Of a stretch of DNA of 64,000 bases, positions 1 through 64,000 are shown one piece after another; position 1 is the first letter of the stretch; every line of letters starts with the position of its first letter. The notes beneath the pieces are model-generated. The model saw nothing but the letters and a program-made list of their open reading frames with translations, searched no databases and was not told the DNA's origin. Source of the stretch: Bryopsis sp. KO-2023 (taxonomy: Eukaryota; Chlorophyta; Ulvophyceae; Bryopsidales; Bryopsidaceae); the NCBI GenBank assembly GCA_030272585.1, contig BSYQ01000006.1, forward strand, positions 4,799,001-4,863,000, written 5' to 3'. The position numbers were made by a program, and so were the translations under genes.

Positions 1-1280
1 TTCTTAATAATAACTGAGTTTCGGTTTTTCCGCTGGACTTTTGTGTGGGGAATTTGGGTGAGGCCTTTTTATTTCCACGCTATTTTTCTCTCTTTTTTTT
101 TTTTAATTTTATCCTCTTATTCTTGCTCTGGGGAAAAGGAAAAGGTGGAGAATGAGGAAACAAAAAGGGAAGAAAAAGATGAATCGAAAAAGTTTGGTTG
201 AGGTTGAATCGCTTTCATGCTTGTAGTTTCTGTGTTGTGAAATGCTGGGGGGGTGGATTGGATTCTCTTTTTTTCTTGTTTTTTTTTCTTGTTTTTTTTC
301 AGGCAGTTCATTGGTCGAGTACAGAAAGGGTTGTAAGAGAGAATGAGATGGATGAAAAACATTGCTGTTGGTTTTTAAAAACAGAACGCACTTACAAATG
401 CTCAAACTGTGTCGTAAATGCTCAAAGAATCCATTTTTTTTTTAAAGTAAAAAACACTTGGAAAATTGCAAAATAGCTCCATACCTTCGGAAGAAGAAGG
501 TTGGTAGTAGTGCTGCTTTAGCAAGGTAGATGTTACATTTTAGGAGGTTTTCACTACAAAAAAAACTTGAAAAATTCAAAAATAAATCAATTCAATCTTA
601 ACTGTCTGATCTTAAGTACAGGTTCCAACCACTTCAAAAACAATGGATTCACCTCAAATCGGATTGGATAATCCCTTTGCTGAATTAGAATTAAAAAAAT
701 AATAAAGAAAAAAGAAACGAAATGAAGGTTAGAGTGGACGGGCATAAAAAAGGGTGAAGCCATTGTATTGGACCAACTTTTTGACATGGTTTTTTTACAT
801 AAAGAGCATCCGTTGAAAAGCAGCTCGAACCAAAGCCAGAGTCTCCCGCTCTGTGTCAAAGGGTCGCATAAATCACTCTGGACACAAGTTTCACCTCGAA
901 CCCAGGTTTGGGTGATAATGGCCCCGATCCAGCACAATCGTTGAACAGCCTTTGGACTGATGGTCGACGTGTTCAGCGCCGCCGTCTTGGCACCGTCCAC
1001 CCTCCTTTCCCAATCCTCTCTCCTGCTTGGGGTGCTTCTGACCAAAATTGAAATTTCCGTTACAAGCCTCTGAATTGAGCGTTCAGGGGAAAAAGAAGAG
1101 GGCTGCGAAACCAAACCAAAAAGTTGCTGACGAAAGCGTCGGCGCTGGATTGGCTCTAATGATAATGATTACACTTTTACTGGCATCGATATCACATCCA
1201 AGAACGCCAACCCGACGGGCGGGTCCGATTCACAGGCAAGGTCTTTTCTTACGTTGTGTGGGTCCAAAGTTATTTGGAAC
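1..1280. other. No supported gene; AT-rich flank
   Basis: T-rich and A-rich low-complexity sequence fills most of this stretch. A reading frame on the minus strand between about 890 and 1080 has more balanced composition and ends at a possible donor (gtgaaa). Two frames are open there and no family is recognisable, so I do not call an exon. It could be the edge of a divergent gene. Confidence 0.4.
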
Positions 1281-1288
1281 TATAAAAA
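1281..1288 (+). promoter_or_regulatory. TATA-like box of the secreted protein gene
   Basis: The sequence tataaaaaaa lies about 75-80 bases upstream of the ATG at 1361, a normal place for a TATA box with a short 5' leader. It is called from position and sequence only. Confidence 0.45.
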
Positions 1289-1360
1289 AAGCGTAGTGGA
1301 GAGGAAAGGCGAACTGGGTTAGCTTGCTTTGCTTCTTGACTTCGACAGTTGAACAGAAAA

Positions 1361-2522
1361 ATGATGAAGTCGGCTCTTTGCATTGCTGTGGTGGCGCTCT
1401 TGTGTGGTGGGTAGCTGATAGGCCTCTGCTAAAGACAGCAAGTTTGCGCCGCTTGAATGCAATGATCAAATTTTCAACGCTGCTCGTGTTTTTGCAGGAA
1501 GCGGCCTCGCCGTGGATTGCCCCGGAGCCGCCGATCCCAGCTGCAGTGCTTTCGCTTCGCTGCAAATTTTCGTGACTGCTGGTAACTGCAAGGGCCAAGC
1601 TGGTGCCGATTGCGAGGTGATCTTTGTTGCGATGCCTTTGTATTTTGGTGCTGGCGTTTTTACAAGAGAATCGACTCGACTTTTGTGTGTGGTTTTTCAC
1701 CGTTGACAGGCGGTGAGCAGCTCTCAGAGCAAGTTCAAGGAGGCGTATGCCGACTGGTGGGGCGAGGGAAAGGACGCTTGCGAGGGAGGAAAGGTCGAGG
1801 CCGCCGCCACCGCAGTCGCCACCGCGATCGCCGAAGTCTGGTCGAACGCAGCGGCCAAGGTCACGTGCGACGGCAGGGGTTTCGCATGCGGCTGGTCCGC
1901 CTCCGGCGGTAACACCTTCGCATTGGGTTTCGCCGAAGCGCTCGCCCAAGCCGCTGCCGATGCCTTCGATGGCGAATTCGCCACTGCCTTCTGCTACGCC
2001 GATATCCGCGCGGTGTCCGTGGCGCTTGCCGAGGCGGCTGCGGCGGCTCAGACGGACGTGTGCGTGACCAACTCGGGGACGAAGGAAGACTTCGAGAGTT
2101 CTTACGTGAAGGCCGTCAGCCAAGCCATCGCTAACGCATTCGCGACAGCATCCGCCAGCGCGTGCAACAGTGAGTCCCCAGTTTTTTGTGACAGTTTTGT
2201 CGCAGCAGGGATCGGTGTCTGACGGGTGTGTTTCGTCGCACTGAATTTAGAGGGCGACTCGGTGACTGCAAAGAGTCTGTGCACTGGTGACGCCACTTCC
2301 TTGACCAAAGACAAGGTGATCAAGAGCGGGGACGCCTGCGGCGGCGCCAGTCAGCTCATCGCTTGCTCAGGAGCGGGAAAAGCGATGTGCTGCGCTTCCG
2401 ACTTCAAGAGGGGTTTCTGCAGATGCGAAAACTGCGACGGTCCTTGGCAGAAGAAGGACCCGACCGAGGACGGCAAGAGAGTCTTCGAGAACAAGAGGAA
2501 TCAGAAATGCTTCTGTGCCTAG
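1361..2522 (+). CDS. Secreted Ala- and Cys-rich protein, unknown function (4 exons)
   Basis: I join exons 1361-1406, 1498-1616, 1710-2169 and 2251-2522. All introns are GT-AG, phases match, and the product is 298 residues. It starts MMKSALCIAVVALLCG, a typical signal peptide, so it is probably exported. The middle (about residues 56-208) is rich in alanine-patterned helices such as AAATAVATAIAEVW. Cysteines are spaced through the whole protein and cluster near the C-terminus (CC, FCRCENC, KCFCA), suggesting a disulfide-bonded extracellular protein. I do not recognise the family. A matrix, scale or wall role is only a guess from the signal peptide and composition. Coding exons are much more GC-rich than the introns and flanks. 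The TATA-like box at 1281 supports this start. Confidence 0.75.
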
Positions 2523-4045
2523 ATAGAAAAAGGGCACCGCCCTTGCTCGACTTTTCAAGTTCGATTTTCTTGAGTGGAAGAACACTCTATATTTCATTGT
2601 GAGGTGCATTTGTTAGTTTGGCTAGATGATACTTGCTCTTTTTTTGTTAGTTTTCGTTTTTGTGAGTTTGGAGCTGTTGCTGTGGCATCAGGAAGCAATG
2701 TTCAACGACTTGCTAAACCTTTTTTAAACTGTTTTGGGTCAGTTTATATGGAAAATGACTTCTTCTGCTCCTCTTGCACCTGCTACTGGAAACTGTTTTG
2801 GCGAGCAAGGAAAAAACAAAAGACAAAACGCCTTTGATTACCATTTCCCCCCTCGGTGCTCAATTTCAACCTGTCCATACATTGACCACCACAACCCCAA
2901 GGGAAATTGACCTTAAAAAAAGGAAGGCGCTTCATTTTGCATTGACATGCACATTCTCTCACTGAACGTGCTGGTCACACTACTTTTTTTTCATTTCTTT
3001 CAACAAGATGAGAAAGTCTGTTACCAAAACACAAAAGTACGAATTCTATTTTTTTATGTTTTTATCTTCTATCTTTTTCAATGTTTTAATTTTTTCACTG
3101 TCAACAGGCAACTCCACGGAGAAAGTTGGCTCAAAAAAACTCTGCCCCCCCCCCATAAAAGCTTTGTTTGTACTCGACCCCAAATTTCGACCCCTACATT
3201 GCTCGTCGTCTTCTATTTTCTGAGCCACCACAGAATAATTATTCTAATAATATAATTATAATTATTCAGGGAAAGTACTGTTTTCCTGTGGGTTTTTATT
3301 CTTGCTCTTTCCTGCTAACGAGTGAAAACTGGAACGAAAAAAGATATTGGAAAAAAATGGATAAGCAACACACACATTCGAAGAAGCAAAGAAATTAAAA
3401 GGGGGTGAATGCCTCTTGAAAGGCATTCACCCCCTTTACAGAAAACGACTGTCCGCTGTTTGGGGAAAACGAGCCAATAGTTTGTTTGTTTTTATATTTG
3501 TGAATAAAAACGGACATGTGTAATCAGCTTCTATCAGAAGGATATGTACAACTCTCCATATGTATCTTGCACGGTGACCGCACCGCCAAATAATTGGGCT
3601 GGTATGTTCAAACACGCATCTCAAGTGTGCACAGTGTGCACTGCACACACAAAGCGCCGATCATGAGTAGCGTTCTTCTCGTACGAAAAACCGTGGCTTC
3701 ATGGTGGTCAGCGGTTGAATCTTATCTTTTGGAAGGAGTCGTTCGTTTTGCGTCGAAACGCAAGTTTGCCGACCTAACCCCGCCGCACATCGTTGTTTAC
3801 GAGGCGGGTGTGTGTTGTGAATCACGACGCAGATGGCGCACAGTGACAGAATCACGGATCGCCTATCAAAACGGCCCGCCTAGTGCGGTGCAGAGCTCTG
3901 CGGACGTGCCCTGACATTGATAATTGCTAGCAAGACTCCACAGCGCTGAAAGTCAAACCTTGGTTTTTGACTTACCGAAGCATCCTTGGAAGCATTGCAC
4001 GTACCTCTCAGTCCACCAGCAAGCTGCTGAGAAAGGCCGCTCAAG
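2523..4045. other. Intergenic, AT-rich, with a perfect hairpin
   Basis: This stretch holds the 3' flank of the secreted-protein gene and the 5' flank of the WW/kinesin-like gene. I see no open frame with coding character. It contains the 17-bp hairpin described separately. It also contains a small palindromic GTGCAC-rich patch near 3627-3650. Confidence 0.5.
3398..3437. repeat. Perfect 17-bp inverted repeat with 6-nt loop
   Basis: The arms 3398-3414 (begins aaagggggtg) and 3421-3437 (ends accccccttt-like, C-rich) are exact reverse complements around the loop cttgaa. It lies between two plus-strand genes. It could be a transcript-end structure, a small foldback element or a hairpin RNA. Nothing in the sequence decides between these. 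Confidence 0.85.
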
Positions 4046-7000
4046 ATGGGCAAGAAGGGAAAAAGGGGCGCCAAGCCATATTACCCAGAGCAGCTGGCGG
4101 CTGCAAATGAGCTGGGTCTGAATCCTGTACGTCTCAGGCGGATGTAGTGGATGTTTAAGCTGTATCGAACGCTTTTTGTACGATTTTTGTTGCTGGCTTG
4201 CTCTTCGCGCGATGTTTCAACTATCGTAAAATTCTACATTTAAATGTTCAAATTCAAATTCGAATTCAAATTCGAATAGAGTCTTCCCTGAGATGTGAAC
4301 GGCCATTCAGTGTTACACCTGTTTCACTGTCCCACAGTTAGCCGCCTCGACTTAATTTGTGTGAAACTTTATTGATCACCGAAGACAACTGCACAACTTA
4401 AACAAAGAAAACATAAGATCAGAGAACGTTGCAGATCAGTTCAATTTTCTTTCCATTCAGAGCAAAATTGTTCAACCAATTCTGTATCTTCCTCTTTTGT
4501 ATTCTTTCAGGAAGTTGATACTCTGTTGATGAAACTAGCCCACGACATGTGTCGGCCAGAATCGACGAGTTCAAACTGGAAAAGCTTCCTGGACAAGGAG
4601 AAAAATCGGCTGTATTACGAAAACTCCGAAACAGGCGAAACCCAATGGCAGCACCCTATGATCGGCTATTACAAGGGTGCAATTTTCATGGAAAGGGGTG
4701 GCTATACCCAGCTTCTCGCGAATGATCAAGCGTCCCCACCAACGGAAGAGGAGGTGCGGCGCTCGTGTTCAAGTTGGTCGTATGTACGACTCTGAGTATC
4801 TCAAGGCTTATGGTTTAGTGAACAGATTTCAGGTATGGCCGCGTACTTTGGAGTGAAACCTAGCGAGAACGCATACATCAGGGAAGTCGCGCGAATGGCT
4901 ATCAGTGCACCCTTGCCTCCTGGCTGGACAGAAGTGGAGAAAGAAATCGTGGAGGATGGCGTGACAGACACAATCATTTTGTTCAAGTACGGTGATATGG
5001 TGTGCGTATCAGTGAAAAATTGGACCCTCTGCGGTGAGAGGAATCTCGCAGAGTTTTTCAGTCGATGATTCTGAAATGTGGGTTCAGCTGGTCGCAACAT
5101 TCAGGGACCCAGACACGGGGAAAACCTTGAATATGCATCCTTTGGATCAGTACTTTGGGGAGCTAAGAGACCGACGAAGGAAGGAGCTAAAGAAGAGAAA
5201 AAAAGTAGTTAACGCTGTGAGCGCTGTGGCTGCAATGGCAAAAATGGGTGGTGTAAAGACTTCAGAAGGTGGACAGCAAGCGCAAGAAGCTCCGGAGCCT
5301 GAACCTGAGCCTGAGCCCGAATTTGATGATCACGTAGGCAAATATTCAAGACCAATGAAAGGTAGACAACGGAAATTAAAACTGTTCAAAAAGATTTTCA
5401 AGGCCATGAGTTTGACCCCACTGGACCTATTGGTCTTGCAGGGAGAGCTTCAATAATGATGAGGATAAGCCCAACGCCTACACCAGCAGTCGCAAAAGAA
5501 ATGAAGGTGTGCATTCTTAAACTCCACTTCAAGTACAGAAAGACTTCACCAGCCCCTTCACTCTCTTTGATTTCCTTTAAGCGCTGTCATCATTGTGATT
5601 CAGGCAGCACCTCCAGTTCCTGTTTCGTCCACTCCAGCTGAAGCACCTTCTCCTTTTAACCCACGAGATGCTACAAGCGTGGTTGTAAGCATCGATGCTA
5701 CTGAGAAGCAAGAAAAACCACTTTGGAAAGTGGGAGGCACCAATTGGCTTCAGCTGGACAACCCTCTAGAGTGTCTTGATCGACGCTTTCTCTCAGACAA
5801 GAAAGCTTTGGAAGTGGATTCAACGTTCTATGTGGACGGTGTCTCACCAGAATCACAAGGAACCCAAGAACTTTACAAAAACTATGTGGAAACGTCTGTG
5901 AAATCAGTAGCGTTGGGTCAGTGCAAAAGTTGCTTAATCTTGGGATGGGGGAAAAATGTACGCGGAGCAAGCATGCCGACTAGAAACAGCCCAGATGAAA
6001 TCGGGTGTCTTGCTCTTGAATCTCTGCTGCAACCAAGAAATGCAAATGGTTCACCAGTTCAATCAGTCAAGGCAAGCCTCATTCAGATCTCTGATCAAAA
6101 CGCAAAGGATCTGATAGGCAACAAGACTGTCCGTGGCGAGCTCACAGGGGAAAAGGTGGGCGTCAAACTCAATGTGCTCTTTGACTGGCATCACGTTTAT
6201 TTCTTCAACACCCAATAATTTCTTTCTTATTTTTTCACCTACCCAGGAACTCAATCTCCAAGCGATTGGGGTGTCTGAAGAGGAGGTGCGAAACCCACAA
6301 GAACTAGACGCTCTCTTGGAGAGGGCACGAAGCCAGCAAGATGCAGAAGGGAGCGTTATGTTGAGCTTGAGACTGGAGTCCAGCGCTCGCAACCAAGGAA
6401 ATGGGGGAATAGTGCAGATTGCTGAAATATTTGATACGGGGAAACAAGATAACTCTGCAAATATCATTACCGCCGCGGTTGGCACCCAGCTCACGAAGGG
6501 GACAGCGGAAGACTATGCTGTTTCTGAAGATTCCCTCCTCACCAAATTAGCCCAAAGCAATGCGTCTAAAGAAGGCAAACTGGTTGTAATTTCCAGAGTC
6601 GACCAGTCCGCGTCCAATGTTGATGCGAGCTACAGGACGGTGTCTGTGGCGGCGAATTTAGTGGAAGCCATAAAAAGAGTTGATGAGGAGATAAAAATGG
6701 GACACTTGGAAGCGGCAGGGATGATCGCAGGGATTGAGATCCTCAAGACGACGGTGATGAGCCTGAAATATGAAGCCGCGAGCTCCAACGTTGAGTTGGA
6801 CCAATATTCGCACATGATGGATGACTTATGTGGGCGTTTGGAACGATTGAGTGCCAAGACTTACACTCCAGAAGAATTGAAGCGGTTCGACCTCAAGGAA
6901 TCTTCGAAAGGATCCTCAGCCAACTCCAAAGCCCAATTCGAGAGGATTCTGGATGTCCTCAAAAATTTTGCCAATGATGGGTCGGAGGGGTCTGAGCAGC

Positions 7001-10000
7001 TTAAATTGTACGCCTCTCAGCTGTCAGAACTTTCCGAAGAGCTGGACAGGTGCAGGAAGAGTGAGGAAGCCTTGAGAAAGCAGTTGAATGACCACCAGAG
7101 CTCTTCGGGAGAAAATGTAAACAACAGTGGTGAATACGCTGAGAATCTCAAATTGATGGAGGCGGAGGTTTCGTCTCTGAAAACCAGCGATCAGGATAAA
7201 GGGAAGCGACTGGAATCGTACGCATCCCAAGTATCCGAGCTCTCTGAACAGCTCGAAGCATGGAAAAAAGAGAAAGAGGACCTGGAAAAAACGCTGGATA
7301 GCTATAAAAGCAGCAGTGGAGGGAAAGAAGAAAAAATCGATCAGTACTCTCGAAAGGTGGCAGAGATGACAGCAAAAATATCGTCGTTGGAAGCCAGTGA
7401 TCGAGAAAAGCGCCAGCAGCTGGAATCGTACAACTCTCAAGTCTCCGAGCTCTCCGGAGAATTGGAAGCTTATAAAAAAGGGAAAGAAGATCTTCAGCAA
7501 GCGCTGCACGAGTACAAGGGCCTGAATGAGGGAACCACAGGCCAGATTGAGGAGTACACGAAAAAAGTTGAAACGATGAGGGCGAGAATTCGCTCCCTGG
7601 AGGCAACGGAGCAAGATAAAGAAGAGAAGCTGAAATCGTACGCCTCGCAAGTTTCTGATCTCAATGAAGAGCTGGAAAGATGCAAAAAGAGGAAGGAGGA
7701 ACTCAAGAAAACAATGGAAGAGTACAAGGTCACCAATGAAGGCAAGGCAGATAAAATAGGCGAGTATGCTGAGCAATTGGAAGCAATGAAAGCCAAAGTT
7801 CTCTCACTGGAGACGAGCGACAAGGAAAAAGATGATCGTCTTAAAACATGTCAGGTGAGCATTGCGACCGAGAATGAGCTATTCGATCATTGTTTGTGTT
7901 TTGTAACTGCTCAAGGTTCTTGACCTAGGCCTCAATCCCAGGAAAAAGTTCAGAAAACAAACGTCAGCGTCCTGTTCCTTTTTGCCAGCATGCCTCCCCA
8001 AAAAGATTCGAAATATTTTGCACTGCTTTAGAATTATCAATAATAATAAACTTGTTGTTCATGTCAGGAAGAGCTTCACAAGTTGCGGGATTCTCTTGAG
8101 CACCAAGCTGGTACAGCCGAGAAACTAAAAGGATACAAAGACGAAATAGCGAGGCTTTCATCAGATCTCACGAAAATGGCCTCAGCTATGGGGGAGAACG
8201 AAAGCAAAGCTGCCGGTCTGAGAAAACAACGCGATGAGCTGCTTTCTCAGGTACATGCAGCAGACAAAAAGGCAACTCCACCTCTATCCAATATCCGAAG
8301 CTCTCGACATGCCAGCAGGGGGACAAATTACAATTTGATACACCCACATAAGTAACTTTGTTTTCAGGTGGAAGAACTCAATAGGAAGAATGCCGAGAGC
8401 AGAAAAACTGTCGATGAACTGAAAAGCAAAGTGGAGAGCTCCTGCACAGACCTTTCGGATAGAGTGGAGGAGACGGCTGCTCTGAAAGAAGAATCCTCCA
8501 AATTGTCTCAGTCTCTCAAAGAGCTGAGGGAAAATCATCGCAAAACTCTGGGAGAATTGAAGGACTCGCAACACACAATTGAAGATATGGAACAGAGAAT
8601 GCAAGAACTGACGGCTTGCGGAAACAAGTTCAAAGAGTTTGGAGACAAGTGCAAATCTGAAATCGCGAACCTCCAGAAAGAGGTGGAAGAACTCAAAACA
8701 TCAGAGCGACAGAAAGACTCTGCGCTCGCATCAGGGAAGGAGCTGAGCGAGAAGCTGGAGTCGACGGAATCCAAGGTTTCCGAACTTCAGAAGGATAAAT
8801 CCATTTTACTTGACAGGTGACTCTTGTGGAAATTGTGCTCTTGGAAGTGTTTTTCCCTGTTTTTGTATTTGTTTTTGTATTTTCAGGACAATTTGTCTGG
8901 ATAGGGTCGAAGGCTTGACAGGAGAGCCCCAAGGTGATATTCACGACGATATGCCACCACCACCTCCCGGATTGGTTGTCCCTACTGTCGAAGTAAGGAC
9001 TGGGCGCAAAATCAAGCCCGAAGACGCGCTGAGCTCCATCGTCCGGATCGTACGAGTTGGTCGACCTGCGGCAACAACGTTTGAGAACGAGTCATCAGCA
9101 GCTAATAGATTGGGAATGCTTGATACTGGACCGCTCTCTCCTTCGGAAACTGTTGCTTTGGTTAGGGAGCTAAGGTCTGAAAGAAACGAGCTCAGGAGGA
9201 AAGACCGAGTATGGCGAGAGGAGGTTGCTCAACTCAGGTTCACCCTTGTGCGGAGTCGAACTGCATCCTCTCTTCTATTTGAAACACTCATCCCATGGTC
9301 CGAACAAGCTCTTGATTTATGGTGTGCTTTCAGGAAAAAGGTTAGGATTGCTGACGACACTGCCAGGAACACCAGCAGCGAAGATGTCGACATAGAGAAT
9401 TTAGCTTCAAAGCTCGAACAAATGATCAGTGCCTCTGCTCCCATAAACCTCACCCCAATGGAACGAATTAAAGTCGGGGTCGAGGCCGCATCCCTAATGA
9501 ACGACGAAATGCTATCGCTTCAAAGGCAGCACTCTTCTCTGGCGCTTCTATTGAGACAAGAGGAACGCAAGGTTGGAGATAAGGAGAGGGAACTTAGATC
9601 CTTGAAGAAGACAGTGGTGGCGTCTCAAGGGGGGAAACCTTGCGAGCCGTGCTGCTCGTGCGAAAGTCGAAAGTCCACTCTTGAACAAGAAAGAGAAGAT
9701 CTGAAGGAGCAACTGAAAGAGTGGCTAGCTATAGTAGGAAAGAAAGGAGACGAAGTTGTTGGTACGTAGTGACCTCACGTCTAAAGCAAACCGGCAGTTT
9801 CGAGTTTCACACGAGTCAAAAATTAAGCCTGATCCCAAATTATTTGCTCAGGGAGTGCTGCTTTAAGAGTAGCAAGGGATGCACGTCTTCAAAACCAGGA
9901 GACAGAAGAGCGGCTTTCCGTGATTGAAGCGGATCGAAATAAATGGAAGCAATTGTATGAGCAACGGGCTCCGTACTGCGATCGAAAGGGAGCAAAAGAC

Positions 10001-11144
10001 ACAAAGGTATTTGCTGAGGTTTTCATGCTCTCTGTGTCGAGACATGGGGGCCATCCAGCGTTATTCAGGAAAATGCATTCAGACTTGTTTCTGTTGCCCT
10101 CCTTTTCGAAAAAGATAGCACCAGTGCTTCTCCAAAACGTCCAACAATACCACAATACTTTTAAAGGGGGTTTAAAATGGATCACGTGCTGGCGATCAGG
10201 GCAGCTTCCTCGCGACCAACTTACACAAATGGAAAAGTGCTCCCATGCCCAAGATGAAGTCTTTGGATGCCGGGAAATTGAGTGCCCGCAGTCAAAAGAA
10301 GACATTGCCTCCATTGGACAACATTGCTAGCGAGACTTCAACGTCAAGGCAACACGACACAGTGAAGGCGAAACCTTCCTTCGACTGCCGCCCAGTTCCA
10401 GTGGAGGTCAAGAAACGCGTGCAAAGGATGGAGGACCGGGTCATGAAAGAACCGGCCCTTGGAAAGGTTGGTGGATCGTTGACGCCACAAATCAGTTTTG
10501 CGCCAGTTTCAACCGAGTCGAGGCTTGATTGCCCGTTATCTTCCTGTCAGAAAAGGATGTGTGCCAGGATGGAGATGATGAATTATAAACTCCACTGGAA
10601 GCCCACTTGCATGTAGTCGGAGTCTTTCGTAAGGTGGAGCAAACGGGACTGACGGAAACACAGCTTTGTGATGCTCAGATGCACTCCCTGGATAGCAACG
10701 AACAGGCGGCAGATGCTCTCCTGATGGCCGATCCCCGCGACGTTGATATCGCGAATCTGAAAATGCGACTGGTAAGGGCGGAGATGGAACGCTCGAACAT
10801 CGCGGCCAAGGCGGCGGCCGAGAAGCGCGAAGCTCAAATCAGCGTGCAACACGCAGCCAGATCACTGGAGCAGGCACAACAACTCACCGAACAACTAAAG
10901 GTATGCGCTGGTGGACCCAGTACTGTTGCATTGTGTATCTTGTGTGTTTTGTGGTTGTGCATCCCCTTCTTGATCTGGTACACCTTTTTTTTTTACCGAA
11001 ACCCACAATCTCTGATTTCTTTTGTGTTTGTAGACCGTCATGTCAGTCACAGCGGATCGCCAAGATTCACAGGATCTTGTGAAATATGCCTCAGGTGTTT
11101 TGGATGGGTTGTTGAAGAGAACGGGGAGATTGCAAACACAATAG
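4046..11144 (+). CDS. WW-domain / degenerate kinesin-motor / coiled-coil protein, probably ciliary
   Basis: Exons: 4046-4126, 4511-4772 (end uncertain), 4833-4991, 5062-5361, 5442-5506, 5604-6155, 6247-7854, 8068-8250, 8368-8816, 8887-9761, 9852-10006, 10200-10466, 10634-10900 (start uncertain) and 11034-11144. The product is about 1,777 residues. Residues about 46-79 form a WW domain (YYENSETGETQWQHP), followed by a second WW-like block after APLPPGW, arranged as in the CEP164 N-terminus. Residues about 300-640 follow the order of a kinesin motor: FYVDGVSPESQ, a P-loop position reading GWGKNVRGASM, VKASLIQISDQNAKDLI, and a final strand ending VISRVDQSASN. The nucleotide-binding motifs are degenerate, so it probably does not hydrolyse ATP. 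The rest is coiled coil with several heptad blocks. The parts are spliced in phase, but only cDNA would prove one transcript. Confidence 0.7.
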
Positions 11145-13709
11145 GTGTGCTCGAACACAGTTTTTCCTTCTTTTAGTTTTCTTTTCTTAATGCATAGTTC
11201 GCGGGTTTTTTTTTCATGGTTTATCTTTACTGACGGTTTGGTTTGTAAAGCTTGTGGCCGTTTGAGGGGGTGGTGGTTGGGGGCCAGCACCCCCAAACCC
11301 GCGTTTTTGCAACCATTCCGCCTCAAAAACCTATTGACCACCCACAGTACGCGAATGGTCCCAAAGGACATCTCGAGGTTGTTGCAAACTCACTTCTCTC
11401 GCGCATAATTTTTTTTTTAATAAAAAGAAAGAAAGAGCATGCATTTTTTCAAATTTTTCGTGTGACCTGGTGGTCCAAAAAAAATTGCTGGGTCCAAATC
11501 GGGTCAAAGCAATACTTCGAAGTTTACTTCTCGGTGTTGTGCCTCTAAAGATTAATTGTCACAGCGAGAAACCAATCACTAGTAAGGGTACATAGTTGTG
11601 TCCAAAACCTCAGCAACACACAGTGTACCACAGGTAACCCCCGCCCCACCTCCCCCCGTTCAACCTGTTTCTTCTTTTCAACTGCCAGAACAACAAGCAC
11701 ACTATGTCGCACCCCCCCCCCCCAGCACTGATCAAATTTAGCCTTGAAAAAACACAAAGCCCCCATTCCTCCACTCAACTAGGCCACTTCCACTTCAAGC
11801 TGTGTGAAAGTGCCATCTTGGCTATATATATGTGGGACATGCGGAGGAACCCTTCCCAACCACCCTACTAAGAAAGAATCGGGGCCATAAATTTTGTTCC
11901 AAACTTGATCAGCTCATTCTTTACATCTTATCTTCCAGTCTGCCGACCAAAAAGGGAGAAAAAAAAAACAAGCGTCTCCCACCCAAACGAAAAAAAACAA
12001 AACATATTTATAGCATGATTGTGTTCACGAGTCAAGAAGTGGGATGCCAACATTCATAGGGCATCCTCGTTATTTGGTCAGATAACAAAGAAAAAAAAAA
12101 GGTGCCTTCACAAGAAAAAAATGAGAAAAAGAGTGACATCATCCACAACTTTTTGCTGCCGAAAACGTTATGAAATGTAATATTATGAAATCTAATAAAC
12201 CCTTGTTTTCTTTCTTTCTTCTTGCCCCTCCCCCACTTGGTTCATCTCATTCCTGGGGGCTGACGGATAATATATAAACCCCCCCCCCGAATACAGTACC
12301 CCCCCCAAATAGAGTACCCCCCCCCAATATAGTACCCCCCGCCGCCCCTGGAAGCAAACGCGGAATAGTGTACCCCCCCAAAAGTGACCCCTCCCCCCGG
12401 GCCTACCACCCCAAACCTGGTTTTTATGCAATGTTAAGAGTTTTTTAGTGATGGATGGAGCATTAGCTCCCTTCCTACCTCCCAAATACCCCCTGGAGGA
12501 TCCAACCCCCTCTCTAAAAATAGAACACCCCCAAATAGTGTACCCCCTTGAATTTTTTTTCCAAAGTTATAATTATTGTACCCCGGGGTACTGTATTCGG
12601 GGGGGGGGTTTACATATATATAACTTTTCTTTCTTTAATGTCTTTTTTTTTCTCACTTTTTTTTTTTTTTTTTTTACTTTTTGTGAAAACAGTAGCACAA
12701 ATGTCAATTAGGACAATTTTCTTGGTTTTTTTTTCTTGGTGATATTTACTCCATTAGTTTTTTTTGTTTTTTTTCCGGTGCCCCCTCCCTCTGGAGCAGC
12801 CAAACCCAACATTCAAAAACCACAATGATGCCGCTACAGCTTGTCAAATCTACAATTAAACAAAAGGAGTGATAAGGGTACACTTTTTTCTCACACTTTC
12901 TCCCCCCCCCTTTTCAATCCTTTTTTACCTATCAGTGCTTCTTTCCTTTTTTTTTGGAAGTCACGATTTGCCAAAATCAAAATTATAAGCCATACACCCC
13001 TTTTCGTTTTCCCCCGTTCTCTTTCCTTTTTTCTTTTTTCGCCCCCAACCCCCCCCTTAGATACATCGAGACCATTTCCCATGATTTTTTTTTCCATTTT
13101 TTTCTTAATAAATCAACTCCAAGCACCGATTTATTTTCCAGGCTTCCATTTAGAATCGCCTTTCCCGATTTTTGGGGAAATAGTAAAAAAAACACGAAAA
13201 AAAACACAATGAAAAACAAGAATTTAATTTAACCCACGCAAAAACAGTTTATTCGTCCCTGCCTGGAAGCTGCTATTTATCCTCAAGAAAAAGCTACAAT
13301 ATATCTGCTCTTTTATTCGTTTTTTTTTTTAATCTTTTTGCTCGGAGTAGATACATTAGACCCTCCATGACGCCTTCACAAAGGGGATGGAAAACCAAAA
13401 AAAGGAAAAAAGGAAAATCGAAAACGGAAAAAAAACGACTGCAATCATTCCCGATGGCTGTGGACCTCACCCTAATCTTACTCATAACTTCATGGATATA
13501 TATCTTTTCCAATATATGTGCAGGCATTTTCCCTCCACATATATTCTACAAAAACGCTTTCCATTTCCCAACCCCCCTTTCCCATTTTTTTATTTAAACA
13601 CACCCACACCGACCCGATCAGTGGACGAAACTGAGGGAAGCAAAACCATGCCAAAAAAAGAGGGGGGCCAAAAATTAACCCCCCCCCCCCTCTATTTTCT
13701 TTACGCACA
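11145..13709. other. Intergenic, homopolymer-rich, no supported gene
   Basis: This region lies between the convergent 3' ends of the WW/kinesin-like gene and the NADPH oxidase gene. It consists of T, A and C runs. The only organised structure I find is the C-rich foldback repeat at 12276-12611. Open frames here are short and of low complexity. Confidence 0.55.
12276..12611. repeat. C-rich foldback repeat with 27-nt inverted ends
   Basis: Arm 12276-12302 and arm 12585-12611 are exact 27-nt reverse complements. Each has ten C or G, then GAATACAGTA or its complement. Just inside the left arm the same theme repeats in degenerate form, as AATA followed by AG or GT, GTA and a C run near 12306, 12325 and 12363, and again near 12533. 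TA-rich sequence flanks both ends. It could be a miniature inverted-repeat element or a minisatellite that has inverted. No transposase is present. Confidence 0.65.
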
Positions 13710-16700
13710 CTACCAATACCCGAAGGCCTCTTTCACGAACTTAAATTTCCCCCCTTTGGTGGAATATGTCTGACTGAGATCCCTCAAAACCGCAGCCAAT
13801 GTATTTGGTCCGCTGTAAAACACCCCGACTGTTTCTTTCGGGTAGTCTTTCTGGATGCGCTGAAAAACGCTCTCCCAATCCGGCCTCCCAAAATGAGTCA
13901 AAACTCGTGAATTTAGCCCAGAAACAACATCCACCCCTGTCGAAACGTGCACCGACACTTGAACCAATTTTAGCAATGCCGTTCGGACGTCTTTGGTGCT
14001 CCTCAGGCCAGTGACGTGGATGTTGATGTCCAGAATCCCCAGCGTATCGTCTTTGCTGATGGCCTCCAGCACACGGCTGAACCACACCACTTCTGACTGG
14101 GATCGAACGCTCCAGCAAAAATAAACCTTTCTGAGTCGGGGTAGCCCTAGAAACCACAAAACAGTGAAAAAGAAACCCTTCCCCCCCATTCTCTTGAGAA
14201 AGCCAGTCCGGGTGCCATTCAAAAATACTGACAGAACATCAGATCACCTGAAACGCTGGTGCCGTTGGCTTGACGAATTCTGTATACCAAATCGCTGAGA
14301 ATTCCTGCAAAGGGAGTCACACCGATGCCAGCCCCAACCAGCAACAAAACAGAGTGCCCCTTGAAACCTTGAACCGGAGCACCGAACGGTCCGTCTATCT
14401 TGATGTTCAAGGGCTCCACCGCACGCTCCCCCTCGAAAATATCATCTCGGGGTGACGGCACATGCGATAGATCCGTCGAAAACGATCGGCATTCTAGTTT
14501 CTGGACATCCAGCTGGGTTTGGGTGGCGGCCGCATCCTGGTGCGGTTGTGAAGGAGGCTGTGGGCCCTGGTTGCCGAACCATTTACAAGGGTTGGTGCCG
14601 CTGGTGGAAGGATTGCTTGGCTTTTTGATGTCCCGATCGTAGATTTTTGGCCCTGCGCTGAGTCGGCCGCTTTTCCCTCTGGTCGGCAATCGCATCAGCA
14701 TGGGGTTGATCTCGTTGTGGTAGAGCCCCCCCCCACCTTCCAAACGAAAAAAAAAAATCCGGTTACACCAAACAAAATATAGATATGAAATCGGGGTGAG
14801 CGGTTCCTTCACCAGGATATGCATCGATACCCCCCATCATGAGATGGAAAAATAAAACAAAACAAAGAACCTCGACATCCCTAGGAAACGATATTCAAAC
14901 ACCCATCTACCGATGCAGGCTGAGTTCATTCACTGCGCCTGATGGTGCATGCAGAATGAAGTATATTTTTGGATCAGATTTATTTCAGCAACAAATTGTC
15001 AGACCTTCTGGAATGGCCACTTCAAAACGAGCGATCCTGCCAGATGACCACGAGGATGCTCGTGAGGAAATCAGAGGGCTTCTGCTGGTCCCGCTGCCTG
15101 ATCGTGGCATCGACACCGAATCCCCCGAAGGAGCCAATGCCACCGACAACCTAGACACCAATTCCTTCTTGTTGCATCTCGATTTGACCCATTTCCGGCG
15201 GCTGCACCGATCGTACAGCTCCTCCGTCCAATCCCCACACACTTTGATGTGCACGCTCAGATGGTCGGCTTCGGTGGGGGAGGTCAAGGAAAAGGGGTGC
15301 CATTCGAAACGTGCGATCGATGGGATGTTGATGTAGATGTACATCCCCGTTTTGTATGCCAGGTTTTTTGGTTTGGAAAGCTTCAGGGCAACCACCCGGC
15401 CCGGCAGGATTTCTGCCGACAGCACTTGTACGCATTTCGATTGGCGATACAATCGGAGGAGCCGCTCCACGACGTACACGATAATTGGAACCCCTAATTC
15501 AGGAGTGATCGAATGTCAGACTGTCGACAAGAAGCATCTTTGCATCACCCACATTCATTTGGGGAGAGACCACATGCACATCTATTTTTGGAAAACAGGT
15601 TCCACGCTGCTCTTTTCAACATGCACCATGCCAGCATGAGATTACCAGGTTAAAAAAAAAAGTATAGGCACTTGCGCTTGCAGGAAAGAATTCCGAGCTC
15701 ACCTATCCACACCCATACATCACTGTAGCCCCATTCGTTTTTCTCGTCCGGAATATGTGGCATCGGATGGAAAAGCATCAGTCCCAGAAACACGAACGTC
15801 AGATGGTGGACATACCAAATCATGTTAAAATTATTCAAAAACTGCACCAACAAACACACACACATATATCAACTTTGCGCCAGGAACCATGTTAAATACA
15901 AATGAACACCTATTCTCCCCAGACAAAAAATAACACATTATTATATTCTCCCCATACAAATTCGTTTGAATTTTAAAGGAGCAAATTCTTACACAATTTT
16001 GATGGACATTTTGCGAAACCCTTTAAAAAATTAGAAATATAACTTGAAAATGAAACAGCTCCCCCCCCCCCCCTTCCGCCTTTTTGATTTTTCTTCGTTC
16101 AAACACTAAAAAAAATTGCCAACCTTTCCGAACCTCGTTCTTCTCATCCAATGGGTCCTCCTGGGCCAATTGGACGCCGTCACAAACACCAGAGTGTAAA
16201 TGAGCAGCTGCAGGATTCCAGTGATCCCCACCAGCGAAGAGGTGATTTCCAGCCTGGTGGGCTGTTTCCTCTCGTCAGGAAACGCTCTTCGCCAAATATC
16301 GAATCTGTTGGGGTCCCCCCACCGCCACACATCGCTCACGTGGCACAAAGAATGGACCCAAGCGAAAATGAAACCCAAGGTGCCCAAGAGCTTGTGAAAA
16401 TCGATGCCATCGTCCACAGGGAAGACGTATTTCAATGGAGTTTTCCTGAAAGGGGCAGACCGAATCATCATAATCATCAAAGAAAACACCTTTTCACTTC
16501 TTATTATTGTTGGGAGAAGAAATTAAATTAAATTAAATTAAACTAAATTAAATATTTCTTCTCTCAACAAAAATAAACAAGGCACCGTTCCTGTTAATCG
16601 ATTCATTACTGTCATCGTCATTTTTAAAAAGTGTGAAATCAAGGCTGGTAACCCCATGCAGCCCAACCACCATGCAAATGAGTGATATGGGACCGCCGCT

Positions 16701-19559
16701 CCAGCAACAGTATCAAGTAGACCTCTCCGTAACTGTAACCACTTTTGCCATGAATTCTTGTTATCGTTAAAAACACGTATGCATTTACCTGACCAAAGTC
16801 ATGAAGTTTCGGGAGATCGGAAACAACACCAGGGCAAAGATGACTTTCATCATTTGTCCACAGCCCTTGGCTATCGGAAGGGGCCATCCCATCAACTCAA
16901 ATTTTGGACCAGAAGAATACCGAGACGCTCTCCACCAGAATGCCGACGCCAGCATTACCAACAGAACCACCAACGAAATCGTCCTTTCGGGGTTGTTCAC
17001 CATCGTATTGCGAAATTGCCGACACACACATCTGGAAAAAGACCACCACACACACACGCATGGATGGATATATTAAAATCATGGATATAGTAAAATCAAG
17101 TACACCCTCAATCGTATTTAGTGTGGGTCTTCTAATCGTGTTATCCCAGCAATAGTGCAGGCCACAATAATCCATGGAAAACCAAAACGTTAACTGGAAG
17201 TGTAGATTTCGGAAACAGTGTGGCCCACACTCTTTTCTGTTTTCTGAAATAGCTGCCGTTTACGGAAATAGTGTAGGCTGCACTAAATACGATGAAGGGG
17301 GTTTATTGGTGGTTTATTGGAGTCGTTTCCACACTCCACCAAAAACACCGCACCCTCACACTCACTTGATATAAGGAAAGCAGCCCATTTCAGCGCTGCA
17401 TTCGCTGTCGAATCCTTCCAGGCAAGATCCTTGCACGGTGAGGCCTTGGACGAGGTCTGGGTATTGGGACATGGCTTTTACGAACTCATCGAACGAAATG
17501 TCCCCGGAGCCGTCGATGTCGAAGGTAGACATGATGCAATCCGAAAGGTACTTCACCAAGTCTCGATCCATTTCTGCATTGCTTTCGCAAACACTCTCCT
17601 GTGCGAAAAAAAAAATAGAAAAAATATGATGAAACATGTTTTTGATCAACGCTGAAAGCCCCCTTGCAGCGCGTCCATGGTGCATCCATTTAATGAGAAT
17701 TTCTTTTCTTTTTAATTTTATTCCGGGGGGGGGGGGGGGGGGGAGAGGATGTTACATATGTAGCCCCATAGTGCCAAGCAATCGACACCGATAATTAAGT
17801 TTACGATATTCAAAAGTCCATACCGTCAAAATATCCTGTAGCTCTGTGCCTGAAAGGCTTCCGGAGCTGTCTATGTCGTACAAGTCGAAAAGGATTCGAA
17901 GCCTGGACCTCAAATTCTGACACTTGAGTGCATAAAAGAAATTAACGTATTCCTCGCAAGTGATGAATCCGTTGGCATCCGCGTCGATCGCCAGAAACAA
18001 CCTCCTTGCGAAAGCCTCCGTTTTCATGTCCGCCGCTTTTTTGAATTCTGAAAAAGACATTTTGCTGTTTTCCCCTGCGATTCGCCTGAACTGTGCTACA
18101 AGGCATTCCTGAAAAAAAACACATAGTTTAAAATCAAATGGGGGGTCCATTACCCATGTCATGAAAATCTATTAAAAGAGGTTGTATATATTTAAATAAA
18201 TCAAAGAAAAAATTCCAGTGATCCCTGGTTTGAATCCTGTTCATCAAGGAGCCATGGAAGGGATTTTATGCGGAGAGCATTAAAGTTCTGCATCCCAGCA
18301 TAATCCATCCATATCAAATTCTCCCCCAAAAAATAATGCTCTCCAATAACCCCAGACTACCCCAATCACAATGGGCCTGTTGCTGAAGAAGTATGTTCTG
18401 GAAAGAGGGGGGGGGCACCCAGTTAGTGAGGGTCAAAAACATTTATCGTATTTCAGTCATCCATCCATTCATTCATTCATTCACTCGGCGCCAAAGCTCC
18501 TGCAGAATCGTGTCCAGGATTCTGCAGGAGAACGCACCCCTCACCATGGTTCGAAGACGCATCGACGCCGGGGCGGCCAAATCCGAAATTCCCGACCGGA
18601 GTGGCTCGGGATCCACGGTGACGCAACATTGGTCGGGCATCGCGCATGAACCTGTTCCACCAAGCCGCGTTATGTCAATCCATCGGCCATACCCCCCCAA
18701 CCGCGACGTCGAAATCGTCCGCGCTTCGCTCGGTTTCTTTTGTTTTTCTGGAATCGTAACGTTCGTATGCTGCCTTTGTGCGTTGGGACTGCCAAAGGCG
18801 GTGCCGAATGATGATTCATGCCCCCCCCCCAATCCGTTTCTGTTGTTCCTTTCTTCTTTCCACACTTCTCGAAATCGATAACGAGCCGTGAACGGAAATG
18901 CGTCACGAATACGTCGAGAAAAAACCACCCCGACCCCCCCCGAAAACAAAACGAGCCGCCAGGCCCATACGACACAGAACCGCCTAACCTTCAGGGACGC
19001 CGCAAGGGTTGTTGTCACTCCCAAGACCGCGCGGCGTCGAAAGCTCTGCTTGGATCTCGGTTCCTTCGGATGGTTTTATTTCAATGGGGGGTTTGCGAGG
19101 CGACTGGAACGTCACGCGCGGTTCGCCTTTCGCTTTTTGCCGTTCTCTTGATCGTTTTGAATAAGCAACCCCGCGCGAAACCCCCTGGTCCGCGAAAACA
19201 CGATGCTCTTCGTCTGTGTCGTCGAATTTCCAGCTTTCGCCGATACGGCTCTGGTCATGCCATTGGTCTGCAGCATGGGCCATCACATCACAACAACGTC
19301 GTTGGCTGCAAGGTACAGGAGATACAAAGGGAAATCGGCGGTGCGGCAAGCCCACCGTCACGACGAATCACTCACTGATTACGGAAACGTAGAACTCTTT
19401 TTTTTGGTTGAAAACGTGGCGGCCCCTCGCCGCCATCAACCGCGCGAACTGCTCGGAGCTCGGAGAGGCATCGCGCGCGCGTTCGAATGTTTTGAGAAAT
19501 GAAAACTGGGCAAACGCTGAACAAGCCACCAGTGCTGGCCCAGCACCACTCTTGATCAT
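13710..19559 (-). CDS. EF-hand NADPH oxidase (RBOH/NOX5-type), 11 exons
   Basis: The enzyme moves electrons from NADPH through FAD and two hemes across a membrane to oxygen, giving superoxide. Exons from the 5' end: 19559-19376, 19267-18989, 18747-18485, 18108-17824, 17598-17366, 17031-16789, 16445-16124, 15841-15703, 15493-15005, 14736-14248 and 14146-13710. Every phase matches, giving 1,120 residues. Three EF-hands read DADANGFITCEEY, DIDSSGSLSGTEL and DIDGSGDISFDEF (exons 4-5), implying calcium control. Heme-ligand histidine pairs lie in DFHKLLGTLGFIFAWVH and in YVHHLTFVFLGLMLFH. The FAD site is HPFSLTSP, then DGPFGAP, the nucleotide site GAGIGVTPF, and the C-terminal GVFYSGP. The stretch between HPFSLTSP and DGPFGAP is about 195 residues, roughly 140 longer than usual, and Ser/Pro-rich. 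The ATG at 19559 is the first in frame; an earlier exon is possible. Confidence 0.88.
16521..16553. repeat. AAATT pentanucleotide repeat
   Basis: A short tandem run of aaatt units with one substitution (aaact) lies inside an intron of the NADPH oxidase gene. Confidence 0.8.
17725..17743. repeat. 19-nt G run
   Basis: An uninterrupted run of 19 G on the plus strand lies in the intron between the second and third EF-hand exons of the oxidase gene. Its length is likely to vary between individuals. Confidence 0.85.
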
Positions 19560-22500
19560 CTCGACCAACTGGGTCCTGATTCGCTGCCAGACGTACCGTA
19601 TTCGAATGGCGAAGGCGCGACCAGCCCCGGCGCTAGCGTGTATAAATCCCTAGCAGAACGCGCCCTGAGTTTGCCGAGCCTCGCGCCCGCAGACCTCCCC
19701 ATCTTCCAGCCTCCACCGTCGATGTCGTTTTTTTCCCCTCAACCTCCTCGTTCGTTTTACACCATTTATTGTGAAAATATGTATCGTCACGATATATCAG
19801 TTCTTAAGGCGCTGAGTCTGAAGTTGCTCGTGGACGGTGTGTCGAAGGCGCGATTCGCTGCCGCCAAACAAGCACGCCCGCGGAGGGAGAGAGTATTGCC
19901 AGCTGGGCTGGTACCATCGCGGCTTGGGTGTTTCTCTTACACAGTCCGAGGGGCAGTCTTGTCGACTGTACAGCGAATTCTCCCAGCAAAAACTTTCTTT
20001 CGCTCAGCTTTGAAGATTCGGAAACCTTGCAGGCCCGTGAAAAGGAGTTCGAACAATCGACATGGACACTTCGGATCGCGAGACCGCTTTTCCCGTGGGG
20101 AACTCGGGAAATCTCCGAAGTAAAAAATAAAAAATCGCTGCGCTCAGCATTTGTCATTCAGCAGTTGCCATTGGTCCGCACAGCGCACAAGGCGTGTGAA
20201 ATATCGAGAAGTTTGAATATCGCGCACCCCTGAAACAGCTTTGGGGAGAGTCCCAAACCAGATGACTCCCCAGCGCCGAAACACCGTCGTTCAATGCTTC
20301 TTGCCAACCACCAAAAGTATACGAATAAATTACATATTATCTATTTTTGATAAATAAATAAATAGATTCAATAAATAAAATACCTTTGATACTACACTGC
20401 AGTGAGAGTGGTGGAAATTCGTTCAGAAAAAAAGCACAGGAGCGACTCCCCAAGGATCCACTGCAAAGATCAAAGATTGATTGGCTTCTGTATATCACCC
20501 CTGCTGATTGTAAGATTGCTTGTGGATGTTTCCACTTTCATTTTGAATGCACCCTCTTTTCGATTCCCTTTTTTTTTCAGTGTATGGATGCATCACAAAG
20601 CAAAACGATTGTCCTCACTTATTTATGAATTTTTCAAAGCACGATTTCCCAATAAAAATTCTATATTCCAACAAAAAAAACCACAAGAGCCGTGCAAACT
20701 CGATTTGGTTATAAAAAGTGTGATAAAAACAAAAGTGGGAATCACACCACAGGAAGGTAACTATTTTTGAATGTATATATATTTTTCTTTTTCTTTTTTC
20801 TTTTTTTCGAACCCCCTCCCCTTCCCTACACCCAAAGAAAAAAAAAAAACCCTGCCCTCCCTGAACAAAACCTCTTTTCCCAAAATCTTTGTACTGAACC
20901 AACCCCCCCCCCAAAAAGAATAAAAAAAAGAATAAAAAAAAGGACCAACCTTCAATACATCCTTCTCTTTAAAAATTCTCTCCCTGACCCCCGAGAATTT
21001 GGGAAGGAAGTTTTTTTGAAAGAAGACACAACAATGTAGCAGTTTGTTCCCCAAAAAACCTTTCAATACACTATATTTTGTGCATCTTTATGGCAAGCAT
21101 ATATTATATTTGTCGCTTCCCCCCCCCCCTTTCACAATCCTGCTATCTTCCACAGGATATATATATATACATATACATATTATATATATAAATATATATA
21201 TATCTTCACACTTTCGAAGACCCCCCCCCCCCCCTTCGCTACCCACCCCTCCTCCTTTTCTTGTTTTTCTTGCCTTTCCTCTCTTTTTTTTTTTAAATCT
21301 ATTTTCTTTTTGTTTGAGCAAACAAAAATTCGCCCTTTCCCCCCAAACCCACGCATTCTTTTTTCCATACAGGTTTGCTATGAATTTTTTTTCACCCCTT
21401 TTGTCTTGAAGGATTAAGAAAAAAACCCCTCAAATGGACATTATCCTGCAAAAAAATGAATGCATGGATTTTGGATAAGTTTATCTCCGATTTATGTTTT
21501 TTTTCGTTTTCTTTTCCGAAACCTTTCGCAGGAAATTGAAGAAAACAAATACAAAATGGAGAATAAATATTAAAAAAAAAACCCAAAAAAACCAAAGATC
21601 CTTCCTTCCCTTTAAAGTGTGATCAAAAGAAAAAGCACAAATTCAAAAAAAAAAAAAAAGGCATACAATAAAAAAAAAACGAAGCAAACAAACATATAGT
21701 TCTAGAGGTTCACTATATTTTTCTTTTTTTCCCTTTATATATATTTCTCCCTTTTCTCCATCGTAGCTACAGCAAATATCAATGAAAGAGTGAATATTTG
21801 TTTTTTCTTTTCCTCTTTGTTTTCTGTCTCTGCAAAAAAACAGAGTCAAATTTTTTGGGTTTTTTTTCAAACCCCTTCTGTTTTTGGATGGCCACTATTG
21901 TTTACTTTTCACTTTTTTTGTTTTCTTTTTTCCAAATACCATCCATACTTCTCTCTCTTTTCTTTTTTCATCTTTTTCGATCAATTTTTGTTGGAAGTAA
22001 ATGTATATATCGGGAGAAACACCCCCATTCCATTCTCTCTTTTCCTTTTTTAGTACTAAATTGAGGGTTTTCTTTTTTTTTTTTTAATTCTTTTTTTTTT
22101 TTCCTTTAATTCTGCAAAACAAGAACTGACGAAACGGGAGAAATCATGAGCCCAATCAAAAAAATTTCTCTCCTCCACCTCGAATCGTCAGCAATAGAGC
22201 CCCCCCAAAAGAAAAAAAAAGATTTCACGTCAAAAAATGGGTTTCCTAACAATTCTTTCAGAGTTTTTTGTGTTTTTCTTTTCTTTTCTTTTCACCTCCC
22301 CCCCTTTCTCAAAATCAACTATGCACATAAATATAAAAAACATCTTTTAATATTCCATAAGGAAAACAGCACGTCTGAAACCATCACGCAAAATCCACAC
22401 GTAATATTTAGGAGCACTATCATATAATTTTCTTAATTCGGTATGGTTTTTCAAACCACCCTTTTCTTTTCTTTTTTTCCCCCCCCTCACCCCCCCTCCC

Positions 22501-24821
22501 CTTTTACCCTCAAAATGAAAAGAAGTCCTCCCCCACTCTCAAATCCCCCCTCCCCTCAAATATTTGTCTATTGTTTTGTTTTCTCCTTCGTTTAAAATGT
22601 TAAAAGAGTGCGTTGTACGTATTTTCTTCCCCGCCCCCCCTTTTTCTTTTTCTTTTTAAACATAAATGTTCCAAAAAACGAACACTCATACAGGAACGGA
22701 ACAGGAAAAAAAAACAGAAAAAAAATCCAAAAACAGATGCATACATACAATAAAAAGAGTAATAAAAAGAGTGATACAAACCAATCGTATTTAAAATGAC
22801 CATAGCTACACATCTGCACGTTTTTTTGATCATATCCTAACAATCGGAAAGGAAATTAAAATAAAAAAAACACAGCAACAACGAAACCTCTCATTTTCTC
22901 TGCTTTTCTTTTTCAAATAACTGTTTTTTTTCTCTCTTTTTTTCTTTTGTTCCTTTATGAATTTTTCTCCCTCCTTTTCTTTTCCTCCAGAAACAAGATC
23001 GAAATTAAAACAAACAAAAAAACGTCCATAGAAGTCGATCAAAACAAAACTTATCAATATATACACATATATGTATATAATATGTAAATGTAGTTTTGCA
23101 TGTCTGCATGCATATACTTCAAATGGTGCCTTCATTTTCTCGATTTCTCCTTTTTTTTTCTTTTCTTTTTTTGCTCTCTTCCCTTATTGAGCGAAATATT
23201 CTTGCTCTCGGTTCTCAAATTTTCCTTTTTCTTTTTTACCTTTCATCTTTTTCTTTTTTTTCCTTCGCCCTCATCATTTTTCCACATTTAGTACTTGAAA
23301 AAATCATTAATCTGCATTTCCATAATGACTAACTCTCTTCTCCCCCCCCCCCCTCTCTCTTTTCTTTCATTTGTTTTCAACTACACTACAGTATTTCAAC
23401 ACTTAAAATTTCACATGCAAAAGAAACAACTGGGGAAAGTTGACGCAAGCAATATATTTATAAATAAGATATCACGAAGAGGAAAGATCTCAACACAAGC
23501 ATACCTCCCCCCCAAAAAAAACAAACACACACACACCAAAAAAAAAAAAATAGAGCAGTTTCTTGCATCCATAACAAAAACTCCAGAAAAGGGAGAGGAA
23601 GCAGCTTTTCATCGAATCTCTGAATTTCAAAACCCACCCATTATTTCTGTTTTCCCGTAATTATTGCTATGATATTGTCCTTTTCCTGAAAATTCCCTCC
23701 CCTCCCCCTTCCTCTTGTCTTTTTTTTTTTCTGTGAAAAGGAAAAAAAAGAGGGGGTAGAAATTTTCACTTTCCGAATTCTTCCCCATCTTGGTTCTCTT
23801 TTTTAATAATTTCTTCTCTTAATATAAACAAGGGAAAAAAAAACAAAAAAGAACACAAGGTCAAATACATTGAGAAACAATAAAAAAAAACAGCCCCAAC
23901 CCCTCCTTTCTCTGAGCGGATTTAATAAATTCTTCTTCCATGCTTTGTTTTTTCCCCCCATCTGTTTATGTTCATCTTAGTTCTTTTCTTCCCCCCCAAT
24001 AATAAACCCCGGTAACCTCATTTTCATCGAAATAATTCTTCAACCCCCCCCCCCCCCCCCCCTTTTTCCTCAGAATGAGCGGAGGTTCTCCATCTGAGTG
24101 GTCAACAGAGAGATGGTATTTCCCCGCTTTCCAAAAATTAATAATCTTCTGGATATTGTCTATAGACAGTTCTTTTTCTTCTTATCCGACCTGCTTCCCA
24201 TCCCAATTTCCACACAAAATCCCACCTCACCCCTTTACCATCAGTTCTTATGTGTAGTGCAATACTTGCTTGCATTTTTTTTTCACTCAAGACTCCCCCT
24301 CAAACCCCCCTCCCCCTAAATTTCCCAAAGAAACACTGACCGATAATCACAACCCACACTCCCATCATCATTTCCTCCCAACACACACACATATACGCAC
24401 ATCTCCATGTTTTTGATTTTTTTTCTTAAATAAATGCAATCTTATCTATGCTACTGGATGAATTCCAGAGAAAGAGTCACAAACAAAAAAAAAAACACAG
24501 AAAAAAAACCCACCCCCACACAGCCACGAGGGGAAAAGTCACAAATAAGCAGAAGAGGGGAGGAAAAGAAACCCAAAAAAACACAAATGAAATGTCCACA
24601 ATTCGACGATTTTTTTTTCTTCTTTCTGCGATCGAAGGAAAGAGAAACAAAAAAAAAAAAAGAAACGAAACCATTAAAAAAAAAACGAAGAGAAAAAAAA
24701 AGGACCCCCTTCTGTTCAAAAGAAAGAAAAAGAGCACCAAAACTTCCAAGGGGATTTGCATGTACACACACATATACATATACATCTATACATATATAGA
24801 TATATCTTCTGATCCAAAACA
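19560..24821. other. Gene-poor stretch: GC-richer promoter zone, then C/T-rich desert
   Basis: From 19560 to about 20270 the DNA is GC-richer with many CpG, as expected for the 5' region of the oxidase gene on the minus strand. A plus-strand TATA-like tataaat lies near 19640. From about 20270 to 24821 the plus strand is dominated by T and C runs, with a TA repeat near 21160-21205 and a 19-nt C run at 24044-24062. I find no exon chain with coding character. One acceptor-like site at 24063-24073 stands alone. Confidence 0.5.
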
Positions 24822-27800
24822 TCACGTATATAACTGTTCTTTCTGGACTTCTCCCAATTCGTCGTGTAAATCCATCACTGAGTTGTGCAGATAAAAGACG
24901 TCTTGGCTCAAAATCGCCCCGATCGCATCCGAATGCAACGATCGATGGTTGACCGCCTTCAGCACCTTGTTCTTGACATCGTAAATCCATTCTTCGTCCG
25001 GAGGAAGAGCAATATACCGCCCCTCTTCTTCATCGTCGCTTCGATTGATGCTCTTTTTTTCCGAAAAAAAAAAAAAAAAAGCACAAAAAGAAAATAATTA
25101 AAAAACGAAACAAGGAAATCAAAATGGGATGCTAAGCAAATAAATGAAAAATAAAAATAAAAAAACATTTCATACTCATTTCTTTTCTCCCCTTGGAAGT
25201 GAAAAAAAAACCTGATTTTCTAGTTTCTATTTATATTTTTAGTGAAATCAACTGACAATGGCACAAGCATGTCGACCACATATGTATGCACCTCATGATT
25301 TCCCATTTCCAAATTTCATCGAAATATGAGTCATACATTTAAAACCCCCACTCACCAGCACCCGATTGCATGTTCTGTACGTATCCGCAACCGCTTCATT
25401 GAGAGCCTCGAAAATGCACCTATCGAAAATCGACTGGTCCTTGTTCGACTTCCTGGCCAACTGGATGTCGACGAATACTTTCCAAGGCACCGGTGCCGTG
25501 AACGCCGACGAAAAATCGGGGGTGTTGCTCTGAAAGGTCCTCATCACTTCCTCCACAAATTCTTCTATGTAATCGGAGTCCGTTCGGGTCGACAGCTCCC
25601 TGGACGAAACGCTCTCCCTGTTGCTCTCTTGGGCAGCCAGAAGTTCCTCCGATTCAGCATCCATGTTGTTGTTGTTGTTGCCGTTACTGCTGTTGATATT
25701 GTTTTCATTAGTGATGATGTGGTTGTTGTTGTTGCTGCTGCTGCTGTTGTTGATATTCGTGTCTGCTGTCGGGCAATCTTCGACCTCGTGGATGTCGAAA
25801 TCCAACCTCCAAGTTCGGGGGGACATGTCCAACTTGGCGCTCTCGAATTCCTCGCCCTCCGCCACGTTTCCTGTGGCTTGCACCGCCTGATCGTTTTTTT
25901 TTTTTTTTTTTGTTGGGAGGATGGGGGGGGAAAGCAAAAATAGAAATAAAAACACTCGTTATGTATGCAAGATCATCATTGATTTCTACGTAAATTTAGG
26001 GGGAACACATGCATATGAGTCGCACCGATTTTCAAAGGAGGGGTCCCTCGGCAACTCTATTTTGGATGTTAGCTGATCCATATATTTTGGTTTGGTGACA
26101 GCCAATCATTCTCCAGGGAAACGGCTAGGTGTTAGGTATTTTGATGCCGACTTTTTATTTCAGTTTTTTCCAGATGCAAATGAGCATGGGAACAGATTTT
26201 GTACTGTAATTCCACTAATGATCTATGATCCACGTAAATGCAATTGCACTTCATGCTCCAAAAGATTTATAAAAAAAAAAGAAGAGGAAAACCCTAAAAA
26301 GTACCTCCTCTTGCAAAATACTTTCGAGCTCCATCAAAACCTGTTGGTCATCCTGCTCATAGTCAGCATCACGTGGATTCGACGTTTCATTGTCCTCCTC
26401 TGCCACCTCATCGCTCATTATCATCGACAGGGATGCCCCATCCCTTTGGATGCGGGCCGCCATGTAGTCAGACATATAATCACCACACTCTTTTACCTTT
26501 CCCAAACACACACAAAAAAAAAGACTCAAAAATGGAATAATTGATAAGAAACATGAATATAAAATGATCAAACATTAATGAATTGAATAAAAAAAATCAC
26601 GAAATTGAAAAAATTCAGGAAAAAAATAACAGTGAGTAAAAAAAAAAAAAAAATCTGGATTGCAACATTATTTTTTTTTAATAAAGTTTTTCCTTTTTTT
26701 TAACACAAAAAAAAAGGAATGTAGTCAAAAAATGAAATTATATTTTGCATTGCTGTTCACCTGATCATCATGCATTCTCATCATCATCTGCATAGATCGC
26801 TCCTCCAAGGAGAGCTCACCATCATCATCGTCGAATTCATCCTCAGCGTGCATCCAGCTCATTTGCCGCTCATTGCCCTGGGACGGCAAAACCACCTCTG
26901 ATCCAGCAGCAGGTGCATCAGCTCGCCTCTGTCCAACACAATATTTATTTCAAAAAAATAGAGCGACTTGATAGGAAAAGCGAGGTAAGCGGACAATGAA
27001 TTCAGGGTTTCCCCAGCAACTGTCGAAAACAATATAGCATGAATTCACATGGTCAAATATATACATATACAATATCCAAGTAGTTTTTAATTTCATTGAT
27101 CGTATGCCCACTCACATTGATCACCATCCCATTGTTGCTATGAGCAGCCGTGAATGAACTGGATGGAATAACATCTTCGACATTCGAACCATCTTCCTCG
27201 ATGACCTCCCTGCTTTCATCTCCTCCTCCAGCTCTCGGGCCCCCGTTGAAAGCAGACAAATCGAACTCACGAAAACTATGCACCATATCCTCCTCCTCCT
27301 CCTCTTCGTCCATGTCCATGTCCATGTCATTGCTTTCCTCCCCAATTGGTGCTGGTTGAACATATCCAGCACCGCTGATCATCACGGCCCCCTCCCCCTC
27401 TTTCTCAGAGTCGGATAGCTCCAGGGCTGCCGTATTGACCGGGGAACCAGCGCAAACATCGTCATGACTCATCTCCGTGGTATCCATTCCCCAGCCGCCC
27501 TCTTCTCCTGCATCTTGATCCTGCGTGGAGCTCGTCCCTCTGCTAACCTCGTGCGAATGGTTTCCACCACCCTGAGCTCCACCTCCCTGACGACCTCTTG
27601 GGGTGTCCAAGTCGACAGCCCCCGCGTTCATGCCCTTCTCCAAAGAATCCGCTTCTTCCGAATGAAGAGCATCCCTGTCCCTCTGCTGATTTCTTGGCAT
27701 TTCATCACGATTTGCTGGCTCCTCCCTCCTGCCCTCCACCACAACTCCACCCTCCTGCACACTCCTCTCCGTCTCTACAAGCATTTCCCTCGGCTGACTC

Positions 27801-30709
27801 TGTTGCTCATCAGCGACCAGCTCATTGTCAGAGTCTGCCTCGCCGCTGGATTGCACCTCCGGCTCCTGGGCTTCGAATTTTTCCACCGATCGATTCTCGG
27901 CGTTTTCGATGTGGTTCGCTTTCGTGTCATTGTCTCCGTCGAGCGGCGTGATTTTGTCCAGGGAAGCCAGCAGGCTTCTCGCATTGCGGAGGTAGCCCCC
28001 CAAGGCACTCATTTCTTTGAGAAGCACCCGCTCTTCTGTCTGCAGTTCCAGCATCCTAGCCTCCGACCTCATTGCAGCGACTGACTTTCTCAGCTCCTGG
28101 GACAAAGACGTCATCCACTGAGGCAAGCCATTTGCCCATATATAGATTCATGAATTAACAAGCGTCAGCACCCCAGCCACAAGTTTGTTGAGTAACGACC
28201 CCTGTTTCGTTTGGTGTGTTTCATAAAGAGTCCCTTGTCGACCATCCACTGAAAGTGACTGGCCCAAACAAAAATCTATATGTCAATAATCGGATTTTTA
28301 CTGTTATTTCAAGCCAGGTAGGGGATTTAGAGGACTGAATGCTTTTTTTGAACTCGTTTCTCTCTCTCTCTCCCCCCCCCCAAAAAAAAACAAAATAATA
28401 ATGATAATAAATAAATAATTAATAATTAAATGAATAAATAAATAAAGGATCATAAAATTTCCAATGTTTGTGTACCTCCACTCGCCGCTGCATTTCTGCT
28501 TCTTCCGGGTTGTCGGCAGCAGGTTCATCCTCGCCCTAGATATTTCAAAACAAAACAAAAGTCATGAACAACCGATATTTCAAAAGCCTTTATAGCAGCT
28601 AAAACAATAAATTCGCGTTTAATTTTTGAAACACAAACCGATAAATTTTTACAAAATTTAAATAATTCTAAAAACAGCTCAAAACTGCCAACTTGTTTCA
28701 ATTCACAAGGAGCTCCTGACACAAGACATAGCCAGGAAAGAGCCCCCAATTAAAAAAAAACGAAGCTTAAATCTGATCGGATGTAAACTATGGGGAGTAA
28801 GAACCCCCCTCCCCCCCCCAAAAAAAACAAAAAACAAAAAAAAATAGAATTCATGTTACCTTTCTCAGAGACTGGCCAGAGTACAACTGCTGGGCTTCCC
28901 TGGCAACATCGCCACCGCCCAGTGGTTGCGAAACGATTGCAGAATCGCCACCTTCTTGCCCTGTGCCCACGCTCCGCCAGGGTGCTTCCGTTTGAACCTG
29001 TTTCTCCACTTTGAGGCATTCACTTTTGGAAAATGCACCGCCTTTTTCCCACAAGAAGGAAACCACAACACCAGAAAAAAGAATAAGCAACATGCTATGC
29101 AATAACATAATATAACAATGCAAAATATTTGTAAAAATACTTGAATACATATGTATTATATATAATTTATTTCAAAGTCAGAAAGGTACTGACAGACAAG
29201 AATATCCGGAACGCCCCCAATAACATTCATCCTGCCACAAATCCGAACGCAATAGATCAATCACCACCGGACCCCATCCATAACAACTCCTTGAAGCCAA
29301 AAAAAACAAAACAATAACAATAACTTGTTATTTTTGATTCAATCAAAGACATGAGCATCAGCATGCGTTACCCCGTGTTATCTATCAAATGTTGTGTTCG
29401 TTTTCCTAGGCACACCATCATCTTTTCCCCTTTTTTTTTTTTGAGAAGACACTTTCTTTGGATTGCGAAGTTCCCTTTCCCCACCTCCTTTTTCTTTTCT
29501 GGAACTTCTTGGGGGCATACCGATTTCCACACTCGTCTGTACACCTCTGTCGACACGGTCCGCAACTCCAGAAATGGCTTCGGAGATGCATGTGGACGAC
29601 ATGAAAAGCGGATTGACCGGGTCCTGGCCGCTGACAGGGCTCCCCTGCGAATCCCTGGACACGTCGGAGCGGTACATCGAAGAGCAGCGGACCCAATCGT
29701 GCAGCCTGACCTCATGGTCGTCGCCATCCAAATAAGCAGCAGCCCTCTGTGACAATGCCGTTTTTATTTTAACCAAAGATAAGTACAAGCCAAAACAAAA
29801 ATATGGGACGACCCCCCCCCCCCCTCCCGGGAACAATAACTGTGATTCAAGGCCTGTATGAACAACAATTCAGGATCCCTCCCCAAAACAAACACGCACA
29901 TGCAATAAAACCCCTCAAACAAATGGTACATACCACCTTGACTAGCAGGGTAGACATGGGAACTTTTCACTATAAGAATTTCAGTCCTTTGTGCCAATTT
30001 ATGTTGTTCAATCCATTCAATTGTTCGGGAGCGAAGCTTGGAAAAGCATTCCACTCACTCTTTTCGACATGTATCCAGCATCTCTGTGGCAGGCAATGTT
30101 TTCCGGGATGGATTCAGTGTACAGAGCCCCTCCAGCACTCAGCGACCTCCTGAGGTTTTTCTGCTGGTGTTGCTGCTGTTGCTGTGATGTTGATTTTGAC
30201 CTCGTGCCTGGCCCAAATAAATAAAAAAAATAAACTCAACAGGAGCAACAAATTTATATAAACAGAAAACAAAATTTACATGGAAATGGACATCACTCAT
30301 TTGTACAGTGGGCTTGCAAGACGTTTTCAAACAAAAAAATGTCAGCTATGTCGAACAAATTCCAGAGAAGCATTTAATTACTTATTATTAATAATCTTAT
30401 TATTCTATTCTATTTTTTTTATTTTTTTATTTTTTATTTTTTGGGGGGGGAAATATAAAACTGTGGGCAGCCAGGACCTGAGTTCTCATCAGTATTACCC
30501 AATAGAAACTTTCAAGAATTTCTCAGCATCCACCAAATGGCAGCTGCAGCCTGACACTATTTGAGACGGTGATTTTCCAATTCTTCTTTTTTTTTCCCCA
30601 CAGTTCTGCTTGCCTTGTTTTTTTCGATTCCTTTCGCTTGCACGCATTCCATAGGCACGAGCCAACTCCAATCGACTCATGGCTTGCTCCAGCTGCTGTG
30701 ATGAAGAGC
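24822..30709 (-). CDS. Acidic low-complexity protein with possible DUF4378/TRM-like C-terminus (5' end incomplete)
   Basis: Exons from the 5' side: one starting at 30695 with an uncertain end, then 30207-30059, 29746-29521, 29041-28860, 28535-28476, 28117-27116, 26928-26761, 26496-26305, 25886-25356 and 25052-24822. From 30207 on, every junction keeps phase and gives about 913 residues. The first methionine was not found. The protein is rich in Glu, Asp, Gln, Ser and Asn, with MDMDMDEEEEEED and an Asn-rich tract near 25660-25760. The C-terminal 150 residues contain PVPWKVFVDIQLARK, DRCIFEALNEAV, then AIGAILSQDV and DLHDELGEV. This order resembles the DUF4378 domain of plant TRM/LONGIFOLIA-type microtubule-associated proteins (LLFDxVNEIL, then IL-x-DL). 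The similarity is from memory and moderate. A cytoskeletal role would follow if it holds. Confidence 0.6.
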
Positions 30710-33385
30710 GATGGTACCGACCCTTTCCAGCAAAAAAAATCCGATAACCACTTTAATTTATTTTTTTTCCAGTATTTTTACCATAATTTGTTTTCATGCT
30801 GAAACTGAATTTTACCCCCTCAAACAGCGGGTTAGGTTTTCGGCAATTACTCTTGGAACTCCGTAAAACTGATACATATGTGAATAAGCATGGTCCATAT
30901 CTGGATCACGTGCAGTTCAACTCGTGGGGTTTCAATTTTTCACCAGGAAGATTTTCTTAACTAGAAAAAAAGCTGGTCAGACATCAACGTTTTGAATGGC
31001 TGAATTCAATATGCCAAACTGCTGATATGCCTTTTATATGAATAAAATGGGGAGAATGGCACTCTATTTCGAGGTTCTAATTTTAAAGCTTTTTTAATTA
31101 AGTTATCCAGAAAACCTACCCATTCACCCACCCATTCACCCTCCCTTGTCACCTGCACAGCGGAATAAAAACTCCCACTGAAAATATGTGTTTGCTGAGC
31201 GACAGATCAGACAACGAACAGCACTGAAAGAATTCCGATCCCCCAACAAATCACAAGCGGGCCGCGCACATCGCGCCAGATATCCTTTTCTTAGTACATT
31301 ATATTTTTCGTCCGTCTGATCAGAAAATCCCACCCGCTTGTCAAGAAAACAGGGGCATTGATCGCGAACGGCGCGCGAAGACCTTTCACGTGCGTGTGTG
31401 AACGTGGAAAATACCGAACAGAAACTCCCACCATATCGCTTCGTTCGCCGTCGAAAGTTTGGTTTCTTCCGGAGCCCCTCCGGCTGGAAGACCGCATCCT
31501 GCAGTTGGATCTGTTGGAGCACCCAGACCCTCGCTGATTTGCCAACAGCAAATGTGCCCGCTCCAAGGCCACCCGCGCGCTGGCCGGGAGGCGTTGGTCT
31601 TCGTGGGGATAACCTAACGCGAGGAGTGAAATATGAGTGGCAAAAAAAAAACTATACCAGAGCAGCACCGTGAACGCCCCCCCCTCTCCCCTCCCACACA
31701 AAAAAAACTGTAATAACGTAACAGTTATAGTTACAGACCCACTTCGTAGAGTCTCCTATATTGAGCGCTCTTGGCTGCGGGAAAAGAAAAAGCAGCGCTC
31801 CTCTTTCGCAAAATGCCAGGAATACACCGTGTTGAATCTTTTTTCAAAAGACGAGGATAGGGTGGGAGAAAACAGCGTTAAAAATAAAAACTCAGCGGTC
31901 GGCCGACGTATGGATCAGACGCTTATAACGGCGCCGTTCATTTCCTCGAGACGATTCTTCAAGGCAACGTGCTATGCGAGTTTGAAGAAAATATCGGACA
32001 GGGGTGGTATACTCTTACAGAGATCTTCAGTCGAGGCAAACGAAATTCGCCTTGCTCCGCCGAACATCGCGAGACTATCCAGTTTTTCGTCCCTCGTTCG
32101 TTTTATGTTGCGTCGTAACTACAGGCTTTGATTTTGCTAACGCCCACCGCTGTCCCCCCTTCTTTTTTGTTTTACTGTTTTCTTTATCTATACGAGCGCT
32201 CTCCTGCAGAGGCGCTGCTGCCGTTAAAAAAAAAACGAACACCAAAAAACCAAAAAAAACGCACAAACAATCGCTAGCTTTTTTGCCACCTCCGCCCTAC
32301 TAACAACAAAAAAAAGAGTCTTCTTTTTTGTTTGCTTTTCGTTTCAACCCTTCTATAAAGAAATTTCCTCTAGAAACTAGCCCAGGCAGCTGCAACCAGT
32401 TCGCGCAGCGAATCCCAGAAGAAGAAAAAAAAAACAGTCGAGACAGTTTGCCGAGTATCGACCAATGCACTCGACGCCCAAAAAAAAAAAAGAGAAGCGG
32501 GCTGCGCGAACTTATCTTCTTTTTTTTTCCCGAAAGGTTTAAAGTTTTTTTGGGGGGGACTCAATCTGTCCATTCGTCCGGGCGAAACAGACACCAGAGC
32601 AGGCCCACAGGCTGGAGCGAACGGAATAAAAAAATACGGTTCGACGTTACGCGTGGCGAGAGACATGACGTGACGTCCCCTCCGAACAGCAAAAAAAACA
32701 CCACCGATAAAACCGACAGCTTTTCCCAAGGGGAAAAAAAGACACCACCACCAACACCCACCACTTGTTTTGAAATTTCACGCTGTTCTACTGCGGGAGC
32801 GTCCGGGTGTCCACCTCCACCTCCAAGCAGCCGAATCCAACTAGCCAAGGGGCGCCTTCGACAAACTCTCGTCGTTCCTGCTCCGATTGCTGCTTCCGTT
32901 CTATTTTCACCTGCATTCCACCGGTGTGTCGGTCGTCGCGCGATTCGCAGCTGTATTTCGCTTGGCGTTTCGGCATGTTTTCTCCCCGTGAAACAAATGT
33001 GGCGCATGCACGTTTGTTTTTGTTTATCATTCGTGATCCGTGGAATGACGAATGCTTCCTACTTGGATGAATCTTTCTTGACACTTGTTTTCTCCCTCTT
33101 GATTGGAGGAGTAGGTTTCCTTTCGTCGACCATCGCTGAAGCTGTTTTGGGTGGAGATCGTCAAGGGGGGGGAGAGGAGGGCAGCAGACTCGTAAATCGC
33201 AGAGGACGGGAAAAGGAAAGGAAATGAGTCATGCAATCAGCGCTGAGCCCGACCTGGGTGGAATGCACTGATGACTAATTGAGGCAAAAAAATTGCGGAA
33301 TGTAATGGCTGCGGGCTTCCGTGCAAGCCTTTTTCACTTCTTTTCCCCCAAACGCTCCCCACTTTCGCGAAGCTCCTCTCTCACG
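30710..33385. other. Intergenic between divergent genes; no confident exon
   Basis: This stretch separates the minus-strand acidic-protein gene from the plus-strand EF-Ts gene. From about 31140 to 33300 it is GC-richer, which suits promoters and 5' leaders. A minus-strand frame near 31500-31610 (contains VALERAHLLLANQ) could be the missing first exon of the acidic protein, but I cannot connect it. Long plus-strand frames at 31637-32131 and 32328-33227 are rich in runs and match nothing I know. Confidence 0.4.
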
Positions 33386-36300
33386 ATGCTTGTTTGCAGC
33401 CGGCACCACGTTTTCGCTACGGCGACTCAGGTGCGCACCTGGTTCAGGCCCCTTTCGAGGCCCCGTTGTTGAAATCTTCTGTTTGAAAGGAAAGTGTCGA
33501 CACGGACTCGCATCCTTTGTTGTTGTCTTGCACGGGCGCTTATTGAATTGTTTTCTTTTCTGGGTCAACTGCAGCGACCTCTCGCTTCGGCGCATCGTCC
33601 TCGCTTCGTCGCGGTCCGCGCTCAAACACCGTAAGTTGGCACCGCCCACCGCCCCACCAGACTCACCCCATTTCCCCCCACCCGTACAATTCCAAAAGCA
33701 AAACTGTTGGCACTATCCCCCCCAGCTCTACTTGGGTGTCCCCCCCTCCGCCCAAATAAACACCGCATCTTTCCGCAGGAAATTTTCTAATATCGAAAGG
33801 TTCCTGCACAGTAAGATAATCGGCGGGCTAAACTAAACCCGTCACAACTTCATCAAAGCGGCCGTAGGAGGCTGAACACGCCCGTCTGACTCAACTTTTT
33901 CCCCTTCGCTGCGCAGAAACGGCGGCCGTGGGCTCGCTTCCCGTGCGCCATGTTTCGTGGCTTCGAGACTAGGTCTTCGAGTTAGCCACCCCTCTTTGTT
34001 GGTGTGCAATGCCGACTCGGCGACGGCTGAGACGGAGGCTTCCCCCACCCCGGAAAAGAAAGAGACCCCTTTGACGTATGCCGACCTTGCCATTGGAGAG
34101 ACGTACAAGGGAGTCGTGGTGAGTATTTTATTTTTTTGGTTTTGCTGTAACGGGAGTATTTGTTTTGTAATTTTGTTTTTACTCCAGGGTGGGGAGAATA
34201 CAGTCAGTCAGATGTTGGTTCTTCTAATCATGATTTTTCCAGGAAAGTTTTCCCAAGTCTTTTTCCAATTAAAGGAAATAAGCTGATAATATTTTCTACA
34301 ATCTTGAAAATGAGTGCAGCACTTCTCACAGAAATGTTTTGAACAAAAAAAAAAAGGCGCATATACAAATGTGTGCAGTCAAGAATTGACAAGCACTGCA
34401 ATTTTCTTCTTGGGAAAATGAAATGTTTTCTTAACGAAAAAAGAAAACATGAGAATATGGGAAAGCTGTTTGTCTCAACTCATGGCTGTGGTTGACCTGT
34501 GGGGGATCTTGAGAGAAGTTGTGTGTTGGGGTTGCATTTTTGACAGAGGGGTGTGGCCAAGTTCGGAATCTTCGTTGATTTCGGTGCGGAGACCCAGGCC
34601 ATGATCCACATTTCAGAGCTCACGGTATGTCATAGGCTCACCCTCTTAAATGGCGTTTTCGATGTTCTCATTTCAATCTTCCCTGTCGATTTCTTGGTGG
34701 TGTTAAGATCAAAAAGTCGCCTCTCCACTATGGAAATGAGTGATATGCTGAAACAATAATAAACCGGTTCACCCCATCAAGGATTTTCATTTTGTGTAAG
34801 AAAATCCAGGGGCCATTCTTATTAAAGAAACAAACAACTTCCTAAACCCCATGCATCAAAGTTTCCAGATTTGAAGTGGTAATCTAAAGGACTCTCTTTC
34901 TAGTAGAAAATGTCAAAAACTCGCGTCTCCAAATTTGAATAGTTCTTTGATGCCAACATCAATGGTGCAACAAGGTGTCTCCACATTGATTTTTTTTCTT
35001 TGAATATAACATTTTTGTACAATTATTTGTGTGGAGGGGTGAAGATGGGCTCGAGATGTCAGTCCATCGATGCCGAGTTTATCAACCTCTGCCCTCGGTT
35101 TCTTCTTTCTCCGATTTGTTTTGACAATTTTCTCCTCTCGTTTTGAATTTGCAGGACAGCTTTGTCGAAGATACTTCCGAGGTCGCTTCTGTGGGTGACA
35201 AAGTTGAATTTCGCTTGATTGCGTTGGATCAGGAAAGGGCTCGAATTTCTGGAAGTATCAGACAAGTTGCAAACATCCCAGATGGTGGGTCGAGAATCCT
35301 CCTCCCCCACACACACCCAAAAAAGAAAAGAAAAATAAACAAACAGAAATTGTTTCTGTGATGTGTTTATCGAGGGACCAGTTTCGTGTGCATAGGATTG
35401 TGATGGTTTGAAATTCTGACACCAAACCTCCCACAAAGTCGAGATGAGGGGAGAAAACATGTTCGTTCAATGCGCTAGAGAGAAAATTCAGTGTTCAGGG
35501 GGGAGAATGGAAAGGAATCTTACCACGTCAACTAAACTTCCACTCTGAGATATTTTTGGTGTGCGATTGGAAATGAAGATTCTGAAGGCAAGACCCCCAC
35601 ATACACCAAAGTGGACCCCAGGCAGAGAACCGAGAGGAGAGGTCCACGCCGCCCACGCTCCAATGAGCCGATTCCATACAAGCCTGGTGATGAGGTTTCC
35701 GGAACTGTCGATGCCGTTCTGGTGTGGGGTGCTTTTGTGACTCTGCCCAAGGGGCGAGGATTGCTGCACATTTCTGAGTTGAACGATGTCAAGGAAAGTG
35801 GCTCTGCTGAGCTCCCCAGCGCTGCCGACTTCGTCTCGGAGGGGGATGACCTCACACTCAGGTGGGTAGCGATCAGACCTGCCTTTCCCCCCTATTACTT
35901 TTAAGAATTATTCACGTGGTTTAAGTGTCTTCTGTTGCTGCTCTTGGAAGTGTTTTTTGAAGTTTTTTTATGTTTATGTTCCAACTGACTTGGCTGCTGT
36001 GGTTCCGAACAGAGTGTTGTCTGTGGAGAACGGTAAAATCAGTCTGACTCAGAAGTCGGCTGAGGAAATCGAGGAGGAAAGGAAGTTTGCAAAGGGTGGA
36101 ATGAGTGCTGGGCCTGAGGAGCTTCCAGAATCCACATTCTCGATGCTGTTCAAGAATGCTGGCATCAAGCCGGCCATGTTCGATGCCATGCCAGAGGTGG
36201 GTAGGGAATAGACACACACAGCAATAATTTTCAAAGTCGGTTGATAATATAACTAAGAAACGCTAAAAGTGTTGTAAACATCTGCACATCGGTCCCCACA

Positions 36301-39300
36301 ATGTTTCGATGGGAAAATAGGATTCGTTTTCTTCCTTTTTTTTTTTTTTAAGGTTCAGTTTCTTGGATTGGTCGACAGGGTGCTTCCTTGTCCTATGATG
36401 AAGAGGATGCTGGGGAGGTGGCGGCTGAGACACCAGCTGTTGCTGAGGCAGAGCCCGTGGCTGTGCCCGAGCCAGTGGTTGAAGCTGTGCCCGAACCAGA
36501 ACCAGTGGCAGAACCTGTGGCTGAAGCTGAGCCAGAGCCTGTTGCTGAACCTGTACCGGAACCAGTGGCAGAGCCCGTCGCTGAGGCTGAGCCAGAGCCT
36601 GTCGTTGAACCTGTACCAGAACCAGTGGCAGAGCCCGTTGCTGAGGCTGAGCCAGAGCCTGTCGTTGAACCTGTGCCAGAACCAGTGGCAGAGCCTGTCG
36701 CTGAAGCTGAGCCAGAGCCTGTTGTTGAACCTGTGCCAGAACCAGTGGCAGAGCCTGTGGCCGAGGCTGAGCCAGAGCCTGTGGTTGAAGCTGCACCAGA
36801 AGCAGAACCAGTGGCAGAGCCCGTTGCTGAGGCTGAGCCAGAGTCTGTGGTTGAACCAGTACCAGAACCAGTGGTGGAGCCCGTGGCTGAAGCTGCTGAG
36901 CCTGTGGCAGAGACAACTGAACCCACCCCAACTCCGGCAAGCGGAACAGGTAATTAACTTCAAGGGTCTAATGCATATGAGACATTTCCTGTTCCCAAGT
37001 TGTTTTGGGATGAAAAGAGAATACAAGGCTGGGTAATTTAGCTGGCTTGTGCCGTCGGGGTGGGTGGATGTACTTTTGGCTTCCTGATAACGTATGAATT
37101 TGAGTAGCGAGTGGAACTAAAATGCAAGAGAGGCGTGAGTAGCTTTTCTTTTTTTTTTTGGTGAGTGTATCGGTCGAGATTTGCTGGGAAAAGACTGGAG
37201 TGAGAAAACTGTGGAAAGAAAATAGATATTTTGGAGTGTTAGATGGTGTTTATAAGGCTTGTATCCATCTTAAAGAATTTTTCAGATGCATGGAGCCTTT
37301 CGGTCCCTTTTTTTGTGAAGAGATTTTTTGTGTGGAGAGGTTTTTTTTTTGGGGGAGGGGAAATGTGCCCCTTTTTCTGATTGATTTCTTAATGCATTCG
37401 ACACCTTTGGGGTTGAAGATGTCAAAAATCTGATTATGACGAAATTTTGGCTGAGGAGAGGGGTGTTGAGAAGGAATATATCTACAAACATATTGTAATC
37501 TGAAAGGATATTCAGGCAAAATCGTTCAGAGATTCGTCCTGTCAATTTTTCTTTCTTATCTTGGAGGAATTCGAGATGCGCAATGTTTTGATTTCCAGAA
37601 AATTACTTGAAAAATAACAGATGGTCAAATTAATCCCCATACGAAAAAAACAGACAGAGAAAATGAAATGAAAATGAAAGCTAGTGGTGGAGATATGCAT
37701 TTTTGCACCGTGAAGCTACCTTTTACAAATCATATTTTCTTGGAAACAAAAAAAGAGGGACGAGAAAAAAAAACTGGAGTTGAGGCATTGCGGAAAAGAA
37801 ACCGACACGCCCTTTTTCTTGTTTTTTTTTTTTCTTTTTGCCGCCCCCAGCCATCACCGCCAAATTGGTCAAGCAGCTGCGAGACATCACCGGCGTCGGA
37901 ATGATGGACTGCAAGAAAGCCCTAACGGAGGCCAATGGAGACATTGCCGTCGCTGAGGCAGATCTCAAGAAGAAAGGAAAAATGACGGCTGCCAAGAAGG
38001 CTGGCCGAATTGCTGCCGAGGGCGCCATCGGGACCTACATCCACACTGGATCTCGCTTGGGAGTGATGGTGGAGCTGAACTGCGAAACCGATTTCGTCGC
38101 TAGGGGAGATCTGTTCAAGCAGCTGCTGGAGGACATCGCCATGCAGGTAATCAACACCGTCTTTGGGAGAAATTTAGAGGAGTGTACATTCCCACATTTG
38201 TACGGCCGATTTTTGGCGTTTGGAAGCGGAGTGTCTTCTTTGAGCATTTACCCAGGTTTGAGAAGGGGAAAAAAAAAAGATCCGAGTGGTTGAGAAATGA
38301 GGAATCCTGATGCCTACCTAATCGGGATCCAGCCCTCCCTCCATTGAATGTAGAAACTGGGTGTGAATTGCTTCGACTCTGTGTGCAGATCGCTGCCAGC
38401 ACCGATGTCGTGTGTGTATCTGTGGATGATTTCCCTGCTGAAGTGCTCGAAAATGAGAAGAGGATCGAGTTGGCCAAGGAGGATCTCCAGTCGAAGCCTG
38501 AGGCGATCAGGTACACAGCAACCCTCCACATTCACCAGATTTTATTTTTCCTGGCCAGTCACTGGTTGATCATCATCGAACTCTAACTCACTCCTCCGCG
38601 TGAAAAGCCGATTATCCAGGGAACCCTCCCACCCATCCATAGATTCAAACCTTTTCGCCTTTTTTTTTTCTCTGTCAGAAGACATTTTAACTGGACACAT
38701 CCCACGTTCTAATGAATATCGTTGCAACATCTGATATTCCAGCCTCCACATTAGCCAACAGGTCGAAATCATTCGAAAAAGGATTTGCTCGTGGGGAAAG
38801 CTGGGGTTCAGTAATACACCCGAGAAACAACCGTCACCTCTGTCTCGATCCGTTTCTTTTTTCTCGGTCGCTTCAATTAAACATATTTTTTGTTCAGGGA
38901 GAAAATGGTCACCGGCCGCCTCGAGAAAATGAAGAAAACCGCTGCCCTTTTGGAGCAGCCTTTCGTGAAAGATCAGGACAAGACCGTCCAGGACGTCATC
39001 ACCGATGCGATTTCCACCATCGGGGAAAACATCTCCATCCGAAGGTTCGAGAGGTACAATTTGGGAGAGGGTCTCGAAAAGCGATCCGACGATTTCGCCA
39101 GCGAAGTTGCTGAGCAGACGAAAAAGAAGGAGGAGAAGCCCGCTGAGCCCGAGAAAGAAGAAGAGGCTCCAAAGGCGGAAGCACCTGCTGAGGAGGAGGT
39201 CCCCGCCATCAAGGTGGGAAATTTACAGATCAAAACTTCACCTTTTTTGGGAATCCTTCATGTTTTTCTTTCTTTTTTTTGGGGGGGTGGGGAGGGTAAG

Positions 39301-39878
39301 TGAAGGAGAATGTATTCCCCTTTCCCATATCTCAGCAAAGCAGAACAAAGCGACGGCTTACACCGTTGCACCCTTTTTTCCACTCGACTTTTCTCTTTTC
39401 CATTTGGGGGAGTAATATGGCCCACTTGAATACCACTTTTAGGCTGGATATTTGCCACATTTTCGGCAAAAAATTTGTGGTTTTCAATTGCAGGTGTCAG
39501 CAGCAGATGTGAAGAGCCTCCGTACAAAGACTGGCGCCGGAATGATGGATTGCAAAAAAGCTCTGCAGCAGTGTGGTGGAAATATTGGAGAGGCAGAAGA
39601 ATTCCTCAAGGTATTTGGGGGGGAAAGCACAAGCAGTGTCGCATTTTCGACCTTTGCCAAAGCAGCTGCACGAGAACACCATGAAACTCCCAACCAGAAA
39701 AAGAAAAGTGTTCAATACAAAAAAAATATAAGGCCAGGGAGGAGTTGTGAAAGAAGAATATCGATGGTGGTTTTTTAGGTGAAGGGTATGGCTGGGGCCG
39801 ACAAGAAGGCCGGCAGAATTGCGGCAGAGGGTTTGATCGGTGCCTACATCCACACTGGAGCTCAGCTGGGCATCATGA

Positions 39879-39910
<32 letters not shown>

Positions 39911-40629
39911 AAGAACGAGGTTTTCAAGGAGCTTGTGGAGGACATGGCCATGCAAATCGCTGCCTGTCCCGATGTTCAGTTTGTGACGTCCGAAGACATT
40001 TCCCAGGTGATAATAAAACAGGTTTTCGAGATGAGGTGGTGTCTGCAGGAGACAGTTTTGCCTTGAGAATAGCTTGCCACAGTTTTGCCTTGAAACGATC
40101 ATTTTTGACTTCTGAATGTAATGCACACTGTATTTGTTTGCTGAAATGCAGGAGGTCCTGGACAAAGAGCGTGAAGTCGAATTGGCCAAGGAAGACCTCC
40201 AGTCGAAGCCTGAAAATGTCCGTGAAATGATGGTGAATGGGCGATTGGAGAAGTACAAGAAGACTTTGTCCCTCCTGGAACAGGATTTCGTGAAAGACTC
40301 GACGAAAACCGTGGAGCAAGTCATCAAGGAAGCTGTTGCTACCCTCGGTGAAAACATCAAGGTGAGCGACAGAGAATGGGGCGGGCTGGTGCTGAGTTGA
40401 CTGTGAAAATGATCGTCCCCTATTCCTGGTTAGTGCAGTGCTTTCTTTTGGAGAGAAGGGGGTATATATATCACTGCATTGATTTGGACTTGGTCGGGAG
40501 CCATTCATTTTTTGTGTTTTTGTCCATTAAAAGGTCCGTCGCTTCACTCGATACAATCTTGGGGAAGGTTTGGAAAAGCGAAACGACGATTTTGCTGCGG
40601 AGGTGGCTGCTCAGACCGGAGGTCTTTAA
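33386..40629 (+). CDS. Plastid S1-domain / double EF-Ts polyprotein (PETs-type), 15 exons
   Basis: EF-Ts recycles EF-Tu-GDP to EF-Tu-GTP in plastid translation, and S1 domains bind RNA or the ribosome. Exons: 33386-33430, 33575-33630, 33917-34118, 34547-34624, 35155-35284, 35588-35861, 36013-36196, 36379-36949, 37851-38146, 38389-38510, 38898-39213, 39494-39610, 39779-40006, 40152-40361 and 40534-40629. All phases match, giving 974 residues. The start [15 protein letters not shown] and the following Arg/Ser/Ala-rich 60 residues look like a transit peptide. S1 domains lie at about residues 88-165 ([16 protein letters not shown]) and 187-275 ([19 protein letters not shown]). An acidic Glu/Pro/Val/Ala tract covers about 324-513. 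Two EF-Ts domains follow, at about 514-758 and 759-974, each with [11 protein letters not shown] and NCETDFVA. The layout matches the Chlamydomonas PETs precursor, which yields PSRP-7 and EF-Ts. Cleavage here is inferred. Confidence 0.92.
36436..36900 (+). repeat. 60-bp coding minisatellite (20-residue acidic repeat)
   Basis: Within one exon of the EF-Ts gene a 60-bp unit repeats about seven times, visible from gagccagagcct recurring exactly every 60 bases between 36529 and 36780. Each unit encodes an [18 protein letters not shown]-like segment. Units differ mainly at third codon positions, and the final units are shortened or altered. The tract links the S1 and EF-Ts parts and is probably a flexible acidic spacer. 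Confidence 0.9.
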
Positions 40630-41337
40630 ATTGCAGCAGAGAAATGATTCTGTTGGAGCGAAGGGGTTGCGAAGGGGTCCTGCTGCATTCGTTTTGGAAC
40701 GGACGAAAAAAAGAAGAGACAGAGAAGCCTCTCGAGATTCTTTTTAATTGTTATTTTGAATTGCCCATTTGAAGAAAGCGAGGAGGAGCGTGCAGCATCA
40801 TTGTTTTGCTTTGTTTGGATTTTTTTTTCGCTCGCCAGTTTTGGGGGGATTCGAGGGATTGGCATTCTTTGGGGAATCCGCTTTGGATTGGTTTTGAATT
40901 TTTTGATCGGTTTGTCCATCTGGGCTTTTGAGTGGGGGCTTGCCCAACTCGTTTTTTCTTCCTTTCCTGGAGCTCCTTTTTTCTGTCCTTTTTTCTGTCC
41001 CGACCGTCGACGTCTGTACAGAAAAAGTAACTCCGCTAGACCTTTTGGTCGTGGTGCGCACCGAGAACTTGGCAGAGGGTTGGGAAAAGGGACTTCGTGC
41101 CGACCCGTACATACACGTCGGGGTTTTTTTTTTCGCGCAAAAAAACGCATCCATCTCCTCCAACTCGCCTTCCTCTCAAGCGCACAAGTTGTGACAGCGA
41201 AAGTCGCCCCACCTAACAGGCTCCGCCAGCCATCGCTTCCAGCCATCGTTTGATTGCTTTGAAACGGTTGGTTGAAAATCACGACAAGAACCGAGTCATC
41301 GAAGCTCCGGTGTGGTCGAACACCACCAGTTCAGGGC
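40630..41337. other. 3' flank of the EF-Ts gene
   Basis: This G/T-rich then mixed sequence runs up to the start of the transposable-element block. No gene is supported in it. Where host DNA ends and element X begins cannot be fixed without an empty-site sequence. Confidence 0.4.
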
Positions 41338-41545
41338 TGTAGGGGAAGTTGTTATTCATTTTAGAAAGAACCAATAAATACTTGGAAAGGGATCGAGGTT
41401 TTTTTATTCTCGTTTTTCCTTTCTTCCTCAAGCTGTCTTTTTCTTTTTACTGTAAACTTTTCAACATTTTCTTACAGCGTGCTAAAAAGTCTAACCAAAC
41501 AAAAACCACAAACCCCTTTTCCCGACTCTCGCAAACATACAGTCA
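41338..41545 (-). mobile_element. Possible 3' LTR of element X
   Basis: A 208-bp segment is bounded by TG at 41338 and CA at 41545. On the minus strand it directly follows a purine-rich tract (GGGTGGAGGGAAGG, about 41547-41560) downstream of the X pol stop, the expected place for a polypurine tract and 3' LTR. No second LTR copy is in the window to prove it. A similar purine-rich tract near 41590-41616 is an alternative edge. Confidence 0.3.
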
Positions 41546-41709
41546 ACCTTCCCTCCACCCTCATCCCGACTCGTCTCTTATTACAGTATACTCAACCTAC
41601 CCTCAGCCCTCATCCGTTTACATGGGCCCACCTGTTTCCACTGTGTCACTAGCCACGAAATCGATTTGTGTCCCACCCCAACGTGAACTGCCACATATCC
41701 TACCCTCCA

Positions 41710-44253
41710 CTAAACACGCACAACTTGCAAATGATCCCTGTGGTACACCAAAGTAGGCCTCCGTCCTCGTCCTACTCGAGGTACTTCTTCTTCCACACGC
41801 CATAGCGTGTCGCTCACCTGCTCACATACTCGGACTGGCCCCTTCCACTTGGGCTGCCACCTATTCTCCTTCCCAGTGGCTGCGACTGCATCAAACGCCC
41901 ACGCCCAGGCCCCTACCTTAATATCCTGATGGACCACCTTCCTTCGTGAATTATGATACTCTCGTAGCCGTACCCCTTTCTCTCGGACCTTCTGGAAATC
42001 TGTCTCAGTGCCTTCGTTCCATAACCGCACTGGACTCCACCCTGTCACCGCATTCCTGCTATTCCGCATCTCCTGTATTGCGGTCTCAACATGATCTGTC
42101 CATGATCCCCCCCTGTGCCACGTGATTTTCCTCAACCTGTCCACGAGTGTCCTTTGCATCCGTTCTACGATTCCCACACTTTCATGCCTATGCGGGGCTA
42201 TTACCACATGTTCCACCTGATGTCCCTCGCACCAATCACTCACACAAACCCCCACCATATAACTGGCCCCATCTGTCACTATTTTTTTTGGCCTGCCAAA
42301 CTCCCCAACCCACTTGTTTAATGTCTTCACGATCTTTTCACCATTCACATCCCTACATGGTACTGCCAACGTCATCCTAGTGATCGAATCAATCACTGAA
42401 ATGATATGTTTCAGCCCCCCTCTTCCAACACGGACTGGCCCCACTGCATCTAAATATAATACCTCCCCCGGTGTATTTGCTACCGGGGGTTGTCGTAATG
42501 GCACTCGAGGTACCCTGTCCCTGTATCTCGCACACACTGGACATTTCCTAACCAACTCCCTCACCTCTCTCATTGTTACCATGTGCCCCTTCTCTCGGAG
42601 CTCCCAATATACTTTATCGGCCCCCCAATGCCCGCGCCCATGCGTCCTCCATATTAAATCCCCACGTCGTTGTTCCTCCTCCTCCCCCATGCTCGCCATC
42701 AACACTCCTGCCCCCTTTCTGCCTTTACCCCTTGTTTTCCTCCTTTCCTTTTTTTCATTTGCTGGGCGAGACAATAGGTCTGCACCCACATTTTGCTCGC
42801 CTGGCACAAAGCTATACTCTATGTCTGTCTCATTAGACCATATCCACCCGAGTATCCTCACCACACGTTTATCAGGCCTGCCAATCTTGCCCTCGCGTAG
42901 GCTCTCTACTATCGCTGCATTATCGGATTTCACTACCGTATGCATATCGCCTCTCATTCCCTTTGTCCTCCTCAACGCCCAACACAGAGTCCTCATCTCT
43001 CCGAGAAACGATGACGTTTCCTCCCTTACCACACAACTGCCCATGTCAATAAGATAAAATTTCTCCCCACACCTCGCATATAACATATACCCACCATGTG
43101 ATCCCGACCAATCAGTCTCCAACAAATAACCCGCTGTGTCCATCCCTGCCAACGATATCTTCCTCTGCATACTCACCACCACTGCTACCACCTCTTTTAC
43201 CAGGGTATTCACTCGCCCCCAACACACCTCTCCTTTCTTGGCCATCTTTAATGCACTCCTGAGAGGGGATAAATACCTCTCCACATTCGGTATGGTACGC
43301 CGCGCATACGCTATAATACCCACTATTCTTTCTAATTCCCTGCATTTTTCCACTCGTCCCAACTCATTCAACCGTGTTTGCAGGTACTTCCTCAATGACC
43401 AATGCCCCGAACTTATCTCATACCCAATAAACTTCGTTTCAGTGGAGCACCAATTTATCTTTTCTGTGTTTACTTTCATCCCATATTGTTGCAGCCTACT
43501 GAATAATTGCAATATCTTCACAGCTAGATCCCTTTTTGATGTAGCCCCTATGATTAAATCGTCTGCATACTGTATCCACCCCAGCCCCCTTACCACTTGT
43601 GCGACTCGTTCTGAAAAAAATATACTGGACCAGGCCCACCCCTGTGGGAGCCTGGTCCAGGCAAATCTCTCCTCACCCCACGTAAAACCAAAATACCTCT
43701 GCAGATCTCTATCTATCCCCACTGAAAAAAACGCATCTTTGAGGTCTATTTTTGTGTAAAATTTCCACTCGCGTCTAACCTGCGCTATCTTACGCCACGT
43801 GTCCACTTGCACTGTGTTACTGGTGTCAAAATAAGAATTCAACACCCTATAATCATTGGTGATCCGATAGTCACCCGATTCCTTTTTGATAGGTAAAATA
43901 GGGCTCAAAAACAGTTTTTCACCTACTGATGCCCTCCTGATGTAACCCATCCTTAAATATTGTCGAAGTAAATCATCCACCTTTCCCCTATCGGCCACCT
44001 CTTCCATCTTATACTCTGTTCGACCTCCCCCCCCTTCTGGCTCTGTCACTTTTACCTCATCCCGTCTCACCGTTAATTCACTCATCTTGCTATTTAGGGG
44101 ATGTTTGCTCAAATCTCCAACTTCCTTGAACTTGCTCCTGACTTTTGCACTAATCCACTTAGCAAAACCTTGTTCTGACATTTCCTCTACGTCTTGCTGA
44201 ACACATTGTATCCTCCTGTTTTCTCCATACTGTTTTAGCCACATGTCCCCTTT
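41710..44253 (-). CDS. Element X pol: reverse transcriptase, RNase H, integrase (3' part)
   Basis: This Ty3/gypsy-type polyprotein gene carries reverse transcriptase (YITNDYR-like fingers region, YADD at about 43559-43570), then RNase H with acidic residues in ETDWSGSHGG, FLGEMRTL and VKSDNAAI. The integrase follows, with an H-H-C-C zinc region (GHWGADKVY..GHM..CPVC), catalytic Asp in LDAVGP and TDGASY, Glu in HESVGIVERM, and a GPY/F-like C-terminus (WKGPVRV). The order RT-RNase H-integrase fits Metaviridae. The frame is open throughout with catalytic residues present, so the gene was intact before Y inserted at 44253/44254. The reading frame that runs a further 12 codons into the Y LTR is accidental. 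The rest of pol lies at 62428-62810. Confidence 0.88.
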   Translation of the reverse strand, partial: KGDMWLKQYGENRRIQCVQQDVEEMSEQGFAKWISAKVRSKFKEVGDLSKHPLNSKMSELTVRRDEVKVTEPEGGGGRTEYKMEEVADRGKVDDLLRQYLRMGYIRRASVGEKLFLSPILPIKKESGDYRITNDYRVLNSYFDTSNTVQVDTWRKIAQVRREWKFYTKIDLKDAFFSVGIDRDLQRYFGFTWGEERFAWTRLPQGWAWSSIFFSERVAQVVRGLGWIQYADDLIIGATSKRDLAVKILQLFSRLQQYGMKVNTEKINWCSTETKFIGYEISSGHWSLRKYLQTRLNELGRVEKCRELERIVGIIAYARRTIPNVERYLSPLRSALKMAKKGEVCWGRVNTLVKEVVAVVVSMQRKISLAGMDTAGYLLETDWSGSHGGYMLYARCGEKFYLIDMGSCVVREETSSFLGEMRTLCWALRRTKGMRGDMHTVVKSDNAAIVESLREGKIGRPDKRVVRILGWIWSNETDIEYSFVPGEQNVGADLLSRPANEKKERRKTRGKGRKGAGVLMASMGEEEEQRRGDLIWRTHGRGHWGADKVYWELREKGHMVTMREVRELVRKCPVCARYRDRVPRVPLRQPPVANTPGEVLYLDAVGPVRVGRGGLKHIISVIDSITRMTLAVPCRDVNGEKIVKTLNKWVGEFGRPKKIVTDGASYMVGVCVSDWCEGHQVEHVVIAPHRHESVGIVERMQRTLVDRLRKITWHRGGSWTDHVETAIQEMRNSRNAVTGWSPVRLWNEGTETDFQKVREKGVRLREYHNSRRKVVHQDIKVGAWAWAFDAVAATGKENRWQPKWKGPVRVCEQVSDTLWRVEEEVPRVGRGRRPTLVYHRDHLQVVRV
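44249..44253. repeat. Target site duplication of element Y, left copy (ccttt)
   Basis: The five bases ccttt directly flank the LTR at 44254. The same five follow the other LTR at 62428-62432. This proves that the whole of 44254-62427 is one insertion into X. Confidence 0.92.
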
Positions 44254-44882
44254 TGTAACGACTCTGCCCCTGCAGATCGCTTTTTCCACTCAAGTCCACT
44301 GAAGACTGCGACCCTGCCGGTCTGCCAGTCTGAACCTGCCGTTCTATTGAACGACCATGGGAGAAGCACTTGAACCTAGCAAGGTTCAAGGAGAGATCAG
44401 GTTCCAAACTAAGGTTACAAGAATGTCCAAGCCCCCACAACTTATACCGTTTCTGCCAACCCTGATCCAAACTGATCCTAAGCCATAACATCAGTCTGCA
44501 TCAGTATTGCAGACCATCAAACTGCTAAGTCCCTTTCAGTCCCCTTTCATTCATGCAGCTCAGTCCACTTGCAGGTTCTGAGTCTGCCATCTAAGACCTT
44601 CTAGAACTTTGTGACTGCCAGCTCTGCAGCCCACGTTCTGCAGCGCTGCCAGCACCTGCCTGTCGTCAGCAACCTGTCAGCCCGACTACTCTGCCATTTC
44701 GTCAGTCTGCCAATCTGCTGACTACCAGTCTATCAGTCTGCAGGTCTAAAGGACCTGAGCCATTCCTGCTTCTGCCGAATCATAGCAGTCAACCTGCAGC
44801 CTAATCTGTCAGCCCAATCACTGCCAGTTCTGCAAGCCTGCAGGTCTGCCTGAATCGCCTTTGATTCTGCCGAATCCTTACA
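44254..44882 (-). repeat. Element Y 3' LTR (629 bp)
   Basis: It begins and ends TG...CA (minus strand TGTAAGG to CGTTACA). On the plus strand it is rich in CTGCC and CTGCA. A 9-bp hairpin (CTTGAACCT with AGGTTCAAG) near 44369-44390 is kept in all three Y-family LTRs in the window. A TATA-like GGTATAAG lies on the sense strand near 44445. Confidence 0.92.
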
Positions 44883-44891
44883 TTCCTCCCC
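44883..44891 (-). other. Element Y polypurine tract
   Basis: The minus strand reads GGGGAGGAA immediately before the 3' LTR. This is the expected primer for plus-strand DNA synthesis. It also fixes the orientation of Y. The same tract precedes the Y2 LTR. Confidence 0.75.
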
Positions 44892-45695
44892 ATCTAGTTG
44901 GCAGTAGTCCCTTACTGCCCTAAGAGAACGATAACAACCTTGTCCCTTGGATTTCAAATACCCAAAGGAACCTCTGCCTCAAAGTTCAGTTTGAAAAGTT
45001 GCTATCCCATCTTGTCAACTACCAAACACCTTTTGGAAGGACTGACCAACTGAAAATATCCTTTCGAAATATATGCTTCTTTCTCAACATTCTGGAGCAT
45101 ACCTCTGAATTGCCTAGAAAACTACTCAGAAAAATCCCAATAACACAAATAAGAAAACCGAAGAACTTCCCTTTCGGAATTGTAATGTGCTACTGAACAA
45201 AATTCAATTCCTTTCCGCAGCCTATAAACTCCATAGATTTTAATATTGACTATTTGAGAAGCCAACAGAAAAATAGCAAAAATCTGCTGCAGCTTTTAGA
45301 GTCTCAGCAATTCACCTTTCTGCTCAAATATCGTTTTTCAATGATAAAAGAAAGACACCAAATATTTTTCAACTACCAAAACTTCTGAAACTTCATGTTG
45401 TTCCTTAATTTCTAACTCAACATTTGCATATTGAAAACGTGCAAACTGTCACCACCACAGTCTGCAAATTATTTCTGCAACTATTGCCACAGTCTGCAAC
45501 CCTGCAAACTGGTACTGCCACAGTCCAGAACTCTACAAACTGCTGCTGCCAAAATTTGCAACTAAGCAAAATACCACTCTCACAATATGCAAGCTGTCTC
45601 GGAAATTTCTCTATGGTAGAAAGAACTTCAGCCATTCAACCTTTTCCTTTTAAACAAAGGGATAAGATTCCAACCTTTTGAAAACCAAGAGATCA

Positions 45696-45829
45696 GCAAT
45701 CACTCCAGCAGCTCCTCAGAGTTGAAGCTCCTTGCTGCATAGGGATCTGCAACATGTCTCCCGCAATCACTCCAGCAACTCCTCAGAGTTGAAGCTCCTT
45801 GCTACATAGCGAGCTGCAACACGTCTCCA
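45696..45829. repeat. 67-bp tandem duplication inside Y
   Basis: Units 45696-45762 and 45763-45829 both begin gcaatcactccagca and differ at a few positions. The duplication lies in the non-coding body of Y. Confidence 0.85.
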
Positions 45830-48430
45830 CCAAGATGGTCTTCCGCATAGCAATGCAAAGAAAACGATAGGATCTTGCAACAAGTCTCCAGATCTTCTCT
45901 AATGAAGAGGTGAGCTTGCTCATCAATTTTTGCTGAAGCATGCTCCCTCCTGTTCTTGCTTCCTCTCTCCTGAGTCATGAATGTTCAGAGTACCTACAGA
46001 TTGATTGCATTAATTGTTCCCGAGTTCTTCTATGCCTTCTCCGGTTTTCCCATATATGAATCTATACAAACCAGAGTATATGAAAACCCAGAAATTCCAC
46101 TTGGCCTATCCTGACTTAATGAAATCAACCCTTTCTTTCAACCAGCAAGACTTCACTCAGTGATATTTCCTTTTTCTTTGATAAATATCCAACAACTGAG
46201 TGCTGAAAGAATCCATACCAATGTACCCTCTGAAATTCAGTAAACCTCAAGTAAGCACCGATCTAACTGATTCAACCAATGGTCATGCAAACTTCTGTAA
46301 CTTCCAAACCAACTAAATCCACAGCAAAATATGTGTCACGTACCAGAATATTCAGTCCACCAGAAACACCCTTGCTAGACTGCAAATGTTTTAATTCTGC
46401 ATCGTCCCAAAGTAGTGAACTATGCCTAGTTGCTTAATCCACTCTGCAAGAATAGTAGAACTGAAAACACATATTTACTGACCACCAAGATATTGCAAAC
46501 ACTATCCATCAATTCCCATCAGCTCTGAAAGAGTACTACTAACAACCTCTTCCTTTCCTTAGAACCTTGATGAAGATGTGTGTCTCTTTGCAACACCTAC
46601 TGAAATAAGTGCAATGTTGGAAAAACAAAAACGAAACGCATCGGTTCAACCGAGGCCCCCTCCCCATCTGAAATGGAGCTTGTCCTCAAGCAAAACCATG
46701 CAACCATGCAAAACCATATCACTGTACCAGCTACAGAAAGTTGAGCTGTTCGGAGCAGCCAAATAACCCCAAACAACTGAACAAACTACTTCAGAAAAAC
46801 AAGCCTGAAAAACTGAAGGCCTGAAGTTGCTTTGCCAAAGTCAGAAAAATCTGCTGCCCCAGATTGTAACCAAATGTTCAGTTCTCAACCTTTCTGATAT
46901 AGTTTGTCCACACAAATATACACCAATCATACCACCAAAGATCAAGGCTATTTCTGTTCCATTGATCCGAAAAGAAATAGAAAATAAAGAAAAGACGGAA
47001 AATTTTGCAGCCCTGCAAAGGGTACCTGCAGCTATTAGGTTCTGCACCTACAATGTATCAACTGCCCATAACAAATTTCCAGATTACCTGCAAAAATTTT
47101 CACAGTCCCTTATGTTTCTTTGTATGTAAAGCTGAACCTGACCATCGAATGTCATAACCTTCAGCTCCTGATCTTTGACACCATGCTATCCATGCATCAA
47201 GTTCAAACACTAGCCCATTGTTTACTAGTACATCGTCATGAAATAAAAGAGTTGCCAACTCATGATACTTCATGTCTAACCACTGCAAACAAACTCAAAA
47301 AGAAATCCACCTGAAAATCTGAATCCTGCCTGAAAATCTGAGAAAACCTTTCTTTTCTTTTCTCTAACTCTGCTGATTTCCACTGACTCAAACACAAAAT
47401 CAAAGATAGGTCTTCAGAAACTCTTTGTATTTCTTAGAATCTGAAAATCCTTTTACTTTTCCTTCTGAGCTTTATATTTCTCACAATAATATTTGAACTA
47501 CCGCTGGTCCATGGATCCATGGACTTCTCAAAGAAATCAGAAATATATACTTCACCCCTGATTTTCTTTCTTGATCTCCTGAAAATCTGCAACTCAAACC
47601 AGATCTACTGTATCGAATCAAAATAAAACATTTTCCAGATTTCAGTCACTGTCAATTAAGTCCAAAAGTGACTGCAACAATACCAAGTTCTGTCACTGAA
47701 AATTGCTATCTCTGATGCAGTTTGACACAACCATATCTGTCACAGGGAACCCTGAATTTCCCTCAGAAAATTTTCAGCTCAACAACCAGTCTATGGACCT
47801 GTAAAATAGAAATCAGAGTCCTCCTTTCAAGCAACAACTGCAACTCCATCTGCAGTCTGAAATAGAGCCCAAATCTCTCATTTTCAAGCCTTTCAAATGT
47901 TGTAATTCTGCCACTGATTTGCCAAACTAATTTCCATCAACAAAACTGAAATGAAAACTCTTCTGTAGGTTTCTGTATCTGCCCTTTTTTTTTTTTTTTT
48001 TTAATCAGCCATACTCAAGTGGCGACAAATACTAACACCACAAAGATAAATCTCCCAATGCATCAGATATTTTTCTAAACCAATACTCTGATCCTCTTTC
48101 CTCTAGAGCTGAGGTCTCTTCACACTCTGCAACTCCTAGAAAAGATCATTGTATTTTCCTTCAACTCAACTACATTCCTTCATCAATCTGAAAAGGTGAT
48201 ATCAGATGCAGTTCACATGTTACTGCATCCACTGAAAATTTCTCTAGCCAATTTCAGAACCCCAGCTAGCTTCCAGTTTATAGGCAAGATGTAGATATTC
48301 CAATTCTACATCCCTACCTATCGATATACGATTTTCTCCACGTCACGAAATCACCGACAATAAAAATTCAGTTCCTTCTCAAAACATCAATCGCACGCCG
48401 TACACAATCTGCCTGGCATGTATTCTCATT

Positions 48431-49035
48431 TCAGCCGCACGCCGCACACGGCCTGCCTGGCATGTACACTTCACTTCCATAGAACGAAGTTTGGACTATG
48501 TCCTTTAAAGTAGACTTCATTAGGTCTACCCAGCCCATAACTTCTCTCTTACCAAAAACAAATCTGATGTGCCTGCAGAACACATCATGCAGGTCAGGTG
48601 TGGCCCCACATGACCCTACACCCCCTGCCTCAGAGAGCTGAGCAGTTGCGGCTACTCTCGGCCTACGAACCCCCTCAGCCTCAGAAATCCTCCTCCAAAA
48701 ATTCTGCAGGTCAGTACTCCCCGCACTGCACCTCAGAACTTTTCCTTGAAAATCTGCAGATGCTGCGACTCCCCGCCCAGCATCTACTAACACATTAACT
48801 GAACAGTCTACAAGTCCCCTGGGGGACCGTCCCCCTCGTCGCCTAGCGGGCCACCTGCAGCACTGCTCACCTTCTCCTCAAGGCCTCCAGAATTTCCTGC
48901 ACCAGTGTCCCTGCCTGGACCACCACCTGCAGAAATTCCATCCACCAGACTTACTTCTCCGTGTTGCGGCTGCACCGGCACTCCAACTACGGAATGGACT
49001 CCGCGCCCATAGGCTACCCTCCCCTGAGGTAACAC
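48431..49035 (-). pseudogene. Possible decayed ORF inside Y (gag remnant?)
   Basis: Two adjacent minus-strand frames, 49035-48808 and 48793-48431, lie in a GC-richer island within the AT-rich body of Y. They are in different frames, as if separated by a frameshift and stops. The second contains FWRRISEAEG and DLHDVFCRHIRFVFGKREV and ends in a Cys pair (CAAC). I recognise no gag or other family. The island could be an old coding relic or captured host sequence. Confidence 0.3.
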
Positions 49036-51529
49036 CCTGTGTGAGTGGCTACGCCGGCCTTCTCACACTCCACTTCTGTCCTCCTTCGCCTCTTTTGTCA
49101 CTCCTGTAAGTCCTCCCCGGACTTCCTGTCCCTTCAAAACTTGGGGCAACCTCTGGTGCCCTACATGAGTGTGACTCCACACATGCACTACCCCTTCAGA
49201 TGTAGCTACACATGGCTTCCATCTGCAAGAAATACCTGCAAGTCTTGCTCTCCTTTTCTCACTTCACAACCCATAAGCACCACCTGGTGCTATCACCTTA
49301 AACTCTTTCCTTTGTTTTCTCTTTTCAACTTGTACTCTTCTTGTAAAAAGCACCTAACTATAATGTGGTTGCACAAGGATATAAAATCTACCACATTTCA
49401 CTTTCCTTCTTTTTCCTCCTGTTTTTACTTTAATAAATCAGCAAAATACTGAGTGCACCTCTTTCTTTTGTCACAACAAACCACTAAGTACATTATGGCA
49501 GTCCAAACACAAAATCTGCCACAGTTTCTTTGTGTAAAGAATGCCTGAAAACTTCAGGTGACTCCAGCATATCACTAATATACTTTCTGCTTCCAACAGG
49601 ATAGAAACTCTACCAAAATAATTGTCAGAAATATACTCCCTTTGAAAATCAGCAACCACTCTTTATCCAAATGAAAAAGGAAGAACAGAACTATACCAAA
49701 CAAGCAAAGAAAACTTCTCTTTTGTTCAGCCATCTGCCCTATAGACTTCTGCACTTTTTCTCTGCCTCAAGAGTACTACTGCTGATTCAATAACTGTCCT
49801 GAAATTTTTCTGGAAACCTATGTAAACTTTCAGAATGGGATATAACCTGAAAACTTATTTTCCAACACCTCAAAGACAAATAACCAAGAGTGTAACCAGA
49901 AATTCCTTTTCTCTAAGACCAAGCTTCTTCAACCAACTCTGCTACCACCAAAGTCTTGTTGAAATAAAAACCTAAGTACCGAGAAAATGCTGCCATCAAC
50001 CAATGAAAATACCCTCTTAATCAATGGGTAGGATGTGGCTGCTTTATCACTTCATCCTCCCCATCTGATTACTTTTCTCTTTGAAAGACAATCTGTATTT
50101 TCAAACAGCTTAATTTCCAGAATTCCCTAGACTACCTTTGAAAATTCGGTCTCTAACAATACTACCACAATTGAGTATTGTTCCCTTCCAGAAAATTCTC
50201 TAATAACCAGCAACTGTTTTCTGCTCAATAAGGGGACATCCTTCAATAAAAATAATCTGCCCTCATATCAAAGTATCTGACTGAAATTTTTCTGCTAGCG
50301 GAAAATAGAAGATGTCCTATTTCAGAACACCCATAATAGAAGAAAAGCCAAGCTACTGCTGTACCAAACATTTCTTCAATTCACCACTATCACTCAGCCT
50401 ACTAAAGAAGAGTTCCATGGACCTATTGGTCCCTTCAAAAATCTACATCTTTTTCTGACCTGCCAAGCAAGGCTGCCACAGAAAAATACCTTGCCAACAC
50501 ACCTAATATCTGCCTTCCCAACAACAGAAAATGATCTGCCACTGATCTATAAAAAGACTGATATTCTGTCACTTGTCCCACCAAACAACAGAAAATAATC
50601 TGCCACTAGTCTATTATAGAACGAAAACTTCATGTCATTGACATTCTTCTGAAAATAACCTGCCACTGGTCCATTCAGAAATCAGAGCAATAAACCATAG
50701 GGTTCATCAAGAAAAAGACAAGACAACCCTTCAACAGAAACACAAACACTATACCTCAACTGACCAATAGAGTAGAACTAAAAAGTGCCTTAGCTTTCTG
50801 CAAGCAACTCTAAAATAAGTTCTGACCTTCAGTTCTCCTCATTTCAAGTTCAGAAACGACTCTGAAAAATTCCCTCAAGCTATTGTGCATTCACTGAAAC
50901 ACCTGAAAATGTTCCCACAATCAACACAAATGTAGCAAGTGTTCCTGATGTACAAACATCCAAAATATGTATGCACAATCACATCAAAGCTGATGTGACA
51001 CATGTTCTGACCTGCCACTAAAGCCAAGAATTTTTCCACTGCAACCTTCAACACTCTGAAATGATAAGTCACCACTGCTGCTCAAATCCACTGAGCCAAG
51101 GATAAATCTCCACTAACAAATGCACAAATCCAAGCAAACAAGGAGGAACTCCTGAACAGAAAAATCCTAACTTCTGACCAATAAAGCTGTCAAATATTAC
51201 CACCAGACTTTTGAAAGAATATATCAAAACTTCCTGAAAAATCTGCCTGGTCTCAAAGACTCTTTCCAGAATTTTCACCACTGACTTGTAATCAATCAAA
51301 GCCTTTCAGAACATCTCCCTCACTTCAGCCTGAAAATTTGACTGCAACTCTGAAATCCTTTATAAAGTGATCAAACATCTTTTCCAGAATGTGTACTGCA
51401 ATCAGAAGATCATAGATCACCTGATCCTGAAATCAATCTGAAGCTCACTACTTCTAAAGTCACTTCAATCAACCAACGAAATGATCAGATCACTCAAATG
51501 TAACCCTGCAAGCACGTAACACTCTTGCA

Positions 51530-52640
51530 TCTCGCGTCTGCGCTCAACTTACGCTCAACCTGCGCTCAACCTGAGTCAGTTAAGCGATGCCTGCACCAGT
51601 CGCACTCACTGCGTACACTGTAACTCTTCCTGGTCGCAGCAACTTAATGTGTGCTGCGCAATTCTCACTCTTGCACACATCCTGCCACGTTCTGTGCAAG
51701 TCCATCAGATCCTGCACCTTGTGCTGACCTTGCACAGAGCTGCGCGTTCCTGCGTCAACTGCACGATCCCTGCATCAGCTGCGCGATCCCTGCATCAGCT
51801 GTTCCTTCAATCGACACGCAGTCCCAACATCGTCTGCGAACTTCCATCAAGAGCTGCACAGTTCCATAAACACTGCGCAGTCCCTGCATCCTGCATAGGC
51901 TGCCCAGCCTGCATCTGCGCGAAATGTCCCATCGACATTGCAATCCGCTGCACGCAGCGTAATTCTGTCGTCTGCAGTGCAATTTCGCATGTGCAGCGCT
52001 TTCCTGTGGCTGCTGCGCGTCACATCATCCACTTACGCAGTGCCAACATTCGCTGCGCACTTCTAGCAAAACCTGCGCACGTTCTGTCTGCGACGCAATC
52101 CTGCACGCGGTACATTTCCATATTCGCTGCGCAACCTTGTATCAACAGCGTAATTCCACATCTGCGGTACAACTCTGCATCTGCGGCGCAATCCTGGATC
52201 TGCTGCGCATTCCTGGATCTGCTGCGCAGTTCTACACCTGCGACGCAATCCTCCAAATGCTGCGCCACCCAACGTCTCCTGCGACGCTGCATAGTCGTGC
52301 TGCGCTTGACAATGCTGCGCGCCTGTGTGTAAGCTGCGCTTCTACATACTCCAATGTATTGCCCTGCGCTCTACACATCACTTCTGCGAAATCTGTCTGC
52401 CGCAGTGTTCTTACACACACTGCGCCCATTCTACTCCTGTCGCTGATTCAGCGACTTTCCTTCACACAGCACACTCGAACACTCCAATAGATAACTGCAA
52501 ATCTGCAAAGCACTGGCGTTTGTCTGCCTTGCAAACCTCTGCTTTGCACTGTGCTGTGTGCCTGCTAGTGTCCTGCGCCTCTGCGCCTTCTTACTGCGCG
52601 ACTGCCGCGCACACTGCTGCCTCTGCAGCCTGCCAGACTC
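51530..52640 (-). repeat. CTGCG-saturated zone of Y
   Basis: On the plus strand CTGCG recurs about once every 30 nt, for example about 25 times between 51720 and 52500 (sense strand CGCAG). Spacing is irregular and the sequence between copies varies, so this is not a tandem repeat. It lies at the 5' end of the Y transcript, next to the primer binding site. Confidence 0.7.
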
Positions 52641-52663
52641 GTTTGTGATCTTGTCACAAGCCT

Positions 52664-52675
52664 GCTCCGAAACCA
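52664..52675 (-). other. Element Y primer binding site
   Basis: The minus strand reads TGGTTTCGGAGC one base inside the 5' LTR. It would pair with a tRNA 3' end GCTCCGAAACCA. I cannot say which tRNA. The same 12 bases form the primer site of Z. Confidence 0.8.
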
Positions 52676-52676
52676 C

Positions 52677-52992
52677 TGTAACGACTCTGCCCCTGCAGAT
52701 CGCTTTTTCCACTCAAGTCCACTGAAGACTGCGACCCTGCCGGTCTGCCAGTCTGAACCTGCCGTTCTATTGAACGACCATGGGAGAAGCACTTGAACCT
52801 AGCAAGGTTCAAGGAGAGATCAGGTTCCAAACTAAGGTTACAAGAATGTCCAAGCCCCCACAACTTATACCGTTTCTGCCAACCCTGATCCAAACTGATC
52901 CTAAGCCATAACATCAGTCTGCATCAGTATTGCAGACCATCAAACTGCTAAGTCCCTTTCAGTCCCCTTTCATTCATGCAGCTCAGTCCACT
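52677..52992 (-). repeat. Element Y 5' LTR, part split off by Z
   Basis: This half of the Y 5' LTR matches 44254-44569 by eye and ends with ccact, the target of Z. The other half is 62110-62427. Confidence 0.92.
52988..52992. repeat. Target site duplication of element Z, left copy (ccact)
   Basis: ccact precedes the Z LTR at 52993 and recurs at 62110-62114. The undisturbed LTR of Y at 44254-44882 has a single copy at this place, so it serves as an empty-site reference. Confidence 0.93.
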
Positions 52993-53222
52993 TGATACGA
53001 GGTGACGAGGTTAGTGTCTAGATGTCCCATCGGTGAGTGGGTGTGTCACTGTAGAGTAAGGGGTTAGTGTGTTGTGGATGGTATAAAAGGGGTTGTATTT
53101 TTGACATTGTGTAACCTTTGGGGCTGGGTTTGCTATTGTGTTGTGTTCCCACGTTCTACCCTCCTCCACTTGGAGGAGGGCCCCTATCTACCCTTCCCCC
53201 TCTGGGGGAAGGGCCCCTATCA
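52993..53222 (+). repeat. Element Z 5' LTR (230 bp)
   Basis: It runs from TGATACGAGG to CCCCTATCA. It carries a TATA box (GGTATAAAAGGGG, about 53079-53091). Two perfect hairpins lie near its end, at 53159-53180 and 53191-53213. Each hairpin is followed by CCCCTATC. Confidence 0.93.
53159..53213 (+). promoter_or_regulatory. Twin hairpins in the Z LTR
   Basis: Hairpin one pairs CCCTCCTCCA with TGGAGGAGGG. Hairpin two pairs CCCTTCCCCC with GGGGGAAGGG around TCT. Each is followed by CCCCTATC, so the module is duplicated. Position downstream of the TATA box would place them in the R/U5 part of the transcript, where they might act in RNA 3' end formation, dimerisation or packaging. The same pair recurs in the 3' LTR at 62046-62100. 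Confidence 0.75.
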
Positions 53223-53225
53223 TTT

Positions 53226-53237
53226 TGGTTTCGGAGC
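53226..53237 (+). other. Element Z primer binding site
   Basis: TGGTTTCGGAGC lies three bases inside the 5' LTR and equals the Y primer site for 12 bases, after which the two elements diverge. It indicates priming by a tRNA ending GCTCCGAAACCA. Confidence 0.8.
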
Positions 53238-56200
53238 TTGGGCGTCCTTAAACGACGAGGACGGACGACCCTGTAGGAGGAGCCACCTGACGACGAAAAG
53301 TCAGTGGCTAGGTTAAGTGCCTATCAAGAGGGGATGGGCAAGGAGTGATGGCACCAAAAGGGGTGGTGCTAGGTGGGATCGAAGGAGCGCGAGTGCGAGC
53401 GACGAGTTCGTAAGCACTGGAAAGGTCGGGGTAGAGGCGAGGAGAAGAAAACGAAAAGGAACCCGTCGCAGGAAGAGATCTAAGGGTCAGATCTACAGAA
53501 ATCTGCAGGTGACCTTGTGACTGTTAACCTAAAGGACAGCACAGTGGTCGAAAAGAGTTCGAAACAGGTCGAAAGAGGTCGAAAAGCAGTGGAAAGAAAA
53601 GCTGAGAGCTTAAGTTTCCCTAAGACAAAGTTTCGACAGAACCTGTAAATTTCTGGAAGAAGATCTACAGCAGATCTGCAAAGATCTCCTACAAACGAAC
53701 CACCTATGGACGAACCAAGTTCGAGGCAACGTTCGTGAGGGAAGTTCGACACACGGACGGCGAACGCGTGGTGGCGGATAGTTGCTGCGCAAGAAGTCGA
53801 CGACTGCGCCTGTGACAGCTGCCAGAAATTCCGTTGTCGGACATACAGTCATGTCACACTGTGTTACAGCGGAATGTGGCAGAGCGGAAGTATCACAGCG
53901 GAATCCGCGGAGCGAAAGTGTTACATCGGAATCCGCAGAGCGGAAATGGCGAGCCGGAAGTGCAGCGGACGAGCCAAAGTCAGACAGCGAATGGAAAAGG
54001 CCAGAGTCTGACAGCGGACAAAATGGCGCAGCGGACAAAATAGGTGGCGGAAAAAGGGAGCGGACAGAACTCCGAGGTAGTTCGCCAGAGCCGGAAAAAC
54101 GAAGTCCGCCAAAGCGGTTAAACGGAAACGGCGGAGAGTGAGGGTGGACAGAGGCAGAAGGCGGGCAAAGTGGCCCAGCGAACTGCTGCCCTTACACTCT
54201 GCTGGGCGGACTATGATATTCCAACGCGGAGGAAGAATAGGCGGTGTTGTTGTGAGCTAAAGCGGTTGAGCTTGGAGGAGCACCAGCGGACACACAACAC
54301 GGAATATCAGCGGACTATCGAGGCTAGAACTACGGTAGTTTCACGATCGCGTTGGAGGCGGATTTTAATACATCAAGAGTTGGAGGCGGTCATGAAACAG
54401 GAGCTGGAGGTTGTGTTACATGGCAGGAGCAGGAACGAGTCTGTATCAACGCACAAACCGCCTGGGCTGATCACCCAGCGGACTAGCAACCGCAAAAGAG
54501 CGGATTTTCAGTGCGAAGATAACAAGACAAAGACTTTATACTGCCAAGAGTTGGACCATAGCGGAAGAATGTAAGCACAACTAGCGACAAGAAGACAAAG
54601 AGAGAAAAGAAGTCGCCAGGCTAATAAAGAGCGGAAGAGCGGCCTGCCAGTTACCTACAAACCGAGTTCAAGCGATAGTGGAGTTCAACGCACCCAAGTG
54701 GGGGATTAAACCGCCTGCAAAGCTGCTAAGTACGCAGGGCGGAAGAGAAGGAATCATCTGCTAAGCTATTAAGTATGCAGAATGACTTGTTGCAGAAGGA
54801 GCTGGTGGAGAGTATATAGTCCGCCTGGAATAGACTTTCAATAGGCCAAGACCTCACACAAGCGGATATAAGACGAGCGGATTAAATGTAGCTTGCCGCG
54901 AGCTATCGAGCATTCTCGAGAGTTTGAATCTGATTAAGGAGCACGCAATAGCAGTGCCACATTGGATGTTTGTGACTTAATGTTATGAACGGCAAGTGAA
55001 GCATTGTTGAAGCTCTGAGCGGATATCTTGTGGGTAAACTTTGAGGTCTAATGGATGTGGTAGCGGACTGTGATATTCCGGGCTGAGTGAAGAAGAAGAA
55101 TTAGAGGTTATTGCCGTGGAAGTGTATGGTGGTATTCTTTGGAACTAATCGAGTTGCCATGGAACCAACCGAGAATCACGAGCGGAAAACTCATTCTCTT
55201 TTCAACAGCGGAATAGCAGAGGCGGACTAAATGAGGTCGTCAAGGCGGACTAAATTATACCGTCAGGCGGATTAAATTAGACCGTCAAGAACCAGAGCGG
55301 AAATAAAAGAGCCAACCTGGATGGTCAGGTCCAAGGACTATTGGCTGAAGGACTAAGCGGAATCATACGTCTGGTCAGGGCGGACATTACCACAAACCAT
55401 TGAGCGGATATGGCTCACAATACTAGCCACAAATGGAAGTCTAGCGCCAAGAACAACACCCAAAAGTCTAAGGAGTATTCATCGACCAAATTACAGCCGT
55501 CAAACTATTGCACTAAGCGGACTAAAAGCTAAGGCAAAGGCGGACTGTTAGAGCGGACTGCTGAGGCAGAATGCAAAGGCGATGAGGGTGTGTGTCTTGA
55601 GCGGAAATTCCAATGCAGCAAAGGTGCAAGCGGAATAAGTGACAGACAATACAGGCATCCAAAGAGCGGAGTAAATGTGTTCATATGGAGACAGTAGAAC
55701 TGCCAAGCGGAAATCAACAAAGCCAGAGCGGATAGTGACGCTGCTACTGAGAACTATGTGTGATTGCTTGAGCGGAAAGTTCAACTGCTCACGGAGAGTA
55801 AATGCCATGAGCTGAAGCGGAAAAAGATGAAGATTCCAAGCTACTGTTGTGGCGGACATTGATCACACTCTGTGGCCGCAGAAGCGGAAATTGGTGCTGT
55901 AACGTCAAGTGGCGAAGGCCATATAATGGCGGATTGTCTATAGTCATCTACCTCCATACAAGACCCAACCTGGAGCGGGTAGAAGCCAAGTTTCCCTATA
56001 TTGGCGCTTATATATATATCATATGGAGCATTCAAATATGATCACCGACAAGCGTGTTCTGTCAAAGCTTGAACAGCATGGAGCGCGAGCAAAGAGTCAG
56101 CGGATTTTTGTCAGAAGCAAGAGAACAAGCGGATTATTTAGTGCCAGGGAGATGAGTCCTACCACAGAAGACACATTTGGATGAAGTACTTCACAAGAGC

Positions 56201-58169
56201 GGAATTGCATCATCACCAAGACTTCAAGAGTTGCTGGAGGCGGAATACTACTGTCAGTTGGGGATTAAAGCGGAAATTTTGAACAATTAGGCCGACCTAA
56301 GAAGGGCGCCACTAAATAGAGATTTCCAGGAGCTTAATCCAAAGCTTGAAGGACCAGCAAGCGAAAGATTGACTGGAATTGGAATTGGAAAGAAGCTAAC
56401 GACAGATATCCACGACATGAGCGGATAGTGCTTCAGATGGCGGAACACTAGAGTGTATAGGCGGATTACTAGCTTGAGCAGCCTATGGCGCCAGCGAATT
56501 CGACCTAAACCGGACAATACTGAAGCAGGCATGGAATGGATGGATCCAGCAATGATGATGGGGAGAATGGACTCCAAAGCTGACTCCAAAGTGGACTATA
56601 AGGTTCCAAACTATCCCAGAAACCGAGAAGCGAGAAATGGGAGTTTTGAAGTTTTGTGGCCGGGAAAAGGAGTGCTTTGATTCCGTATACTGAAGAAGTT
56701 GTCCAACATTGAGAGGGTGGAAGAACCACGATCAAAGAAGCGGAATACAGCTCTTATTTGAAGCCTTAGCGAACAAATATTGACCGAGCATTGCTCAAGA
56801 GCGGATTCCAGCAAATAGTGGTCACCAAGAGCGGAAATACTACGTCTTGGTAACAAGCCTGGAAGGATGAATTAGACTACAAGACAGGCGGATATTGCTT
56901 GATCAATGGAGGACAAGTGGCGGAATTTAAGTGCCACTACACTTTGTGTGATATACAGTTTTCTGAGAGATAAGAAATGCTTGAGAAATAAGAGACCATT
57001 ACCAGAAGAACCCAAAACGCGGACAAAGGAAGCAGCGAATCAATCGGACAACCACAGGGAAGTGGGTCTGATAACGCCCATCTCAAAGAGAGTTGGGGCG
57101 GATTTCCTGAGCGGATCTTTTAAAAGAGATTTGGCTGGCTACTTGTCAAGCGGAAACAGGGGATGGGGACTTCCTGGAATGGCGAAAAGCATAGCGGAAG
57201 GCGGATTGGCTGGAGAGGAGGCAAATAAAGATTGAGCGTGGAAGCGGCGGTTATGCGTGGAGCATAATCAACAAAGAGGCGGAAATCCAGGTGTGCACGA
57301 TGGATGGATGCCAGAAGGCCGGACAAATCCCGAAGACCAGGGATGGCGCAATCCACGCCGAGGTCTAACTTTGTGGAGCAACCAGAGTGGCCTAAAACGC
57401 CATACCAAGCAATGAGCACCACTCGGACAAAAAGGCTTGGGAGACTATTGAGGTGCGGTAGTTTCAACCAGTCTGGCAAGACTGTTATGGTGTATACTGA
57501 GAGACCCAAGCTAGGAGAGCTTGAACCAGGCGAAGCAATCTGGTTGAAGGTTGACAAACAAACAAATCGCGCTAGAGGTCCAAACTAGCGACCGCGGAGT
57601 ATCCACTGACAGGTGGTCAGGGCGGAAAACAGAGTTTCCTGGGATGCTACACTTAAAGGCGAGTGAGCGGGCAGATTTGTTGAAGTGGAGAAATATACCA
57701 GTCGAGAGAGAAGTGGTGAACCTTTTAAAAAGGCGGACTAAGAGGGAAACCAAGTACCTTGGAGCTAAGAACGAAGCATTGGAACGCACACCAGAACTCC
57801 TTAGAGTTAACTGAGTGTGGCGGATTGTTGCAGCTGTTAATAAGTTCGACAAAAAGAAGATGCTTCAAGCTCTGTCAGCGGACTGCAAATATGTGTGGAG
57901 GAAGAATTTAATTCAAGTATTGTGCATTGACAGCCCATTCAGTGAAATGTGCAGAACCGGGTAATCCGTCGGCACCCTTGTCCATAGGGAGAACGGTCTA
58001 TTCCTGGTTGTTTTGAACGCCTGTGTTAAGGTGTGTGCCTTTACTCGACATTAAACTTCCGAAGGATTCCTTACATCAGCAAAGTTCAACTTGGACAAGG
58101 AGGAACACGATAATTTGAAGTAGGAAGTCCAAGACCGCAACCTTGAGGAAGACGGACCTGAGAAGCGGA

Positions 58170-58282
58170 CCTGGAGGGCGGACTAAAGAGGACTAAGCCC
58201 TTAGGCGGATTAAACACCTGGAGGACGGACTAAAGAGGACTAAGCCCTTAGGCGGATTAAACACCTAGAGGGCGGACTAAAA
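58170..58282 (+). repeat. 47-bp tandem repeat in Z, 2.4 copies
   Basis: Units start at 58170, 58217 and 58264 (partial), each beginning cctggagg or cctagagg. Each full unit contains GCGGACTAA-like and GCGGATTAA motifs. The second unit has GACGGAC in place of the first GCGGAC. Confidence 0.88.
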
Positions 58283-60111
58283 GTTTAGCCTTCGGGCGGA
58301 GTAAAGCTTCATCAGGCGGACTATGAAAAGCTCAAGGGCGGACTTCAAAACGAATTCCAAAGGCAGATGAAATCAGATAGCCAGAGCGGGTTAAATACGA
58401 CCGCTAGAGCCGGATTTTGAAGGTGAACTTGCGTGGAACTACAAGAAGGGACGACTATGCTGATTTGGAAGGCGGATTACAAGGCTTTCGTTCAATACAA
58501 GACCACGGGCGGAAGTGCCACATATTATGCAGAAACCAGCGGACAGAAGAGGATATGAAGAGCTCAAGATTTCGGGCGAAATACCAACAGTTGAGAGGGG
58601 ACTGTTTGGGCGACAAAGCGGGAACTCTGACGGGGATATCTTGCAGCAGGAAACGGGGGCAAGCTCCTCAACCAGTGTTCTGGACAGCCGTGGTCAGAAC
58701 ACTGGCCCGCTAGTCGGTTGAGCTGGGGATTATCATTCAAGGTGCTGAAGAGAAGACGAAGGTCTTCCTCCAGAGGCAAGTCAAGCGTGAAGGAAAAGGA
58801 GGAGGACTTCCGACACTTGATGAGGCTCAAGCCGGAGCCAAAATCAAGATGTGCTAACCCGCTAAGCGGATTAGTTACGTCGGGAAGTCGCTTGTCAAGG
58901 GGCGAGCAGGGATGCACAGTTCCCCTCAGGCGGAACTGCTGTTCGAACAAGGAGTAACCCGACGGGGGTTACCCGTATACTTTCTTCTCGGGAAGGCGTG
59001 CATTGACTTCCAGCAAACTAAACTCTGCTGAAAATAGGATCAAGAGCGGATTTGCCAAGCCACAAGCGCCTAGAAGGAGGACCAAGGGGATTATCCAAAG
59101 GCGATTTAACTTTGGACGTGCAAGGTAAAAGAGAGACAAAAACCATCGGGGAAGGTGAACACTGCCAAGTGGTACCCGCGTTATTTGTCTGAGGAGCGGA
59201 AGTCGACGGACTGACATTCCTTTAACTCTTTCTTGCGGAACTTTCTATTTAGTGGTATCTGAATGGATAGTGCGGACAAGATCGTCTTGTTGCTGGCGGA
59301 CTATTTCCAAGGTTCTTTGGAAGGCGGGGGTTAAAAGGTAATCTCTGTGGCGGAAGGTATATGGAGTGTATTTCGCGTGGAAGTCAACAAGTTTGAAGTG
59401 GCGGAACTTGGGGACTAACCGAGCATTGATGAGAGCGGACTATCTGCGGTGAAAAGAATCGACTCGTGTTTGGATCTAGACAGTATCGAAGAGATAGCGG
59501 GCTCGAAAAATGAGCACACATTGCGATTCTATAGGGATGGAGTAAGCGGAAATACTCAGTTGGTGATTTACTACCTATAGACGCAACCGTGAAACTTTGG
59601 GAAGTTTACATACAAAGCGATGCCGTGAGAAGGATCCAAAGACGACGGAGGTGGCGGCTCATGCAATGGAAAACAAAAGAAGGAATGTGCGGACATTCAA
59701 AAATTACTCTTCTCCAACGAAGGAACCTCGAGCGGACGTGGAACTGACCGAAGGGCGGATTATCACAGATGCCGAGCAAAGAAAGAAACCGAAATAAATC
59801 CTGAACTATGACCCGTGCAGACGGAAGACACATACAGCTGAGTGACTGAATTCGTTCGGGCGGATTAATTGTACATCAGTTGGCGGAAACAGCAACTGAA
59901 GCGGATAATGCACTTGTCAGGAAAAAAGCAACTTCGACTACGGCGGAAGAAGCGAAGTTCTGAAGAGAACTTGAAGGGTATTCGACTGGCAGATTGTGAC
60001 CAGCGGATTAAGCCTGTTGGAATATGACTGGCGAGTTAATATTGGCGGAATCAAATTGCTAGCGAATACGAAGACAAGAGGCATTTGGGCGGACAAAATC
60101 CATTACTTGAG

Positions 60112-60214
60112 GCGGATATTGTGCTTGCAGAGGCGGATATCGTGCCTGCAGAAGCGGAAATTGTGCTGCAGAAGCGGAATTGTGCCTGAAGAAGTGGATA
60201 TTGTGCCTGAAGAA
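60112..60214 (+). repeat. 20-21-bp tandem repeat in Z built on GCGGA
   Basis: Five units start at 60112, 60133, 60154, 60174 and 60194. Each begins GCGGA (GTGGA in the last) and is followed by a variant of tattgtgcctgcagaa. Here the motif is at fixed spacing, unlike the rest of Z. Confidence 0.88.
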
Positions 60215-60699
60215 GCGACACAATTCCAGTGAGCGGAATGTGAAGGCGGAATTGATGATCTCAAAGAGCCAAGGCGGAAAATATCAGTCAAGACGGAATT
60301 TGAGGACCATAGTCGCAAGTACAATTAGGAACGAATGAAAGGGCGTCAAAGCGAACGTTGAAGCGACCTAGCGGACAACACTGAGCGGAAGTTCTGATCG
60401 ACAACCGACTTGGAGGCGTGAAGGTGGTTATGCAACGATTGACTCAGTCATGAGCGGATTATGGATGTTCTGAAGCTGAGGATGTAATGGAGACTTATGG
60501 GGGTTTACCAAAGCATCAGAGGATTGGCCGAAGACAACAAAGAATCGCCAGGGTGGATTAAAATGGACCATCAGGGCGGAGTAATTCAAACCGCCGAAGA
60601 AGGAGCGGACATTATTTGAAGACCAAACTCGGAAAAACATTGGAGCGGACCATCGAAGACAATAGCACTGGAGCAGAAAGGACGAAGAGGTCAGGGAAT

Positions 60700-61058
60700 G
60701 GCCGGACGCTCTGCTGCATATACTGGCTCTCGCTGCTACGTAGGGACTCTAGTAGCCAACCAGCGGATTATGATTCGATGAGATCCTGAGGAAAATGTAG
60801 GCCTCGGACAAATCTCTATAGCAGTGGCCATACATGTTATGGATATGCTCGAGCGGTTATTGTTCTGAGGTGTTGCGGCGGACAAACTCATGGGAGATTC
60901 GTAGGGACGTTGAAGAGAGAAGAAGCTGAGAGATCGGCCGGACTTCTCATCGGTGTACTGGCTCTCGCTGCTAAGTGGGGACTCTAGCAGTCAACCAGCT
61001 TAGTGAGATCCTGGGGGTATCCGCATAGGATTTGGCCTCGGACAAATCTCTACACTGA
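60700..61058 (+). repeat. Diverged duplication of about 130 bp in Z
   Basis: Segments 60700-60830 and 60936-61058 share ggccggac, actggctctcgctgcta, gggactcta, caaccagc and gcctcggacaaatctcta in the same order, with substitutions and small indels between. The copies are separated by about 105 bases. Confidence 0.75.
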
Positions 61059-61859
61059 TGACCGCTTATATACTAGCGGATAAACGTAACGAATGGAGTG
61101 TTGTGCCTAAGTGATATCCGACCAAGCGTTTTACCGAGCGAAGAACGAAGATGTACCGTGGAAGGAAGGAAAAATATCAGTTGTAAATGAAGAAAACGGA
61201 AGTAGAAATCTGACCAAGGACTTGCAGCGGAATTGGAAGTGACCAAAACTGCAATGAATGAAAAGCCGCAGTGGATATCAACAGCAGCGGACTACAGGAG
61301 AGTGTCTGACAAGAGCGAAGCTTATGGTTTCCGACTAAGTGAAACTGCGAAGCGAGGTAGCGAGCGGAAGTTATAATCTAAGCTTGCGCGGACTTGGAGT
61401 CTTGAACAGATAAAGCATAGCGGGCATTTCTTCATGTTCGTGTGCTGAAGCATGAGCAAGAAGACATTGCAAGCAATGCTTATGCCATGTTTAACCTTCT
61501 CCTTGGCGGTACTCGTGGGCGGAATCCACATCCGCACCATAGAACCACGAGTTAGGAGAGGCTTGAGCGGGCTATTACTAAATGCCCTGATGAAGCAAGC
61601 AGACGAAGAAGCGGGCATCCGTCCAAGCAAGAGACACAAGGTTTTTGGATTTCACAGAGTATGGGATCTGTTATGCCGTTTGAAAATCATCTTGTTTGCA
61701 TGATTGTGAGGTTTGTTTTCTATTTTTCTATTTTTCTTCGTGTTTTGTTCAGTGGATGGCCCTGTTTCTCTTTTTAGCGGCCAATCAAAGTACTTATTCT
61801 TTATTTCTTTCGGGTTTTTCTTTCGCGATTCACTTTCTTGAGTGCTGAGGACACCACTC

Positions 61860-61875
61860 GGGGGGGGGGGGGGAG
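61860..61875 (+). other. Element Z polypurine tract
   Basis: A run of 14 G followed by AG lies four bases before the 3' LTR. It is the expected plus-strand primer site. Confidence 0.7.
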
Positions 61876-61879
61876 TAGT

Positions 61880-62109
61880 TGATACGAGGTGACGAGGTTA
61901 GTGTCTAGATGTCCCATCGGTGAGTGGGTGTGTCACTGTAGAGTAAGGGGTTAGTGTGTTGTGGATGGTATAAAAGGGGTTGTATTTTTGACATTGTGTA
62001 ACCTTTGGGGCTGGGTTTGCTATTGTGTTGTGTTCCCACGTTCTACCCTCCTCCACTTGGAGGAGGGCCCCTATCTACCCTTCCCCCTCTGGGGGAAGGG
62101 CCCCTATCA
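61880..62109 (+). repeat. Element Z 3' LTR (230 bp)
   Basis: I see no difference from the 5' LTR at 52993-53222, including the TATA box and both hairpins, which implies a very recent insertion. Confidence 0.93.
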
Positions 62110-62114
62110 CCACT
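62110..62114. repeat. Target site duplication of element Z, right copy (ccact)
   Basis: This is the right-hand copy and directly follows the Z 3' LTR. Confidence 0.93.
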
Positions 62115-62427
62115 TGCAGGTTCTGAGTCTGCCATCTAAGACCTTCTAGAACTTTGTGACTGCCAGCTCTGCAGCCCACGTTCTGCAGCGCTGCCAGCAC
62201 CTGCCTGTCGTCAGCAACCTGTCAGCCCGACTACTCTGCCATTTCGTCAGTCTGCCAATCTGCTGACTACCAGTCTATCAGTCTGCAGGTCTAAAGGACC
62301 TGAGCCATTCCTGCTTCTGCCGAATCATAGCAGTCAACCTGCAGCCTAATCTGTCAGCCCAATCACTGCCAGTTCTGCAAGCCTGCAGGTCTGCCTGAAT
62401 CGCCTTTGATTCTGCCGAATCCTTACA
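62110..62427 (-). repeat. Element Y 5' LTR, remaining part after Z
   Basis: It starts with the second ccact copy and continues as 44565-44882. Together with 52677-52992 it restores a 629-bp LTR. Confidence 0.92.
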
Positions 62428-62432
62428 CCTTT
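62428..62432. repeat. Target site duplication of element Y, right copy (ccttt)
   Basis: These five bases match 44249-44253 and abut the end of the split LTR at 62427. Confidence 0.92.
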
Positions 62433-62810
62433 CCCCAAAACGCGCACTAACACTGTTTTTGAAGTAAGACTGACCGCAGTCCTTGACGAATTCCAAATTT
62501 CCACTCTAATCCCACCCTGTTTGGTTACCGATACCCCCGTTACCAACCCTTTTCTTTGTAGTGCACACACAACTGTACACGACCCACCCACTCTTATCTT
62601 ATATGGCAGAAAAATCCTTGTCCACTGCAATGGACCTATTACCTTTGGTTTACCAGCCCTGATTGCATAACTCTGATCACTTTCTCGAACCACACCAGGC
62701 CTAACATCCACCTCCCAGAGTTGTTCCAGTTCTATCACATTTCTGCTTACCCCAACCGGCTTTCTCGGTTCTTAGCATTGTTTGATCCCATGTTCACCAT
62801 GCTGCATTTC
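62428..62810 (-). pseudogene. Element X pol, 5' fragment cut off by element Y
   Basis: A minus-strand frame from about 62770 to 62428 encodes the region just before reverse transcriptase, with a pattern typical of the protease-RT linker (IRVEIWNSSRTAVSLTSKTV). It ends exactly at the ccttt target duplication, and its reading frame would continue in phase into the main pol fragment across the Y insertion. A stop lies upstream near 62775. At 62811 it is cut again by the Y2 LTR, so the N-terminal part of X is outside the window. Confidence 0.75.
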
Positions 62811-63451
62811 TGTAACGATTCTGCCCCTGCAGATCGCTTTTTCCACTCAAGTCCATTGAAGACTGCGACCCTGCCGGTCTGCCAGTCTGAACTGCCGTTC
62901 TATTGAACGACCATGGGAGAGACACTTGAACCTAGCAAGGTTCAAGGGCGAGGTCAGGTTCCAAACTAAGGTTACAAGAATGTCCAAGCCCCAACAACTT
63001 ATACCGTTTCTTCCAACCCTGATCCAAACTGATCCTAAGCCATAACATCAGTCTGCATCAATGTTGCAGACCATCAAACTACCAAGTCCCTTTCAGTCCT
63101 CTTTCATGACATGCAGCCTCAGACACCTTGCACGGTACTGCGGTCCTGAGTCTGCCACCTAAGACCTTCTAGAACTTTGTGCCTACCAGCTCTGCAGCCC
63201 ACGTTCTGCAGCGCTGTCAGCACCTGTCTGTCGTCAGCAAACCTGCCAGCCCGACTACTCTGCCACTTCGTCAGTCTGTCAATCTGCTGACTGCCAGCCT
63301 ATTAGTCTGCAGGTCTAAAGGACCTGAACCATTCCTGCTTCTGCTGAATCATAGCAGTCAACCTGCAGCTCTAACCTGTCAGCCCAATCACTGCCAGTCT
63401 GCAAGCCTGCAGGTCTGCCTGAATCTCCTTTGATTCTGCCGAATCCTTACA
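62811..63451 (-). repeat. Element Y2 3' LTR (641 bp)
   Basis: It begins TGTAACGATT and ends GAATCCTTACA on the plus strand. It is diverged from the two identical Y LTRs, so Y2 belongs to another subfamily or is older. Confidence 0.9.
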
Positions 63452-64000
63452 TTCCTCCCCATCTAGTTGGCAGTAGTCCCTTACTGCCCTAAGAGAACGA
63501 TAACAACCTTGTCCCTTGGATTTCAAACACCCAAAGAAACACTCAAAGTTCAGTTTGAAAAGTTGCTATCCCATCTTGCCAACTGCCAAACACCTTTTGG
63601 AAGGACTGACCACTGAAAATATCTTTTCGACAAAAATTGCAAAATAAAATATAGCCTCTTTCTCAACATTCTGATGTGTACCTTTGAATTGCCTAGAAAA
63701 CTGCTCAGAAAAATCCCAATAACACAAACAAGAAACCCGAATGAACTTCTCTTTCGGAATTGTACTGTGCTACTGAACAAAATTCAATTCCTTTCTGCAG
63801 CCTGTTAACTCAACAGATTTTTATTTTGACCATAAGAAAATCCAACAGAAAAATAGCAAAAATCTGCTGCAGCTTTCAGAGTCTCAGCAATTCACTTTTC
63901 TGCCTTCTTTAAGATAAGAATGTTGCTATTCTGCTCAAATATTTTGCAACTACCCAAACTTCTGAAACTTCATGTTGCCCCATAATTTCAAAAGCAACAT
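62811..64000 (-). mobile_element. Element Y2: second Y-family element, 3' end only
   Basis: A 641-bp LTR at 62811-63451 matches the Y LTR along its length but with substitutions and indels, for example a changed segment near 63105-63150. It is followed by the same polypurine tract (63452-63460) and body sequence that match Y from 44883 on. Orientation is the same as Y. The element continues beyond the window, so its target duplication cannot be checked. It interrupts X only about 380 bases from the Y insertion site. Confidence 0.88.

Follow-up and report, generated by a model that had tools for sequence, protein, structure and literature searches.

The 64,000-nt window analysed here (G000:C6:4799001-4863000; genome assembly of 91.1 Mb in 28 contigs) comes from Bryopsis sp. 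KO-2023, a siphonous, giant-celled green alga, and contains an intact non-coding LTR retrotransposon of 9.1 kb (52993-62109), here called Z, whose interior is saturated on one strand with the exact 5-mer GCGGA. The same 5-mer is enriched in the ORFs of a candidate coding partner, Y, and together the observations suggest a recognition motif for which the preference would act on the nucleic acid, in two elements of one lineage of which one is coding and the other is not. The original prediction had described the motif in Z from the window alone, where Y with its shared motif, the spacing rule in Z and the TCCGC excess in Y were not visible.

Z displays the hallmarks of a LARD-type element, namely two LTRs, a primer binding site (PBS), a polypurine tract (PPT) and a 5-bp target site duplication (TSD) (Table 1). 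Under the standard code the longest open stretches of its interior are 150 codons on the + strand and 193 on the - strand, a long interior without coding capacity, as had been predicted. Reading TAA and TAG as amino acids gave open stretches of 390 (+) and 501 (-), and reading TGA as an amino acid gave 222 (+) and 193 (-). We saw no ground for adopting another code, because the removal of stops necessarily lengthens open stretches and the standard code yields long ORFs in Y. Searches across the window with Rfam (gathering threshold) and ARAGORN revealed no match.

Table 1. Features of element Z (positions in the window)
Feature	Positions	Strand	Basis
5' TSD, CCACT	52988..52992	.	
5' LTR, 230 bp, TGATACG...CTATCA	52993..53222	+	
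PBS TGGTTTCGGAGC, identical in Y	53226..53237	+	
Leader, one GCGGA only	53223..53868	+	motif count
Motif-saturated non-coding interior, 125 GCGGA / 5 TCCGC	53869..61523	+	motif counts, Markov expectation
Trailer without GCGGA	61524..61859	+	motif count
PPT, G run then AGTAGT, end same as in Y	61860..61879	+	
3' LTR, identical to 5' LTR	61880..62109	+	
3' TSD, CCACT	62110..62114	.	

All 17 further copies of Z that we examined are GCGGA-rich. A perfect 5-bp TSD was found in 16 of 17 elements scored, and the LTR pairs within one element were identical in 12 of 13 scored. Both agree with the recent mobility proposed for Z, which has moved recently and in several copies. Insertion targeting to GCGGA was rejected: the TSDs of Z differ from copy to copy without any being GCGGA, and those of the two nested Y insertions are GCCAG and GAATT. 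Between Z copies (L031-L050) the LTRs diverge by 0.54% and the interiors by 2.06%, although each insertion is young, a pattern that would suit the activity of several source lineages whose LTRs are constrained. One copy (L037, G000:C14:661000-670450) has a permuted interior, with the 3' part ahead of the 5' part and a 26-bp LTR fragment between them, as from template switching. Z itself is inserted in a copy of another repeat (52677-52992 with 62110-62409); the first copy of this repeat (44254-44864) is 100% identical, and another, more diverged, lies at 62811-64000. CTGC-type 5-mers are abundant on the + strand of these surroundings, more weakly than GCGGA within Z. The window also holds, on the - strand, an RT-integrase ORF of another Ty3-like element (41710-44289), whose best 14 matches are unnamed proteins with 32-39% identity, and a tandem array whose copies are spaced by 12 bp and which is open in several frames (36365-36955).

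An exact count confirmed the predicted one-strand bias of the motif in 53869-61523, with 125 GCGGA and five TCCGC where about 6.5 and 2.2 are expected from a first-order Markov model built on the sequence without the motif. The full stretch between the LTRs (53223-61879) contains 126 and six, compared with 29 and 33 in 1-53222 and none of either in 61880-64000. The exact core reaches ~19 times expectation, its one-letter variants 0-2.7 times, and GCGTA is absent. GCGGA ranks first among 5-mers in each of four 2-kb bins (starts 54001, 56001, 58001 and 60001; z 20.1, 12.8, 13.0 and 11.1), and the next-ranked 5-mers mostly overlap it; equal enrichment of many unrelated 5-mers, which would have spoken against the original prediction, is thus false. 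Its count of 21 GCGGA and no TCCGC in 55201-55980 is exact, and the spacing of ~37 nt holds for that interval but not for the whole region, where the mean is ~62 nt. The core is usually preceded by a purine and followed by a base other than G and then by A/T-rich sequence. RNA around GCGGA was not more unpaired than in spacer-shuffled controls, and no presentation in stem-loops was found.

Four short tandem arrays (53861-53942, 55220-55289, 58169-58281 and 60112-60217) hold 16 of the 125 motifs. The remaining 109 lie between unique spacers and head-to-tail units do not span the region, so the satellite or tandem repeat reading was rejected, as the earlier argument against slippage had it. The arrays do favour an explanation without function, by which the Z interior arose from old local duplications and biased reverse transcription errors, the motif is a decaying relic and the excess in Y is partly coding. 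We regard this as unlikely, if the least unlikely of the alternatives to the explanation proposed below, given the 109 motifs outside arrays; decay would moreover leave one-letter variants above the range observed.

The spacing of the motifs bears on the same question. Gaps below 12 nt number two of 124 in Z, compared with 14.4 expected (0 of 2000 simulations as low), and one of 108 when array motifs are dropped (10.9 expected), whereas gaps of 12-24 nt are in excess (36 vs 22.6 expected). In a fourth-order Markov control of 200 sequences the fraction of short gaps was 0.093 and the minimum 0.020; the observed fraction is 0.016. Taken as a whole, gap lengths show no regularity beyond that of random placement (CV 0.97 vs 0.92). 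Motifs in Z thus avoid one another below 12 nt, which duplication would not bring about. Y differs, with nine such gaps compared with 4.7 expected, to which coding repeats contribute.

To analyse conservation, sites were defined by the majority of 18 Z copies (136 sites, 680 motif columns). Polymorphic columns numbered 41 of 680 in motifs and 605 of 7977 elsewhere; rotating the site map gave a mean of 50.7 at motifs (fraction as low 0.09). Non-singleton variant columns at motifs were about half the rotation mean (16 vs 29.5; fraction as low 0.005), whereas singletons were not reduced (25 vs 21.3). GCGGA losses were 43 and gains 8, compared with 54.5 and 4.6 expected from the mutation spectrum. 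Among 5-mers GCGGA ranks 87th of 295 by minor-allele rate and 36th of 118 by loss ratio. Drift of the sites as fast as their flanks, the outcome that had been set against the original prediction, is disfavoured by the non-singleton variants but not by the singletons and the minor-allele rank, and these latter two also suit a motif without function. Taken together, the copies modestly support selection on GCGGA and do not prove it. A comparison with the window as reference (0.77% vs 2.36%) favours the motif by construction and was superseded by the majority-defined sites. One of 26 positions inspected, immediately downstream of the motif, was more variable (18 of 135 columns), which we do not claim as a result.

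Two Z copies (on C8 and C16) contain a nested element of ~10 kb, Y (C16 copy: L049:7259 to L050:7609; G000:C16:377258-387509). Its Gag matches the Retrotrans_gag domain, with an RGG tail and a CCHC knuckle read by eye. Its Pol has the order PR-RT-RNaseH-INT and a chromodomain after the integrase, all in one ORF of 1375 codons in the C16 copy. By its predicted domains, Y is a coding Ty3 chromovirus. A third ORF after pol has coiled-coil character and Cys/His clusters, B-box-like by eye, and a single protein match, BSKO_02708 of Bryopsis sp. KO-2023, among the 7999 scored candidates sharing most words; divergent relatives of this ORF occur in the families X and C10ins. A search with part of the Y gag revealed at least 40 matches of 99-100% identity (40 of 90 candidates scored). 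Y and Z have the LTR start, PPT end and PBS in common, and a comparison of the two revealed other similarity only in the PPT area and as chance-level short matches. The PPT end is also common to X and to a family V. For the PPT-LTR junction GGGAGTAGTTGATA the genome contains 124 occurrences (reversed control 0); eight of these loci, sampled outside the known ones, belong to Z (three), Y (three), X (one) and V (one). Y is probably the mover of Z.

In the ORFs of Y, GCGGA is the most over-represented 5-mer (79 vs a mean of 40.4 and a maximum of 56 in 200 synonymous-codon shuffles) and TCCGC the second (25; mean 10.6, maximum 18). GCGGA exceeds the maximum of 300 shuffles in each ORF (gag 28 vs 11.9, pol 20 vs 7.8, ORF3 31 vs 20.8), whereas TCCGC is raised in pol (14 vs 4.1) and not in gag (5 vs 3.3). 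The GCGGA sites of gag and pol occupy all three frames. Nearly all ORF3 sites lie in one frame (31 of 31 in the C16 copy), so protein sequence explains part of the ORF3 excess, as an origin without function would have it; the excess in gag and pol, surviving synonymous shuffles, argues against such an origin. Dinucleotides that span two codons are not preserved by synonymous-codon shuffles, for which the comparison of the Y and X pols serves as control.

X pol and Y pol are 85.6% identical (14.4% diverged). Nine GCGGA are shared, nine are found only in Y (five of them synonymous) and none only in X; for TCCGC the numbers are three, ten and none. TCCGC (10:0) and GCGGA (9:0) are the most Y-biased among 225 5-mers in pol, and the CpG counts of the two pols are close (198 and 191). 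The 9:0 gain, too, is at odds with a motif without function. X pol alone shows a weaker excess in the same direction (9 GCGGA vs 5.0 in shuffles, maximum 12). The enrichment of TCCGC would suit base pairing of GCGGA with UCCGC, either between Z RNA and sites in Y RNA, which might serve multi-site co-packaging or dimerisation, or with some other RNA of the cell. We give this little credence: a pairing of five bases is short, Z contains few TCCGC, and gag shows no rise.

X is a mosaic relative to Y (L060 with L058, G000:C5:3791800-3796900, and L061). Its gag end is 96-97% identical to that of Y, with five GCGGA in the first 500 nt of L060, and at least five X copies carry it 4.5 kb ahead of the third ORF; the third-ORF proteins show 42% and 37% identity in two aligned pieces, while their DNA is not alignable. 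This suggests module exchange between families. The copy L060 lacks ~1.5 kb at the gag-pol border. A family-specific code of X, CCGACA, was rejected: much of it sits in a 15-bp coding repeat of the third ORF, X pol shows no enrichment (CGACA 6 vs 3.6, CCGAC 5 vs 5.4), and the genome-wide paired pattern (272+208) is not above its reversed control (337+335).

The three ORFs of C10ins, another Ty3-like family, revealed no GCGGA excess (7 vs 5.5, 6 vs 3.9 and 6 vs 4.1), and family V has few (9 in 5.1 kb). In the flanks of the first 30 LTR matches, stretches with at least five GCGGA or TCCGC match Z, Y (one) and C10ins (three, five each). These families bear on general host RNA processing, in which GCGGA would be an export or splicing-control element that keeps long unspliced RNA intact. 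The sense-strand bias in Z accords with such a role, and recruitment of export factors through short repeated motifs is described for intronless RNAs (PMC12786077). C10ins and the 41710-44289 element have the same need, however, and GCGGA is not among their enriched 5-mers; the chance of this explanation is slim.

The simplest explanation is capture of GCGGA by the machinery of Y itself, to which we give somewhat less than an even chance. Y proteins (Gag/NC or ORF3) would recognise GCGGA in Z RNA, Y particles would take up this RNA and Y would move Z; a Gag-binding or packaging role is our best guess for the motif. Awkward for capture by Y are the raised TCCGC in Y and the X gag end, which is nearly that of Y, yet X pol lacks the same gain. 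The latter would fit if the more diverged third-ORF protein, a possible GCGGA reader, were the one that recognises the motif. A host Pur-alpha-type protein could instead bind GCGGA where the RNA or DNA of the two elements is single-stranded, aiding export, localisation, strand opening or shielding, with the elements accumulating sites. It is a real alternative, because GCGGA 5-mers, as RNA and as DNA, are Pur-alpha ligands in NMR titrations and GGN motifs are recognised (PMC4764581), and because the genome contains PurA family matches above cut-off (C3:7597518-7598730). The TCCGC of Y could be explained if such a protein bound single strands of DNA as well as of RNA. We nevertheless consider it improbable.

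We tentatively propose, with rather more doubt than confidence, an LTR retrotransposon lineage with a dispersed nucleic-acid address code: an exact 5-mer along the whole RNA, retained in coding regions through the choice among synonymous codons and greatly multiplied, at the spacing of a protein footprint, in a non-coding parasite that has little beyond LTRs and tags. Confidence in both capture and code is slightly lowered by the lack of a spacing rule in Y and by the weaker excess, in the same direction, in X pol. RNA choice by LTR retrotransposons, and the entry of non-coding parasites into the particles of another element, are poorly understood. Z and its likely partner share almost nothing except termini and one exact 5-mer, which isolates a candidate recognition code open to in vitro tests with short RNAs and a handful of proteins.

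Z resembles LARDs, Dasheng/RIRE2 and ETn/MusD, all of them non-autonomous LTR elements for which a coding partner exists, in its LTRs, PBS, PPT, 5-bp TSD, long non-coding interior and termini common with a coding element. We know of none of these types whose interior is saturated on one strand by an exact 5-mer that is also enriched in the likely partner. A search of the open-access literature, with most subscription papers outside its scope, found no description of such a motif-saturated element. New here are the sharpness of the motif, the gap rule below 12 nt in Z, the fewer non-singleton variants, the GCGGA excess of Y, a coding element with the PBS, PPT end and LTR start of Z, and the Y-bias of TCCGC and GCGGA against X pol. 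Pur-alpha GGN sites resemble Z in that GCGGA itself is a demonstrated ligand (PMC4764581). Dispersed packaging signals of RNA viruses (PMC6281560) likewise place many short sites with one recognition motif along one RNA; there they are stem-loops read by coat protein, whereas the core in Z is exact, shows no structural preference and has a putative reader protein. Retroviral Gag recognises short guanosine-containing sites (such as UCUG in MLV and FIV or exposed G in HIV; PMC12031250). Z shares with them short single-stranded G motifs, for which Gag/nucleocapsid binding is shown in retroviruses and putative in Z; the retroviral sites were mapped in the 5' leader, whereas the leader of Z has one motif and the other 125 lie in the next 7.7 kb.
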